From: Rhodothermia bacterium
GTDB lineage: Bacteria; Bacteroidota; Rhodothermia; Rhodothermales; UBA2364
Direction: 5' to 3'
Assembly (NCBI GenBank): GCA_017303715.1
Contig: JAFLBZ010000036.1
Location: 1-44,260 of the forward strand
DNA length: 44,260 nt
Shown: positions 1 to 44,260 of the stretch, piece after piece
Position numbering within the stretch: the first letter of the stretch is position 1
Layout of the letters: the number at the start of each line of letters is the position of its first letter
Position numbers and translations under genes: made by a program
The notes under the pieces: generated by a model
What the model saw: only the letters and a program-made list of their open reading frames with translations
What the model was told of the DNA's origin: nothing
The model's database searches: none

Positions 1-41
1 TCGCTCTCCAAAAGAGCCGTTAGGTCGGAAACAGATGTCAT
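1..41 (-). CDS. possible 5' end of a leftward gene, cut by the window
   Basis: On the minus strand an ATG at 41-39 opens a frame that stays open to the window edge and reads MTSVSDLTALLES. Only about 13 codons are visible, so neither family nor reality can be judged. It would be divergent from the small membrane protein gene that starts at 162, with about 120 bp between them, a sensible size for a shared promoter region. The composition (Ser/Thr/Leu start followed by acidic residues) is plausible for a cytoplasmic protein, but chance is not excluded. Confidence 0.3.
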   Translation of the reverse strand, partial: MTSVSDLTALLES

Positions 42-161
42 TTGTGTCTTCGTTTGGTCAAAAACTTATACACAGCATCTGTTTTTTTGTTTTAGGCTCT
101 CACCAAAAAGTTGGCTAACATATAGATACTGGGTTTTATTCTTAATTTTGCCTCGTCGTGG

Positions 162-392
162 GTGAAAACAGAAAGCCCTTTAGACGATACCTTGGCCTAC
201 TTTGTTGGTATTACCGTATTGATTGGGACGGTAAGTCTGATCCTCGTATTGTACCGAATCCTAAATTTTACATATCCCCGTGAAACACCTGATCGGTATT
301 ACCTTACCACACTGAAATTGTTTATTTTTGGTGTCGGATCAGCTTACTTAGGTGTTTTGGTGGATATGTTTGCCAATTTCATGCACGAATAA
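162..392 (+). CDS. small membrane protein, unknown function
   Basis: This 76-residue protein starts with GTG; no ATG lies upstream in frame before the stop at 123-125. Two hydrophobic helices are visible, at about residues 10-30 (FVGITVLIGTVSLILVL) and 48-68, joined by a short polar loop containing YPRETPDRYY. Two helices with both ends charged fit an inner-membrane hairpin protein. I do not recognise the family. It stands alone before the DNA alkylation repair gene, with a 54-bp gap, and could be co-transcribed with it. The GTG start and small size leave some doubt, but the hydrophobic pattern is coherent. Confidence 0.6.
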   Translation: MKTESPLDDTLAYFVGITVLIGTVSLILVLYRILNFTYPRETPDRYYLTTLKLFIFGVGSAYLGVLVDMFANFMHE

Positions 393-446
393 AAGTGTTA
401 TAGATTGTTTAAAAGAGTCGCTTCGTTCCTTTTATAAAAAATAAAA

Positions 447-1142
447 ATGGAAACTTATTCTAAAGCAATTTCTGCATACCTAAGCCCCCTCTCGGATGCA
501 ATGGTAAAGATTGCATTACCTGAAAATGCTGAACCGATGTCGCGGTATATGCAGAATAAATTTCCTTTTTTTGGCATAAAAAGCCCGGAAAGGAAAGAAG
601 TGTTGCGGCTATTTTTGAAAGGAGCGGGGCTACCACCTGATTACCGAACAGTTGTACGAGAAATGTGGGATTTACCAGAACGGGAGTGGCAATACAATGC
701 GATCGCTATTGGGGTAAGGTGTAAAAATGAATGGCAGGAAAATGATTGGGAATTGTTTGAGCATTGTATCCTGAACAAATCTTGGTGGGATTCGGTAGAT
801 GCTATTTCTACGGAGTGGGTGGCTACCTTTTTTGATAGGTATCCCCATCAAAAACAAGTGGTTACAGAACGTTGGTTAGCATCGGAGGATCTTTGGCTGC
901 GTCGAACCATAATCATATTTCAGCGCCAAAAAAAGGAAAAAACCGATGTGGAATTGTTGATTCGGAGCATTGTTACGAACTTAGACTCGACAGATTTTTT
1001 TATTCAAAAGGGTATCGGTTGGGCTTTGCGTTCGTATGCAGCCGTTAATCCGGCATTTGTGGCTGATTTTGTTGCGACGAATCCCTTAAAGCCGCTGAGC
1101 AAACGGGAGGCTCTTAAAGGCGTAAACCGAACAAAAAAATGA
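447..1142 (+). CDS. DNA alkylation repair protein, AlkD-like DNA glycosylase
   Basis: This 231-residue protein has the size and helical HEAT-like-repeat pattern of AlkD, which removes cationic alkylated bases such as 3- and 7-alkylpurines without flipping the base. The family's key motif WWDSVD is at residues 113-118; Trp114 and Asp118 align by pattern with catalytic-pocket Trp109 and Asp113 of the Bacillus cereus enzyme, and Trp192 in GWALRSY with its Trp187. The Arg/Lys-rich C-terminus ends NRTKK. It overlaps the next gene by 4 bp (ATGA), so the two are translationally coupled. No lesion-response operator was recognised upstream. Confidence 0.92.
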   Translation: METYSKAISAYLSPLSDAMVKIALPENAEPMSRYMQNKFPFFGIKSPERKEVLRLFLKGAGLPPDYRTVVREMWDLPEREWQYNAIAIGVRCKNEWQENDWELFEHCILNKSWWDSVDAISTEWVATFFDRYPHQKQVVTERWLASEDLWLRRTIIIFQRQKKEKTDVELLIRSIVTNLDSTDFFIQKGIGWALRSYAAVNPAFVADFVATNPLKPLSKREALKGVNRTKK

Positions 1143-1729
1143 ATGTAGAAGGTCCACCATTGGAAAAACTGGTTCGCAGACTGATTGACACTCCAGATGT
1201 TCTCCTTCGCGAACCGATTATAAAAACTAAGGGGGACTTGGCGGTTCCAGCAGTGGTAGGGGATTTGTTACGATTTCTACAAGGCGATAATTCGGCAGAC
1301 TGGCCTGATTTACAGGCTTTTTCGTCCGAATCTGGATTTGACCGAAATCGGCTCCGGCTGATTGTCTTGGTGGCATACTTGTTGCACGACGAGTGGTTTA
1401 GTGGTAAAACGCACTTGGTTTCGCCTACCTTAAACTTGTTGAAAACCGAGTTGGACGGCTTGGCCAAACGGATTGAGATGCCGCAGTTCATCAATATTGC
1501 CGACCGTCGCGAGGAGTTAATCCGTTATTGCCTTTCAAAATTAGATCTACGACCTTTAGGTGAGCGCCAAAGCCAAGCCAAAGACCGGCTTCATGCCTTA
1601 GACACTATAGAAGCAGAACGTGTTTTGCAAGAAACAAAAGCCGCCGAGGAAAAGGCGCGGCGGCTTCGAGCAGAAATTAAACGGCGCTTGGAAGAAGAGG
1701 AAGCGGCTGCAAAAGCCATGCGCGAGTGA
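1139..1729 (+). CDS. hypothetical protein with C-terminal coiled coil
   Basis: This 196-residue soluble protein begins inside the stop codon of the AlkD-like gene (ATGA overlap), so the two form a transcriptional and probably functional unit. The N-terminal two thirds look globular and mixed helical, with a conserved-looking stretch INIADRREELIRYCLSKL at about residues 120-137 followed by LRPLGE. From about residue 145 it becomes a long charged helix (alternating Glu/Lys/Arg/Ala) typical of a single coiled coil. No signal peptide or membrane segment. I cannot name a domain. Its stop lies only 5 bp from the convergent stop of glnS, leaving no room for a terminator. Confidence 0.75.
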   Translation: MNVEGPPLEKLVRRLIDTPDVLLREPIIKTKGDLAVPAVVGDLLRFLQGDNSADWPDLQAFSSESGFDRNRLRLIVLVAYLLHDEWFSGKTHLVSPTLNLLKTELDGLAKRIEMPQFINIADRREELIRYCLSKLDLRPLGERQSQAKDRLHALDTIEAERVLQETKAAEEKARRLRAEIKRRLEEEEAAAKAMRE

Positions 1730-1734
1730 ATAAC

Positions 1735-4035
1735 CTATTTGGCCAAAGCCTTCGTCAATATCTCACGCACCATTTCAGCATTGGCTTTCCCGCCGGATGC
1801 CTGTATCACTTTACCTGTAAAAAAGCCCAATAGCTGGGTTTTTCCACCTCTATATTGTACCAATTGGTTCGGAAAGGCTTTCAACGTTTCTTCCACAAAC
1901 CCCAAAATAGCATCCGGATCGCTAATTTGTTGTAGTCCATTCGACTCAACCACCAGGTTAGGGTCTTTTCCTGTGGTTTGAACTTCAGCGAAGACTTGCC
2001 GAGCCGTGGCCGCACCAATCTTGCCTTCCGCGACCAACTGAATGAGTTCCTTTAATTGCTTCGCTGAGATCGAAAGGGCCAAGCCATCGTTTAGTGCTTT
2101 GTTGGCCTCATTCGAGACCCACGCCGCAACCGATGCAGCATCAGCACCTAAGCCAATCGTTTTGGCAAAAAGTTCGGTTAGTTCAGTCCGATTGGTGATG
2201 ATTTCGGCTTGACGCAAATCAATTCCACTTGAGGCAGCCATAGCCTTTGCCGCATCACTGGCTTCTGAACGGCTTTCTGCTGATACCTTGTTCGTTTTGG
2301 CTTTGGCCGCCACTTTTTCCGGGATCAATTGCTTTTCCCAACTGTCGCGAAGCGTTACGATGCGGTTAAGAACAATCGTTTTCCTCGAATGGTCAACCGG
2401 ATCGGGCCAAAAATATCCTTGTCGCTCCAATTGCCATCTCGTTTCTGCTGGATCCTCCAAAATGGCTGGCTCAATAAATCCTTGCACCTCTATGAGTGAG
2501 TTTGGATTTAGATTTTGTTTGAAATCCTCTACGCCTTCTTCAGGATCAGGTACAGAAAATAGCCGATCATAAAGACGGAATTTTGCAGGAACCGCATGTT
2601 GCGCCGATAACCAATGGATGGCGGTGGCTTTCTTACCACTAGTATCTTGCCCAGATTTGGTCGTTGGGTCATAGGTGGCATTCAAGGCCACAATTTGCCC
2701 TGTAGCATCACGGATTACCTCGTCGCATCGGATGATGTAAGCGCCCTTGAGCCGTATTTCACCGTCAAGAACAAGTCTTTTCCAGCCTTTGGGTGGATTT
2801 TCCGTAAAGTCCTCTCGCTCTATAAAAAGGGTTTTACCGAACATTACAGAGCGATTTGTTTGGTCTCCACCCCCTTTTTCAATGACGTCGTGTGGGAAGT
2901 TAGCCATTGGTAAGACTTCGGTTCTTTCCTCTTCCCAATTGGTAATCACCACCTTTAAGGGATCTAAGACGGCCATTCTTCGAGGTGCAGAAAAGTTCAG
3001 GTCATTCCGGATGGCCCACTCCAAAAGAGCGATATCAATCCGGTTTTCAGTTTTGGCAACCCCAATTTTTTCCGCAAACGTCCGAATGGAGTTGGGTGTG
3101 AAACCGCGTCGTCTGAGGGCTGCAAGCGTTGGCATTCGCGGGTCGTCCCAGCCATTGACGTGTTTTTCGCGTACTAATTGTAAGAGTTTACGTTTGGAAA
3201 CTACGGTATAGTCCAAATTCATTCGCGCAAATTCATATTGGTAGGGGCGCGGGGCTTCCCAAAGATTTTCCATCAACCAATCATAAATGGCGCGATTGTT
3301 GTCAAATTCTAAGGTGCAAAAAGAGTGAGAAATATTCTCTATGGCATCGGATAAAGGATGTGCATAATCATACAGTGGATAAATACACCACTTATCGCCT
3401 GTTCGGTAATGGCTCGCGTGTTTGATACGGTATAAAATAGGGTCACGCATTTTCATATTCGGGCTGGACATATCGCCCTTAGCTCGCAAAACATGTTTAC
3501 CGTCCGGAAATTCACCCTTTTTCATTCGGACAAATAAGTCCATGTTTTCTTCGATGGTACGGTTGCGATATGGACTTTCTACGCCGGCTTCAACCAATGA
3601 GCCACGACGTTTACGGATTTGTTCGTCGGTCTGCGAATCCACATACGCGACTCCTTTTTGGATGAGAACCAAGGCAAATTCATACATTTGGTCAAAATAG
3701 TCTGAGGCAAAATAGAGGTGTTCTCCCCAGTCATAACCCAACCATCTTATCATTTCGATGATTTTTTCCACGTATTCCGTTTCTTCCGTTTCAGGGTTGG
3801 TATCGTCCATTCTTAGGTGACACCGACCGTTATAGTCTGCTGCAACGCCAAAATTCAGCACAATACTTTTGGCATGACCAATATGCAAATACCCATTTGG
3901 TTCTGGCGGAAAACGGGTGATGACGGTTGGATATTTCTTCTTTGTGAGGTCCTCGCTTACGATTTCACGCAAGAAATCTTTAGAGGTGTTTTTTTTAGTT
4001 ATAGAAGTCGTATTCTCAGACATAGTTTTTGACAA
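1735..4035 (-). CDS. glnS: glutaminyl-tRNA synthetase with GatB/YqeY-type C-terminal extension
   Basis: This enzyme attaches glutamine to tRNA-Gln. The class I signatures are clear: PPEPNGYLHIGHAKS with HIGH at residues 51-54, and a KMSKS-type loop VVSKRK at 278-283. The catalytic core runs to about residue 345 and the two beta-barrel anticodon-binding domains to about 570. After a Lys/Ala-rich linker, residues about 600-766 form a GatB/YqeY tail with the recognisable pattern GKIGAATARQVFAEV...TGKDPNLVVE...GLQQISDPD and a terminal GKANAEMVREIL. The E. coli enzyme is about 554 residues, so the extra 200 are this tail, known from other GlnRS proteins such as that of Deinococcus. Met5 is an alternative start. 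Confidence 0.97.
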   Translation of the reverse strand: MSKTMSENTTSITKKNTSKDFLREIVSEDLTKKKYPTVITRFPPEPNGYLHIGHAKSIVLNFGVAADYNGRCHLRMDDTNPETEETEYVEKIIEMIRWLGYDWGEHLYFASDYFDQMYEFALVLIQKGVAYVDSQTDEQIRKRRGSLVEAGVESPYRNRTIEENMDLFVRMKKGEFPDGKHVLRAKGDMSSPNMKMRDPILYRIKHASHYRTGDKWCIYPLYDYAHPLSDAIENISHSFCTLEFDNNRAIYDWLMENLWEAPRPYQYEFARMNLDYTVVSKRKLLQLVREKHVNGWDDPRMPTLAALRRRGFTPNSIRTFAEKIGVAKTENRIDIALLEWAIRNDLNFSAPRRMAVLDPLKVVITNWEEERTEVLPMANFPHDVIEKGGGDQTNRSVMFGKTLFIEREDFTENPPKGWKRLVLDGEIRLKGAYIIRCDEVIRDATGQIVALNATYDPTTKSGQDTSGKKATAIHWLSAQHAVPAKFRLYDRLFSVPDPEEGVEDFKQNLNPNSLIEVQGFIEPAILEDPAETRWQLERQGYFWPDPVDHSRKTIVLNRIVTLRDSWEKQLIPEKVAAKAKTNKVSAESRSEASDAAKAMAASSGIDLRQAEIITNRTELTELFAKTIGLGADAASVAAWVSNEANKALNDGLALSISAKQLKELIQLVAEGKIGAATARQVFAEVQTTGKDPNLVVESNGLQQISDPDAILGFVEETLKAFPNQLVQYRGGKTQLLGFFTGKVIQASGGKANAEMVREILTKALAK

Positions 4036-4162
4036 AATTTGAAATCAGGTGCTTTTATTATGGGCAGAAAGTAAGGCATTTTTATGAATAGCGGGATGCT
4101 TTTACAGCAAATTGACCCTTTTAATCTTATCAGCCACTCCATTACTGCAAATGAGGCGAAAA

Positions 4163-4636
4163 TCAATCGGTCTTCCTTTGTACCAATCGAGAAAGTTGTA
4201 CGAGTTGAACCCATTTGGAAATGCCCATAAACACAACCGTTAGAACGGCCAAACCCCATAGCCAACCTTTCGTTTGCTCGGAGACCGAAAGACGGCTATA
4301 CCAACTCATCGTATGTGCCCCAGCCGTGCCGCCGACCGTAAATAAAACCATCAGTAACGCGATCTTCTCCATCAATATGCCCAATTTTGTGCGCAATGCC
4401 TGACGATGTTGAACGAAGGATTGAACAGAAAGGAGGTACGAACCTGTAAAGAAAAAGGCAAATGCGCCGAATAGCCAGATAATTTGGGACGGAATAGCCC
4501 GACCTGCTGCCTGAAAACTGACCCATACGAAGTAGAGAAGTATATAAAAAATCGCTAATAATACGGTTCCCATCCAAACTTTCCAACGTTTGGGAAGGCT
4601 TTGTTCTAATTCAGAATTCATATTGTCGGAGGTCAT
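4163..4636 (-). CDS. hypothetical four-helix membrane protein
   Basis: This 157-residue protein has four hydrophobic segments, roughly residues 22-42, 50-70, 87-107 and 124-144, with a short acidic cytoplasmic N-terminus and a basic end (LSRLVQRKTD). A polar loop between helices 2 and 3 (QSFVQHRQALRTKLG) and HTMSWYSRLSVSEQTKG between helices 3 and 4 are the only distinctive parts. I recognise no family. It lies between glnS and the ribosomal protein operon on the same strand; the 127-bp gap to glnS and the terminator upstream at 4716-4746 suggest its own promoter. Met6 is an alternative start. Confidence 0.7.
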   Translation of the reverse strand: MTSDNMNSELEQSLPKRWKVWMGTVLLAIFYILLYFVWVSFQAAGRAIPSQIIWLFGAFAFFFTGSYLLSVQSFVQHRQALRTKLGILMEKIALLMVLFTVGGTAGAHTMSWYSRLSVSEQTKGWLWGLAVLTVVFMGISKWVQLVQLSRLVQRKTD

Positions 4637-4715
4637 AAAATGCCTAAGTTCGTAAGTTCGTCCGGTATAAGCAAGTCTTAACGGAAATCCCAGCCAAGAA
4701 TTTGCCTAACCCATC

Positions 4716-4746
4716 AAAAAAAGGGGTGCTGAAAAGTCAGAACCCC
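4716..4746 (-). terminator. intrinsic terminator of the rpsF-rpsR-rplI operon
   Basis: Read on the minus strand, GGGGTTCTGA, a CTTT loop and TCAGCACCCC form a 10-bp stem with a single mismatch, followed directly by seven T residues. It lies 28 bp past the rplI stop codon, as expected for the end of this operon. Confidence 0.9.
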
Positions 4747-4773
4747 CAAATTCGTAATCCTTGTGCGCTTAGA

Positions 4774-5220
4774 TCAGGCTTCTGGAACCACCTTGACCTT
4801 AAAGCTGCCTTCTACTTCGCTGTGTAGGCGTACTGTAACCGTATAAACCCCCACATTACGAATGTCTTCGTTTACCGTCAATCTCCGACGATCCAGATCA
4901 ACACCCCGGTGCTTGAGTGCCTCGGCGATGGTTGTCGTGGTAACGGTTCCGAAGAGACGTCCTTCTTCACCCACTTTTGCGGGGATTTCCAGTTCGATTT
5001 CGGACAACCGTGCGGCAAGGGCTAAGGCATCTTGCTTCACTTTAGACAATTTGAGTGAAGCTTGCTTTTTCATTTCTTCAGCGTGGCGAATGTTCCCCGG
5101 TGAAGCAATTACGGCAAAGCCATGTGGGATCAGGTAATTACGGCCATAACCATCCTTTACCGTTACAATGTCTCCGGCGAAGCCTAATTTATCAATATCT
5201 TGTTTTAAAATCAGTTTCAT
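4774..5220 (-). CDS. rplI: 50S ribosomal protein L9
   Basis: The 148-residue product has the standard L9 length and layout: an N-terminal RNA-binding domain beginning MKLILKQDIDKLG with the signature GDIVTVKDGYGRNYLIPHGFA, a long connecting helix (residues about 45-75, rich in Lys/Ala/Glu), and a C-terminal domain containing IPAKVGEEGRLFGTVTTTTIAEAL. L9 bridges the base of the L1 stalk to the 30S side and influences translational fidelity. It is last in the rpsF-rpsR-rplI operon, 32 bp after rpsR, and is followed by a strong terminator. Confidence 0.98.
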   Translation of the reverse strand: MKLILKQDIDKLGFAGDIVTVKDGYGRNYLIPHGFAVIASPGNIRHAEEMKKQASLKLSKVKQDALALAARLSEIELEIPAKVGEEGRLFGTVTTTTIAEALKHRGVDLDRRRLTVNEDIRNVGVYTVTVRLHSEVEGSFKVKVVPEA

Positions 5221-5252
5221 GATCAGGTCTCCTATTCAAAGGTCTGGTTGGT

Positions 5253-5546
5253 TTAGCTCAGGTTATCGGCAACGTATGGTAAAAGTGCCATCTGACGGGC
5301 GCGTTTTACGGCTTCCACAACTGCACGTTGTTGTTTTGCGGTAACGCCAGTAATACGACGTGGGAGCAATTTGCCCTGATCATTGATGAACCGTTGGAGC
5401 AGTTCTACGTTTTTGTAGTCCACAAATTCAATTTCCCCGAGGCGGTTTTTCCGCTTCTGACGGGGCTGCGTAACTGGTGTATTGCTGTTTAAAGGAGCGA
5501 GGCCAGTATTTGTGCGCGTATTGTTTTTTTCTGTACGGCGTGCCAT
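5253..5546 (-). CDS. rpsR: 30S ribosomal protein S18
   Basis: S18 binds the 30S platform together with S6. The conserved core is visible from about residue 40: [27 protein letters not shown] followed by [22 protein letters not shown]. At 97 residues it is longer than the roughly 75-residue E. coli protein because of a basic, Asn/Thr/Gln-rich N-terminal extension of about 30 residues ([16 protein letters not shown]...), probably flexible and RNA-contacting. It lies 19 bp after rpsF, matching the usual S6-S18 pairing; the ssb gene often found between them in other phyla is absent. Confidence 0.97.
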
Positions 5547-5565
5547 GTTTGTTTGGGTTAAAAGG

Positions 5566-5916
5566 TTAAACTTGGGCCTCTTCTGTTGGGGTGGATGAGG
5601 TTTTTTCGTAGTTACGCATCATTTTTGCGTCAAACTTCAACACAAGGTAGCGTAAGTGATTGTCCGAGATTTCCATCAAACGCTTTAGACGGACAATGAC
5701 GTCGCCCGGAGCATTAAAATAGACGTTCACATAATAACCATTGCGTTTTTTTTGGATGCTGTAAGCTAATTTTTGAAGCCCCCAAGTGTCCACCTTTAGG
5801 ATGGAACCGCCGTTCTCGGTGATGAACGCATTGATGCGCTCAATTTCGCTTTTTTGCTGCTCCTCCGTCAATACAGGATTGAGGATGTACAGCATGTCGT
5901 ACATGTTTTGAGCCAT
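5566..5916 (-). CDS. rpsF: 30S ribosomal protein S6
   Basis: The 116-residue product shows the S6 ferredoxin-like fold sequence: [23 protein letters not shown], then [51 protein letters not shown]. The C-terminal tail is short and Ser/Thr/Glu-rich ([13 protein letters not shown]). It heads the S6-S18-L9 operon. The promoter must lie in 5917-6053, which also separates it from the convergent-side hydrolase gene. I found no convincing S6:S18 leader structure there, though short complementary segments occur near 5985-6005. Confidence 0.97.
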
Positions 5917-6053
5917 GATATTGTGTCCCTATGGATCAGTTTAGTAAGTGAGCTTCCACAATGATTGAAGAAGCAGGGATGTTTAGCCTCCTAATATAGG
6001 GAGCTTAGAAAATAAGAATAGTGAAAATGTGTTGCAGAAATAGGCTATTGGGC

Positions 6054-6911
6054 TTACTTCAAATGTTGTTTCAAAAATGCTTGGGTGAGCGTCCAAGCGT
6101 CTTCTGCCGCCGCCGCATTATACCTTTGGCCGGAAGGGTTTGCGAACGCATGGTCGGCGTGTTCATAGACCTTGATCTTGGTGTTTTTTTGCAATTCGCG
6201 CAAGGTGGTTTCAAATTGTTGAACAGTAGAAATGGGTATCCCTTTGTCCATACCCCCGAAAAATCCGAGAATGGGCATTTGCAGGGACGCCAATTCTTCG
6301 CGCGAGGGCTTGGAGACATCGCCGTAATAAATTACCGTGGCATTGAGCGATTTCGGGAGTGCAATGGCGGTTTGCAGGGAAAAAAAGCCCCCCATACACC
6401 AACCAACGGAGGCTATTTTGGAAGCATTTTCCTTTTTGAGAAAGGCATAGGCCGCCATTAGAATACGCCGACTACCTGCCAAGTCATTTGTTGCATTGCG
6501 CATAAGGGGCATGGCCTCGGCAGAAGTGGTTGCAATAGTTCCATGATACATGTCCACCGCCAGAACTTTATACCCTAGTGCCGCATATTTTTCAGCCATC
6601 GCTTTTATATTGTCATTTAAGCCCCACCATTCATGAATCATGATGATGCCGGGTGCATTGGGTTTGGTGTCTCTGCGCTTCACATAGTAGCCATTAAACG
6701 CCTTACCATCCTCTCCCCCAAAGGGAACCATACTTCCCGCATCGTGATTTGCATCATGCGCCGTTGCGGGAGTTGGTGTTGGGTTCTCGTGCTGGTGTTC
6801 GGTGTTCATCCGATCCGTGTAATCCTTCTCGGTTTTTGAAGGTGTACAACCCGCCCACAATTCCAAAAAGATAAGTAGGAGGGAAATCACTTTTAAAAAG
6901 TCGCTTTTCAT
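6054..6911 (-). CDS. dienelactone hydrolase family lipoprotein
   Basis: This is an alpha/beta hydrolase of the dienelactone hydrolase family, here a predicted lipoprotein rather than the usual cytoplasmic enzyme. I place the start at the ATG at 6911 because it is followed by a lipoprotein signal (FLKVISLLLIFLELWAGC, lipid-bearing Cys22). An in-frame ATG at 6983 would bury this signal and overlap the upstream gene by 8 bp. The triad is intact: nucleophile Cys172 in GWCMGG, Asp222 in FFGGMD and His254 in HADHAF. A His/Asp/Pro-rich linker (residues about 38-60) joins anchor to enzyme. The substrate is unknown; the acid HEWWGLND motif near the N-terminus is typical of the family. Confidence 0.9.
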   Translation of the reverse strand: MKSDFLKVISLLLIFLELWAGCTPSKTEKDYTDRMNTEHQHENPTPTPATAHDANHDAGSMVPFGGEDGKAFNGYYVKRRDTKPNAPGIIMIHEWWGLNDNIKAMAEKYAALGYKVLAVDMYHGTIATTSAEAMPLMRNATNDLAGSRRILMAAYAFLKKENASKIASVGWCMGGFFSLQTAIALPKSLNATVIYYGDVSKPSREELASLQMPILGFFGGMDKGIPISTVQQFETTLRELQKNTKIKVYEHADHAFANPSGQRYNAAAAEDAWTLTQAFLKQHLK

Positions 6912-6975
6912 GTCCGTTTTGTTTTTAATTATGGGAAAATTAGATGCCGTTTTTTTACCAAAATAGCTTTCTTTA

Positions 6976-9567
6976 CTACTCAAATGCCATCACTTCATCT
7001 ATAAAAATCCAAGCACTGGTTCCGGAAAAAAGGAAGTCCGCCCCAATCGTTTTAGGACTTTTGACGACAAACCGGACAAAACGTGCCTTCCTTTTTGTGC
7101 CCTCGACGGCTAAAGTCTCATAATAAGCCGATGTATGTTTAGAGGAATTCGGATTTAGGATTTTGCCCAATGGTTCGAACTTGATTCCGTCCAGCGAGGT
7201 CTCAACTTCTAAGGCGAGAGGTGCGTGAATCCCATCCGAAACGCTTACCATATGGTGTAGGCTTGCACGAGATACGAGGGTAGGCTTTTCCAAGGTTAAG
7301 GTGAAATCCACATCCTTTCCATCAAATCCTAGCCATCCTTTATCCTTAAAATCCAAGGGTGCGAATTGTCCATCCACAAGGGTTTCAGGGCCTTTTCCGG
7401 CATATTTAGCACTATAAGGCGTATCGTATCGAATTTGCCCGAAGGTCGCCAAACTCAGAGGAATTTCTACTGGAATGGTCTGGATACGTTTGCCGTTCTT
7501 AAATAACCCAATCGAATATGTTGTGTATGTATTTGTTTTTAATGGATGTTGATAAAGCAAAAAGTCGCGATCTTGGCCATTAGATTTTTGGCTTACCCGT
7601 ACTTCTACATCCGGTAAATTTGCAGAAATACTTAGCGCCGCTGTTTTGTCTGGCTGTATCTTGACCTCAAATGAGGGTTCTTGCGCAACGAAAACATCAT
7701 CAATCCAAACCGTCCCCGCTCCGAGAACCTCAAATCCAAGTTGTAACGAAGCAATGGAGAGATTTACAGGAACCCAGAAAGAAAACAACTTCCAATCTGT
7801 GGTCGGTTCTACCGTTTCTTCCCATGCAAGTTCTTCGAAGTGTACTTTTAAACGTGGTTTACTTGAAGTAGTATGGGATTTTGCGAAAAAGCGAACCAAA
7901 TAAGAACGGTTCTTTTGCGACATCATCCTGAAAAAGGTTGCTTTTTGGCTAAGTTCATCGGTTGGATTGCGGAATCGCAAGGAATATCGCCCTGAATGTG
8001 CCGTTTCAGCGGTCAGAAAAAGGGTTGCACCATTATAAGAAGGCCGATCATTGGTAGAGAGGTATAACCCAAAAGGTGCTGCTGGACTGTAAAATTGCTC
8101 AAATCCGGGACTCACAAAAAGATTTTTATCATTTGAAACAGGATTTTCGTATTCAATCCGATAAGCCTTGGTTCCATAACCCGTAATCATGTCCTGAATT
8201 TTACCCTCAACCACCGGAATAGACCGATTTTCAAAGGGTAGATGAATGGTCATTGGCTTTCGGCCATCCGGATGAGGGGGGAGGTCGAATTGTATCTGCT
8301 CTGGACGGTTTTGGATATTGGCGAGTAAAATCATGAGTGAATATCCGTCATCAAAGGCTTTGCCGGATACGGTGGAGATATTCGTTGCAATTGGAATCCG
8401 TTCTTTTGGGGAGAAAAGCCAAGGATAGAGCATGGCAGTCTCATGCGCAACTGCAACGGCGCCATTCCAAGTGGTTCTTGATTGCGGTCGGATGTTAGGG
8501 TATTGCCGGATAAAGTACTGAACGCCCATTGCATTCTCAATCAAGCCTAAATACGTCATCACCCGAATTTCGTCGGCTGTAGGTTCGCGTAACCAAAACT
8601 CACCACCACCAAAAGCCTGCGGAACCAACCAAAGGGGTTTTTTGAACCGGAAATACTGATTGAGCGGTTTCATATATTCCCGAACAGCATTGACATCGCC
8701 GGGGATCGGATACGGATCGGTCATGGCAATATCGTGGGAATTGGCAAATTGGTTGGCCATCGAGGGGATCACAAAAACCACTGTAACAGGGTGATACGGA
8801 TCTGCTTGTCGAATAATTTGATAAGCCTTTTCCAATAATTCTGGCGGACGGCTCTGGCCATCAGGTTCGTCATTCATGTACCACGAAAGCAAAGCGGGAT
8901 GATCACGGAAGGTTTCTACCTCTTTGCGCAAAATTTCCCAGCGTCTGGTTTCTTCTTCGGGAGATACTTTTTGGTCTGGACGATTGAAGCCACTGCCAAC
9001 CAAGTCGTTTAGGCCATAATTTACTTTGATGCCAAGCCGCGCACACTCATCCATGTAGGCTCTGCGTTCTGCAAGGGTTTCTTTGTCATTTTTCTGATAA
9101 ACCCCCATCAAGTTCATGGCGTTATAGACCTCTTGTTTTGCAATATCACCAACGGGAAATGAAGCATAAAATCCAAAAGGGTAAAAGGGGATATTGTCCA
9201 CCAAAAGTCCACCCGTGATGCGGTCAATTTTTACTTCATTTGTCTTAGTAGCCAGACGTGTAACCTGAATGCCTTGTGAAACCTCATGCCCATCCTGAAT
9301 CCCAACCTGAAAGGTTACGGTGTTTGTGCCTTGGGGCAGTGAACCCAATTCCCACTCAAATTCCTGAAATTCTTTGGTCTGATGTGTTCTGTTTAAGTTC
9401 TTTTCGCCCAATTTTACCCATTTGACCAAGGGGGCTTCAGGGCCAAAAATCAATAACTTACCTACCTTCTCATGTGTATAATAGCTGTACCGGCTGATCA
9501 GTTCTATGTTTTGCGCTTGTACCACCGAAATTAGGAAAAGCAAGGTCAGGACGAAAAAATTTTTCAT
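6976..9567 (-). CDS. secreted multidomain TIM-barrel glycoside-hydrolase-like protein with carbohydrate-binding modules
   Basis: The 863-residue protein starts best at the ATG at 9567, followed by a signal peptide (FFVLTLLFLISVVQAQ). Domains by pattern: an N-terminal beta-sandwich (about 20-110); a glycosidase-type TIM barrel (about 120-450) with the likely acid/base Glu in LSWYMNDEPDGQ and strand motifs YPFGFYAS and IAMTDPYP; a CBM-like jelly roll (about 490-640, FVSPGFEQFY ... VWIDDVFV); and a C-terminal F5/8 type C-like module (about 720-863, PYSAKYAGKGPETLVDG, WLGFDGKDVDF), resembling the end of GH20 enzymes. No SusC/SusD pair adjoins it, so this is not a polysaccharide utilisation locus. 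The exact family and substrate are unassigned. Confidence 0.82.
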   Translation of the reverse strand: MKNFFVLTLLFLISVVQAQNIELISRYSYYTHEKVGKLLIFGPEAPLVKWVKLGEKNLNRTHQTKEFQEFEWELGSLPQGTNTVTFQVGIQDGHEVSQGIQVTRLATKTNEVKIDRITGGLLVDNIPFYPFGFYASFPVGDIAKQEVYNAMNLMGVYQKNDKETLAERRAYMDECARLGIKVNYGLNDLVGSGFNRPDQKVSPEEETRRWEILRKEVETFRDHPALLSWYMNDEPDGQSRPPELLEKAYQIIRQADPYHPVTVVFVIPSMANQFANSHDIAMTDPYPIPGDVNAVREYMKPLNQYFRFKKPLWLVPQAFGGGEFWLREPTADEIRVMTYLGLIENAMGVQYFIRQYPNIRPQSRTTWNGAVAVAHETAMLYPWLFSPKERIPIATNISTVSGKAFDDGYSLMILLANIQNRPEQIQFDLPPHPDGRKPMTIHLPFENRSIPVVEGKIQDMITGYGTKAYRIEYENPVSNDKNLFVSPGFEQFYSPAAPFGLYLSTNDRPSYNGATLFLTAETAHSGRYSLRFRNPTDELSQKATFFRMMSQKNRSYLVRFFAKSHTTSSKPRLKVHFEELAWEETVEPTTDWKLFSFWVPVNLSIASLQLGFEVLGAGTVWIDDVFVAQEPSFEVKIQPDKTAALSISANLPDVEVRVSQKSNGQDRDFLLYQHPLKTNTYTTYSIGLFKNGKRIQTIPVEIPLSLATFGQIRYDTPYSAKYAGKGPETLVDGQFAPLDFKDKGWLGFDGKDVDFTLTLEKPTLVSRASLHHMVSVSDGIHAPLALEVETSLDGIKFEPLGKILNPNSSKHTSAYYETLAVEGTKRKARFVRFVVKSPKTIGADFLFSGTSAWIFIDEVMAFE

Positions 9568-9770
9568 GGAAGGGAGGGCTATTTGTCTAAGCGATGAATT
9601 GAAAGGAATATAAATTGAAGGGAATATAAGAAGTTCATAGCGGAAGTAATAAACCAAGTACGCAAAAGAAGGTGTCTTCCAAAAAAGTTTTCCGCGAGAG
9701 TGAAATGATGAACCTTTTATAAAGATATGCGTTGAAAAAACAATTACTTCTTTAACCAATGGAGCCGCAT

Positions 9771-10232
9771 ATGTTTAGCCTATCAAAAAACTTGTTGCTT
9801 GGCATTTTTTCTTTGTGCTGCCTTTCGCTTGTTGGATGTAAAAGTACGGGTGAAGTGGCGGAAGAGTCGAACCGTGATCGCAGTCGAGATACAATGAATA
9901 TTACAACCGTTTCGGGGAGTGAGGTGTATGACCGTCCTGTAACAAATGTGGCGGAAATGCTACGCGGTCGTGTTCCCGGCGTACAGGTTATTCCGACGGC
10001 TGGTGGGTACCAAATTCGGATTCGTGGCGTCAATTCCATCCAAGGCGATAACGAGCCACTCTTTGTTTTAGACGGGGTACCGCTGATCAAAGAAGCGAAT
10101 GGCGCCTTTATGCTGATGGTAAATCCGTATGATGTGGAGGACATTCGGGTGTTAAAGGGGCCGGATGCCATGGCGCTTTATGGCTTTCGGGGCAATAATG
10201 GCGTGATTGAAGTCAAAACCCGCCGCCAATAA
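9771..10232 (+). CDS. lipoprotein consisting only of a TonB-receptor (SusC-type) plug domain
   Basis: The 153-residue product (start at the ATG at 9771; another ATG at 9759) has a lipoprotein signal ending LSLVGC, then a Ser/Arg/Glu linker, then a complete plug domain: RPVTNVAEMLRGRVPGVQV, IRIRGVNSIQGDNEPLFVLDGVPL, NPYDVEDIRVLKGPDAMALYGFRGNNGVIEVKTRRQ. In SusC/RagA transporters this domain is followed by a roughly 700-residue barrel; here translation stops right after the plug and no barrel sequence follows (next is a minus-strand DUF2200 gene). The clean lipobox and ending argue for a genuine stand-alone protein rather than a truncated receptor. Its role is unknown; a periplasmic or surface protein-protein adaptor is possible. 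Confidence 0.88.
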   Translation: MFSLSKNLLLGIFSLCCLSLVGCKSTGEVAEESNRDRSRDTMNITTVSGSEVYDRPVTNVAEMLRGRVPGVQVIPTAGGYQIRIRGVNSIQGDNEPLFVLDGVPLIKEANGAFMLMVNPYDVEDIRVLKGPDAMALYGFRGNNGVIEVKTRRQ

Positions 10233-10386
10233 AGATAAAGGAAGACCAGAAAACTTAGGCCCAAACAATATTGGTAATGGTGTTCCGCTGTCTTTGATCT
10301 TTTTGCTTAACGCCCATCGCGGGTTCTCCTGACCAACAACTTGGCCGGCTCGTCTGTGCGCAAAAAATGTACACATAGATGTAAAA

Positions 10387-10740
10387 TTATTTTCGTAAAA
10401 TTTTTTCCATTGATTTCCCCCTTGCTAACTCATCAATTAATTTATCAAGATAACGAATTTTTTGCATCAAAGGATGTTCGATTTCTTCAACACGATAACC
10501 ACAAATGACACCTTTTATTTTTTCTGAATTGGGATTGAAATGGGGTGCTTCTGCGAAGAAGTTCTCAAAACTGGTCTTCTGTTCGAGATGATTTTGTAAT
10601 GAATTGTCATCAAAACCGGTCAACCAAAAAATGATTTGATTCACCTCTTGCTGTGTCCGCCCTTTTTTTTCTGCTTTTTGAACATAATGCGGATAAACAC
10701 TGGCAAAAGGTATGTTAAAAATTCTTTCGTTACCCATCAA
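10387..10740 (-). CDS. DUF2200 family protein
   Basis: The 117-residue protein matches the DUF2200 pattern closely along its length: [92 protein letters not shown]. It is a small soluble protein with no signal peptide. The family has no established function that I know; the length is normal. It starts MM, and either Met is possible. Monocistronic on the minus strand, divergent from nadD across about 157 bp. Confidence 0.93.
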
Positions 10741-10897
10741 ATCGCGTCGTTTTAAGAGTTTAGGTTAAAACTAAAGTTACAAAAATGATAGAGAAATCCA
10801 ATGGTTCATAAATTTATACAGGTCATGATTTTTTATCAATGATCTTCATGCCATTAAACTTGGAATATCACAGGGTTTTGCTTTTTATTTGAAAAAA

Positions 10898-11494
10898 ATG
10901 GACAACAGTAAAAAAAGAATTGGTTTGTTTGGTGGTTCTTTTAATCCACCGCATTTGGGGCATTTGTTGATGGCCGAGTGGATAGGGGTAGCGGTGGGGT
11001 TGGAGGAGGTTTGGTGGTTGCCAGCCGCTACACCGCCACACAAAGTATTGGCAGGCGGCATCTCTGGTGAAATGAGGCTTAAACTGGTGGAGGCGGCCAT
11101 TTTAGGTAACTCACGCTTCCATGCCTGCGATTTTGAAGTCAGAAAAGGCGATATTTCTTATACCATAGAGACGTTGCGGGCATTTGCGTCCCTACACCCA
11201 AACATTCAGTTTTCGTTAATCATAGGAGGGGATAGCCTTCAGCAATTCCATACTTGGCGAGCCTATACCGAGATTTTGGAACGGGTGGACTTACTCGTTT
11301 ATAGCCGTGTTGGAACGAATATTTCTGCGGTAAGCCCAGATGTCTTAGCACGCGCAACCCTCATTCCTGCACCGCTTATTGAGCTTTCAAGTACGGTCAT
11401 TCGGGAGCGCATCCGTAATGGAGAATCGGTATTGTACCAAGTTCCCACCGCTGTTTGGGATTTGATAACTTCAGAAAATCTCTATCGGCTGTAA
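10898..11494 (+). CDS. nadD: nicotinate-nucleotide adenylyltransferase
   Basis: NadD adenylates nicotinic acid mononucleotide to deamido-NAD in NAD synthesis. The 198-residue protein has the nucleotidyltransferase signature GLFGGSFNPPHLGHL (residues 9-23), WWLPAATPPHK, GGDSLQQFHTWRAYTEIL and the C-terminal ELSSTVIRERIRNGES, where the ISSTxIR-type motif binds ATP. I use the ATG at 10898; a TTG three codons upstream is less likely. It stands alone, with a hairpin just after the stop that points mainly to the convergent permease gene. Confidence 0.95.
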   Translation: MDNSKKRIGLFGGSFNPPHLGHLLMAEWIGVAVGLEEVWWLPAATPPHKVLAGGISGEMRLKLVEAAILGNSRFHACDFEVRKGDISYTIETLRAFASLHPNIQFSLIIGGDSLQQFHTWRAYTEILERVDLLVYSRVGTNISAVSPDVLARATLIPAPLIELSSTVIRERIRNGESVLYQVPTAVWDLITSENLYRL

Positions 11495-11504
11495 AACCAT
11501 GAGC

Positions 11505-11537
11505 AAAAAAAGCCGCTCTAACACGAACGGCTTTGAG
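11505..11537 (-). terminator. intrinsic terminator between nadD and the permease gene
   Basis: AAAGCCG at 11509-11515 pairs with CGGCTTT at 11528-11534, with a 12-nt loop. On the minus strand the stem is followed by seven T residues, so it terminates the permease transcript (stop at 11565). On the plus strand the 3' side is not T-rich, so termination of nadD would be weaker. Confidence 0.75.
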
Positions 11538-11564
11538 GGATAAAGTAGATCAAATTTTAGGGCA

Positions 11565-13235
11565 TTATTTTGCCTTGTTTAAGAAGCTGTTTTTTCTTCC
11601 ATATACAAAATAAATGACCAGTCCAACGGATAGCCAAATAAGGAAACGCCACCAACTTTCTACCGGAATTTCGCTCATAAGGTACAAACAGGTCAATAAG
11701 CCCAACACTGGAATCAAAGAAAGTTTATACCGGAAGGATTGAACAATCAAATAAAGAGTAGTAAAAAGGAAAATGTATCGCGGAATTAAGGTCTCTAAAT
11801 GCCCAAAATCCTGTGGCATGAGTTGATGCAGAACTTCTGGATGCCCCATAAATCCGTACCCCAAAAGGAGCAAGGTCACAGGAAGCAAGAAATATTTGCT
11901 ATCAACGAATGGAATCTTGAAACGGCGTTCTAATTCTGGTTTTTTTATGTCTAAGATCAGAACCCCACCGCAAACAAGAACAAACGCGAATAGGGTTCCG
12001 ATACTTGTAAGATCAGTTACGACGGTGATGTTAAGAAAAAGTGCTGGGATTGATACCAAAAGACCTGTAATAATGGTAGAAAACCAAGGTGTTTGATATT
12101 TTGGATGGATTTCTGCGAACTTCTTAGGCAGAAGACCGTCTCGGCTCATACTCATCCAAATGCGGGGTTGGCCCAATTGGAAAACAAGTAATACACTGGC
12201 CATTGCTACAACCGCACTTAGACTAACAACCCAAGCAATCCAATCCATACCGGCTTTGTTGAAAATGTATGCCAACGGATCGGCGACGCCACTTAGTTCC
12301 GTATAATTAACCATACCGGTTGTGACGAGTGCAAGCAGGATGTATAAAATTGTACAAATAATTAATGTGTAGATCATGCCTAAAGGAAGATCGCGTTGTG
12401 GATTTTTACATTCCTCTGCGGTAGTCGAGATGGCATCAAAACCGATGTAAGCAAAAAATACACCGCCAACACCCGCCAATACACCGCCCCAGCCATTGGG
12501 CATGAAAGGTGTCCAGTTTTCTGGCTTCACGTAGAAGAAACCAATCCCAATCACTACAACGATAACGGCTAACTTTAATAAAACCATTAAGTTACTGGCT
12601 TTGCGAGACTCACTGATCCCTATAAACGTAAGCAAAGAGATGAACAGTACAATACCGAAAGCTGGGATATCTCCTACGAATCTAAGTCCTAAAAAATGAG
12701 GTGCTTCCATCCAAGCGCGGTAAGCCTCTGAAGTAACATCTGGAGAGGCGGAATGGAAGGCTGTGTAGGCGGACAGGAAATCCGTAGAGAGCCAAACCGG
12801 AATGGATAATCCAAACCCTCTAAGCATTTCCGTGAAATAGCCAGACCATCCTATGGCAACCGCAATGTTTCCGATGGCATATTCAATAATCAAATCCCAT
12901 CCGATTATCCACGCCAAAAGCTCTCCAAACGATGCATAAGCATAGGTATATGCACTACCAGAAATGGGAATCATAGAGGCGAAAGAAGCATAACACATGG
13001 CAGAAAAACCACATGCAATAGCGACAAATATAAAAAGAAAAACGACTCCGGGACCGCCTTTAAAACTGACCTCTCCGATCGTCGCAAAAATTCCTGCTCC
13101 AATTACGGCAGCTATACCAAGCGCGGTTAAGTCTCTTACCCCCAGGTCTCTTTTCATGGAGCCACCTTCGTGTAGCGTAGGATCTGCTAAAATGGACTCT
13201 ACCGACTTGGTGCGAAACAAGTCTCTAAGTTGCAT
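11565..13235 (-). CDS. APC superfamily amino acid permease
   Basis: The 556-residue integral membrane protein (start at the ATG at 13235, MQLRDLFRTKSV) has about 12-14 hydrophobic segments and the APC hallmark at the first helix, LGIAAVIGAGIFATIGE, followed by GPGVVFLFIFVAIACGFSAMCYASFASMIPISGSAYTYAY. This is the cationic-amino-acid-transporter/YhdG-like branch; the IGFDAISTTAEECKNPQRDLPLG loop is characteristic. It probably takes up an amino acid by cation symport; the substrate is not readable. It follows the HlyIII-type gene on the same strand after 226 bp, so it probably has its own promoter. Confidence 0.93.
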   Translation of the reverse strand: MQLRDLFRTKSVESILADPTLHEGGSMKRDLGVRDLTALGIAAVIGAGIFATIGEVSFKGGPGVVFLFIFVAIACGFSAMCYASFASMIPISGSAYTYAYASFGELLAWIIGWDLIIEYAIGNIAVAIGWSGYFTEMLRGFGLSIPVWLSTDFLSAYTAFHSASPDVTSEAYRAWMEAPHFLGLRFVGDIPAFGIVLFISLLTFIGISESRKASNLMVLLKLAVIVVVIGIGFFYVKPENWTPFMPNGWGGVLAGVGGVFFAYIGFDAISTTAEECKNPQRDLPLGMIYTLIICTILYILLALVTTGMVNYTELSGVADPLAYIFNKAGMDWIAWVVSLSAVVAMASVLLVFQLGQPRIWMSMSRDGLLPKKFAEIHPKYQTPWFSTIITGLLVSIPALFLNITVVTDLTSIGTLFAFVLVCGGVLILDIKKPELERRFKIPFVDSKYFLLPVTLLLLGYGFMGHPEVLHQLMPQDFGHLETLIPRYIFLFTTLYLIVQSFRYKLSLIPVLGLLTCLYLMSEIPVESWWRFLIWLSVGLVIYFVYGRKNSFLNKAK

Positions 13236-13461
13236 ATTTTTGAGAGATAAACGTGTGGAAAAAAAGCTATCAGAGAAGCATGAATGCACTGTGAAGCAAT
13301 TTAGGAAGATAAGGTGAATTGAGACATTGTGCAAGTTCTACATTGAGATGAGGTGCAAAAAATGAATCTTTGCTTGGGAAAAATCCAAAATTTTCAGTAT
13401 ATCCGATTAACGATAAATAAATTATTAAGATAACATTGAGCTTGAGGCCCAGCTATGCGAA

Positions 13462-14103
13462 TTAAAACAGCATCATAACCGCGATGAAGTGGGTGATCGT
13501 TCCGGCAAGGACAAACCCGTGCCAAATAGCGTGAAAAAATTGGCGATTTTTTTGGGCATAGAACCACGTACCGACGGTATAGCATAGGCCGCCTAGCACA
13601 ATAAAAACAATACTAGAAGTGGGCACGGTCTCTATAAAAGGTTTACCGATAAGAACCACCAGCCAACCCATACCTAAATACAGGGCGAGCGAAAGTTTCT
13701 CAAATCGGTGGCGGAAAAACCATTTGTACAAAATACCCAAGATGGCAATTACCCAAATGAGACCAAACGCGATCCATCCAGTGGTTCCTTGTATTTGCAT
13801 CAATAAAAAAGGGGAGTAGGTTCCGGCGATGAGCAAATAAATCCCCATGTGGTCTAAAAGTTTAAGAACGGGTTTAATTTGCTCGTGCTGTATGCTGTGG
13901 TATAGGGTGGAAAAAAGATAGAGTAGCAACATAGACCCTCCAAACAAAGCGCAACTTAGGACGGCAACCCAAGAACCCTTGAGTACGGCATTTGGAATCA
14001 GCAGTGCGATACCGATAATACTAAGCACAACACCAATACCATGTGTAATACTATTGGCCAATTCTTCTTTTAAAGGATCTAAGGTGGCTGAATTATTTTT
14101 CAT
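13462..14103 (-). CDS. hemolysin III / PAQR family membrane protein
   Basis: The 213-residue protein has seven hydrophobic helices and the conserved metal-site pattern of the HlyIII/YqfA/PAQR family: EELANSITHGIG near the N-terminus, LYLFSTLYHS, HMGIYLLIAGTYSPF, and the C-terminal HAIWHGFVLAGTITHF that supplies the remaining histidines. Members are inner-membrane proteins; the haemolysin label is historical and related proteins influence membrane energetics. It lies 82 bp after the ROK gene on the same strand and might share its transcript. Confidence 0.95.
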   Translation of the reverse strand: MKNNSATLDPLKEELANSITHGIGVVLSIIGIALLIPNAVLKGSWVAVLSCALFGGSMLLLYLFSTLYHSIQHEQIKPVLKLLDHMGIYLLIAGTYSPFLLMQIQGTTGWIAFGLIWVIAILGILYKWFFRHRFEKLSLALYLGMGWLVVLIGKPFIETVPTSSIVFIVLGGLCYTVGTWFYAQKNRQFFHAIWHGFVLAGTITHFIAVMMLF

Positions 14104-14185
14104 ACGAGTCGTTTTTTATCTGAATGTAATAAAAAAAGAGGTCAATTGAGGGAGGATTTATGCCCACCAAAGGGTGTTTCAGTTT

Positions 14186-15004
14186 TTAATCAATAGGCAT
14201 TCTTGCACCTTCTGCAACCAAAAGTGGCGCATTGGTCGGAAAAATGAGTGTGCATTGTGCCATCAGCGGTCCAAGTGTATGTGCCTTCATGGTGGCTACT
14301 GCCGCTTCACGATAACCGGGGAAGTTCAGGGTTCCACCTCCAAGCACCAAAACATCTGGATTGAGTATATTGACAACCATGGCGAGACCCAGTCCTAAAA
14401 AAGTACCTGCGGATTCGAGTGCTTTCGTGATCGTCAGGTCTTCTAAACGTGCTCGTTCGTAGATTTGGTTTATTGGAAGGGCGAGGCTTTCCAAAATCCC
14501 CTTTCCTCCAGACAATTCATCTAAGGATTTTGGGCCATTCTCGGTTGGTAAGACCACGCTTCCCAATTCGCCAGCCCAACCAAATGCGCCATCCATAGGT
14601 TTCCCATCCACATAAATACCCATACCAAGGCCCGTTCCAACCATTACCGTGACCAAAGTTTGGCCGCCATAGCGCAAATGGGCATGTTTTGTAGCGGCTT
14701 TGGTGTCATTCAAAAAGTGTATTGGTACGTCTAAGCCTTTCAAGTCGGTTATTTTGAGGCCATTTAGATAGGGTACATCGCCACAAAGTACCACCTCGTT
14801 GCCATTTTGAACCAATCCCGGAAAAGCGATACCGATGCCTGTGATTTTTTTTGCAGACGTTGAAAGGTGTTTTTGTAGAATTTCTTGAAGGTCTTTAATG
14901 CCAAATAAAGGACCAGTTGGCAGGCGTTTGCCCATTGGATGGTCTCGGTCTATGAGGAGCAATTTCGTTCCGCCAATATCTATTCCAAGTCTGTTTTCTT
15001 GCAT
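14186..15004 (-). CDS. ROK family protein, divergent sugar-kinase-like
   Basis: The 272-residue protein has an ASKHA ATPase fold: phosphate-1 motif RLGIDIGGTKLLLIDRD, central GIGIAFPGLVQ, catalytic-loop region FLNDTKAATKHA, GTGLGMGIYVDG and a C-terminal adenosine motif VLVLGGGTLNFPGY. ROK kinases normally carry EIGH and a CxCGxxGC zinc site soon after; here the corresponding stretch is GELGSVVLPTENGPKSLDEL with neither the His nor any Cys. Substrate or activity may therefore differ from standard glucokinases. It sits alone downstream of the peroxiredoxin terminator with no sugar transport genes nearby. Confidence 0.85.
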   Translation of the reverse strand: MQENRLGIDIGGTKLLLIDRDHPMGKRLPTGPLFGIKDLQEILQKHLSTSAKKITGIGIAFPGLVQNGNEVVLCGDVPYLNGLKITDLKGLDVPIHFLNDTKAATKHAHLRYGGQTLVTVMVGTGLGMGIYVDGKPMDGAFGWAGELGSVVLPTENGPKSLDELSGGKGILESLALPINQIYERARLEDLTITKALESAGTFLGLGLAMVVNILNPDVLVLGGGTLNFPGYREAAVATMKAHTLGPLMAQCTLIFPTNAPLLVAEGARMPID

Positions 15005-15022
15005 TTTTTAAGTTAAAATACG

Positions 15023-15062
15023 AAAAAAAGCCCCCTTTCTTTTGGGGAAAAGGAGGGGCTTA
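15023..15062 (-). terminator. intrinsic terminator of the peroxiredoxin gene
   Basis: Read on the minus strand, AAGCCCCTCCTTTT and AAAGAAAGGGGGCTT (15062 to 15028) form a GC-rich stem with small internal mismatches, followed by seven T residues. It lies 42 bp past the peroxiredoxin stop codon and directly upstream of the ROK gene. Confidence 0.85.
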
Positions 15063-15103
15063 AAGAAGAGGATGTGTAGGTTTTGGCAAGAGAAAAATGT
15101 GTA

Positions 15104-15742
15104 TTAAGCCAGATCGGGTTGAGGTGTCACGCGGAGATAGGGCTTGATCGGGGTGAAGCCTTTGGGGAATTTCTGCATGGCCTCTTGGTTTGAAATTGCA
15201 GGGATAATGATGACCTCTTCGCCGTACTGCCAATCTGCTGGCGTTGCAACCTGATGATAGGCGGTGAGTTGCAAAGAATCTATCACCCTAAGTATTTCAG
15301 CGAAATTGCGTCCGGTTGAAGCGGGGTAGGTGAGGGTCAGTTTTATTTTTTTGTCGGGGCCAATTACAAAAACCGAGCGAACGGTGGCTTTTTCGGAGGC
15401 ATTGGGGTGAATCATGTCGTAGAGCGTAGCCACTTTCCGAGACGGATCAGCAATAATTGGAAAGTTTACGGTAGCGTTGTTCACTTCGTTGATGTCAGGA
15501 ACCCAACGTCTGTGCGAATCTAGGTCATCCACACTGACGGCGAGAACTTTAACATTCCGTTTCGCAAATTCATCGGAAAGTAGTGCCGTTCGGCCTAATT
15601 CAGTGGTGCAAACTGGCGTGAAGTCTGCCGGATGTGAAAACAATACCCCCCAGTTATCGGCCAAGTACTCATGGAAGTGAATGGTTCCGGCGGTGGTTTC
15701 TGCGGTAAAATCGGGTGCAAGGTCGCCTAATCGAAGAGACAT
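15104..15742 (-). CDS. 1-Cys peroxiredoxin (Prx6-type)
   Basis: The 212-residue enzyme reduces peroxides through a single peroxidatic cysteine, Cys45 in HPADFTPVCTTELG. The Prx6-type C-terminal extension is present (PADWQYGEEVIIIPAIS...FTPIKPYLRVTPQPD) and there is no second resolving Cys in the usual 2-Cys position. It is cytoplasmic with no signal peptide. The gene is divergent from a CysB-type LysR regulator across 159 bp, which makes that regulator a natural candidate controller (inference). Confidence 0.95.
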   Translation of the reverse strand: MSLRLGDLAPDFTAETTAGTIHFHEYLADNWGVLFSHPADFTPVCTTELGRTALLSDEFAKRNVKVLAVSVDDLDSHRRWVPDINEVNNATVNFPIIADPSRKVATLYDMIHPNASEKATVRSVFVIGPDKKIKLTLTYPASTGRNFAEILRVIDSLQLTAYHQVATPADWQYGEEVIIIPAISNQEAMQKFPKGFTPIKPYLRVTPQPDLA

Positions 15743-15901
15743 AGCGGTATATTTTAAGTTTTGGTACAGTGTTGATAGGTCAAGTTATCTCGCAAAGAAG
15801 TTGGTCGTTATGCCAATATGTTATGTAGTCATAGAAAAAGAAACGTAATTTAAGGGTGTCCTTTGCATTCGTAATTTCATGCGTATTGAAAATCTTTTGA
15901 G

Positions 15902-16873
15902 ATGAAACTTCAGCACTTGTCGGCACTATTGGCCATTGTGGATCACCACTTCAACTTATCGGTTACTGCGCAACATCTGTTTACCACACAGCCCGCCATT
16001 AGCAAATACGTGTCGCATTTAGAAGAAGAATTGGGTGTAGCCTTATTTTTGCGGCGTGGCAAGCGGATTTTGGGCTTGTCTAAGGAGGGTGAGCAGGTTT
16101 ATGAACACGCAAGACGGATCATGCAGGAGGTAGAAAACATCCGTACCGTCACAGATTTAGCCCATGCGCCCGATACTGGGCTTATTCGAATGGCGACCAC
16201 GCATACTCAGGCCCGTTATTACCTTCCCAGCCGTATTCTGCGATTTATTGCCCGTCATCCGCGAGTGAAGATGCAGTTGTTTCAGCATACGCCCATTCAC
16301 AATGCCAAACTTTTGGCCGAAGGGCAGGTTGATGTGGCGATATGTACCGAGGTCTTGTCTGACTATGAGGGGCTTCTGGCGATTCCGTGCTATCATTGGA
16401 ACCGGATGCTTTTGGTACCGAGAGACCACCCACTCACGCAAAAGGAAAACCTTACCTTGTCCGATATTGTGGCTTATCCAATCATTTCATACTCAATGGG
16501 ATTTACGGGTCGAGGGAAATTGGACCAGACCTTTCGTCAATCGGGGCTTCATCCCAATATTGTAATAACTGCCAGTGACGCTGATGTGATCAAAACCTAT
16601 GTACGGATGGGTTTGGGAATTGGGATTGTAGCAGAAATGGCTTACGAAATGGGTGTTGATACCGATTTTGTGGCAATTCCATTGGGACATCTATTTCCGC
16701 AAGCAACTTCTTGGGTGGCGTATCAAAAACACCGCCTTATTCCACGTTATCTGTTTGATTTTATTCGAGAACTATCACCTTTTACGCGGCTCAAATTTAG
16801 GGATGGCGAGGTAATCTATGAGCCGCAAGAAGACCGGATCCCTTCGTTTGCGATGATCCGTCAAACAAAATAA
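15902..16873 (+). CDS. LysR-type transcriptional regulator, CysB-like
   Basis: The 323-residue protein has the LysR winged helix at residues about 1-60 (LSVTAQHLFTTQPAISKYVSHLEEELGVALFLR) and an effector-binding domain that resembles CysB/Cbl: IRMATTHTQARYYLP, GQVDVAICTE, MGLGIGIVAEMAYE. CysB proteins sense sulphur precursors in proteobacteria; here no cysteine biosynthesis genes adjoin, so the ligand may differ. The immediate divergent neighbour is a 1-Cys peroxiredoxin, the likeliest local target. The length is normal for the CysB branch. Confidence 0.92.
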   Translation: MKLQHLSALLAIVDHHFNLSVTAQHLFTTQPAISKYVSHLEEELGVALFLRRGKRILGLSKEGEQVYEHARRIMQEVENIRTVTDLAHAPDTGLIRMATTHTQARYYLPSRILRFIARHPRVKMQLFQHTPIHNAKLLAEGQVDVAICTEVLSDYEGLLAIPCYHWNRMLLVPRDHPLTQKENLTLSDIVAYPIISYSMGFTGRGKLDQTFRQSGLHPNIVITASDADVIKTYVRMGLGIGIVAEMAYEMGVDTDFVAIPLGHLFPQATSWVAYQKHRLIPRYLFDFIRELSPFTRLKFRDGEVIYEPQEDRIPSFAMIRQTK

Positions 16874-17038
16874 TCCGATTAGGAATGTTCGAACAGGCGT
16901 CCTTAGCCTGATCTTCAAAAAATAAGGTCATCGCAAGGCTTGCAGAAGGGGCTTTAGGGTCTTATACTATTGTTTCATTTCCCCTGCTTATCATTTACCG
17001 GACTTTCTTACGTTAGGCGCATTGCCTATTGTATTTGC

Positions 17039-17806
17039 ATGAACGATGAAACCCCGCAAGCCGTTTTAACCGTCCGAACTTTGGGTGGTTTTGAGCTAAG
17101 GTCTAAAGATCAAATATGGCCGCTTCAGGGTTGGAAGCGCGATAAAAGCCTTCAGTTGTTTCAATATTTGCTGACAACAAAGGGCGGATTTCGTCATCGA
17201 GAGGTTATTGTAGAAGCACTTTGGCCCGAATTGAGCGGAACCGCAGCAGAACGCGATTTTAAGGTTGCGCTTAATGGACTTCAACAGGCACTAAAACCCA
17301 TGAGTGCGGTTTCATTCGTTTTAAGAAATGGGATAAGTTATGCGCTCGACGGAAAGTTGGTTGCGGTTGACATAACCACATTTGAGGAAAAAATTGGTCT
17401 AGGTAATCGTGTTCTACCCAACAACAAAAAGGCCGCCATTGCCTTGTTTCGGGAAGCGCTTGTACATTATGGGGGTGTTTTTTTGCCAGAACGTTCTTAC
17501 GAAGATTGGGCAACAGCCATACGCGAAAGGCTCCATATGCTTGCCCTTAGTACCATGACCAAACTTGGGGAAATGGTATTGGAGGAAAACCCGACAGAGT
17601 CGCTTCATCTTGCCTTACGGGTACTGGGCTTTGAAAAAGGCTGGGAAGATGCCTACCGTTTGGCGATGCGGGCCTATCTGGCAACAGGAAATCGTCCGAT
17701 GGCGCTCAAAACATATGAGAAATGTGCCGATGTGCTGGAGGAACTGTATGATGTAGAACCCTTGCCCCAGACCACAAAACTCTATGTGGACATCAAACAA
17801 TTGTAA
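17039..17806 (+). CDS. SARP-like transcriptional regulator (winged helix plus BTAD)
   Basis: The 255-residue protein starts at the ATG at 17039 (an upstream in-frame ATG at 16970 gives an unlikely leader). Residues about 8-105 match an OmpR-type winged-helix domain: VRTLGGFELRSKDQIWPLQGWKRDKSLQLFQYLL, VIVEALWPE, ERDFKVALNGLQQAL. Residues about 110-255 are the bacterial transcriptional activator domain: HYGGVFLPERSYEDWA, TKLGEMVLEENPTESLHLALRVLGFEKGWEDAYRLAMRAYLATGNRPMALKTYEKC. The layout and length equal Streptomyces SARP activators; there is no receiver or ATPase domain. It sits 62 bp upstream of the PHA gene cluster on the same strand, with an 11-bp-period repeat between, so PHA control is a reasonable inference. 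Confidence 0.87.
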   Translation: MNDETPQAVLTVRTLGGFELRSKDQIWPLQGWKRDKSLQLFQYLLTTKGGFRHREVIVEALWPELSGTAAERDFKVALNGLQQALKPMSAVSFVLRNGISYALDGKLVAVDITTFEEKIGLGNRVLPNNKKAAIALFREALVHYGGVFLPERSYEDWATAIRERLHMLALSTMTKLGEMVLEENPTESLHLALRVLGFEKGWEDAYRLAMRAYLATGNRPMALKTYEKCADVLEELYDVEPLPQTTKLYVDIKQL

Positions 17807-17815
17807 GTACAACCC

Positions 17816-17853
17816 ATTTGTAACCGATTTGTAACCCTCCTTTTTTACCTTTG
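17816..17853 (+). promoter_or_regulatory. candidate activator operator and promoter of the PHA operon
   Basis: ATTTGTAACC occurs twice, at 17816-17825 and 17827-17836, an 11-bp period or one helical turn. Nine bases later TACCTTTG (17846-17853) matches the Bacteroidota -7 consensus TAnnTTTG. SARP activators of Actinobacteria are known to bind heptamer direct repeats 11 bp apart placed about 8 bp upstream of the -10 box, and the upstream gene encodes a SARP-like protein. The classical -33 TTTG spacing is not met, as expected for an activator-dependent promoter. The repeat is observed; the function is inferred. Confidence 0.5.
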
Positions 17854-17868
17854 CAACAGATTAAGAAC

Positions 17869-18399
17869 ATGAGCAAGCAAGACGATCTTTGGCAAGAATT
17901 GGAATCCGCACAAAGCAAGGTAGTGTCTTTTATGGTGCGCTTTACCCAACATCTGTGGAAGGATGAAAAGGGTGAGGCAAAAATCGCTTGGCGGGGGAAT
18001 GTAAAACACGTTCAAGGCGATGAGGATACGAGTTTTACCGATTTTGCAGAAGGACTTTCGTTTATGCAAGCCCAACTCCAAACCCTTACACAAGAAACCT
18101 TAAGCCGGTATCATGAGGCGGCGCAGGCCACAACAGGTCTTGAAAATGGATTAAAGTTTTGGGAAGAAGCCACAAAACGTTATACCGACCTTTGGAGGAG
18201 CAGTTGGGAACAAGGCATGGAAGGGGCACAACAGATAAAAGCACACATGGACGAAGCCGTGCGGAAGTCCATACCCGCTTGGCCAGAACTGATGAACCCT
18301 TTGGCTCTTGCCGAAGAAAATCGGGAGTTGAAAAGGGAACTTGAAGCGCTGAAGGCAAGGATTCGAGCCTTAGAAAATACTAAAAACACAGCAGAATAA
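17869..18399 (+). CDS. small PhaE/phasin-like helical protein, first gene of the PHA cluster
   Basis: The 176-residue protein (start ATG 17869, MSKQDDLWQ) is almost wholly helical, rich in Gln, Glu, Ala and Trp, with no signal or membrane segment. Repeated Trp-centred segments (LWQELE, FWEEATKRYTDLWRSSWEQGMEG) resemble the N-terminal part of PhaE proteins, and the last 35 residues are a heptad coil: LAEENRELKRELEALKARIRALE. I read it as a granule-associated or PHA-synthase-accessory protein. It is about half the size of PhaE and lacks an obvious catalytic motif. Position first after the operon promoter supports a PHA role; the exact function is not known. Confidence 0.75.
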   Translation: MSKQDDLWQELESAQSKVVSFMVRFTQHLWKDEKGEAKIAWRGNVKHVQGDEDTSFTDFAEGLSFMQAQLQTLTQETLSRYHEAAQATTGLENGLKFWEEATKRYTDLWRSSWEQGMEGAQQIKAHMDEAVRKSIPAWPELMNPLALAEENRELKRELEALKARIRALENTKNTAE

Positions 18400-18474
18400 C
18401 CGTTTTGATAGTTGCTCCGGTTCTTTGTTAAAGACAAAATTTACCAATAATCATTCAATAAACCGGAAAATACC

Positions 18475-18867
18475 ATGGCAAACGAAATCGCAAACGCCGT
18501 ACAAGAGGCCACCAAAATGTATGAAAACGCATTCAGCGAAACCAAATCACAATTTGAAACTGCTACCGCACAAGGTCAAGCCTTTATGGATAAAAATATG
18601 ACCGAGGCCAAAGAACAGTATGCAAAAGCTTTTGAAACCTTCGTCAAAAACCAAGAAGCGGCACAGGTAGCAGCAAACGAAGCCTTCGAGAAGGTTTTGA
18701 CCCTCCAAGCACAAAATATGGCATTTGCCACAGAAATGGCCGAGAAAATGCAAGCCGCATTGGTAAAGGAAACCGAAGCGACGTTTAAAATGACGGAGCT
18801 ATATCTGGCACAAATGCAAGCAAATACCGATAAGTTTACGAAGTTAGCCACAGGTTTTTTAAACTGA
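18475..18867 (+). CDS. phasin-family granule protein
   Basis: The 130-residue all-helical protein is rich in Ala, Glu, Gln, Lys and Phe, with amphipathic segments such as AFETFVKNQEAAQVAANEAFEKVLTLQAQNMAFATEMAEKM, as in Phasin_2-type proteins that coat PHA granules. It has no cysteine and no tryptophan, no signal and no membrane helix. Phasins are normally the most abundant PHA proteins; the large hairpin right after this gene (18912-18950) could separate its level from that of the enzymes downstream. A 75-bp gap upstream may hold a further promoter. Confidence 0.85.
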   Translation: MANEIANAVQEATKMYENAFSETKSQFETATAQGQAFMDKNMTEAKEQYAKAFETFVKNQEAAQVAANEAFEKVLTLQAQNMAFATEMAEKMQAALVKETEATFKMTELYLAQMQANTDKFTKLATGFLN

Positions 18868-18911
18868 ACTAAGTGGTATTTGCCATAAGAAAATAATAGC
18901 AGGGGACACTT

Positions 18912-18950
18912 TCTGGAGGGCAGAATTGCTTTGGCATTCAGTCCTCCAGA
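18912..18950 (+). promoter_or_regulatory. large RNA hairpin between phasin gene and phaE
   Basis: The arms 18912-18926 and 18936-18950 pair over 15 positions with one mismatch and one G-U pair; the outer eight (TCTGGAGG / CCTCCAGA) are perfect and the loop is 9 nt. The 3' flank is GGTATTTTAA, not a T run, so it is not a standard terminator. A partial attenuator, RNase barrier or processing signal is more likely. Confidence 0.7.
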
Positions 18951-18988
18951 GGTATTTTAAAACGAAAACCGGTAAAAGATAGCCCGAA

Positions 18989-20116
18989 ATGAATCAAGCA
19001 AAGATGTTTGAAGAAGCCAGCCGCCATTGGCAAAGCCTTTTTGAAACGGGAGTCGCACAATGGCAGCAACAACTCGCCCAAGGGATGAAATCATTTGGGA
19101 ACCAAGCACCTTCATGGGCTTCTGGGGTACGAATGCAAATGGAAAACGCCCAAAAAGTTTGGCTCTCAGCCATGCAAACCTTTGCCGGGCAAACAAGTGA
19201 GTTTTGGAAAAACGTAAAATCACCTGCGGACTTTGCGGCCACATTTCCGCAATTTCGCTCCGACCTGCACAAGAAGTTTACGGACGCTGTTGCGGACTCA
19301 TATAAACAATTTGGGGATTATAACCAGCTTTGGGACGAATTTTTAGGGCATTACAAATCTTTCCAAAACGTGGGAAGTGATTTTTTCGCCCCCCACAAAT
19401 CGGCAACAGAAGGCTTTTCAGCCCCAAAAAACCCAGAGGAATGGATGCAGTCCGGCCTACAATTTATGCATCAGCTTTTTGATCAGGCTGGTGGTAAAAC
19501 CTTTGATGCTCCGGCTTTGGGCATGATGCGGAACTATACACATTTGGTCAATCAGGCATTTAAAGCATTTAGGGAGGAGAAGGAAGCAGAGCGGGTTTTC
19601 CAAACCTTGGTTGCCAAAACTTGGGCATCGGTGGTGGCTGAGATGACGAAAACCGTCTGGGAACGTGGGCAAGAGGGCAAACCCATTACTTCGCTTAGGG
19701 AACTCTCGCGCGTTTGGGCGGGCGTTACCGACGAGGTCTTTATGGAGGTGTTTAAATCCGAGGCATATGTCCAGACACAACTCAACTACCTGAATGCCTC
19801 TTTCAGATACCGCAAAGCCAAACGGGCATTAACAGAAGTGGTATTGGATGCAAATGATTTGCCGACGCTGACTCAAGTGGATGATTTAATCGAACGGGTG
19901 TATTCCCTGAACAAAGCTGTGCGTGCGGAAGCGCGTAGTCGGAAATCTGCTGAAAAAGAGGTTGCCACATTACATCAAACCGTAGCGGAGCAATCGGAAG
20001 CACTTGCTAAGATTCAAGAACAGTTGGCTTTGTTGCTTGATTCGCAGAACGGGCAAACGTCAATAGCAACGACCCAAAAACGAGCAACTCGTAAAACAAA
20101 AACTGACCTTGCCTAA
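18989..20116 (+). CDS. phaE: class III PHA synthase subunit PhaE
   Basis: PhaE partners PhaC in class III polyhydroxyalkanoate synthases and is needed for activity. The 375-residue protein is mostly helical, with the typical N-terminal Trp/Gln-rich part (SRHWQSLFETGVAQWQQQL), a central PhaE core (RNYTHLVNQAFKAFREEKEA ... GVTDEVFMEVFKSEAYVQTQLNYLNASFRYRKAKRALTEVVL) and the diagnostic C-terminal segment LPTLTQVDDLIERVYSLNKAVRAE followed by a heptad coil and a basic tail. The length matches known PhaE proteins. It lies 24 bp before phaC. Confidence 0.93.
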   Translation: MNQAKMFEEASRHWQSLFETGVAQWQQQLAQGMKSFGNQAPSWASGVRMQMENAQKVWLSAMQTFAGQTSEFWKNVKSPADFAATFPQFRSDLHKKFTDAVADSYKQFGDYNQLWDEFLGHYKSFQNVGSDFFAPHKSATEGFSAPKNPEEWMQSGLQFMHQLFDQAGGKTFDAPALGMMRNYTHLVNQAFKAFREEKEAERVFQTLVAKTWASVVAEMTKTVWERGQEGKPITSLRELSRVWAGVTDEVFMEVFKSEAYVQTQLNYLNASFRYRKAKRALTEVVLDANDLPTLTQVDDLIERVYSLNKAVRAEARSRKSAEKEVATLHQTVAEQSEALAKIQEQLALLLDSQNGQTSIATTQKRATRKTKTDLA

Positions 20117-20140
20117 TACTTCCATTTACCATAAACCCTT

Positions 20141-21238
20141 ATGATACATAAAGATATGATGGGTATTCAACTTGACCCGGCCGCCCTCATGAACGAAGTT
20201 AACGAAGTTCAACAAAAGATCCGTCAGGGAATGGAGCATTTAGGCAGTATGAAGGACGCTGAAATTCTGATTGGAACGACGCCTCATGAAACGGTTTTTC
20301 AGATGGATAAAGTGCGCTTGATTAAGTACGAGCCTACGGGTGGAGAATGCTTGGAAAGGCCCTTACTCATCAATTATGCGCTGGTTAACCGGCCAAATAT
20401 GGTGGATTTGCAGGAAGATCGTTCGCTCGTCAAGAATTTATTGAACTTAGGTATTACGGTTTACCTCATAGATTGGGGATATCCCTCGCGTGCTGATCGT
20501 TGCCTCACGTTGGAGGACTACATCAATGGTTATATAGATGCTTGTGTGGAGTTCGTTCGGGAGGCCCACAACATGGAAAAAATCAACCTCTTGGGCATTT
20601 GTCAAGGCGGAGTAATGGCAACCTGTTATACGGCTTTGCACCAAGAAAAGATCGCCAACCTTATCACTATGGTTATGCCAGTGGACTTTCACATCACGCC
20701 CGACGAAATAGGTGGGTTGCTGAATTGCTGGATGAAGGATGCAGATGTAGATCTAATGGTAGATACATTGGGCAATATGCCGGGGGATGTCATGAATTTT
20801 GGCTATCTTCTGCTTAAACCCTATGCCTTGGGTGTGCAAAAATATGTGGAAATGGTGGATATTCTGGACAAACCCAAAGCACTTACCAATTTTATGCGGA
20901 TGGAAAAGTGGATTTTTGATAGTCCAGACCAAGCGGGCGAAGCTTTCCGCTCGTTTAATAAGCAGTTCTATGTGGAAAATAAATTCATCAAAGGTGAGGT
21001 AATGATTGGAGATCAACGGATAGATTTGGGGACGATTACCCTTCCTGTGTTGAATATTTATGCAGAACAAGACCACTTAGTCCCGCCAAAGTCCACATTG
21101 GCACTTGGAAAATACATAGGTTCTAAAGACTATACCGTTCAATCGTTTCCAGTAGGACACATCGGCATGTACGTAAGTGGCAAAGTACAACAAAGTTTAC
21201 CGCCAACGATTGCAACTTGGCTTAAGGAACGAACTTGA
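20141..21238 (+). CDS. phaC: class III polyhydroxyalkanoate synthase catalytic subunit PhaC
   Basis: PhaC polymerises (R)-3-hydroxyacyl-CoA. The 365-residue length is that of class III enzymes (class I are near 600). The lipase-like box GICQGG holds nucleophile Cys154; Asp311 (YAEQDHLVPP) and His340 (VGHIGMYV) complete the triad. Family marks include LINYALVNRPNMVDL, GITVYLIDWGYPSRADR and EKWIFDSPDQAGEAFRSF. Cytosolic, granule-bound with PhaE, whose gene is immediately upstream. A 158-bp gap containing a long hairpin separates it from phaB. Confidence 0.97.
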   Translation: MIHKDMMGIQLDPAALMNEVNEVQQKIRQGMEHLGSMKDAEILIGTTPHETVFQMDKVRLIKYEPTGGECLERPLLINYALVNRPNMVDLQEDRSLVKNLLNLGITVYLIDWGYPSRADRCLTLEDYINGYIDACVEFVREAHNMEKINLLGICQGGVMATCYTALHQEKIANLITMVMPVDFHITPDEIGGLLNCWMKDADVDLMVDTLGNMPGDVMNFGYLLLKPYALGVQKYVEMVDILDKPKALTNFMRMEKWIFDSPDQAGEAFRSFNKQFYVENKFIKGEVMIGDQRIDLGTITLPVLNIYAEQDHLVPPKSTLALGKYIGSKDYTVQSFPVGHIGMYVSGKVQQSLPPTIATWLKERT

Positions 21239-21273
21239 TAAAACGATCCAATTTTACATAATGGAAAGGGGTT

Positions 21274-21321
21274 AAGCACCTTGTTTCTCCGATATGGCAA
21301 CCTCGGCGAAACATGGTGCTT
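21274..21321 (+). promoter_or_regulatory. long RNA hairpin between phaC and phaB
   Basis: AAGCACCTTGTTTC (21274-21287) pairs with GAAACATGGTGCTT (21308-21321) at 13 of 14 positions, and an inner CCGA/TCGG stem (21289-21292, 21303-21306) extends it around a 10-nt loop. It is followed by CTTGTCG rather than a T run. A second small perfect hairpin, CAATTTT/AAAATTG at 21337-21357, lies between it and the phaB ribosome binding site. Probably an mRNA segment boundary within the operon. Confidence 0.7.
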
Positions 21322-21396
21322 CTTGTCGTTCATACCCAATTTTGCGGTGTAAAATTGACTTTTCAACATAACAGAATACATCCGGGAGGAAACATC

Positions 21397-22107
21397 ATGT
21401 TAGGACTCGAAGGCAAAGTCATTTTTGTAAGTGGCGGAAATCGCGGCATTGGTGCTGCTATTGTTAATCTACTGGAAGACTTAGGCGCGAAGGTGGCTTA
21501 TAACTACCGAAGCGGGCTAGGGGAAAAGGGAACAGGGTATGTGGCAAATGTCACTGATCCCGAAGAGATGACGCAATTAATGGCCCAGATCGAAGAAGAC
21601 TTGGGACCAATCTATGGCGTGGTTTGCAATGCTGGAATTACACGCGATGCACTGGCATCCAAATTATCCAACGACGATTGGAATGCTGTAGTAGAAACAA
21701 ACCTTACAGGGGTTTGGAACACCATTCAGCCAAATTTGGCTCGGATGTATGAACGCAAGCAAGGGGCTTTGGTACTGGTGAGTTCCATTGTGGGTGAACG
21801 CGGAAATATCGGCCAGGTAAATTATGCCGCCACAAAAGGAGCCGTTATTGCAGTGTCAAAAACATTGGCTCAAGAAGGCGCACGTTTTAATGTCCGCTCA
21901 AATGTGGTGGCGCCGGGCTTTGTCGAAACCGATATGACCAAACCCATACCAGAGCCGGTCAAAGAAAAAATATATGCACAAATCCCAATGCGGCGCTTTG
22001 GTAAACCGGAAGAAATTGCATGGGCGGTGGCATATATGCTCTCTCCAGTTGCTTCAAGTTTTGTCACGGGACATGTCCTTTCTGTAAATGGCGGTCATTA
22101 CATGTAA
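21397..22107 (+). CDS. phaB: acetoacetyl-CoA reductase (SDR family)
   Basis: PhaB reduces acetoacetyl-CoA to (R)-3-hydroxybutyryl-CoA. The start at 21397 is fixed by a strong GGGAGGA at 21384-21390. The 236-residue short-chain dehydrogenase has the nucleotide motif SGGNRGIG (12-19), NAG (78-80), and catalytic Ser130, Tyr143 and Lys147 (NYAATK). The stretch after the second strand is unusually short (NYRSGLGEKGTGYVANVTD), so the usual third helix is missing relative to FabG/PhaB of about 246 residues. It could equally be a FabG-type reductase; the position between phaC and phaA favours PhaB. The stop is 5 bp before the next ATG. Confidence 0.9.
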   Translation: MLGLEGKVIFVSGGNRGIGAAIVNLLEDLGAKVAYNYRSGLGEKGTGYVANVTDPEEMTQLMAQIEEDLGPIYGVVCNAGITRDALASKLSNDDWNAVVETNLTGVWNTIQPNLARMYERKQGALVLVSSIVGERGNIGQVNYAATKGAVIAVSKTLAQEGARFNVRSNVVAPGFVETDMTKPIPEPVKEKIYAQIPMRRFGKPEEIAWAVAYMLSPVASSFVTGHVLSVNGGHYM

Positions 22108-22111
22108 TCCT

Positions 22112-22573
22112 ATGGAAACAACCCTTTTCGAGCTTTGGCTTAAACAAATTCAACGTGCCTCCGAAGACCCCGAATGGTGGCAATGGATGTTGGGCACAAA
22201 TCATGAGGCCGGCACTTCAGCAGAAGAATGGCTTAACCGATGGAAATCCATTTTGACTGGAACGGGAAATCCGGCTGAAATACAAAAAGTCCAAGACGAC
22301 TGGTTCCGTATGATGGGAGTTGTTCCAAGGCAAAGGTATTTGGATTTGCTGGAAAAATGCGATGCCCTACAGCGCCAGCTCGAAACCACCGAGCATGCAT
22401 TAAAGGCCGCTACAGCTGCCATGTCTCCGGAGTCTGAAAAGGGGTCAAAAGCGCAAATGGTGGACGCTTGGCAGCAAATGGCGACTCAAACGTTGGCTTT
22501 GCAACAAGCTTGGCTAAAGGGGATTGATGGCTTAACCGTGCCGTCAGATCAACAAAAATCCGACTTATCTTAA
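22112..22573 (+). CDS. second small PhaE/phasin-like protein in the PHA cluster
   Basis: The 153-residue protein (ATG at 22112, 4 bp after the phaB stop) is Trp- and Gln-rich and helical. It starts ETTLFELWLKQIQ, contains WWQWMLG, and at residues about 72-95 has MGVVPRQRYLDLLEKCDALQRQLE, a proline-started heptad coil resembling the C-terminal signature of PhaE and the PhaR-type synthase subunit. A Gln/Ala-rich helix follows. No signal or membrane segment. Tight coupling with phaB and phaA points to a granule or synthase accessory role. It is not obviously homologous end to end with the first small protein at 17869-18399. Confidence 0.75.
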   Translation: METTLFELWLKQIQRASEDPEWWQWMLGTNHEAGTSAEEWLNRWKSILTGTGNPAEIQKVQDDWFRMMGVVPRQRYLDLLEKCDALQRQLETTEHALKAATAAMSPESEKGSKAQMVDAWQQMATQTLALQQAWLKGIDGLTVPSDQQKSDLS

Positions 22574-22616
22574 ATTTATAAACCCTAAAATTACAATAAC
22601 ATAGAAGGAGAAAAAT

Positions 22617-23810
22617 ATGCGTGATGTGTACATTGTTTCTGCTGTCCGTACTCCCATTGGGCGTTTTGGTGGCTCTCTAATGGAGTATGGTGCTGTAGAT
22701 CTCGCCGCCATTGTGATGAAGGCGGCCTTAGAAAAGGCAGGTGTCCAACCGGAGAACTTGGATCTCTACATCATGGGGAATGTGCTGCGGGCTGGCTTAG
22801 GACAGTTGGTTCCCCGACAAGCAGCCCTAAAAGCCGGAATCCCAGATCATGTAGATGGTTTTGCGGTGGATATGGTGTGCTCTTCAGGTATGATGTCGCT
22901 GATGAATGCCGCAACCAGCATTCGTGCGGGTGAGGCCGATCTGGTATTGGCCGGCGGGACCGAGTCTATGAGCAATGCCGGATATGTGCTTTCAGGACGG
23001 GCACGTTGGGGATATAAGTACCTGACGCCAGCCAATGCGGAACCACTCCAAGATATTATGCACCGCGATGGCCTACAGGATGTGTTCACGGGCGATGCAA
23101 TGGGCAATCTGACAGAACAATTGGCGGCAGAAAATGGGGTGAGTCGAGCAGACGTGGATGAGGTCGCTGCGATGTCTAACCAACGTGCGGCAGCGGCAAC
23201 TGCGTCAGGCGCTTTCCAAAACGAAATTGTACCAGTTTCCTACAAGGTAAAAAGAGAAACAAAAACCCTTTCTGCCGATGAAGGCTTCCGTGCTGATACC
23301 ACATTGGCATCTTTAGGCGGTTTACGTCCCGCTTTTATGAGAGAAGGTATCCTTACGGCTGGGAACAGTAGCCAAATTAGTGATGGTGCTGCGGCCTTAC
23401 TTTTGGCCTCTAAAGAAGCTGTTGATAAATATGGACTTACACCTTTGGCTAAAGTGACAGGAAGTTCCATTGCGGCACATGCACCCTATGCCTTTGCATC
23501 TGCCCCCGTTCCGGCCGTAGAAAAGCTTTTGGCGCGCACTGGTAAAACGATTGCAAATATGGATTTGGTCGAGAACAACGAAGCCTTTGCGGTGAATAGC
23601 GTCTTGTTCAATCGCGTTTTGGGTATTCCCTACGACAAGTTGAATGTAAATGGAGGCGCTATTGCATTGGGCCACCCGATTGGTTGTTCGGGCGCGCGGA
23701 TCATCGTAACATTGGTTCATTCCTTGCATCGCTTAGACAAGCAAAATGGTCTTGCGTCCATCTGTCATGGTACAGGTGGCGGTACAGCGGTTTCCATCGA
23801 GCGGGTTTAG
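22617..23810 (+). CDS. phaA: acetyl-CoA C-acetyltransferase (beta-ketothiolase)
   Basis: PhaA condenses two acetyl-CoA to acetoacetyl-CoA, the first PHA step. A clear AAGGAG at 22605-22610 precedes the ATG. The 397-residue thiolase has nucleophile Cys88 in DMVCSSGMMSL, catalytic His353 in GGAIALGHPIGCSGARI and the C-terminal Cys383 motif SICHGTGGGTA. NNEAFAVNS (321-329) is the family's NEAFA motif. Length is standard. It is the last gene of the PHA cluster and is followed by a series of hairpins ending in a bidirectional terminator. Confidence 0.96.
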   Translation: MRDVYIVSAVRTPIGRFGGSLMEYGAVDLAAIVMKAALEKAGVQPENLDLYIMGNVLRAGLGQLVPRQAALKAGIPDHVDGFAVDMVCSSGMMSLMNAATSIRAGEADLVLAGGTESMSNAGYVLSGRARWGYKYLTPANAEPLQDIMHRDGLQDVFTGDAMGNLTEQLAAENGVSRADVDEVAAMSNQRAAAATASGAFQNEIVPVSYKVKRETKTLSADEGFRADTTLASLGGLRPAFMREGILTAGNSSQISDGAAALLLASKEAVDKYGLTPLAKVTGSSIAAHAPYAFASAPVPAVEKLLARTGKTIANMDLVENNEAFAVNSVLFNRVLGIPYDKLNVNGGAIALGHPIGCSGARIIVTLVHSLHRLDKQNGLASICHGTGGGTAVSIERV

Positions 23811-23825
23811 TCGAAAACCTAAATT

Positions 23826-23904
23826 CGTTGAAACGCCAACGAACTGTCATGCCCATCAGAGCATGATAAAAAACAAAGCCCTCCAAAATCCAATGGAGGG
23901 CTTT
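23826..23904. terminator. hairpin series and bidirectional terminator after phaA
   Basis: Three hairpins follow in a row: CGTTG/CAACG (23826-23841), TCATGC/GCATGA (23847-23866), and a strong 11-bp AAAGCCCTCCA/TGGAGGGCTTT (23875-23885, 23894-23904). The last is flanked by TTTT on the plus side and by an A-rich stretch (T-rich on minus), so it can end both the PHA operon and the convergent outer-membrane barrel gene whose stop is at 23929. Confidence 0.88.
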
Positions 23905-23928
23905 TGCACGTAAGGTGAGTTTATATCC

Positions 23929-26649
23929 TTACTTCCCAAAAGTCCGGAAGGAATAGGTGAAACGCATTAAAACGTGACGTCCCAAGGTTTTTACGGTTTC
24001 GTCGGTGATCACATTCGTGGATTCTGTGCGATTAAAACCTGAGTTCTGGTCGAGTAAGTCGTATCCGGCCAATTCAATAATCGCTTTGTCATTAAGAATC
24101 CGGCGGGAAATCCGAGCCTCTAAAATCGAAATAGAAGAAGCCTCCGCCAAAGAAGTTGCAGGATATTGCACGTAACGGAAATTCGAGCCGATAGTCCATT
24201 CCTTCGATTGACCAAGGTATAGGCTCAAATCTGCATTCATCGCAGGTGTAAAATAGTTCCGGTTTTGGTCGGTATTAAGGCTGTATCGGCTAATATTCTG
24301 GCTCAATTGGCCACCCACCCGAATATCCAAAGTCTCCTTTCGGATATTGTCTAAGCTAAGCCCGAAGCTATTATTAATTGTATTGGTCTGGTTTTCAGCT
24401 TTGTTGATTAAGGTATAGCTTCGGTTAAAACGCGAACTGAGGTTCAGGCTAAACTTGATTTTTAAGGGCCGAATAGGTTTCCCATAGTTCCCAAAGCCCA
24501 TGATAGACCAGTTTTCTTTGTCGCTATTAAAAGGCGTGGTCGTTTGCTTGAAGTTTTCCCCAATGATTTGTTCGTTGGTGATTTTGTTCAAGGTGTAACT
24601 CGCATTGATAAAGGCCATTGTATTGGTTTGTGTGAACATGTCAAACTTAAAAAAGTTAAGATTTAAGTTGTGCGCATACTCATTGTTCAAATTTGGATTC
24701 CCAATATATATGTTCTGTGGGTTACGGTTATCGGCCACAGGTTGTAATTCGCGCACAGAAGGTTCACGCACTCGTGTGCTATAATTTAGACGTAAGTTCG
24801 CACTTTGAGGGGCATTAAAGTTGAAGTTTAGTTCCGGTAGGAAGTTCGTAAAGGACTTTGTTACTGTCGGGTTTTTTTGAGATATGCCCTCAAGTTGCGA
24901 AGATTGGACCTTCACACCAAAATTGACATTCCAATCCGTTACGCGGTAATTATAACGTGTACCAACGATATGGTATTTATAATCGTTATTATACAAATTG
25001 GTGAGTAACTCGTTAACCGTTTTTTGGCCTGTGATGAGGTCAAAAACCTGTTGATCTTGGTCGTTTTGGTTGTTACGATAGGTATAATTGGTTTCGATAA
25101 TGGATTTTAGCGTAATCGGTTCGGTATAGGTAATGGTACCTTGATAGTTCAAAACATCCGATTTGCTATTTTGTTCTTGGTCTAATACAATATCTGGCTT
25201 GGCGGGAAGATAATATTGATCCAAGGTCTCCAAGAACGACAATTTGTCGGAAGTATTGTTGCTGAATTGGCCGTTGAAAACGATATTTCGGCCAACTTTT
25301 CCTAAACGGTGTCTGTAGGTCACCTGTGCCGAGCTTTGAACGCCCTCGCTTGTGCTTTCTTCGTCTCGTGTGCCATAAACGCTCTTCACCTCTTGCACAT
25401 TAAATGTATTTTGTGTGGCATCATACCCCAAAGCGCCGTCTGTTAGGCTAAAAGATCCCCGCACAATAAGTTCATTCCCCTCTGATGGATTGTAGTTGAT
25501 TCGGGCATTTACACGATGGCTATTGTTTTCCTCCGACTGGAAACTCACATCATTCAGGCGGAAACTGTTGCCTGCACCCAAAAGTTGCTGTTGGTTTGCA
25601 GCGCGGTCGGTTTCCGTTAGAACAGAGCCATAGGAATAGCTGGAGTTCAACTTGAGGTTTTTCGTGAAGTCATAGTTAAAGTTGATACCGCCGGATTGTG
25701 TGGTGGAAAGGCCCGAACTGTTGCCACTGGAAAAGGTTGTGGCCATCCGAACACCCCCTCCACCAACGGATACCGACATGCCTTCACCGCGAGTAAAGTT
25801 TTGGCGATTCACATTATTAAGGTTACCCACCACCGAAAATTGCATTTTGCGGTTAAAACGGTTTGCACTTAGTTGGTTATCATATCGGCCTTCTGTGCCA
25901 TAGCCGGCTTCTAACTTTCCGAAATAACCCTTCTTTTTATCGGCTTTTAGCGCCAAGTTAATCACGCGCTCGCGCTCGCCATCATCTATACCCGTCATAC
26001 GTGACATATCGCTTCTTTCATCCAATACCTGTACCCGTTCGATGATGTCCGCATCCAAATTTCTCGTTGCTTGTTTTGGGTCTTTACCGAAGAAATCTTT
26101 CCCATCAACCAAGACTTTGGTGACTTCTTTCCCCATAGCGGTTACTTTGCCATCAGTTGCAACCTCAACACCGGGTAGCTTTTTGAGCAATTCCTCTACG
26201 TTTGCATTCGGACGGGTTGCAAATGCACGGGCATCATACTCCAAAGTGTCTTTTTTTACAGTGATTGGGTTGCGATCTGCTGTGATGGTGGCGCCTGTGG
26301 CATCAGCAATAAAGTCGTAGAGCAATATTTCGCCTAAGCTGACGTCTTTATCTTCGATTTTAAATGGGCGTCGGAGGGTTTGCTTACCCACATAGGTAAT
26401 TTGTAAGGTATATTCACCTGCTTTAATGTTTTTGACTTCAAAGAACCCATCTGCATTCGAGAATCCAAATCCAGTAAGGACATTGTTTCCCATCTTCAGT
26501 ACAGAAACCGAAGCTTGTCTAAGTTTGGACTTGGTAGAATCCACAACCGTACCAGATACTTTAAAAGTATTTGTTTGAGCGAATGTTTTGGTTAAGCTTA
26601 GGCTAAGGAAAATTCCCAAGGTTAACAAGGTGATTTTAAGCGATTTCAT
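23929..26649 (-). CDS. outer-membrane beta-barrel protein with carboxypeptidase-regulatory and TonB-plug domains
   Basis: The 906-residue protein (start ATG 26649; another at 26658) has a signal peptide (KSLKITLLTLGIFLSLSLTKTFAQ), a carboxypeptidase-regulatory-like domain at about 27-110 (FKVSGTVVDSTKSKLRQASVSV ... GEYTLQITYVGK), a plug-like domain at about 125-230 (NANVEELLKKLPGVEV, KVLVDGKDFFG, DLDADIIERVQV) and a long barrel that ends in MRFTYSFRTFGK with a near-terminal aromatic residue. This is the outer membrane protein beta-barrel (PF14905-type) family, TonB-receptor-like but without a SusD partner. The cargo is unknown. The neighbour upstream is a GLPGLI protein, the usual pairing. 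Confidence 0.93.
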   Translation of the reverse strand: MKSLKITLLTLGIFLSLSLTKTFAQTNTFKVSGTVVDSTKSKLRQASVSVLKMGNNVLTGFGFSNADGFFEVKNIKAGEYTLQITYVGKQTLRRPFKIEDKDVSLGEILLYDFIADATGATITADRNPITVKKDTLEYDARAFATRPNANVEELLKKLPGVEVATDGKVTAMGKEVTKVLVDGKDFFGKDPKQATRNLDADIIERVQVLDERSDMSRMTGIDDGERERVINLALKADKKKGYFGKLEAGYGTEGRYDNQLSANRFNRKMQFSVVGNLNNVNRQNFTRGEGMSVSVGGGGVRMATTFSSGNSSGLSTTQSGGINFNYDFTKNLKLNSSYSYGSVLTETDRAANQQQLLGAGNSFRLNDVSFQSEENNSHRVNARINYNPSEGNELIVRGSFSLTDGALGYDATQNTFNVQEVKSVYGTRDEESTSEGVQSSAQVTYRHRLGKVGRNIVFNGQFSNNTSDKLSFLETLDQYYLPAKPDIVLDQEQNSKSDVLNYQGTITYTEPITLKSIIETNYTYRNNQNDQDQQVFDLITGQKTVNELLTNLYNNDYKYHIVGTRYNYRVTDWNVNFGVKVQSSQLEGISQKNPTVTKSFTNFLPELNFNFNAPQSANLRLNYSTRVREPSVRELQPVADNRNPQNIYIGNPNLNNEYAHNLNLNFFKFDMFTQTNTMAFINASYTLNKITNEQIIGENFKQTTTPFNSDKENWSIMGFGNYGKPIRPLKIKFSLNLSSRFNRSYTLINKAENQTNTINNSFGLSLDNIRKETLDIRVGGQLSQNISRYSLNTDQNRNYFTPAMNADLSLYLGQSKEWTIGSNFRYVQYPATSLAEASSISILEARISRRILNDKAIIELAGYDLLDQNSGFNRTESTNVITDETVKTLGRHVLMRFTYSFRTFGK

Positions 26650-26720
26650 GATGGTCATATTTGTGATTCAAATGCTTTTGTGGCGGCAAGTGTTGTAAAA
26701 GGGAATACAAGCGAAAGCAT

Positions 26721-26750
26721 AAAGCCCTCACCCATAAAAGGGAGGGCTTT
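26721..26750 (-). terminator. terminator after the GLPGLI gene
   Basis: AAAGCCCTC (26721-26729) and GAGGGCTTT (26742-26750) form a perfect 9-bp stem with a 12-nt loop. Read on minus it ends GGGCTTTATGCTTT, only weakly T-rich, so termination may be partial and let through transcription into the barrel gene 70 bp downstream. The stem repeats the first nine bases of the stem at 23875-23904. Confidence 0.7.
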
Positions 26751-26754
26751 GAGT

Positions 26755-27624
26755 TTAGTTCCCTATGCGTACTGTCGTTCTACCTTGGCCATCACGTCCA
26801 CCCGGAGACCCCATAGACTCACGCATTTCCCGCATTTTTTCTTCACTCATTTTCTGAAATTCTTTACGGCTCATTTTTTGTCCACCATCAGGTAGTTTAA
26901 TTGCACCGTCTGGAAGTTTGTCCAATTCTACTTGGGTTGCTACAAAAACGGTTCTTCCGATTTCGAGCTGCAAGATTGCACCGGGAAGTTGTCCGTATTC
27001 GTTAGGTCCCACCGAAGCTTGAATTTGTGGCGCGAACCATGCGGTAATGGTGCGTGGTTCTGGTTTTGGAGGTGCGTTCTGGGTGCTGTTCCGATTGCCG
27101 CGTGGGCCACCAAAAGCCATCTGGAACCCACCAACCGCCGAGGTATCCACGAAGGTGGCCTTTATACATTGATAGCCCAGAATTGTTTTTTGATCTTCAT
27201 GGACTTGCCATTCAAAGGTTTTGGGTGGATCGTTCACAATGAACTTACGGCCTAAGAAGTCAACTTTTTGGATATAGACGCCCTTTTCGGCATCTACGTA
27301 ATACGCATTGTCTGCGCCACCACGTCGGAACATCATCCGCATTCCTCGTCCACCGCCTTCCGATCCAGCATTTCGGTTTTCTTCCAAGAGTGCTGCTTTC
27401 TCGCGTTCGGCGGTATCGGCAACATAGATAGATTTCCCTCCGTCGAAATACAAAACAGAGTAGTTGTCAAAAGAAGAGGGCATATTGGCCATACGTTGCT
27501 GCATCTCGGGATCGTCGGTTTCGATCTTGATGCTTACGGTTTCTTTGAACTTTATACTTCCTTTAGATTGCCCTAATGCCAAGAAGGGGAGAAATAAAAG
27601 AAGTCCACGGATAATGGTTTTCAT
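26755..27624 (-). CDS. GLPGLI family secreted protein
   Basis: The 289-residue protein (start ATG 27624) has a signal peptide (KTIIRGLLLFLPFLALGQ) and the GLPGLI-family pattern: YSVLYFDGGKSIYV, GVYIQKVDFLGRKFIVND, EWQVHEDQKTILGYQCIKA, TITAWFAPQIQASVGPNEYGQLPGAILQLEIG, where LPGAI corresponds to the name-giving motif. A Gly/Arg/Met-rich insert (GGGRGMRMMFRRGG) and a low-complexity tail of Lys/Glu/Met then Gly/Arg are unusual. The family is of unknown function and is typically encoded beside TonB-type barrels in Bacteroidota, as here. Likely periplasmic or surface partner of the barrel at 23929-26649. Confidence 0.9.
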   Translation of the reverse strand: MKTIIRGLLLFLPFLALGQSKGSIKFKETVSIKIETDDPEMQQRMANMPSSFDNYSVLYFDGGKSIYVADTAEREKAALLEENRNAGSEGGGRGMRMMFRRGGADNAYYVDAEKGVYIQKVDFLGRKFIVNDPPKTFEWQVHEDQKTILGYQCIKATFVDTSAVGGFQMAFGGPRGNRNSTQNAPPKPEPRTITAWFAPQIQASVGPNEYGQLPGAILQLEIGRTVFVATQVELDKLPDGAIKLPDGGQKMSRKEFQKMSEEKMREMRESMGSPGGRDGQGRTTVRIGN

Positions 27625-27905
27625 GGTTCGTTTATGATTTAGCGTTAATGTTTGCCTCACAGAGACGGCTTTGCTGAATGAGAGGTTACGACGTCTTTGG
27701 CCTTTTGTTGATCGAAAAGAGAGCTTTAGCGACCAAAGCCGGATTTCTTGCGACAAAAAAGCAAAGCCTTCAAGAATGATTCATTATGTTCTTATATTGT
27801 TTCATTAACAAAGTAATTATACCAAAACGCAAAGTGTGCTTTGAAGATGCTTTTGGGCTTATAAGTGTCTTCTTTGCCAGCAATTAAGGTAAGGTGTTTT
27901 TAAGG

Positions 27906-29528
27906 ATGAAAAAGATGACTCGCATATTTTTCTTTTTTTTGCTTTTTAGCATTTCTGACGGGGTTATGGCGCAAACCGCCCCTAAATCATCACCCAGATT
28001 GGTTACACGACCTGAAAAAACGTCCTATACGGAAACTTCCCGTTATCAAGATGTGATGGACTTCTTGGCCGCGCTCCCTAAGTCAAGTAGGTTACACCAA
28101 ACAACCTTTGGTTATACCATGGAAGGCCGGAAATTGCCCTTGGTGGTTTGGGGCAACGTGAAAAGTGCGTCACCGAAAGATGTTCTCTCAAGTGGAAAAC
28201 TGCGCTTTTTTGTTATGGCCAATATCCATGCCGGTGAGGTAGAAGGCAAAGAGGCCATGTTGCAACTGCTTAGGGAATTAAGCAGCGGCAAATACCAGAA
28301 ATGGGCAGATTCTTTGGTACTTTTGATCGCACCAATTTACAATGCCGACGGCAACGAGCGGGTACGTTTAACAAATCGCCCATTACAATTAGGGCCGATT
28401 GGCGGGATGGGGCAACGACCCAATGCACAAGATTTGGACTTAAATAGAGACCATATTAAACTAAATTCACCCGAAGCACGCTCGTTAGTGGGCTTGTTAG
28501 ATGCTTATAATCCACATGTTTGGATGGACTTACATACCACTGATGGCTCCGTTCACGCCTACCATTTGACCTATGCGCCGCCACTTAATCCGAATGTTCA
28601 TCCTTCTATAGACCGGCTTTTGCGGGAGAAATGGTTACCAGAGGTGACAAGAACCGTAGAAAAAAAACATCGCTGGGCTTTTTATCACTATGGAAATTTG
28701 CCCGAATCAGGCCCAAGTTATACCAATGCGGAACGGCAGCCCGAACGTGCGTGGTACAGTTTTGACCATCGCCCTAGGTTCTCAAACAATTATGCGGCTC
28801 TTCGGAATATTTTGGGGATTCTCAGCGAGGCGTACTCGTATGCCACATTTGAAGAACGTATAAAGGCAACCCATATCTTTGTTACAGCTTGTGCGGATTA
28901 TGCCTACCAGAACCGTTCAGCTATTGTGCAGATTAAAAGCAAAGCCGATGCCGAGGATGTTGTGGGCCAGAGCTTGTCACTCCGTTCTGCTCTTGCAAAA
29001 TCCGATAAAAAAGAAACAATCCTGATTGGGGAAATCACCGAAGAACGACATCCTTATACCGGAGAAACCATGTGGCGGCGTAAAAACATCCGGATTCCAG
29101 AAGAGATGCCCGTCTATACCCACTTCGAGGGCAAGGAGCATGAAACGGTTCCACAGCGTTACTTTATTCCAGAAAACCAGAAAGTAGCGATTCAAAAATT
29201 GCAAGCACATGGCCTGAAGATGAAACAATTAACCCAAAAAGAGACCCTCAGTCTTCAGGAGTTTCAAATTGACAGCACAAAAACCACACGTTTTGCCTTC
29301 CAAGGACATAAAGAACGCACCGTGTTTGGGAAGTATATTACGGTTACTACAGAAGTCCCGGAAGGGAGCTATATTTTAGACTTGAGCGAAAACCGAGCGA
29401 ATGCTAAATTGGCCTTTTATTTATTGGAACCACGATCGGATGATGGGTTGCTCAATTGGAACTTTTTTGATCCATGGCTCGAAAAACAACCACGTCTATA
29501 CCCCATTAGGCGGCAGTTACATCCATAA
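27906..29528 (+). CDS. secreted M14 family zinc carboxypeptidase
   Basis: The 540-residue protein begins with a signal peptide (RIFFFFLLFSISDGVMAQ). M14 zinc ligands are visible: HAGE at 108-111 (NIHAGEVEGKEAML), then His209 in WMDLHTTDGS; PIYNADGNERVR and DLDLNRDHIKL carry the substrate-binding Asn/Arg. A candidate catalytic Glu lies in LSEAYSYATFEERI. The C-terminal 200 residues form an extra domain seen in larger Bacteroidota M14 proteins. It probably trims peptides or proteins in the periplasm or outside the cell. The start could be the GTG at 27894 or ATG at 27906 or 27915. Two thiol-redox genes follow closely. Confidence 0.9.
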   Translation: MKKMTRIFFFFLLFSISDGVMAQTAPKSSPRLVTRPEKTSYTETSRYQDVMDFLAALPKSSRLHQTTFGYTMEGRKLPLVVWGNVKSASPKDVLSSGKLRFFVMANIHAGEVEGKEAMLQLLRELSSGKYQKWADSLVLLIAPIYNADGNERVRLTNRPLQLGPIGGMGQRPNAQDLDLNRDHIKLNSPEARSLVGLLDAYNPHVWMDLHTTDGSVHAYHLTYAPPLNPNVHPSIDRLLREKWLPEVTRTVEKKHRWAFYHYGNLPESGPSYTNAERQPERAWYSFDHRPRFSNNYAALRNILGILSEAYSYATFEERIKATHIFVTACADYAYQNRSAIVQIKSKADAEDVVGQSLSLRSALAKSDKKETILIGEITEERHPYTGETMWRRKNIRIPEEMPVYTHFEGKEHETVPQRYFIPENQKVAIQKLQAHGLKMKQLTQKETLSLQEFQIDSTKTTRFAFQGHKERTVFGKYITVTTEVPEGSYILDLSENRANAKLAFYLLEPRSDDGLLNWNFFDPWLEKQPRLYPIRRQLHP

Positions 29529-29557
29529 GTTCTGTTCTACCTAAAATCGAGGTTGTT

Positions 29558-30079
29558 ATGAAGATATATAAAGGTATAAATGCAAATAAAGGCTTCGTCT
29601 TAACGGTGGTTCTATTCACCGCTTGCCAAACAAATGCACAACCAGTGCCGGAGGTAAAAGATTATGCGGGAATCATGGAGGTGATCAAAAAACGTGAAGC
29701 TTCGTTGGTTGTGGTAAATTTCTGGGCAACATGGTGCGTGCCTTGCGTCGAGGAGTTCCCTTATTTTATGCAACTCAAACGCGAACAAGACCCGAAAGAA
29801 GTTGCCGTTATTTTTGTAAGTGTGGATTATGAGGATGAGATGGAGGACGTCGTTCGTTTTTTGAAAAAGCAACAAGTGGACGACCAAACCTACTTAGCAG
29901 GCGGCAATGCCAATACCTTTATTCAATCTTTCCATAAATCATGGAGTGGTGCAGTACCCGCAACTTTTATTTATAATCAGCAGGGCGAGCAATTGGATTT
30001 TTGGGAAGGAAAGGTGTCTTATGAAGCCTTGGTTAAAAAAATAAATCGTTTTCAATCACCAAAACCAGAATCCCCATGA
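29558..30079 (+). CDS. TlpA-like thioredoxin, periplasmic
   Basis: The 173-residue protein has an N-terminal export signal that ends in FTAC (Cys23, possible lipobox), then a thioredoxin fold with the active site WATWCVPCVEEFP (Cys60, Cys63), IFVSVDYEDEMEDV, and the cis-Pro segment AVPATFIYNQQGE. TlpA/ResA-type proteins reduce or isomerise disulphides or maturate cytochromes outside the cytoplasm. It begins 29 bp after the carboxypeptidase gene and overlaps the next redoxin gene by 4 bp (ATGA), so the three form an operon. Confidence 0.92.
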   Translation: MKIYKGINANKGFVLTVVLFTACQTNAQPVPEVKDYAGIMEVIKKREASLVVVNFWATWCVPCVEEFPYFMQLKREQDPKEVAVIFVSVDYEDEMEDVVRFLKKQQVDDQTYLAGGNANTFIQSFHKSWSGAVPATFIYNQQGEQLDFWEGKVSYEALVKKINRFQSPKPESP

Positions 30080-30777
30080 ACAGAATCTTCTACTTTTTGA
30101 TTTTCGGTGCGTTTGTTTGGGTGAACTATGCCATATTTAAACCGAACGAAGAAACACGTGAAACGAACAAACAAGTAAATGCAAACAAGGCGCAAACCGC
30201 TGGTGTAAACTTAAAACCATCCACCAATAATCCAGAATTGGCCATTGGAGCAACTATGCCACTGTCAGATCTTCTTATGGAAAATGTGGATGGCCAAAAG
30301 ATTTCCACAAAGTCCGTTAAAGGGACAAAAGGAACTGCCGTCATATTTTGGTGCAATACTTGCCCTTGGGTTACCCGCTACGAAGCCCGAACAGTTGCTT
30401 TGGTAAATGCTTACAAAAGCAAAGGATTTGGCTTTATTGCCGTGAATCCCAATGATCCTGTTGCCTATCCAGAAGAAGCCTTGTCTTTCATGAAGACAAA
30501 AGCCCAAGAAAAGAAGTATCCCTTTCCCTACGTTGCCGACGAAAATTCTACCTTAGCACGCGCATATGGAGCTGCACGGACGCCGCATGTTTTCCTATTT
30601 GATACCGCCAATAAATTGGTGTATGTGGGTGGGATAGACGATAATCCCCAAAAAGAAGCCGAGGCAAAACCTTATTTGAAACTTGCAATGGAGGCGTTAT
30701 TAAAAGGAACCCATGTTTCAGAAACAAAAACAAGGGCGTTTGGCTGTACGATAAAATGGCAAGAGAAATCCTATTGA
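30076..30777 (+). CDS. exported AhpC/TSA-type redoxin with CNTCPW motif
   Basis: The 233-residue protein starts in the stop codon of the TlpA-like gene (ATGA). An uncleaved or cleaved N-terminal helix (RIFYFLIFGAFVWVNYAIF) exports it. The redoxin domain (about 55-210) has the active-site motif FWCNTCPWVTRYEART (Cys93, Cys96), FIAVNPNDPVAYPEEA, FPYVADENSTLARAYGAARTPHVFLFD. This CNTCPW subgroup of thioredoxin-like proteins is common in Bacteroidota and is usually exported; its partner is not established. A third Cys lies near the end (FGCTIKW). Together with the preceding TlpA-like protein it makes a two-component periplasmic thiol system. Confidence 0.9.
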   Translation: MNRIFYFLIFGAFVWVNYAIFKPNEETRETNKQVNANKAQTAGVNLKPSTNNPELAIGATMPLSDLLMENVDGQKISTKSVKGTKGTAVIFWCNTCPWVTRYEARTVALVNAYKSKGFGFIAVNPNDPVAYPEEALSFMKTKAQEKKYPFPYVADENSTLARAYGAARTPHVFLFDTANKLVYVGGIDDNPQKEAEAKPYLKLAMEALLKGTHVSETKTRAFGCTIKWQEKSY

Positions 30778-31420
30778 GCCAGCTTTTAACTTAAAAGGAT
30801 TTTATAAGGCTTAAACGTGCATTATGTAATCACGTGGAAGCCTACAAAGCCATTCCCACTCTCAAGAAGGTCATATAAGAACTTACGGGATTGCGTAAAC
30901 TCCGTTTTGCCAAGGCTTGTTCTATTTCATGATGAACGCCAAAGCCCCGTAGGGGCGGTATCTTAATAGAAATTGGTTTCCAAATGTACAACGAAGCCCC
31001 GTAGGGGTGACATCTTTACATGATGAGGAAAACTGGTTGATCGTAGCCAAAGTCATCCATGTTGGCTAAATGTAGCCCCATCCATGTTGACTGAGTTATC
31101 CGGCGGATTTTTCTAAGGGTCGCCTTACCATTATTGAACAACACATCAAACTATAAGATAGAGGCGATCTCAATAAGAAGTCTCAAAATTAGCCCGTTTG
31201 CAATAAGTGAGTAGGCTGGTTTACTTGACCAAATTCCGGAATGTAAAAAAAACCGTAATTTTGATGCAAACACCGTGAAAACAAAGCCGTTCGAGTGTTC
31301 GGAATCGTTTATCAAGCAATTCTTAATTATCTTGTGTAACCGCTTAACCTTTTTGATTTAACAGACTAAAGAATCATAAAAAGGGCATGCTAAATTCTCT
31401 GAAACCTAACCGCCTTAATC
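30778..31420. other. 643-bp gene-free region with short repeats
   Basis: No coding sequence with believable composition is seen on either strand. The stretch holds two copies of a CCCCGTAGGGG-core repeat (30942-31016) and an 11-bp direct repeat, CATCCATGTTG, at 31054-31064 and 31079-31089, each preceded by TAGCC. The last 150 bp must include the promoter of the LacI gene. The region looks like a landing place for decayed mobile DNA. Confidence 0.7.
30942..31016. repeat. two copies of a CCCCGTAGGGG-core interspersed repeat
   Basis: Copies at 30942-30964 and 30994-31016 match at 20 of 23 bases and are 52 bp apart. Each contains GCCCC-GTA-GGGG(C/T), a short hairpin, followed by a variable triplet and ATCTT. 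From memory, similar CCCCGTAGGGG units are scattered between genes in other Bacteroidota and Chlorobi genomes; I cannot confirm that here. Confidence 0.75.
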
Positions 31421-32455
31421 ATGTCTATAAAAAAGAAAATTACTATTTTTGACGTTGCTTCCAAAGCAGGTGTAGCCATCTCTACCGTTTCACGGGTGGT
31501 AAATGGTAGTGCCCTAGTAAAGGAAGAAACACGATCAAAAGTGCAAAAAGCCATTGACGAACTTCAATTTATTCCAGATCGGACGGCCAAATTACTGGCG
31601 CAGAAAAATAAAATCCCCGTCATTACTGTGGCTGTTCCTTCCTTCACCACCCGGTTTTATAATGCCTTGTTAAAAGGGGTCAAACGTGCTATTGACTCCG
31701 AGCAGTTGGTGGACATTCTCATCTTTGACATGGGATTTCAAGACCCAGACCAACGTCTGATAGATTTTTTAGATCGTGGCTCGGTGGATGCGCTGCTGTA
31801 TGCTTCGTCAGCCATGTCGGAACAATTAGAGGAAAGGCTTCTGCAGAGTCGTACACCCGTTGTAACCGTGGGCATACAGTCCAATCACTTCGATTGCTTC
31901 TGGTGGGATAACCGAGTAGGCGTTAGCGCAGCACTAAAGCACTTGATTGCCATGCAGCACCAAAAAATTGGCATGATTGCAGCCGCTTCTTGGAATGTTA
32001 ATGCGCAAACCCGTGTAGAAGTGTATAAAAATTCGTTAGAAGAAGCTGGCCTTTCATTTGATCCGACCTATATCCAAAAGGGGGAGACTCTAGACAATGC
32101 CGGATACAGTGAAGAGGCCGGCTACGAGGCCATGAAGCAACTCCTTCACACACATCCCGAAGTCACTGCGGTATTTTGTGCTAGTGATGTACAAGCCTTG
32201 GGCGCTTGGAAAGCCATAACCGAAGCTGGACTCCGAATCCCAGAAGACATCGCATTGGTGGGGTATGACAACATCAATATGACGGACTTTATGGGGCTTT
32301 CCAGTGTTGATCAGTCTATGGGAATTGTGGGAGAACAGGCCATGCGATTGTTGTTAGAGCGTATGTCTGGTAACAATGGTGAACGGCTTTCCGAATGTAT
32401 AACCCCTAATTTGGTGGTCAGACGCTCCAGTAACTACCACCGGATTGACGATTAA
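31421..32455 (+). CDS. LacI/GalR family transcriptional regulator
   Basis: The 344-residue protein has the LacI helix-turn-helix and hinge at residues 8-62 (ITIFDVASKAGVAISTVSRVVNGS ... FIPDRTAKLLA) and a periplasmic-binding-protein-like effector domain (ITVAVPSFTTRFYNALLKGV, AVFCASDVQALGAWKAITEAGLRIPEDIALVGYDN, SSVDQSMGIVGEQAMRLLLERM). Such proteins repress or activate sugar genes on binding a carbohydrate. No transporter or glycosidase gene adjoins, so its targets lie elsewhere; the effector is not readable. It is monocistronic with a good terminator. Confidence 0.95.
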   Translation: MSIKKKITIFDVASKAGVAISTVSRVVNGSALVKEETRSKVQKAIDELQFIPDRTAKLLAQKNKIPVITVAVPSFTTRFYNALLKGVKRAIDSEQLVDILIFDMGFQDPDQRLIDFLDRGSVDALLYASSAMSEQLEERLLQSRTPVVTVGIQSNHFDCFWWDNRVGVSAALKHLIAMQHQKIGMIAAASWNVNAQTRVEVYKNSLEEAGLSFDPTYIQKGETLDNAGYSEEAGYEAMKQLLHTHPEVTAVFCASDVQALGAWKAITEAGLRIPEDIALVGYDNINMTDFMGLSSVDQSMGIVGEQAMRLLLERMSGNNGERLSECITPNLVVRRSSNYHRIDD

Positions 32456-32475
32456 ATTTTTTTCATGGTTTTGTG

Positions 32476-32509
32476 AAACGGGTAAGCAGATTGGTTTACC
32501 CGTTTTTTT
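32476..32509 (+). terminator. intrinsic terminator of the LacI-family gene
   Basis: AAACGGGTAA (32476-32485) pairs with TTTACCCGTTT (32494-32504), leaving an 8-9-nt loop, and a run of seven T residues follows. It lies 20 bp past the stop codon. Confidence 0.92.
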
Positions 32510-32554
32510 ATGTGGTATTGGTATGTAACTTAGCATAAAAACCAAAGAGCAGGT

Positions 32555-33325
32555 ATGAAATCAGATAAGACGGGAGAAACTCCTCAAATAGCAGCGCCAT
32601 ACGAGGTACTTGCAGCCGGATACGACCTTGTTATGTCGCATGTGGACTACGAGGCGTGGGCACTTTACATCCACCAACTCATCATGAAACACGCCACCGA
32701 TGAGGTAAATACAGTTATTGAATTAGGATGTGGGACTGGCTTATTTGCCATTGAATTGCAACCACTTGCGGACTATCAGATGGCTGGTTTTGATAGCGCA
32801 ACTAATATGATCCGCATTGCCAAGGAGCGGGCCGAGTGGGAAGGACTCCCCATTCAATATGAAGTAGCGGATTTTACCAACTTTGCCTTAGATCAGCCCG
32901 TGGATGCCATGATTCTGCTACAAGATGGACTGAATTATCTCCTTAATGAGGAAGACATTCAACAGCTTTTTCAGTGTGTATATGCTGGATTAAAAACGGG
33001 TGGCTTGTTTGTTTTTGACCAAAGTACGCCTTGGAACTCGATAAATAATGCGGAATATTTTGATGACGAAGACGAAGAAGAAGGCTTTCATTACATCCGA
33101 AAAAGTCATTATGATTCGGAATTTCGCATTCATACAACTCGTTTTACCCTGAATTTTCAAGGTCAAACGTATCATGAAACACACACCCAAAAAGCATATA
33201 CCTTGCATGAAATTCGTGATTTAGTCAAAAAAACAAATTTCCAAATATGTGCTATCTATGACGATCTTTCTATGAAAAATGCAAGTGAAAAAACAGAAAG
33301 AATTCATTGGGTATTAAGAAAATAA
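32555..33325 (+). CDS. class I SAM-dependent methyltransferase
   Basis: The 256-residue protein has the Rossmann-type motif I VIELGCGTGLFAIEL (54-68), acidic end of strand 2 in MAGFDSATNMI, motif II-like EVADFTNF, and LLQDGLNYLLNEEDIQQLFQ. The N-terminal YEVLAAGYDLVMSHVDYEAWALYI resembles small-molecule methyltransferases of the YcgJ/UbiE type. An acidic patch (YFDDEDEEEG) lies mid-protein. The substrate is unknown. It is followed 66 bp later by ftsE on the same strand. Confidence 0.88.
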   Translation: MKSDKTGETPQIAAPYEVLAAGYDLVMSHVDYEAWALYIHQLIMKHATDEVNTVIELGCGTGLFAIELQPLADYQMAGFDSATNMIRIAKERAEWEGLPIQYEVADFTNFALDQPVDAMILLQDGLNYLLNEEDIQQLFQCVYAGLKTGGLFVFDQSTPWNSINNAEYFDDEDEEEGFHYIRKSHYDSEFRIHTTRFTLNFQGQTYHETHTQKAYTLHEIRDLVKKTNFQICAIYDDLSMKNASEKTERIHWVLRK

Positions 33326-33391
33326 TATCTCTTAAAAATATACAAAATATCCACCATACAAGGTTTTAATTAATTATTTAATAAGTTATTT

Positions 33392-34093
33392 ATGATAGAA
33401 TTGGAAAATGTTACGGCCTCATATGAGTTACCTTCTGGTGGGCGTAGAACCGTATTCTCAAACCTCAATCTATACATTGAGCCAGGTGAAATGGTATATG
33501 TTATCGGGCCAAGTGGCTGTGGTAAAAGTACACTTCTTAAGCTCTTGTATATGGATATAAAACCTGATGAAGGGCAAGTACGAGTGGGGGATTTTTTATC
33601 AAAGAACATAAAAGATAAAGATATTCCATTTTTGAGAAGAAAATTAGGCATTGTTTTTCAAGATTTTCAGTTATTACCAGACCGTAATGTAGCGGAAAAT
33701 GTGGCTTTTACATGTTATGTTCAAGGGCTTGCGAGAAGAGATGCGCGTCGGAAGGCATTGGAAACCTTGGGAAGATTGGGACTATCACATAAACGAAAAA
33801 ACATGCCGCACGAGATTTCTGGTGGTGAACAACAAAGGGTTTGCATTGCACGAGCTATTGTGCATGACCCAGCAATTTTGTTGGCAGATGAGCCAACTGG
33901 TAACCTTGATCCTGCGGTTGCGACAGGAATTGTTGAACAATTGGTCTCATTAAATAAACAAGGAATGACCCTTTTGGTTGCAACCCATAATTATGCACAT
34001 GTAAAACAATATCCAGCAAGAACTATTGCTTTTTTTGATGGTGAATTACGTGAAGTAGATCCTAAACTAATTGAAAAAATTAAAATTACTTGA
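33392..34093 (+). CDS. ftsE: cell division ATP-binding protein FtsE-like
   Basis: The 233-residue ABC ATPase has Walker A GPSGCGKST (39-47), Q-loop VFQDFQLLPDRNVAENV, signature ISGGEQQR (142-149), Walker B ILLADEPTGNLDP (162-174) and switch His in LVATHNYAHV. KLLYMDIKPDEGQV and the 230-residue length are typical of FtsE, which with FtsX couples septal peptidoglycan hydrolase activation to the divisome. ftsX is not adjacent; many Bacteroidota encode it elsewhere, which leaves a LolD-type assignment possible. The surroundings are clearly more AT-rich than the neighbouring genes. Confidence 0.85.
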   Translation: MIELENVTASYELPSGGRRTVFSNLNLYIEPGEMVYVIGPSGCGKSTLLKLLYMDIKPDEGQVRVGDFLSKNIKDKDIPFLRRKLGIVFQDFQLLPDRNVAENVAFTCYVQGLARRDARRKALETLGRLGLSHKRKNMPHEISGGEQQRVCIARAIVHDPAILLADEPTGNLDPAVATGIVEQLVSLNKQGMTLLVATHNYAHVKQYPARTIAFFDGELREVDPKLIEKIKIT

Positions 34094-34183
34094 AATTGAA
34101 ATGGAATACACAAAGTGATGATTTCTTTTTTAAAGAATGAAATAAAGTGATGAGTTATTTTATAGCATTAAAGGCTGAAAATT

Positions 34184-34816
34184 ATGAAACTTGTACTTTT
34201 TGACTTGGATGGAACATTGGTGGATGCTGTTCCGGCTGTTGTCGAAGCCGCAAACCGCGTTCGGGCACGAAAGTCCCTACCAGATGTAGATCCCAATTTG
34301 GTTCGGCAAGTACTTGGGAATCCGGAAGCCTTTGGCGGAGAGACTTCATTTTTGGTGGAGGCTACAGCAGATGGGAAGGAACGTAGGGACGCTTTGATGC
34401 TGTTTGGAAGGCATTTGGATGTGGTCTTTCCTGATGTCGCGAGACCATACACAGCCGTTAAGGATGTTCTTATGTTATTGAAAAATAAAGAACTTAAGTT
34501 GGCGATTGTTTCAAACCGAATTGCCTTGTTTTTGCACCAATGGGTGGAATGGTTGGGCTGGGATTCTTATTTTGACTGTATCGTAGGGATTGATATGGTG
34601 ACGGCTCCGCCTCCTGCGCCAGATGCCGTCCAGTATGTACTCCAATTTCTGGATATTGCGCCTTCCGATGCCTTGCTTTTGGCAGATAGTGCCCCAGAAA
34701 TCAATGCAGGCAAGGAGGCTGGAGTTAAAGTTTTACAGGCAAAATATGGTTATTCAGATGTTTTTGATGAAATTAAAGGCATTGAAAAAATAGAAGACCT
34801 TCTGCTTTTTGTTTAA
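34184..34816 (+). CDS. HAD superfamily hydrolase, divergent phosphoglycolate-phosphatase-like
   Basis: The 210-residue protein has HAD motif I DLDGTLVDA (7-15; nucleophile Asp7) and motif II VSNRIALFL. Motif III is odd: the usual Lys of KPxP is absent, replaced by TAPPPAPDAVQYVLQFL (residues 140-156), and motif IV reads LLADSAPEINAGKEAGV instead of GDSxxD. The helical cap sits between motifs I and II. Phosphatase activity on a small phosphorylated metabolite is likely but may be altered. It is followed 17 bp later by the DUF3089 lipoprotein. Confidence 0.82.
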   Translation: MKLVLFDLDGTLVDAVPAVVEAANRVRARKSLPDVDPNLVRQVLGNPEAFGGETSFLVEATADGKERRDALMLFGRHLDVVFPDVARPYTAVKDVLMLLKNKELKLAIVSNRIALFLHQWVEWLGWDSYFDCIVGIDMVTAPPPAPDAVQYVLQFLDIAPSDALLLADSAPEINAGKEAGVKVLQAKYGYSDVFDEIKGIEKIEDLLLFV

Positions 34817-34833
34817 TTGATAAATGTTTCGTC

Positions 34834-35895
34834 ATGCGATTTTTTACCACAGCTTTGCTATTATTCTTAGTACTAATTCTAAATGGATGTGCTTATAAAA
34901 GCAGTAGTTACATGTCTTATAATTCAGGTTTTAAAGCCTCTGAACTGCCTCCAAAACCGGATTATTCGCGTGATGAGCATTGGGCGGCGTTGCCAGAACG
35001 GAGCGACACTGCAGATATTTATCCCACCAATACTTTACATCCTAATTATCAATCGGGGGCAAATGTGGATGTGTTTTTTGTGCATCCCACCATCTATACC
35101 AAAAAACCCGCGTTGCCTTACCAGTGGAACGCACGCATAGAAGATGCCATCCTGAACCAAGAAGTGGATGATTCTACCATTAAATACCAAGCCTCCTCTT
35201 TAAATGCAGCAGGAAAAATCTACGCTCCGCGATACCGACAAGCTCATATTTCTGCATTTGGAAAGGTAAATCAAGATGCTGGTGAGGCCGCACTCTCGGT
35301 GGCTTATGAGGATGTATTAAATGCCTTTAAGTATTACATGGCACATTATAACCAAGGAAAGCCTTTTATTATTGCTGCTCACAGCCAAGGAACCCGACAT
35401 GCCATTCAATTAATCCACGATATGGTAGATGGAAAACCTTTGCAAAAACAATTGATTGTGGCATATTTAATTGGTATGCCAGTGGAAAAAAATGCCTACA
35501 AAAACCTTTCTGGATGCAATACGCCTGATGAAATAGGTTGTGTAGTCTCGTGGAGAACGTTTGCAAAAGGATTTTATCCTGCTTCTTATGTTCCACAACC
35601 TGAAATTTTGTGTACAAACCCACTTTTGTGGACTTCGGACGAACAATATGCGGAGCATAAACGCAATAATGGTGGGCTATTACAAGATTTTAATCGTTTA
35701 ATCCCACATGTAGCTGATGCAAAATGTGAAGATGGTTTTTTACGGTCAGAACTTCGTATAAATGTAGGAACAAAATTCTTTTTGCGCAAATTGAAAAACT
35801 ATCACATAGCGGATTACAATCTTTTTTATGAATCTATCCGTGAAAATGCTATTATACGTTCAAAAAAATTTCTCGAAAGCTGGAAAAAGGGTTGA
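34834..35895 (+). CDS. DUF3089 family lipoprotein, alpha/beta-hydrolase-like
   Basis: The 353-residue protein has a lipoprotein signal ending LNGC (Cys19). The DUF3089 core is clear: VDVFFVHPTIYTKKP, QWNARIEDAILNQEVDDSTIKYQASSLN, GKIYAPRYRQAHI, AYEDVLNAFKYYM, KPFIIAAHSQGTRHA with a nucleophile-elbow Ser184 in HSQG. Members are thought to be hydrolases, but no substrate is established to my knowledge. It likely faces the periplasm or cell surface. A Cys pair (GCNTPDEIGC) could form a disulphide. Confidence 0.9.
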   Translation: MRFFTTALLLFLVLILNGCAYKSSSYMSYNSGFKASELPPKPDYSRDEHWAALPERSDTADIYPTNTLHPNYQSGANVDVFFVHPTIYTKKPALPYQWNARIEDAILNQEVDDSTIKYQASSLNAAGKIYAPRYRQAHISAFGKVNQDAGEAALSVAYEDVLNAFKYYMAHYNQGKPFIIAAHSQGTRHAIQLIHDMVDGKPLQKQLIVAYLIGMPVEKNAYKNLSGCNTPDEIGCVVSWRTFAKGFYPASYVPQPEILCTNPLLWTSDEQYAEHKRNNGGLLQDFNRLIPHVADAKCEDGFLRSELRINVGTKFFLRKLKNYHIADYNLFYESIRENAIIRSKKFLESWKKG

Positions 35896-35937
35896 AAAAA
35901 CTATAGTCTTTATTTAATTCCATGTCCTTATAAAAAC

Positions 35938-37428
35938 TCAAAATTCATAAAGATCACCATACTTTGTTTTGATGTATTTTAGCCAAGGTTCGGCTGAAAG
36001 ACTTGTATTGGTGATGTCAAAGACCAATTCTTTTGCGGATTTTGCACGCCCAAATTGATGAATATGGGTTTTGAGCCAATTTTTTAAAGGGCTGTATTGC
36101 CCCGATCGTATTTGGCTTTCTAAATTGTCTAAAGCAAAACTGGCTTGTTCAAAAAATTGTGCGGCATATAAAGTGCCGAGTGTGTAGGTAGGGAAGTACC
36201 CAAAAGCCCCAAGAGACCAGTGGATGTCTTGCAAAATCCCATCAGTCTCGTTTTCCGGTACAACGCCCAAGTAGGTTTGCATTTTTGTTCGCCATAATTC
36301 TGGCAATTCCCGTACCTCAAGCCTTCCTTCTATCAGGTCTGCTTCTATCTCGAACCGCAACAACACATGTAATGGGTACGTGACCTCATCGGCATCCACG
36401 CGAATCAAAGACGGTTGTACTTTATTGATTGCGCGATAAAATTCGGACAGGGTAATGTTTTGGAGCGTATTCGGGAATTTGGTTTGAAGGTGTGGCAAAA
36501 GGTATTCCCAAAATGCTTGGCTGCGCCCAATATGATTCTCCCAAAGCCGTGATTGCGATTCGTGAATGCCCAAAGAAGTGCCTTCAGCCAATAAAGTCCG
36601 CTGCCACTTGGGATCTACGCCTTGTTCGTATAGTGCATGTCCAAATTCATGAAGGGTACTAAACAAGCCGGAAACAAGGTTGTTCTCGGCGATTCTTGTT
36701 GTGATACGAACATCTGAGATGTCGAAAGTCGTCGAAAATGGGTGGGTAGAAAGGTCTTGGCGTCCTCGTGTAAAGTCATATCCCACAAGATGTAAAACGT
36801 CCATTCCTAAATCCCACAACTTAGACACGTCGTAGGTTTCATATAGAAATTGGTCTGGTGGTTGTTTGCATTGTTGAATGGTTTGGACGATGGGCACCAA
36901 TGAAGAGCGGAGGTGTTCAAACACAGTTTTGACCTCGCGTGTGGTCATATTTGGTTCAAATTCATCCAAAAGGGTGTCATAAGGATGTTCGTCATACCCA
37001 ATAATGGAAGATTCTTGCCGCGCAAAGTCAACCAATCGGGAGAAATCGCTCTCAAAACGGGTAAAGTCTTGATGGAGTCTCGCTTGCTTCCAACTTTCCT
37101 TCGCACGCCCGATGGCCTTGGTTTTCTCAAAGACCAATTCTGGAGGCAATTTGCTGGCGCGCTCAAAATCTCGCTTCCAGATGCTCAATAACCGCGCTTC
37201 GTCGGACTCTTGGTCGTCCGCAGTTGCTTCGTCGAGTAATTTTGCGGTTTCGTCGGAGGTAAAAACCGTGTGAGCGAATTTACGCAATGTGGCAACCTGT
37301 AAGGCACGAACTTCGCCAGCGTTATCGGGCATGTAGGTTTCTTGATCCCATTCTAAGACGGCTGCTGCACTTTTGAGATCGGCCACCTCGGCGATTCGGG
37401 ATTTAAGGTTAAGGATCGTGGAATTCAT
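35938..37428 (-). CDS. M32 family metallocarboxypeptidase
   Basis: The 496-residue cytoplasmic peptidase has the zinc motif HEFGH at 260-264 (STLHEFGHALYEQG) and the M32 landmarks GIHESQSRLWENHIGRS, PLHVLLRFEIEADLIEGRL, VNDIHWS-like GILQDIHWSLGAFGYFPTYTLG at the substrate pocket. M32 enzymes (TaqCP, Pyrococcus CP) remove C-terminal residues from peptides using a zinc ion and act as dimers. Length is standard. No signal peptide. Convergent with the DUF3089 gene with 42 bp between and no obvious terminator. Confidence 0.95.
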   Translation of the reverse strand: MNSTILNLKSRIAEVADLKSAAAVLEWDQETYMPDNAGEVRALQVATLRKFAHTVFTSDETAKLLDEATADDQESDEARLLSIWKRDFERASKLPPELVFEKTKAIGRAKESWKQARLHQDFTRFESDFSRLVDFARQESSIIGYDEHPYDTLLDEFEPNMTTREVKTVFEHLRSSLVPIVQTIQQCKQPPDQFLYETYDVSKLWDLGMDVLHLVGYDFTRGRQDLSTHPFSTTFDISDVRITTRIAENNLVSGLFSTLHEFGHALYEQGVDPKWQRTLLAEGTSLGIHESQSRLWENHIGRSQAFWEYLLPHLQTKFPNTLQNITLSEFYRAINKVQPSLIRVDADEVTYPLHVLLRFEIEADLIEGRLEVRELPELWRTKMQTYLGVVPENETDGILQDIHWSLGAFGYFPTYTLGTLYAAQFFEQASFALDNLESQIRSGQYSPLKNWLKTHIHQFGRAKSAKELVFDITNTSLSAEPWLKYIKTKYGDLYEF

Positions 37429-37559
37429 ACAGGAGAAGAGGCTTTTTAAGGCGTTGACTCTGAAAAATAATGGGTATCACCCTAATTAACAAGGTTGAAA
37501 TGACTCAATAAAAAATTGGTCTGTTTTTTGATACAGGCAATAATAGAAAATAAATCACT

Positions 37560-38567
37560 ATGAACCGTATTAGAAACCTCTCGTTCTTGTTTTTTGTGTT
37601 AAGTACAACAGCTCTTTTTGCAAATACGCCCGCCGATTCTATCGGAAGTGCTCGCCGTTGGCGTTTAAAAGCAACAATGGCTCCGGTGAAAGATGCAGCA
37701 ACGGCCAATCTGATAACAAAAGGGGAGTCACTTGTGATGTTTTCCGTTTCTCAGCCTGAACAAAAGTTGACGCAAACGGATGACTTAAATGCTTTTAAAG
37801 TTGATCTGGAGCTTGATAACGGCGAAGCGTCGCCAAAACCGGAAAGCAATGAAAATCTAAATATTGTAATAAGTTCGGAAATTTCCAAACGGGGGTGGCG
37901 AACGAATCTTAAACCTACCCAAGACGAAATTGCTTTGACGGCAGACAAGAAAACGAATTTAGATACGGACATCGAGAAAACCAATAGTACGCCGTTATTG
38001 CAAAATGAAAATACACCAATCTCCGTAGCTTCCGATCCGGACGGGATTTTAGCCTTTGCGATGGAGGAGGACAATAGACGCCCGATCACGAGAGCATTGT
38101 CCAACCCTAGATTAGAGGTGAACAAACAAAAACGGATACTGTATGTTTATGATGGCGAAAAATTGGTTCGTCGTTACAAGATAAACTTGGGTAGAAGTCC
38201 AGAATTGCCCAAACGCCAGTTTAAAGATGGTCTTACGCCAGAAGGCCAATACCTGATTACGGGGAAATCCACCAAGAGCAAATACCACAAAAACTTGGCG
38301 ATTGGTTACCCCAATCTATTAGACGCCACTTGGGGACTTCAGAACAACCTTATCTCTCAAAAAGAATTCCAGCGTATAAAAATGGCGCTTGAAATTGGCG
38401 AAACGCCGCCAGCTAAAACAAAATTGGGAGGTGCAATATTCATCCACGGTGAAGGTCGTACCAATGGTGACTGGACAGAAGGATGTGTAGCCTTAAAAAA
38501 TGAAGACGTGGACGAATTGTTTCGGATTATTCCAATTGGGACTCCAATACAGCTTTATTGGAGATGA
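37560..38567 (+). CDS. secreted L,D-transpeptidase (YkuD domain)
   Basis: The 335-residue protein has a signal peptide (RNLSFLFFVLSTTALFANT), a long, poorly structured Ser/Asn/Glu/Lys-rich region up to about residue 185, then a YkuD catalytic domain (187-335): RILYVYDGEKLVRRYKINLG, TPEGQYLITGKSTKSKYHKNLAIGYPN, and active site IFIHGEGRTNGDWTEGCVAL with His296 and nucleophile Cys309. It would form 3-3 cross-links or attach proteins to peptidoglycan. The next gene encodes a muramidase-like protein 111 bp later; a periplasmic wall-remodelling pair is suggested. Confidence 0.93.
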   Translation: MNRIRNLSFLFFVLSTTALFANTPADSIGSARRWRLKATMAPVKDAATANLITKGESLVMFSVSQPEQKLTQTDDLNAFKVDLELDNGEASPKPESNENLNIVISSEISKRGWRTNLKPTQDEIALTADKKTNLDTDIEKTNSTPLLQNENTPISVASDPDGILAFAMEEDNRRPITRALSNPRLEVNKQKRILYVYDGEKLVRRYKINLGRSPELPKRQFKDGLTPEGQYLITGKSTKSKYHKNLAIGYPNLLDATWGLQNNLISQKEFQRIKMALEIGETPPAKTKLGGAIFIHGEGRTNGDWTEGCVALKNEDVDELFRIIPIGTPIQLYWR

Positions 38568-38678
38568 GGTGACCAAAAGAATTATGATCTTGGTATTAAG
38601 CCTTTTCCGCCAAAAAACAATCTATCAATCGGTTTATGGCGGTAATAAACCACCACTCCGCAGTAACCCAGATTTAAA

Positions 38679-39869
38679 ATGCGCAAAATAAACACATTTC
38701 TTTCAACGCTACTATTGGGCTTTATGCCCTTGGTTTTATGGGCGCAGACCCCTGCCAATCCTGAACAACCTGCTTCCGGATGGCGCGAGCAATATCGTAC
38801 CAAGGCCCGTTTGGGAATGCAAACCCCAGTCTTATTGGCTGCACCCATCGCCGAGAAAAAGTCGTTTCAATCTGGACATCCCGAGCATGATCCAAATGAT
38901 CCGCGACTGCCCCGTGCAAGTGCGAATCCAGATGTTCGCCATCCGGCTCCACCCGTCGTAAATTCTGTATCCAACAATGACATTGGAAATAGGTTTGCGG
39001 TTCAACTTTCCTCACCCGTTCAGTTGGATGGGGATCAGGTGAATTTATCGGAAATGTATAGTGATACCCCACCCGCACACAGTAGCCCTGCCACTTCCTA
39101 TGCTTCAAACGAAGCGAGAAATTGGGCGGAAATGAATACGATGGGGGAATCAAGAACCGTTGCAATGGCGCAAAAGGCATATGAGGATGCGCGCGTGCGT
39201 GCGTTTTTGGATGTCATTGCACGTGGCGAAGTCGGCGATATGGGCTACGACGAAACAACGTATAAAGTTTTACATACCTTTAAGCGTATTAAGAATTATA
39301 CCCGTATGCATCCGGGCATTATGGTGAAAGGAAGTACCGCTGCCGGACGCTACCAGTTTTTACGGAAAACCTTTAATCCTATGGTGAGCCGTTACCCCAG
39401 TGCCAATCTGACATTCGAGCCACAAGGTCAAGATATGGCCACCGTTTTACTCATGCACGAGCGTGGCATTTTGTCTTACCTGGGTCGTGATGACGTACAT
39501 GGAGCCATTCGGAAGGCAGCACCAACATGGGCAAGTTTGCCATATTATGATGGTTGGGGCAATGTAAGTTATTATCGCGGAAATGGCCATAACCGTAACA
39601 CCATGACCATGGATCAAGCTATCGCTCACTTTAATGAGCGCCGCCAGTTTTGGCAATTTAATGGTCAAAAATGGGAACCCGTAGAAGTTGCTGCACCATT
39701 GGTGGTGCAAATGGCGCTTGCTGTTGCCGGAGAACAAAAATCTCCATCAAGTTTACAAGATCGGTTGATTTCAGAACCCCAAACCATTACCTTCACCCAA
39801 CCGAGTCCATCACCTGCATCAACTCCAGCCCCATCGAACAATAACCGTCGTTGGCGTCTTTCACAATAA
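38679..39869 (+). CDS. secreted lambda-lysozyme-like (GH104-type) muramidase/transglycosylase
   Basis: The 396-residue protein has a signal peptide (INTFLSTLLLGFMPLVLWAQ), a Pro/Ser/Asn-rich spacer to about residue 165, then a catalytic domain at about 170-330 that resembles the phage lambda endolysin family: ARVRAFLDVIARGEVGD with likely catalytic Glu184, the MHPGIMVKGSTAAGRYQFL signature, LTFEPQGQDMATVLLMHERG, and WASLPYYDG. A Pro/Ser tail ends NNNRRWRLSQ. No holin or phage genes adjoin, so it is a chromosomal wall hydrolase, not a lysis cassette. Its partner upstream is the L,D-transpeptidase. Confidence 0.85.
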   Translation: MRKINTFLSTLLLGFMPLVLWAQTPANPEQPASGWREQYRTKARLGMQTPVLLAAPIAEKKSFQSGHPEHDPNDPRLPRASANPDVRHPAPPVVNSVSNNDIGNRFAVQLSSPVQLDGDQVNLSEMYSDTPPAHSSPATSYASNEARNWAEMNTMGESRTVAMAQKAYEDARVRAFLDVIARGEVGDMGYDETTYKVLHTFKRIKNYTRMHPGIMVKGSTAAGRYQFLRKTFNPMVSRYPSANLTFEPQGQDMATVLLMHERGILSYLGRDDVHGAIRKAAPTWASLPYYDGWGNVSYYRGNGHNRNTMTMDQAIAHFNERRQFWQFNGQKWEPVEVAAPLVVQMALAVAGEQKSPSSLQDRLISEPQTITFTQPSPSPASTPAPSNNNRRWRLSQ

Positions 39870-39906
39870 ATAATGTGCAGGTGGCCACAAATTAATTTGG
39901 CTTACG

Positions 39907-40746
39907 ATGCACAGACAAGATTATTTTTCCGGCCATAAACACCGTCTTTTTGAGCAGTCTTGGCACCCTGATTCTGGGGATGCAAAGGCTGCTTTGTTAT
40001 TGGTACATGGCCTTGCAGAACATTCGGGGCGTTATGCCCGTTTTGCACACGATTTATGCGCATCTCAGATCGAGGTGTTTTCATATGACCAATTGGGGCA
40101 TGGGAAATCTGAAGGATTACGTGCGTATGTAGATCGTTTTGAAGACTATGTAGCTGATTTAGACCTAATCTTAAAGCGGGTTTTGGGCAGGATTGGCCGC
40201 CGCCCACTCTTCCTTTTAGGGCATAGTCTTGGGGGAGCAGTAGTGATGAAGTACCTTTTGGATCACCCAAATGAGCGTGTCTCTGGCTGGATTTTAAGCA
40301 GTGCAGGCGTGAAGGTTCATCCAAGTGTTTCACCACTTCTGCAAAAACTCGCACCTATAATAGGGGCAATCTTGCCTAAAATGGCGACCTCACCCTTAAA
40401 TGCACACCATCTATCACGAGACGAAACGGTGGTTCAAGCGTATGTTAACGACCCATTAAACTACATCGGTGGCATAAGGGCCAGAACGGGTGCTGAAATT
40501 TTGAAAATGGCGAAGGAGTTTTCACTACGTTTTGGAGAGGTCAATTCGCCAATATTGTTTTTTCATGGCACGGCAGACCAACTTACCGATCCGCTCGGAA
40601 GCCAAATGGCCTACGAAGCAGTTTCTTCGATAGACAAGCGGCTGTATTTATGGGAAGGATTTTACCATGAGACCCTTAATGAACCAGAACGGGATGATGT
40701 GATTGAAACGGTGGTCGCTTGGATTTTAGAACGTAGCGGACGTTAA
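39907..40746 (+). CDS. alpha/beta hydrolase, monoacylglycerol-lipase-like
   Basis: The 279-residue protein has the serine-hydrolase elbow GHSLGG with Ser107, the oxyanion-side motif LLVHGLAEHSGRYA, YDQLGHGKSEGLRAYVDRFEDYV, acid Asp224 (FFHGTADQLTD) and His254 (GFYHETLNEPERDDV), exactly the layout of monoglyceride lipases (YtpA/PldB-like lysophospholipases). No signal peptide. Its TAA stop shares bases with the convergent TAA of the pseudouridine synthase gene (TTAA at 40743-40746). Confidence 0.93.
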   Translation: MHRQDYFSGHKHRLFEQSWHPDSGDAKAALLLVHGLAEHSGRYARFAHDLCASQIEVFSYDQLGHGKSEGLRAYVDRFEDYVADLDLILKRVLGRIGRRPLFLLGHSLGGAVVMKYLLDHPNERVSGWILSSAGVKVHPSVSPLLQKLAPIIGAILPKMATSPLNAHHLSRDETVVQAYVNDPLNYIGGIRARTGAEILKMAKEFSLRFGEVNSPILFFHGTADQLTDPLGSQMAYEAVSSIDKRLYLWEGFYHETLNEPERDDVIETVVAWILERSGR

Positions 40747-41417
40747 GTGGGAGTCTCTAAGTTCAAGTTATTCCATAGCGGTGGCGGTGGCGCGATTACG
40801 GTGATCACCTTGTCTTGTGTAGGGTGTTTAAAGGACATCTCCCGACAATGTAGGGCAATACTACGATCTACTAAGGCGGTCTTTGCCCCATATTTCACAT
40901 CTCCCATCACGGGTTTTCCCCGCGAAGCGAATTGCACCCGAATTTGGTGAGGACGTCCCGTCTCTAAAGAAACCTCTACTAAAGTGTAGCCATTTTGTTG
41001 TTGGATGGATTTCCAACCCAATCGTGCAAACTGTGCCCCTTTTGTAGTGGGAGGGACAACATGAACTTTGTTTCCGTGTTTGAGCAAAAAATCCTCATAG
41101 ATGCCACTTACTTCATTAAGGCTACGCGCTAATAAAATCCAATACGTTTTTGTGATTAAACGCCTCCTGATTTGTTCTGATAACCTTGCGGCGGCCTTGG
41201 AGGTTCTGGCCAAAACCATCACGCCCGTTGCGGGGCGATCCAAGCGATGCACCAAGCCTAAAAAAACCTCACCGGGTTTGGCATATTTTTCTTTGAGGTA
41301 TCGCTTGCAAACCGTAAGTACATCTTGGTCTCCGGTAGCATCCGCTTGTGCCAGTAAACCGGCGGGCTTGTTGATAACCAAAAGATGGTTGTCCTCGTAA
41401 AGAATATTCGGCGTCAT
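40743..41417 (-). CDS. RluA family RNA pseudouridine synthase
   Basis: The 224-residue protein (start ATG 41417, [20 protein letters not shown]) has the catalytic HRLD motif with Asp60 in [17 protein letters not shown], plus [31 protein letters not shown] and the terminal [14 protein letters not shown], typical of RluA/TruC-like enzymes that make pseudouridine in rRNA or tRNA. An S4 domain is absent and the length is of the small TruC-like kind. Its start codon overlaps the ferredoxin stop (ATGA at 41414-41417), and its stop overlaps the convergent hydrolase stop. Confidence 0.93.
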
Positions 41418-41773
41418 AAAGTTTTTTGAAGAATCAGGTTTTCTTGAACAAGTTGTCCTGCAATCAAGTGTTCTTGGATGATGCGTTCTAAGACCTCTGG
41501 CGTACAAGAATGATACCATGCGCCTTCCGGGTAAACGACGGCAATGGGGCCTTGCTGGCAAATCCGAAGGCAATTAGCTTTTGTCCGAAATACGCCTCCC
41601 ACTTTTGTGAGTTGAAGCTCGTCTAAGCGCTTTTTGAGGTAATTCCAAGAAGCAAGACCGTCTTCTTGTGATGCACACTTGCATTTTGTAGGTTCGGCGC
41701 AAAGAAAAATATGGCGCTGTAATTGATGAATCTCTAATGCTTCGGCGGCTTTTTGGGTTTTTTCGTGTAGCAT
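41414..41773 (-). CDS. thioredoxin-like [2Fe-2S] ferredoxin
   Basis: The 119-residue protein has the cysteine pattern of the thioredoxin-like ferredoxin family: [12 protein letters not shown] (Cys25, 31, 33) and [32 protein letters not shown] (Cys68, Cys72, Cys90), where two cysteines of each half normally bind a [2Fe-2S] cluster. The motif [29 protein letters not shown] is diagnostic. It is translationally coupled to the pseudouridine synthase gene by a 4-bp overlap and divergent from the MoxR gene across 65 bp. Confidence 0.93.
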
Positions 41774-41838
41774 GTAAGATTTTTTTGGAGCTTATGGACT
41801 TATTTTGGACGAAGACCACGAATAATTAAGTTATAACC

Positions 41839-43407
41839 ATGCAATATAGCAAAGTATCGGCAGCGCCTACGAATCCACATGCGGAACGCCCGCGAAAAAA
41901 ATTTGATGTGGCAGACCTTTTTTCAGGCCCACTTGCAACTTCCGCCTCCGGAGATGAGGCTTTGACGATGGACGAAAAGCTACGGCAGGCTTATTTTTGG
42001 ATGGTCAATTACGCCATCATTAGCCCTTTCTACGACATTGCGTATAACGACGGCCCAGCAGCCAGTTTTGTGTTTGGAGATGCTAAACATACATTGGAAT
42101 TACCTTCAGGACAAAGTTATTCCAGTTTTGTTTTGGTTCCACTATTAAATTTGATGGTGCGCCGACGATGCCTCTTTGTTGGTGGGCCGGGGCGAGGTAA
42201 GACCGCAAGCGCCATCCTAATGGCCGTGTTAGCGGGGTATTCCCTCAAAGAGATTCGGCGGGGAATCCAGCATGGCCAACCGGAAATGACTGTAACGGAT
42301 TTGTTAGGGAACCCTCTACCAAAAGATTTGGTGAATGCAGACTCGATGGACGATATCCGGATTGCATGGCGAAAATGGCTGGCGATGCGGGTGAAAATTG
42401 TGGATGAATATAATCGGATTCCCACAAGAACCCAATCTGCATTACTCACCCTTATGGGAGATAACTATGCAGAAGTCTTGGATCAGATATATGAATGTCC
42501 CGAAGCGGCTTGGTACTTAACCGCAAATGACGACGCCGGAGGCGGAACGTATCAGGTGATCGAAGCGCTAAGGGATCGTATAGATGTCGTGGTAAAAGCG
42601 CTTCACTTTCCATCCCGTTTTATTGGGGATTTGATGAACCGGATTGAGACGGGGATTCGTCCGGAGGAAATTGTGCCCAAAGAAATTGTGTTTTCTCCCG
42701 AAGAATTGGATCGTGCATATGCGCAAATTCTGGAAATTCATGTTCCACCTGTTGTCCAACGCCGATTGGAGTTTTTTACCAGTCAGTTCGAGTTTATGGA
42801 ACAGGCTGCCGAGCAGTTTGAGTATAAAACCAAGGACACTCTTAAACTTTCTTCAATTGATTTTCTTCAAGTGGCTAATGCGACAACGGGTAATGACCAG
42901 CTCAAGGACATTGGCTTACAAACTAAAAATGGTTTATCCGTTCGTGCCATCATGACTGCCATTATTTATATTAAAGCCATTGCATTTTTTAGGGGAAATA
43001 GTGAGGTTGAATTAGAAGATGTCCGTCAGATATTGCCCTTCGTCCTTCACGATAAATTAGTCCCCAATCTGGATGCACCCTTTTTTGAAAAAGAAAACAA
43101 TGCCATTTATCGGATAGATCGGATTGGCTGGATACGGAAAATGTTTGATCTCGCCTGTGCAGAATATGATCGTTTGGACTTAGACCGGCAAGACCCCGTT
43201 GCAAGCCTTTCGCATGAGTTCGATTTAGGGATTGAGGGGCTTACGGAAAAAGAAGTAAAAGTCCGTCTCGCAAAAATTGAGGGCTTATTCACAGCGTGGA
43301 GCAAGGGGCGTAAATTGTATGGTAACCTCTACGATGACTTGCTAAAGTTGAAATACCTACACCAAAGATATACCAACTATCTACGTTGGCTCCGTTGGAA
43401 GTCGTAA
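41839..43407 (+). CDS. MoxR family AAA+ ATPase
   Basis: The 522-residue protein has a Walker A CLFVGGPGRGKTAS (residues 111-124), Walker B VKIVDEYNRIPTRTQSALLTLMGDNYAEV (185-213), the sensor-like AWYLTANDDAGGGTYQV and arginine-finger region EALRDRIDVVV, followed by a helical lid (SVRAIMTAIIYIKAIAFFRG) and a C-terminal coil to residue 522. It is larger than classical MoxR (about 330), with an N-terminal extension and a helical tail. MoxR proteins act as chaperone-like ATPases with VWA-domain partners; none is within the window, and the IS66 remnant starts 25 bp downstream of its stop. Confidence 0.92.
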   Translation: MQYSKVSAAPTNPHAERPRKKFDVADLFSGPLATSASGDEALTMDEKLRQAYFWMVNYAIISPFYDIAYNDGPAASFVFGDAKHTLELPSGQSYSSFVLVPLLNLMVRRRCLFVGGPGRGKTASAILMAVLAGYSLKEIRRGIQHGQPEMTVTDLLGNPLPKDLVNADSMDDIRIAWRKWLAMRVKIVDEYNRIPTRTQSALLTLMGDNYAEVLDQIYECPEAAWYLTANDDAGGGTYQVIEALRDRIDVVVKALHFPSRFIGDLMNRIETGIRPEEIVPKEIVFSPEELDRAYAQILEIHVPPVVQRRLEFFTSQFEFMEQAAEQFEYKTKDTLKLSSIDFLQVANATTGNDQLKDIGLQTKNGLSVRAIMTAIIYIKAIAFFRGNSEVELEDVRQILPFVLHDKLVPNLDAPFFEKENNAIYRIDRIGWIRKMFDLACAEYDRLDLDRQDPVASLSHEFDLGIEGLTEKEVKVRLAKIEGLFTAWSKGRKLYGNLYDDLLKLKYLHQRYTNYLRWLRWKS

Positions 43408-43431
43408 AGGGCGGCTGAAACGTATCTATTT

Positions 43432-43998
43432 GTAAAAACTTAGGCAGGCAACCCAATTTGATGTAAATTTGTTTTCGCGATTAAATTCGGTTCATGATGG
43501 AATTATCAAACGACATACCGGTACTGAAGGATCTGGTCAGGCTACTGCTTGCTAGGGTTGAGTTATTGGAACGCGAGAACGCCACCCTCCGGTCGGAGGT
43601 TGATGACCTTCGTTCGCGCCTGAACCTGAACAGTAAGAACAGCCATAAGCCTCCCTCGTCGGACGGCCTGTCGAAAAAAGCGGGTCTCCCCAAAAGTCCA
43701 GCCAAGAAGAGTGGGGGGCAGTTCGGTCACAAAGGCAGGACGCTCAAGATGGCTGGCTCGCCTTTGCCTTTGTCGAGGGTATCCCCTTCACCAACAACCA
43801 AGCCGAACGAGACATCCGCTGCTTGAAAACCAAGCAGAAGGTCGCCACCAATTTCCAGACTTTCAAAGGTACACGCCACTATGCACGCATCCAGTCCTTT
43901 TCTTCAACCTTGCGCAAACATTCAATGAATGTTTTTCAGAACATGATTAACGCTTTCGATAGAAATCCTGTCGTCTTTCAGGCTGCCTAAGTTTTTAC
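43432..43998 (+). mobile_element. internally deleted IS66-family element with intact inverted repeats
   Basis: The ends are GTAAAAACTTAGGCAGGC (43432-43449) and, inverted, GTAAAAACTTAGGCAGCC (43998-43981): 17 of 18 matched. Between them lies only 567 bp where an IS66 element is about 2.5 kb; the transposase pieces inside are the N- and C-terminal ends joined in different frames. I see no 8-bp target duplication (ATCTATTT left, GCTTTTTT right). The body is visibly more GC-rich than the flanks. Confidence 0.87.
43494..43990 (+). pseudogene. IS66 transposase remnant, internal deletion and frameshift
   Basis: The first part (43494 to about 43750) reads LLLARVELLERENATLRSEVDDLRSRLNLNSKNSHKPPSSDGLSKK...GGQFGHKGRTLKM, the N-terminal leucine zipper and zinc-binding-like region of IS66 transposase. 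In the frame shifted by two bases, 43739-43990 reads AFVEGIPFTNNQAERDIRCLKTKQKVATNFQTFKGTRHYARIQSFSSTLRKHSMNVFQNMINAF, the C-terminal domain with its conserved NNQAERD. Some 300 or more residues, including the main catalytic part, are missing. The stop at 43988-43990 lies within the right inverted repeat. Confidence 0.88.
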
Positions 43999-44021
43999 GC
44001 TTTTTTTATCCTTCTGTTCAA

Positions 44022-44060
44022 CCCTGCGTAACATCAGTTATTAACTGATGTTACGCAGGG
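44022..44060. repeat. perfect palindrome, 19-bp arms, 1-bp centre
   Basis: CCCTGCGTAACATCAGTTA (44022-44040) and its exact reverse complement (44042-44060) flank a single T. The length and the abrupt ends suggest two terminal inverted repeats lying back to back, as left by adjacent or excised insertion sequences, rather than a terminator: no T run follows on either side. See findings. Confidence 0.85.
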
Positions 44061-44191
44061 AGTGCCTGCGCTTTGATAATTGCTAACTCTTGAAAAGCAA
44101 CTTTAAGTGCTTTGAGGTAAATTTTACCTTTAATAGACTTGTTGCGCTTGTTTTTATTGAGTTTAGAAGGAATTAAGTTTGGGTGCAAAAT
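44051..44191 (-). other. possible coding tail of a truncated insertion-sequence gene
   Basis: On the minus strand a frame open for 46 codons, from just after a stop at 44192-44194 to a TAA at 44051-44053 inside the palindrome, ends IKGKIYLKALKVAFQELAII...LPA. It is Lys/Leu-rich with no start codon. The coincidence of the stop with the palindrome fits a transposase end beside its terminal repeat, but 46 open codons can occur by chance. Confidence 0.3.
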
Positions 44192-44260
44192 TCATGTTTT
44201 GAATTTTTGAGCTTTAAATTGCATAATCCTGCACAAATTTCCAGTATCATTTCAGCAGTC

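Follow-up and report, generated by a model that had tools for sequence, protein, structure and literature searches.

SARPs of Streptomyces are the described regulators closest to the one reported here. AfsR and the small SARPs ActII-ORF4, RedD and DnrI have an OmpR-type winged helix followed by a BTAD domain; they act at 11-bp repeats in the -35 region near the -10 element, and the regulator gene is a neighbour of the cluster that it controls (PMC10936776, PMC10972967). SARP activation depends on contacts with region 4 of sigma and with the polymerase core. The AfsR complex contains two adjacent SARP molecules bound to an 11-bp repeat; this repeat overlaps the -35 element, the pair of molecules carries sigma region 4, and roughly 8 bp lie between the 3' repeat and the -10 element (PMC10936776). 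EmbR of Mycobacterium tuberculosis has the same two-domain fold and an added FHA domain (PMC10936776). A 2024 review describes SARPs as exclusive to actinobacteria. PHA genes are controlled by PhaR and PhbR (AraC family), partly from neighbouring genes, and the words SARP, AfsR and BTAD do not occur in a 2021 review of PHA regulation (PMC9049629).

We analyzed 44,260 nucleotides of DNA from a bacterium of the Rhodothermales; this whole stretch is called the window. It contains a small gene with the SARP architecture, an 11-bp direct repeat close to a probable -10 element, and a PHA operon, in that order. The order of the protein domains, the placement of the repeat and the position of the regulator gene beside its putative target are as in the Streptomyces systems. 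In contrast, the half-site is CGTT(T/C)ATCG in Streptomyces and TTGTAAC here, and the setting is actinobacteria and antibiotic clusters there but Rhodothermales or Anaerolineae and PHA storage genes here. Unlike EmbR, the window regulator has no FHA domain, and it belongs to a protein family other than those of PhaR and PhbR. The parts are of known kinds, and their arrangement, a SARP-like circuit at PHA storage genes that has a half-site of its own, is new to the literature that we searched. That literature (subscription journals were outside its coverage) held nothing relevant on regulators of the SARP or BTAD kind, whether from Chloroflexota or connected with PHA.

A direct repeat and a probable -10 element precede a PHA operon

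The features of the locus are as follows.

17039 to 17806, + strand: small SARP-like regulator of 255 amino acids, OmpR-type winged helix then BTAD (Pfam, profile alignment and fold search)
17252 to 17272, + strand: recognition-helix signature RDFKVAL, residues 72-78, common to regulators with a TGTAAC site
17817 to 17824, + strand: upstream half-site TTTGTAAC, kept in the genus and in Anaerolineae
17828 to 17835, + strand: downstream half-site TTTGTAAC, 11 bp past the first, kept in the genus and in Anaerolineae
17846 to 17851, + strand: probable -10 element TACCTT (TAnnnT), ten bases past the downstream half-site, a distance kept in two phyla
17869 to 18399, + strand: g1, first gene of the operon, candidate unnamed family, 37% identical to the homologue on Anaerolineae contig L027, without a Pfam or NCBIfam family
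18475 to 18867, + strand: phasin-like protein (name inferred), no Pfam or NCBIfam match, weakly similar to the Anaerolineae gene in the same place
18989 to 20116, + strand: phaE, class III PHA synthase subunit (PF09712, 95 bits)
20141 to 21238, + strand: phaC, class III PHA synthase (TIGR01836, 490 bits, cut-off 365)
21313 to 22107, + strand: phaB, acetoacetyl-CoA reductase (best NCBIfam match NF042966 PhaB, 359 bits, under the cut-off of 436)
22088 to 22573, + strand: small PhaE-like protein, with a homologue in the same place in Anaerolineae loci, no Pfam family
22617 to 23810, + strand: phaA, acetyl-CoA acetyltransferase (best NCBIfam match NF042967 PhaA, 634 bits, under the cut-off of 740; TIGR01930 above cut-off)

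The initial annotation had described an exact 11-bp repeat directly before the PHA operon, and we confirmed its coordinates (17816-17836, with the ATG of g1 at 17869). The 10-mer given there, ATTTGTAACC, occupies 17816-17825 and 17827-17836, also with a period of 11. The open reading frame of the regulator begins with an ATG at 17039 and has its stop at 17806, and 33 bases separate the second TTTGTAAC from g1. The sequence TACCTTTG (17846-17853) starts with the TACCTT box, 9 bases from the end of the 10-mer and 10 from the downstream TTTGTAAC. We searched for the pattern TTTGTAACNNATTTGTAAC. With up to three mismatches it occurred once in the window (0.23 expected from shuffles), and with up to two mismatches that was its single occurrence in the whole 4.35-Mb genome.

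The box had been taken for a Bacteroidota -7 element. TACCTTTG does fit that element literally, but TAnnTTTG was not enriched in 444 kb of the genome, and the counterparts in the two congeners, TACCTTCG and TACTTTCG, have TTCG instead of TTTG. In this sample (L176-L195 and the window, about one tenth of the genome), TAnnTTTG was found upstream of genes 14 times on the forward strand and 9 times on the reverse strand, and its count in 196 upstream regions was middling among 30 permutations of its letters. TTTG was absent at the usual -33 distance; two TTTG are present, 14 and 25 bases before the box. In view of this missing enrichment, we prefer to read TACCTT as a TAnnnT box, probably a -10 element. 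TAnnnT is also the portion of the box that is common with Chloroflexota. The lack of enrichment in the 444 kb suggests that this genus may not use the Bacteroidota-type promoter.

The genes from g1 through phaA are in the operon order listed. The coding start of phaB may be at 21397, and the small gene that overlaps phaB resembles, by eye, the C-terminal part of PhaE. The protein from g1 has a conserved stretch, SFxxRFTQxLWxDxxGxxxxxWRGxxxHVQGxxxxxFTDFAxxxSFMQ, that is without a Pfam or NCBIfam family, and g1 is a candidate for an unnamed family linked to the SARP-like regulator. Upstream of the regulator gene (15104-16873) a peroxiredoxin-like gene and a gene for a LysR-type regulator form a divergent pair that recalls ahpC-oxyR. 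Both congeners also have the end of this LysR gene.

The regulator has the architecture of AfsR but not its base-contacting residues

The claim that the gene upstream of the repeat (17039-17806) has the SARP architecture was borne out. The BTAD family PF03704 matched with 66.3 bits (cut-off 22.1) over profile positions 1-145 of 146. Trans_reg_C was not matched by the window protein alone in Pfam, and one orthologue had a weak match. No domains beyond the winged helix and BTAD were found in the regulator. A family profile was needed for a match in the PDB, because a search with the single sequence gave chance matches only. The profile of 15 orthologues aligned end to end, over both domains, with AfsR (8hvr, E 3.9e-6), and it resembled PhoB weakly. 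EmbR and AfsR were on top in a fold search. We did not use the structure model (built from three sequences, mean pLDDT 71.7) or the output of a second aligner as strong evidence, because the winged helix of the model was poor and the aligner matched the BTAD part to TPR folds only.

The residues with which AfsR touches DNA are mostly different here. T88, R94 and K95 of AfsR are DNA contacts kept among Streptomyces SARPs, and R92 is a base contact of AfsR. In the window regulator, V76 and G80 take the place of the base contacts T88 and R92, and Q82 and Q83 that of R94 and K95. W62, which corresponds to AfsR W74, is the sole match among the contact residues compared. Since the base-touching residues T88 and R92 are replaced, a different half-site would be expected, and the contact scheme of AfsR is not transferable to this protein. 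Since the Streptomyces contact residues are absent, we call the protein SARP-like and not a Streptomyces SARP.

The site and gene order are conserved within the genus

A search of relatives for the repeat and the gene order had been proposed as a check. Both are kept in the other two sequenced species of the genus. Their sites are TTTGTAACCCATTTGTAAC and TTTGTAACCCATCTGTAAC, each followed after 10 bases by TACCTT or TACTTT, and the regulators are only 64-65% identical over the alignment. The leader as far as the start codon is likewise conserved, and therefore the comparison within the genus is, alone, moderate evidence. Among 114 genomes of the order, a close orthologue of the regulator was found in these three only, and an orthologue of the class III PhaC likewise. 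A distant PhaC (39%) is present in one fourth genome and remote BTAD proteins in seven.

At low mismatch the site is unique in each of the three genomes. We found no sign that the regulon of the genus is wider, since sites two mismatches off were no more frequent than in a reversed control. In all three species a conserved block, TGTAAAAYAKTTGTGACACTRTGACAATACGTTG, two mismatches away from the site, follows a gene for an MFS-like transporter (L213, L216 and L200, near position 1501). This block could be a second target or the site of another regulator.

The same arrangement is present in Anaerolineae

A search with PhaC found a contig from Anaerolineae (Chloroflexota), L027, that has a BTAD gene 43% identical to the window regulator, upstream of a g1 homologue. 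Between these genes is CTGTAAC TGGG CTGTAAC TTGTCTTTGT TATAAT (promoter, CTGTAACTGGGCTGTAACTTGTCTTTGTTATAAT). The period of 11 and the ten-base gap are the same as in the window, and the -10 box is of the sigma70 type. Extending the search to the whole class yielded about twelve short orthologues, 48-67% identical to that of L027. Most of the Anaerolineae orthologues that we fetched precede g1, and several of the contigs have phaE, phaC, phaB and phaA as well; the other contigs end before the phaE-phaA region. Across the two phyla, the regulators at loci with the same half-sites and spacing are 41-48% identical.

We assembled 14 regions upstream of g1, 3 from Rhodothermales and 11 from Anaerolineae. 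Two loci in which the regulator is before g1 but the site is after g1 (L165 and L166) were excluded from this count. All 14 regions had a pair of TGTAAC at a period of 11 with at most two mismatches. In dinucleotide shuffles of these regions, such a pair was present in a mean of 0.15 loci and at most 2. Among other periods, 13 was found in 7 regions and the rest in fewer. TAnnnT was exactly 10 bases past the downstream half-site in 12 of the 14 regions and past a third half-site in 2. In a profile of 27 sites, which were chosen from scans so that the profile is a description and not a test, the informative positions are mainly those of the two half-sites and of TAnnnT. An extended -10 G (TGnTAnnnT) is present in 21 of the 27 sites; the three Rhodothermales sites are without it.

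The site goes with the regulator and its recognition helix

We compared loci that have the regulator (16 loci, 0.23 Mb) to PHA loci without the regulator alongside (78 loci, 1.1 Mb, from cyanobacteria, proteobacteria, Chloroflexales and others). There were 16 matches to the site with at most one mismatch in the former and 1 in the latter. Period 11 was no commoner than 9, 10, 12 or 13 in the 78 loci. In the 16 regulator loci, TAnnnT was at +10 in 15 matches, and in none for any other period. At one locus (L157) the regulator is 1.3 kb from g1 with another gene between them, and the site stays at g1.

Presence of the site also went with the recognition helix. Of 30 regulators with RDFKVA, 22 had the site in the 450 bases that follow the gene. 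In four of the eight others it was elsewhere nearby (L157, L165, L166 and L148, overlapping the stop codon in L148). Two Anaerolineae orthologues, L159 and L160, had no site in the 450 bases downstream. In contrast, the site was found with 1 of 25 regulators that have other helices, and that one reads RDFRVAL. The association (p = 8e-8, a value inflated by the shared descent of related regulators) held for short and very long regulators.

The very long Anaerolineae regulators (L139-L155, about 1100 amino acids) have the SARP domain at the C-terminal end. They are like the large SARPs AfsR and PimR (SARP-LAL) in joining a SARP domain with other domains, but that domain is N-terminal in AfsR. 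These long relatives often have the same TGTAAC site as the short regulators. The site was directly downstream in 10 of the 33 relatives examined (0.04 in shuffles). The genes past the site, named by eye from sequence and not by profile, look like short relatives of g1, SDR reductases, acyl-CoA synthetases, CoA transferases and a ketoacyl synthase-like protein.

Origin of the putative circuit

In a tree of the regulators, those of the genus were sister to 13 Anaerolineae regulators (100/97), inside a Chloroflexota set. Close members of the regulator family were found in this genus only among 394 sampled Bacteroidota genomes, and the family was commonest among the Chloroflexota sampled; sampling was mainly of these two phyla, with others hardly covered. 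The PhaC tree did not resolve the origin. From the sequence comparisons, lateral transfer from Chloroflexota into the genus, with regulator, operator and PHA genes together, is likely, though not proven. A broader proposal is that in Anaerolineae the PHA and acyl-CoA operons are under the control of a large SARP-like family outside Actinobacteria, which has the RDFKVA helix and reads a TTGTAAC direct repeat, and that a regulator-operator-operon unit moved into Bacteroidota with its half-sites and spacings kept and its -10 rewritten for the polymerase of the host. We give this proposal an even chance.

The initial annotation had pointed to an unusual circuit outside Actinobacteria. The comparisons agree with this for Rhodothermales, but the putative circuit is not peculiar to Bacteroidota and belongs to a family commonest in the Chloroflexota sampled. 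It is common to Anaerolineae and one genus of Rhodothermales.

Proposed mechanism and alternatives

A SARP-like activator very probably acts on the 11-bp repeat by the promoter box of the PHA operon, in the manner of AfsR. This is the most likely mode of action because the repeat and the -10 box have the same positions here. Two regulator molecules would sit next to each other on the same DNA face, each on one TTTGTAAC (17817-17835). By analogy with the AfsR structure, the bound pair would occupy the place of the -35 element and, through contacts with sigma and polymerase, would hold RNA polymerase on TACCTT (17846-17851). Transcription would begin a few bases past the box and continue through g1, the phasin-like gene and phaE-phaC-phaB-phaA. 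By the same analogy we infer activation, not repression. SARP-type control of the operon, initially proposed from this locus, gains from the conservation in the genus and the same geometry in Anaerolineae, and the predicted regulatory link from the regulator to the PHA operon is strongly supported.

It is conceivable that the repeat is instead the box of another OmpR-type protein, for example a PhoB-like response regulator that senses phosphate limitation. Pho boxes too are direct repeats with an 11-bp period at the -35 position, PHA synthesis often rises under nutrient limitation, and the winged helix of the regulator is itself weakly PhoB-like; geometry alone cannot tell the two apart. However, one would expect further copies of a Pho box beside genes for phosphate uptake or use, and the strong site is single in each of the three genomes. 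It is also missing from PHA loci without the BTAD regulator, and it follows the recognition helix of that regulator, in which Pfam finds no receiver domain. We consider a Pho box quite improbable and rejected it on the grounds of the single strong site per genome and its absence from PHA loci without the regulator. The fixed spacing bears on a different alternative, that the protein, once on the repeat, acts as a repressor of the operon, perhaps a PhaR-like autonomous granule sensor, or has both effects. The direction of control is not readable from sequence, and well-known PHA regulators include repressors. Yet a site in the -35 place with exact spacing to the -10 is the arrangement of a SARP activator, and for repression the phase relative to the -10 box would not have to be fixed. 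Repression is very unlikely.

A further alternative is that the repeat was duplicated by chance and persists in the genus only because the region between the genes is short and of recent origin. The leader down to the start codon is conserved within the genus as well, so the genus alone would not decide the matter. But the half-sites and their spacing recur in another phylum, where the regulators are 41-48% identical, far beyond what was found in shuffles or for all other periods. Chance duplication is extremely unlikely; for practical purposes it is refuted by the statistics of the 14 regions together with the comparison of regulator loci to PHA loci.

Our results bear on a group of regulators that has been described as confined to actinobacteria and antibiotic clusters. 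A family that has this operator geometry in two further phyla and is tied to a storage polymer would imply a greater age or mobility of the mechanism than has been thought. Its natural regulator-operator pairs would be a ready set from which to read the recognition code of SARPs, and PHA production would gain a point of control that is as yet untried.
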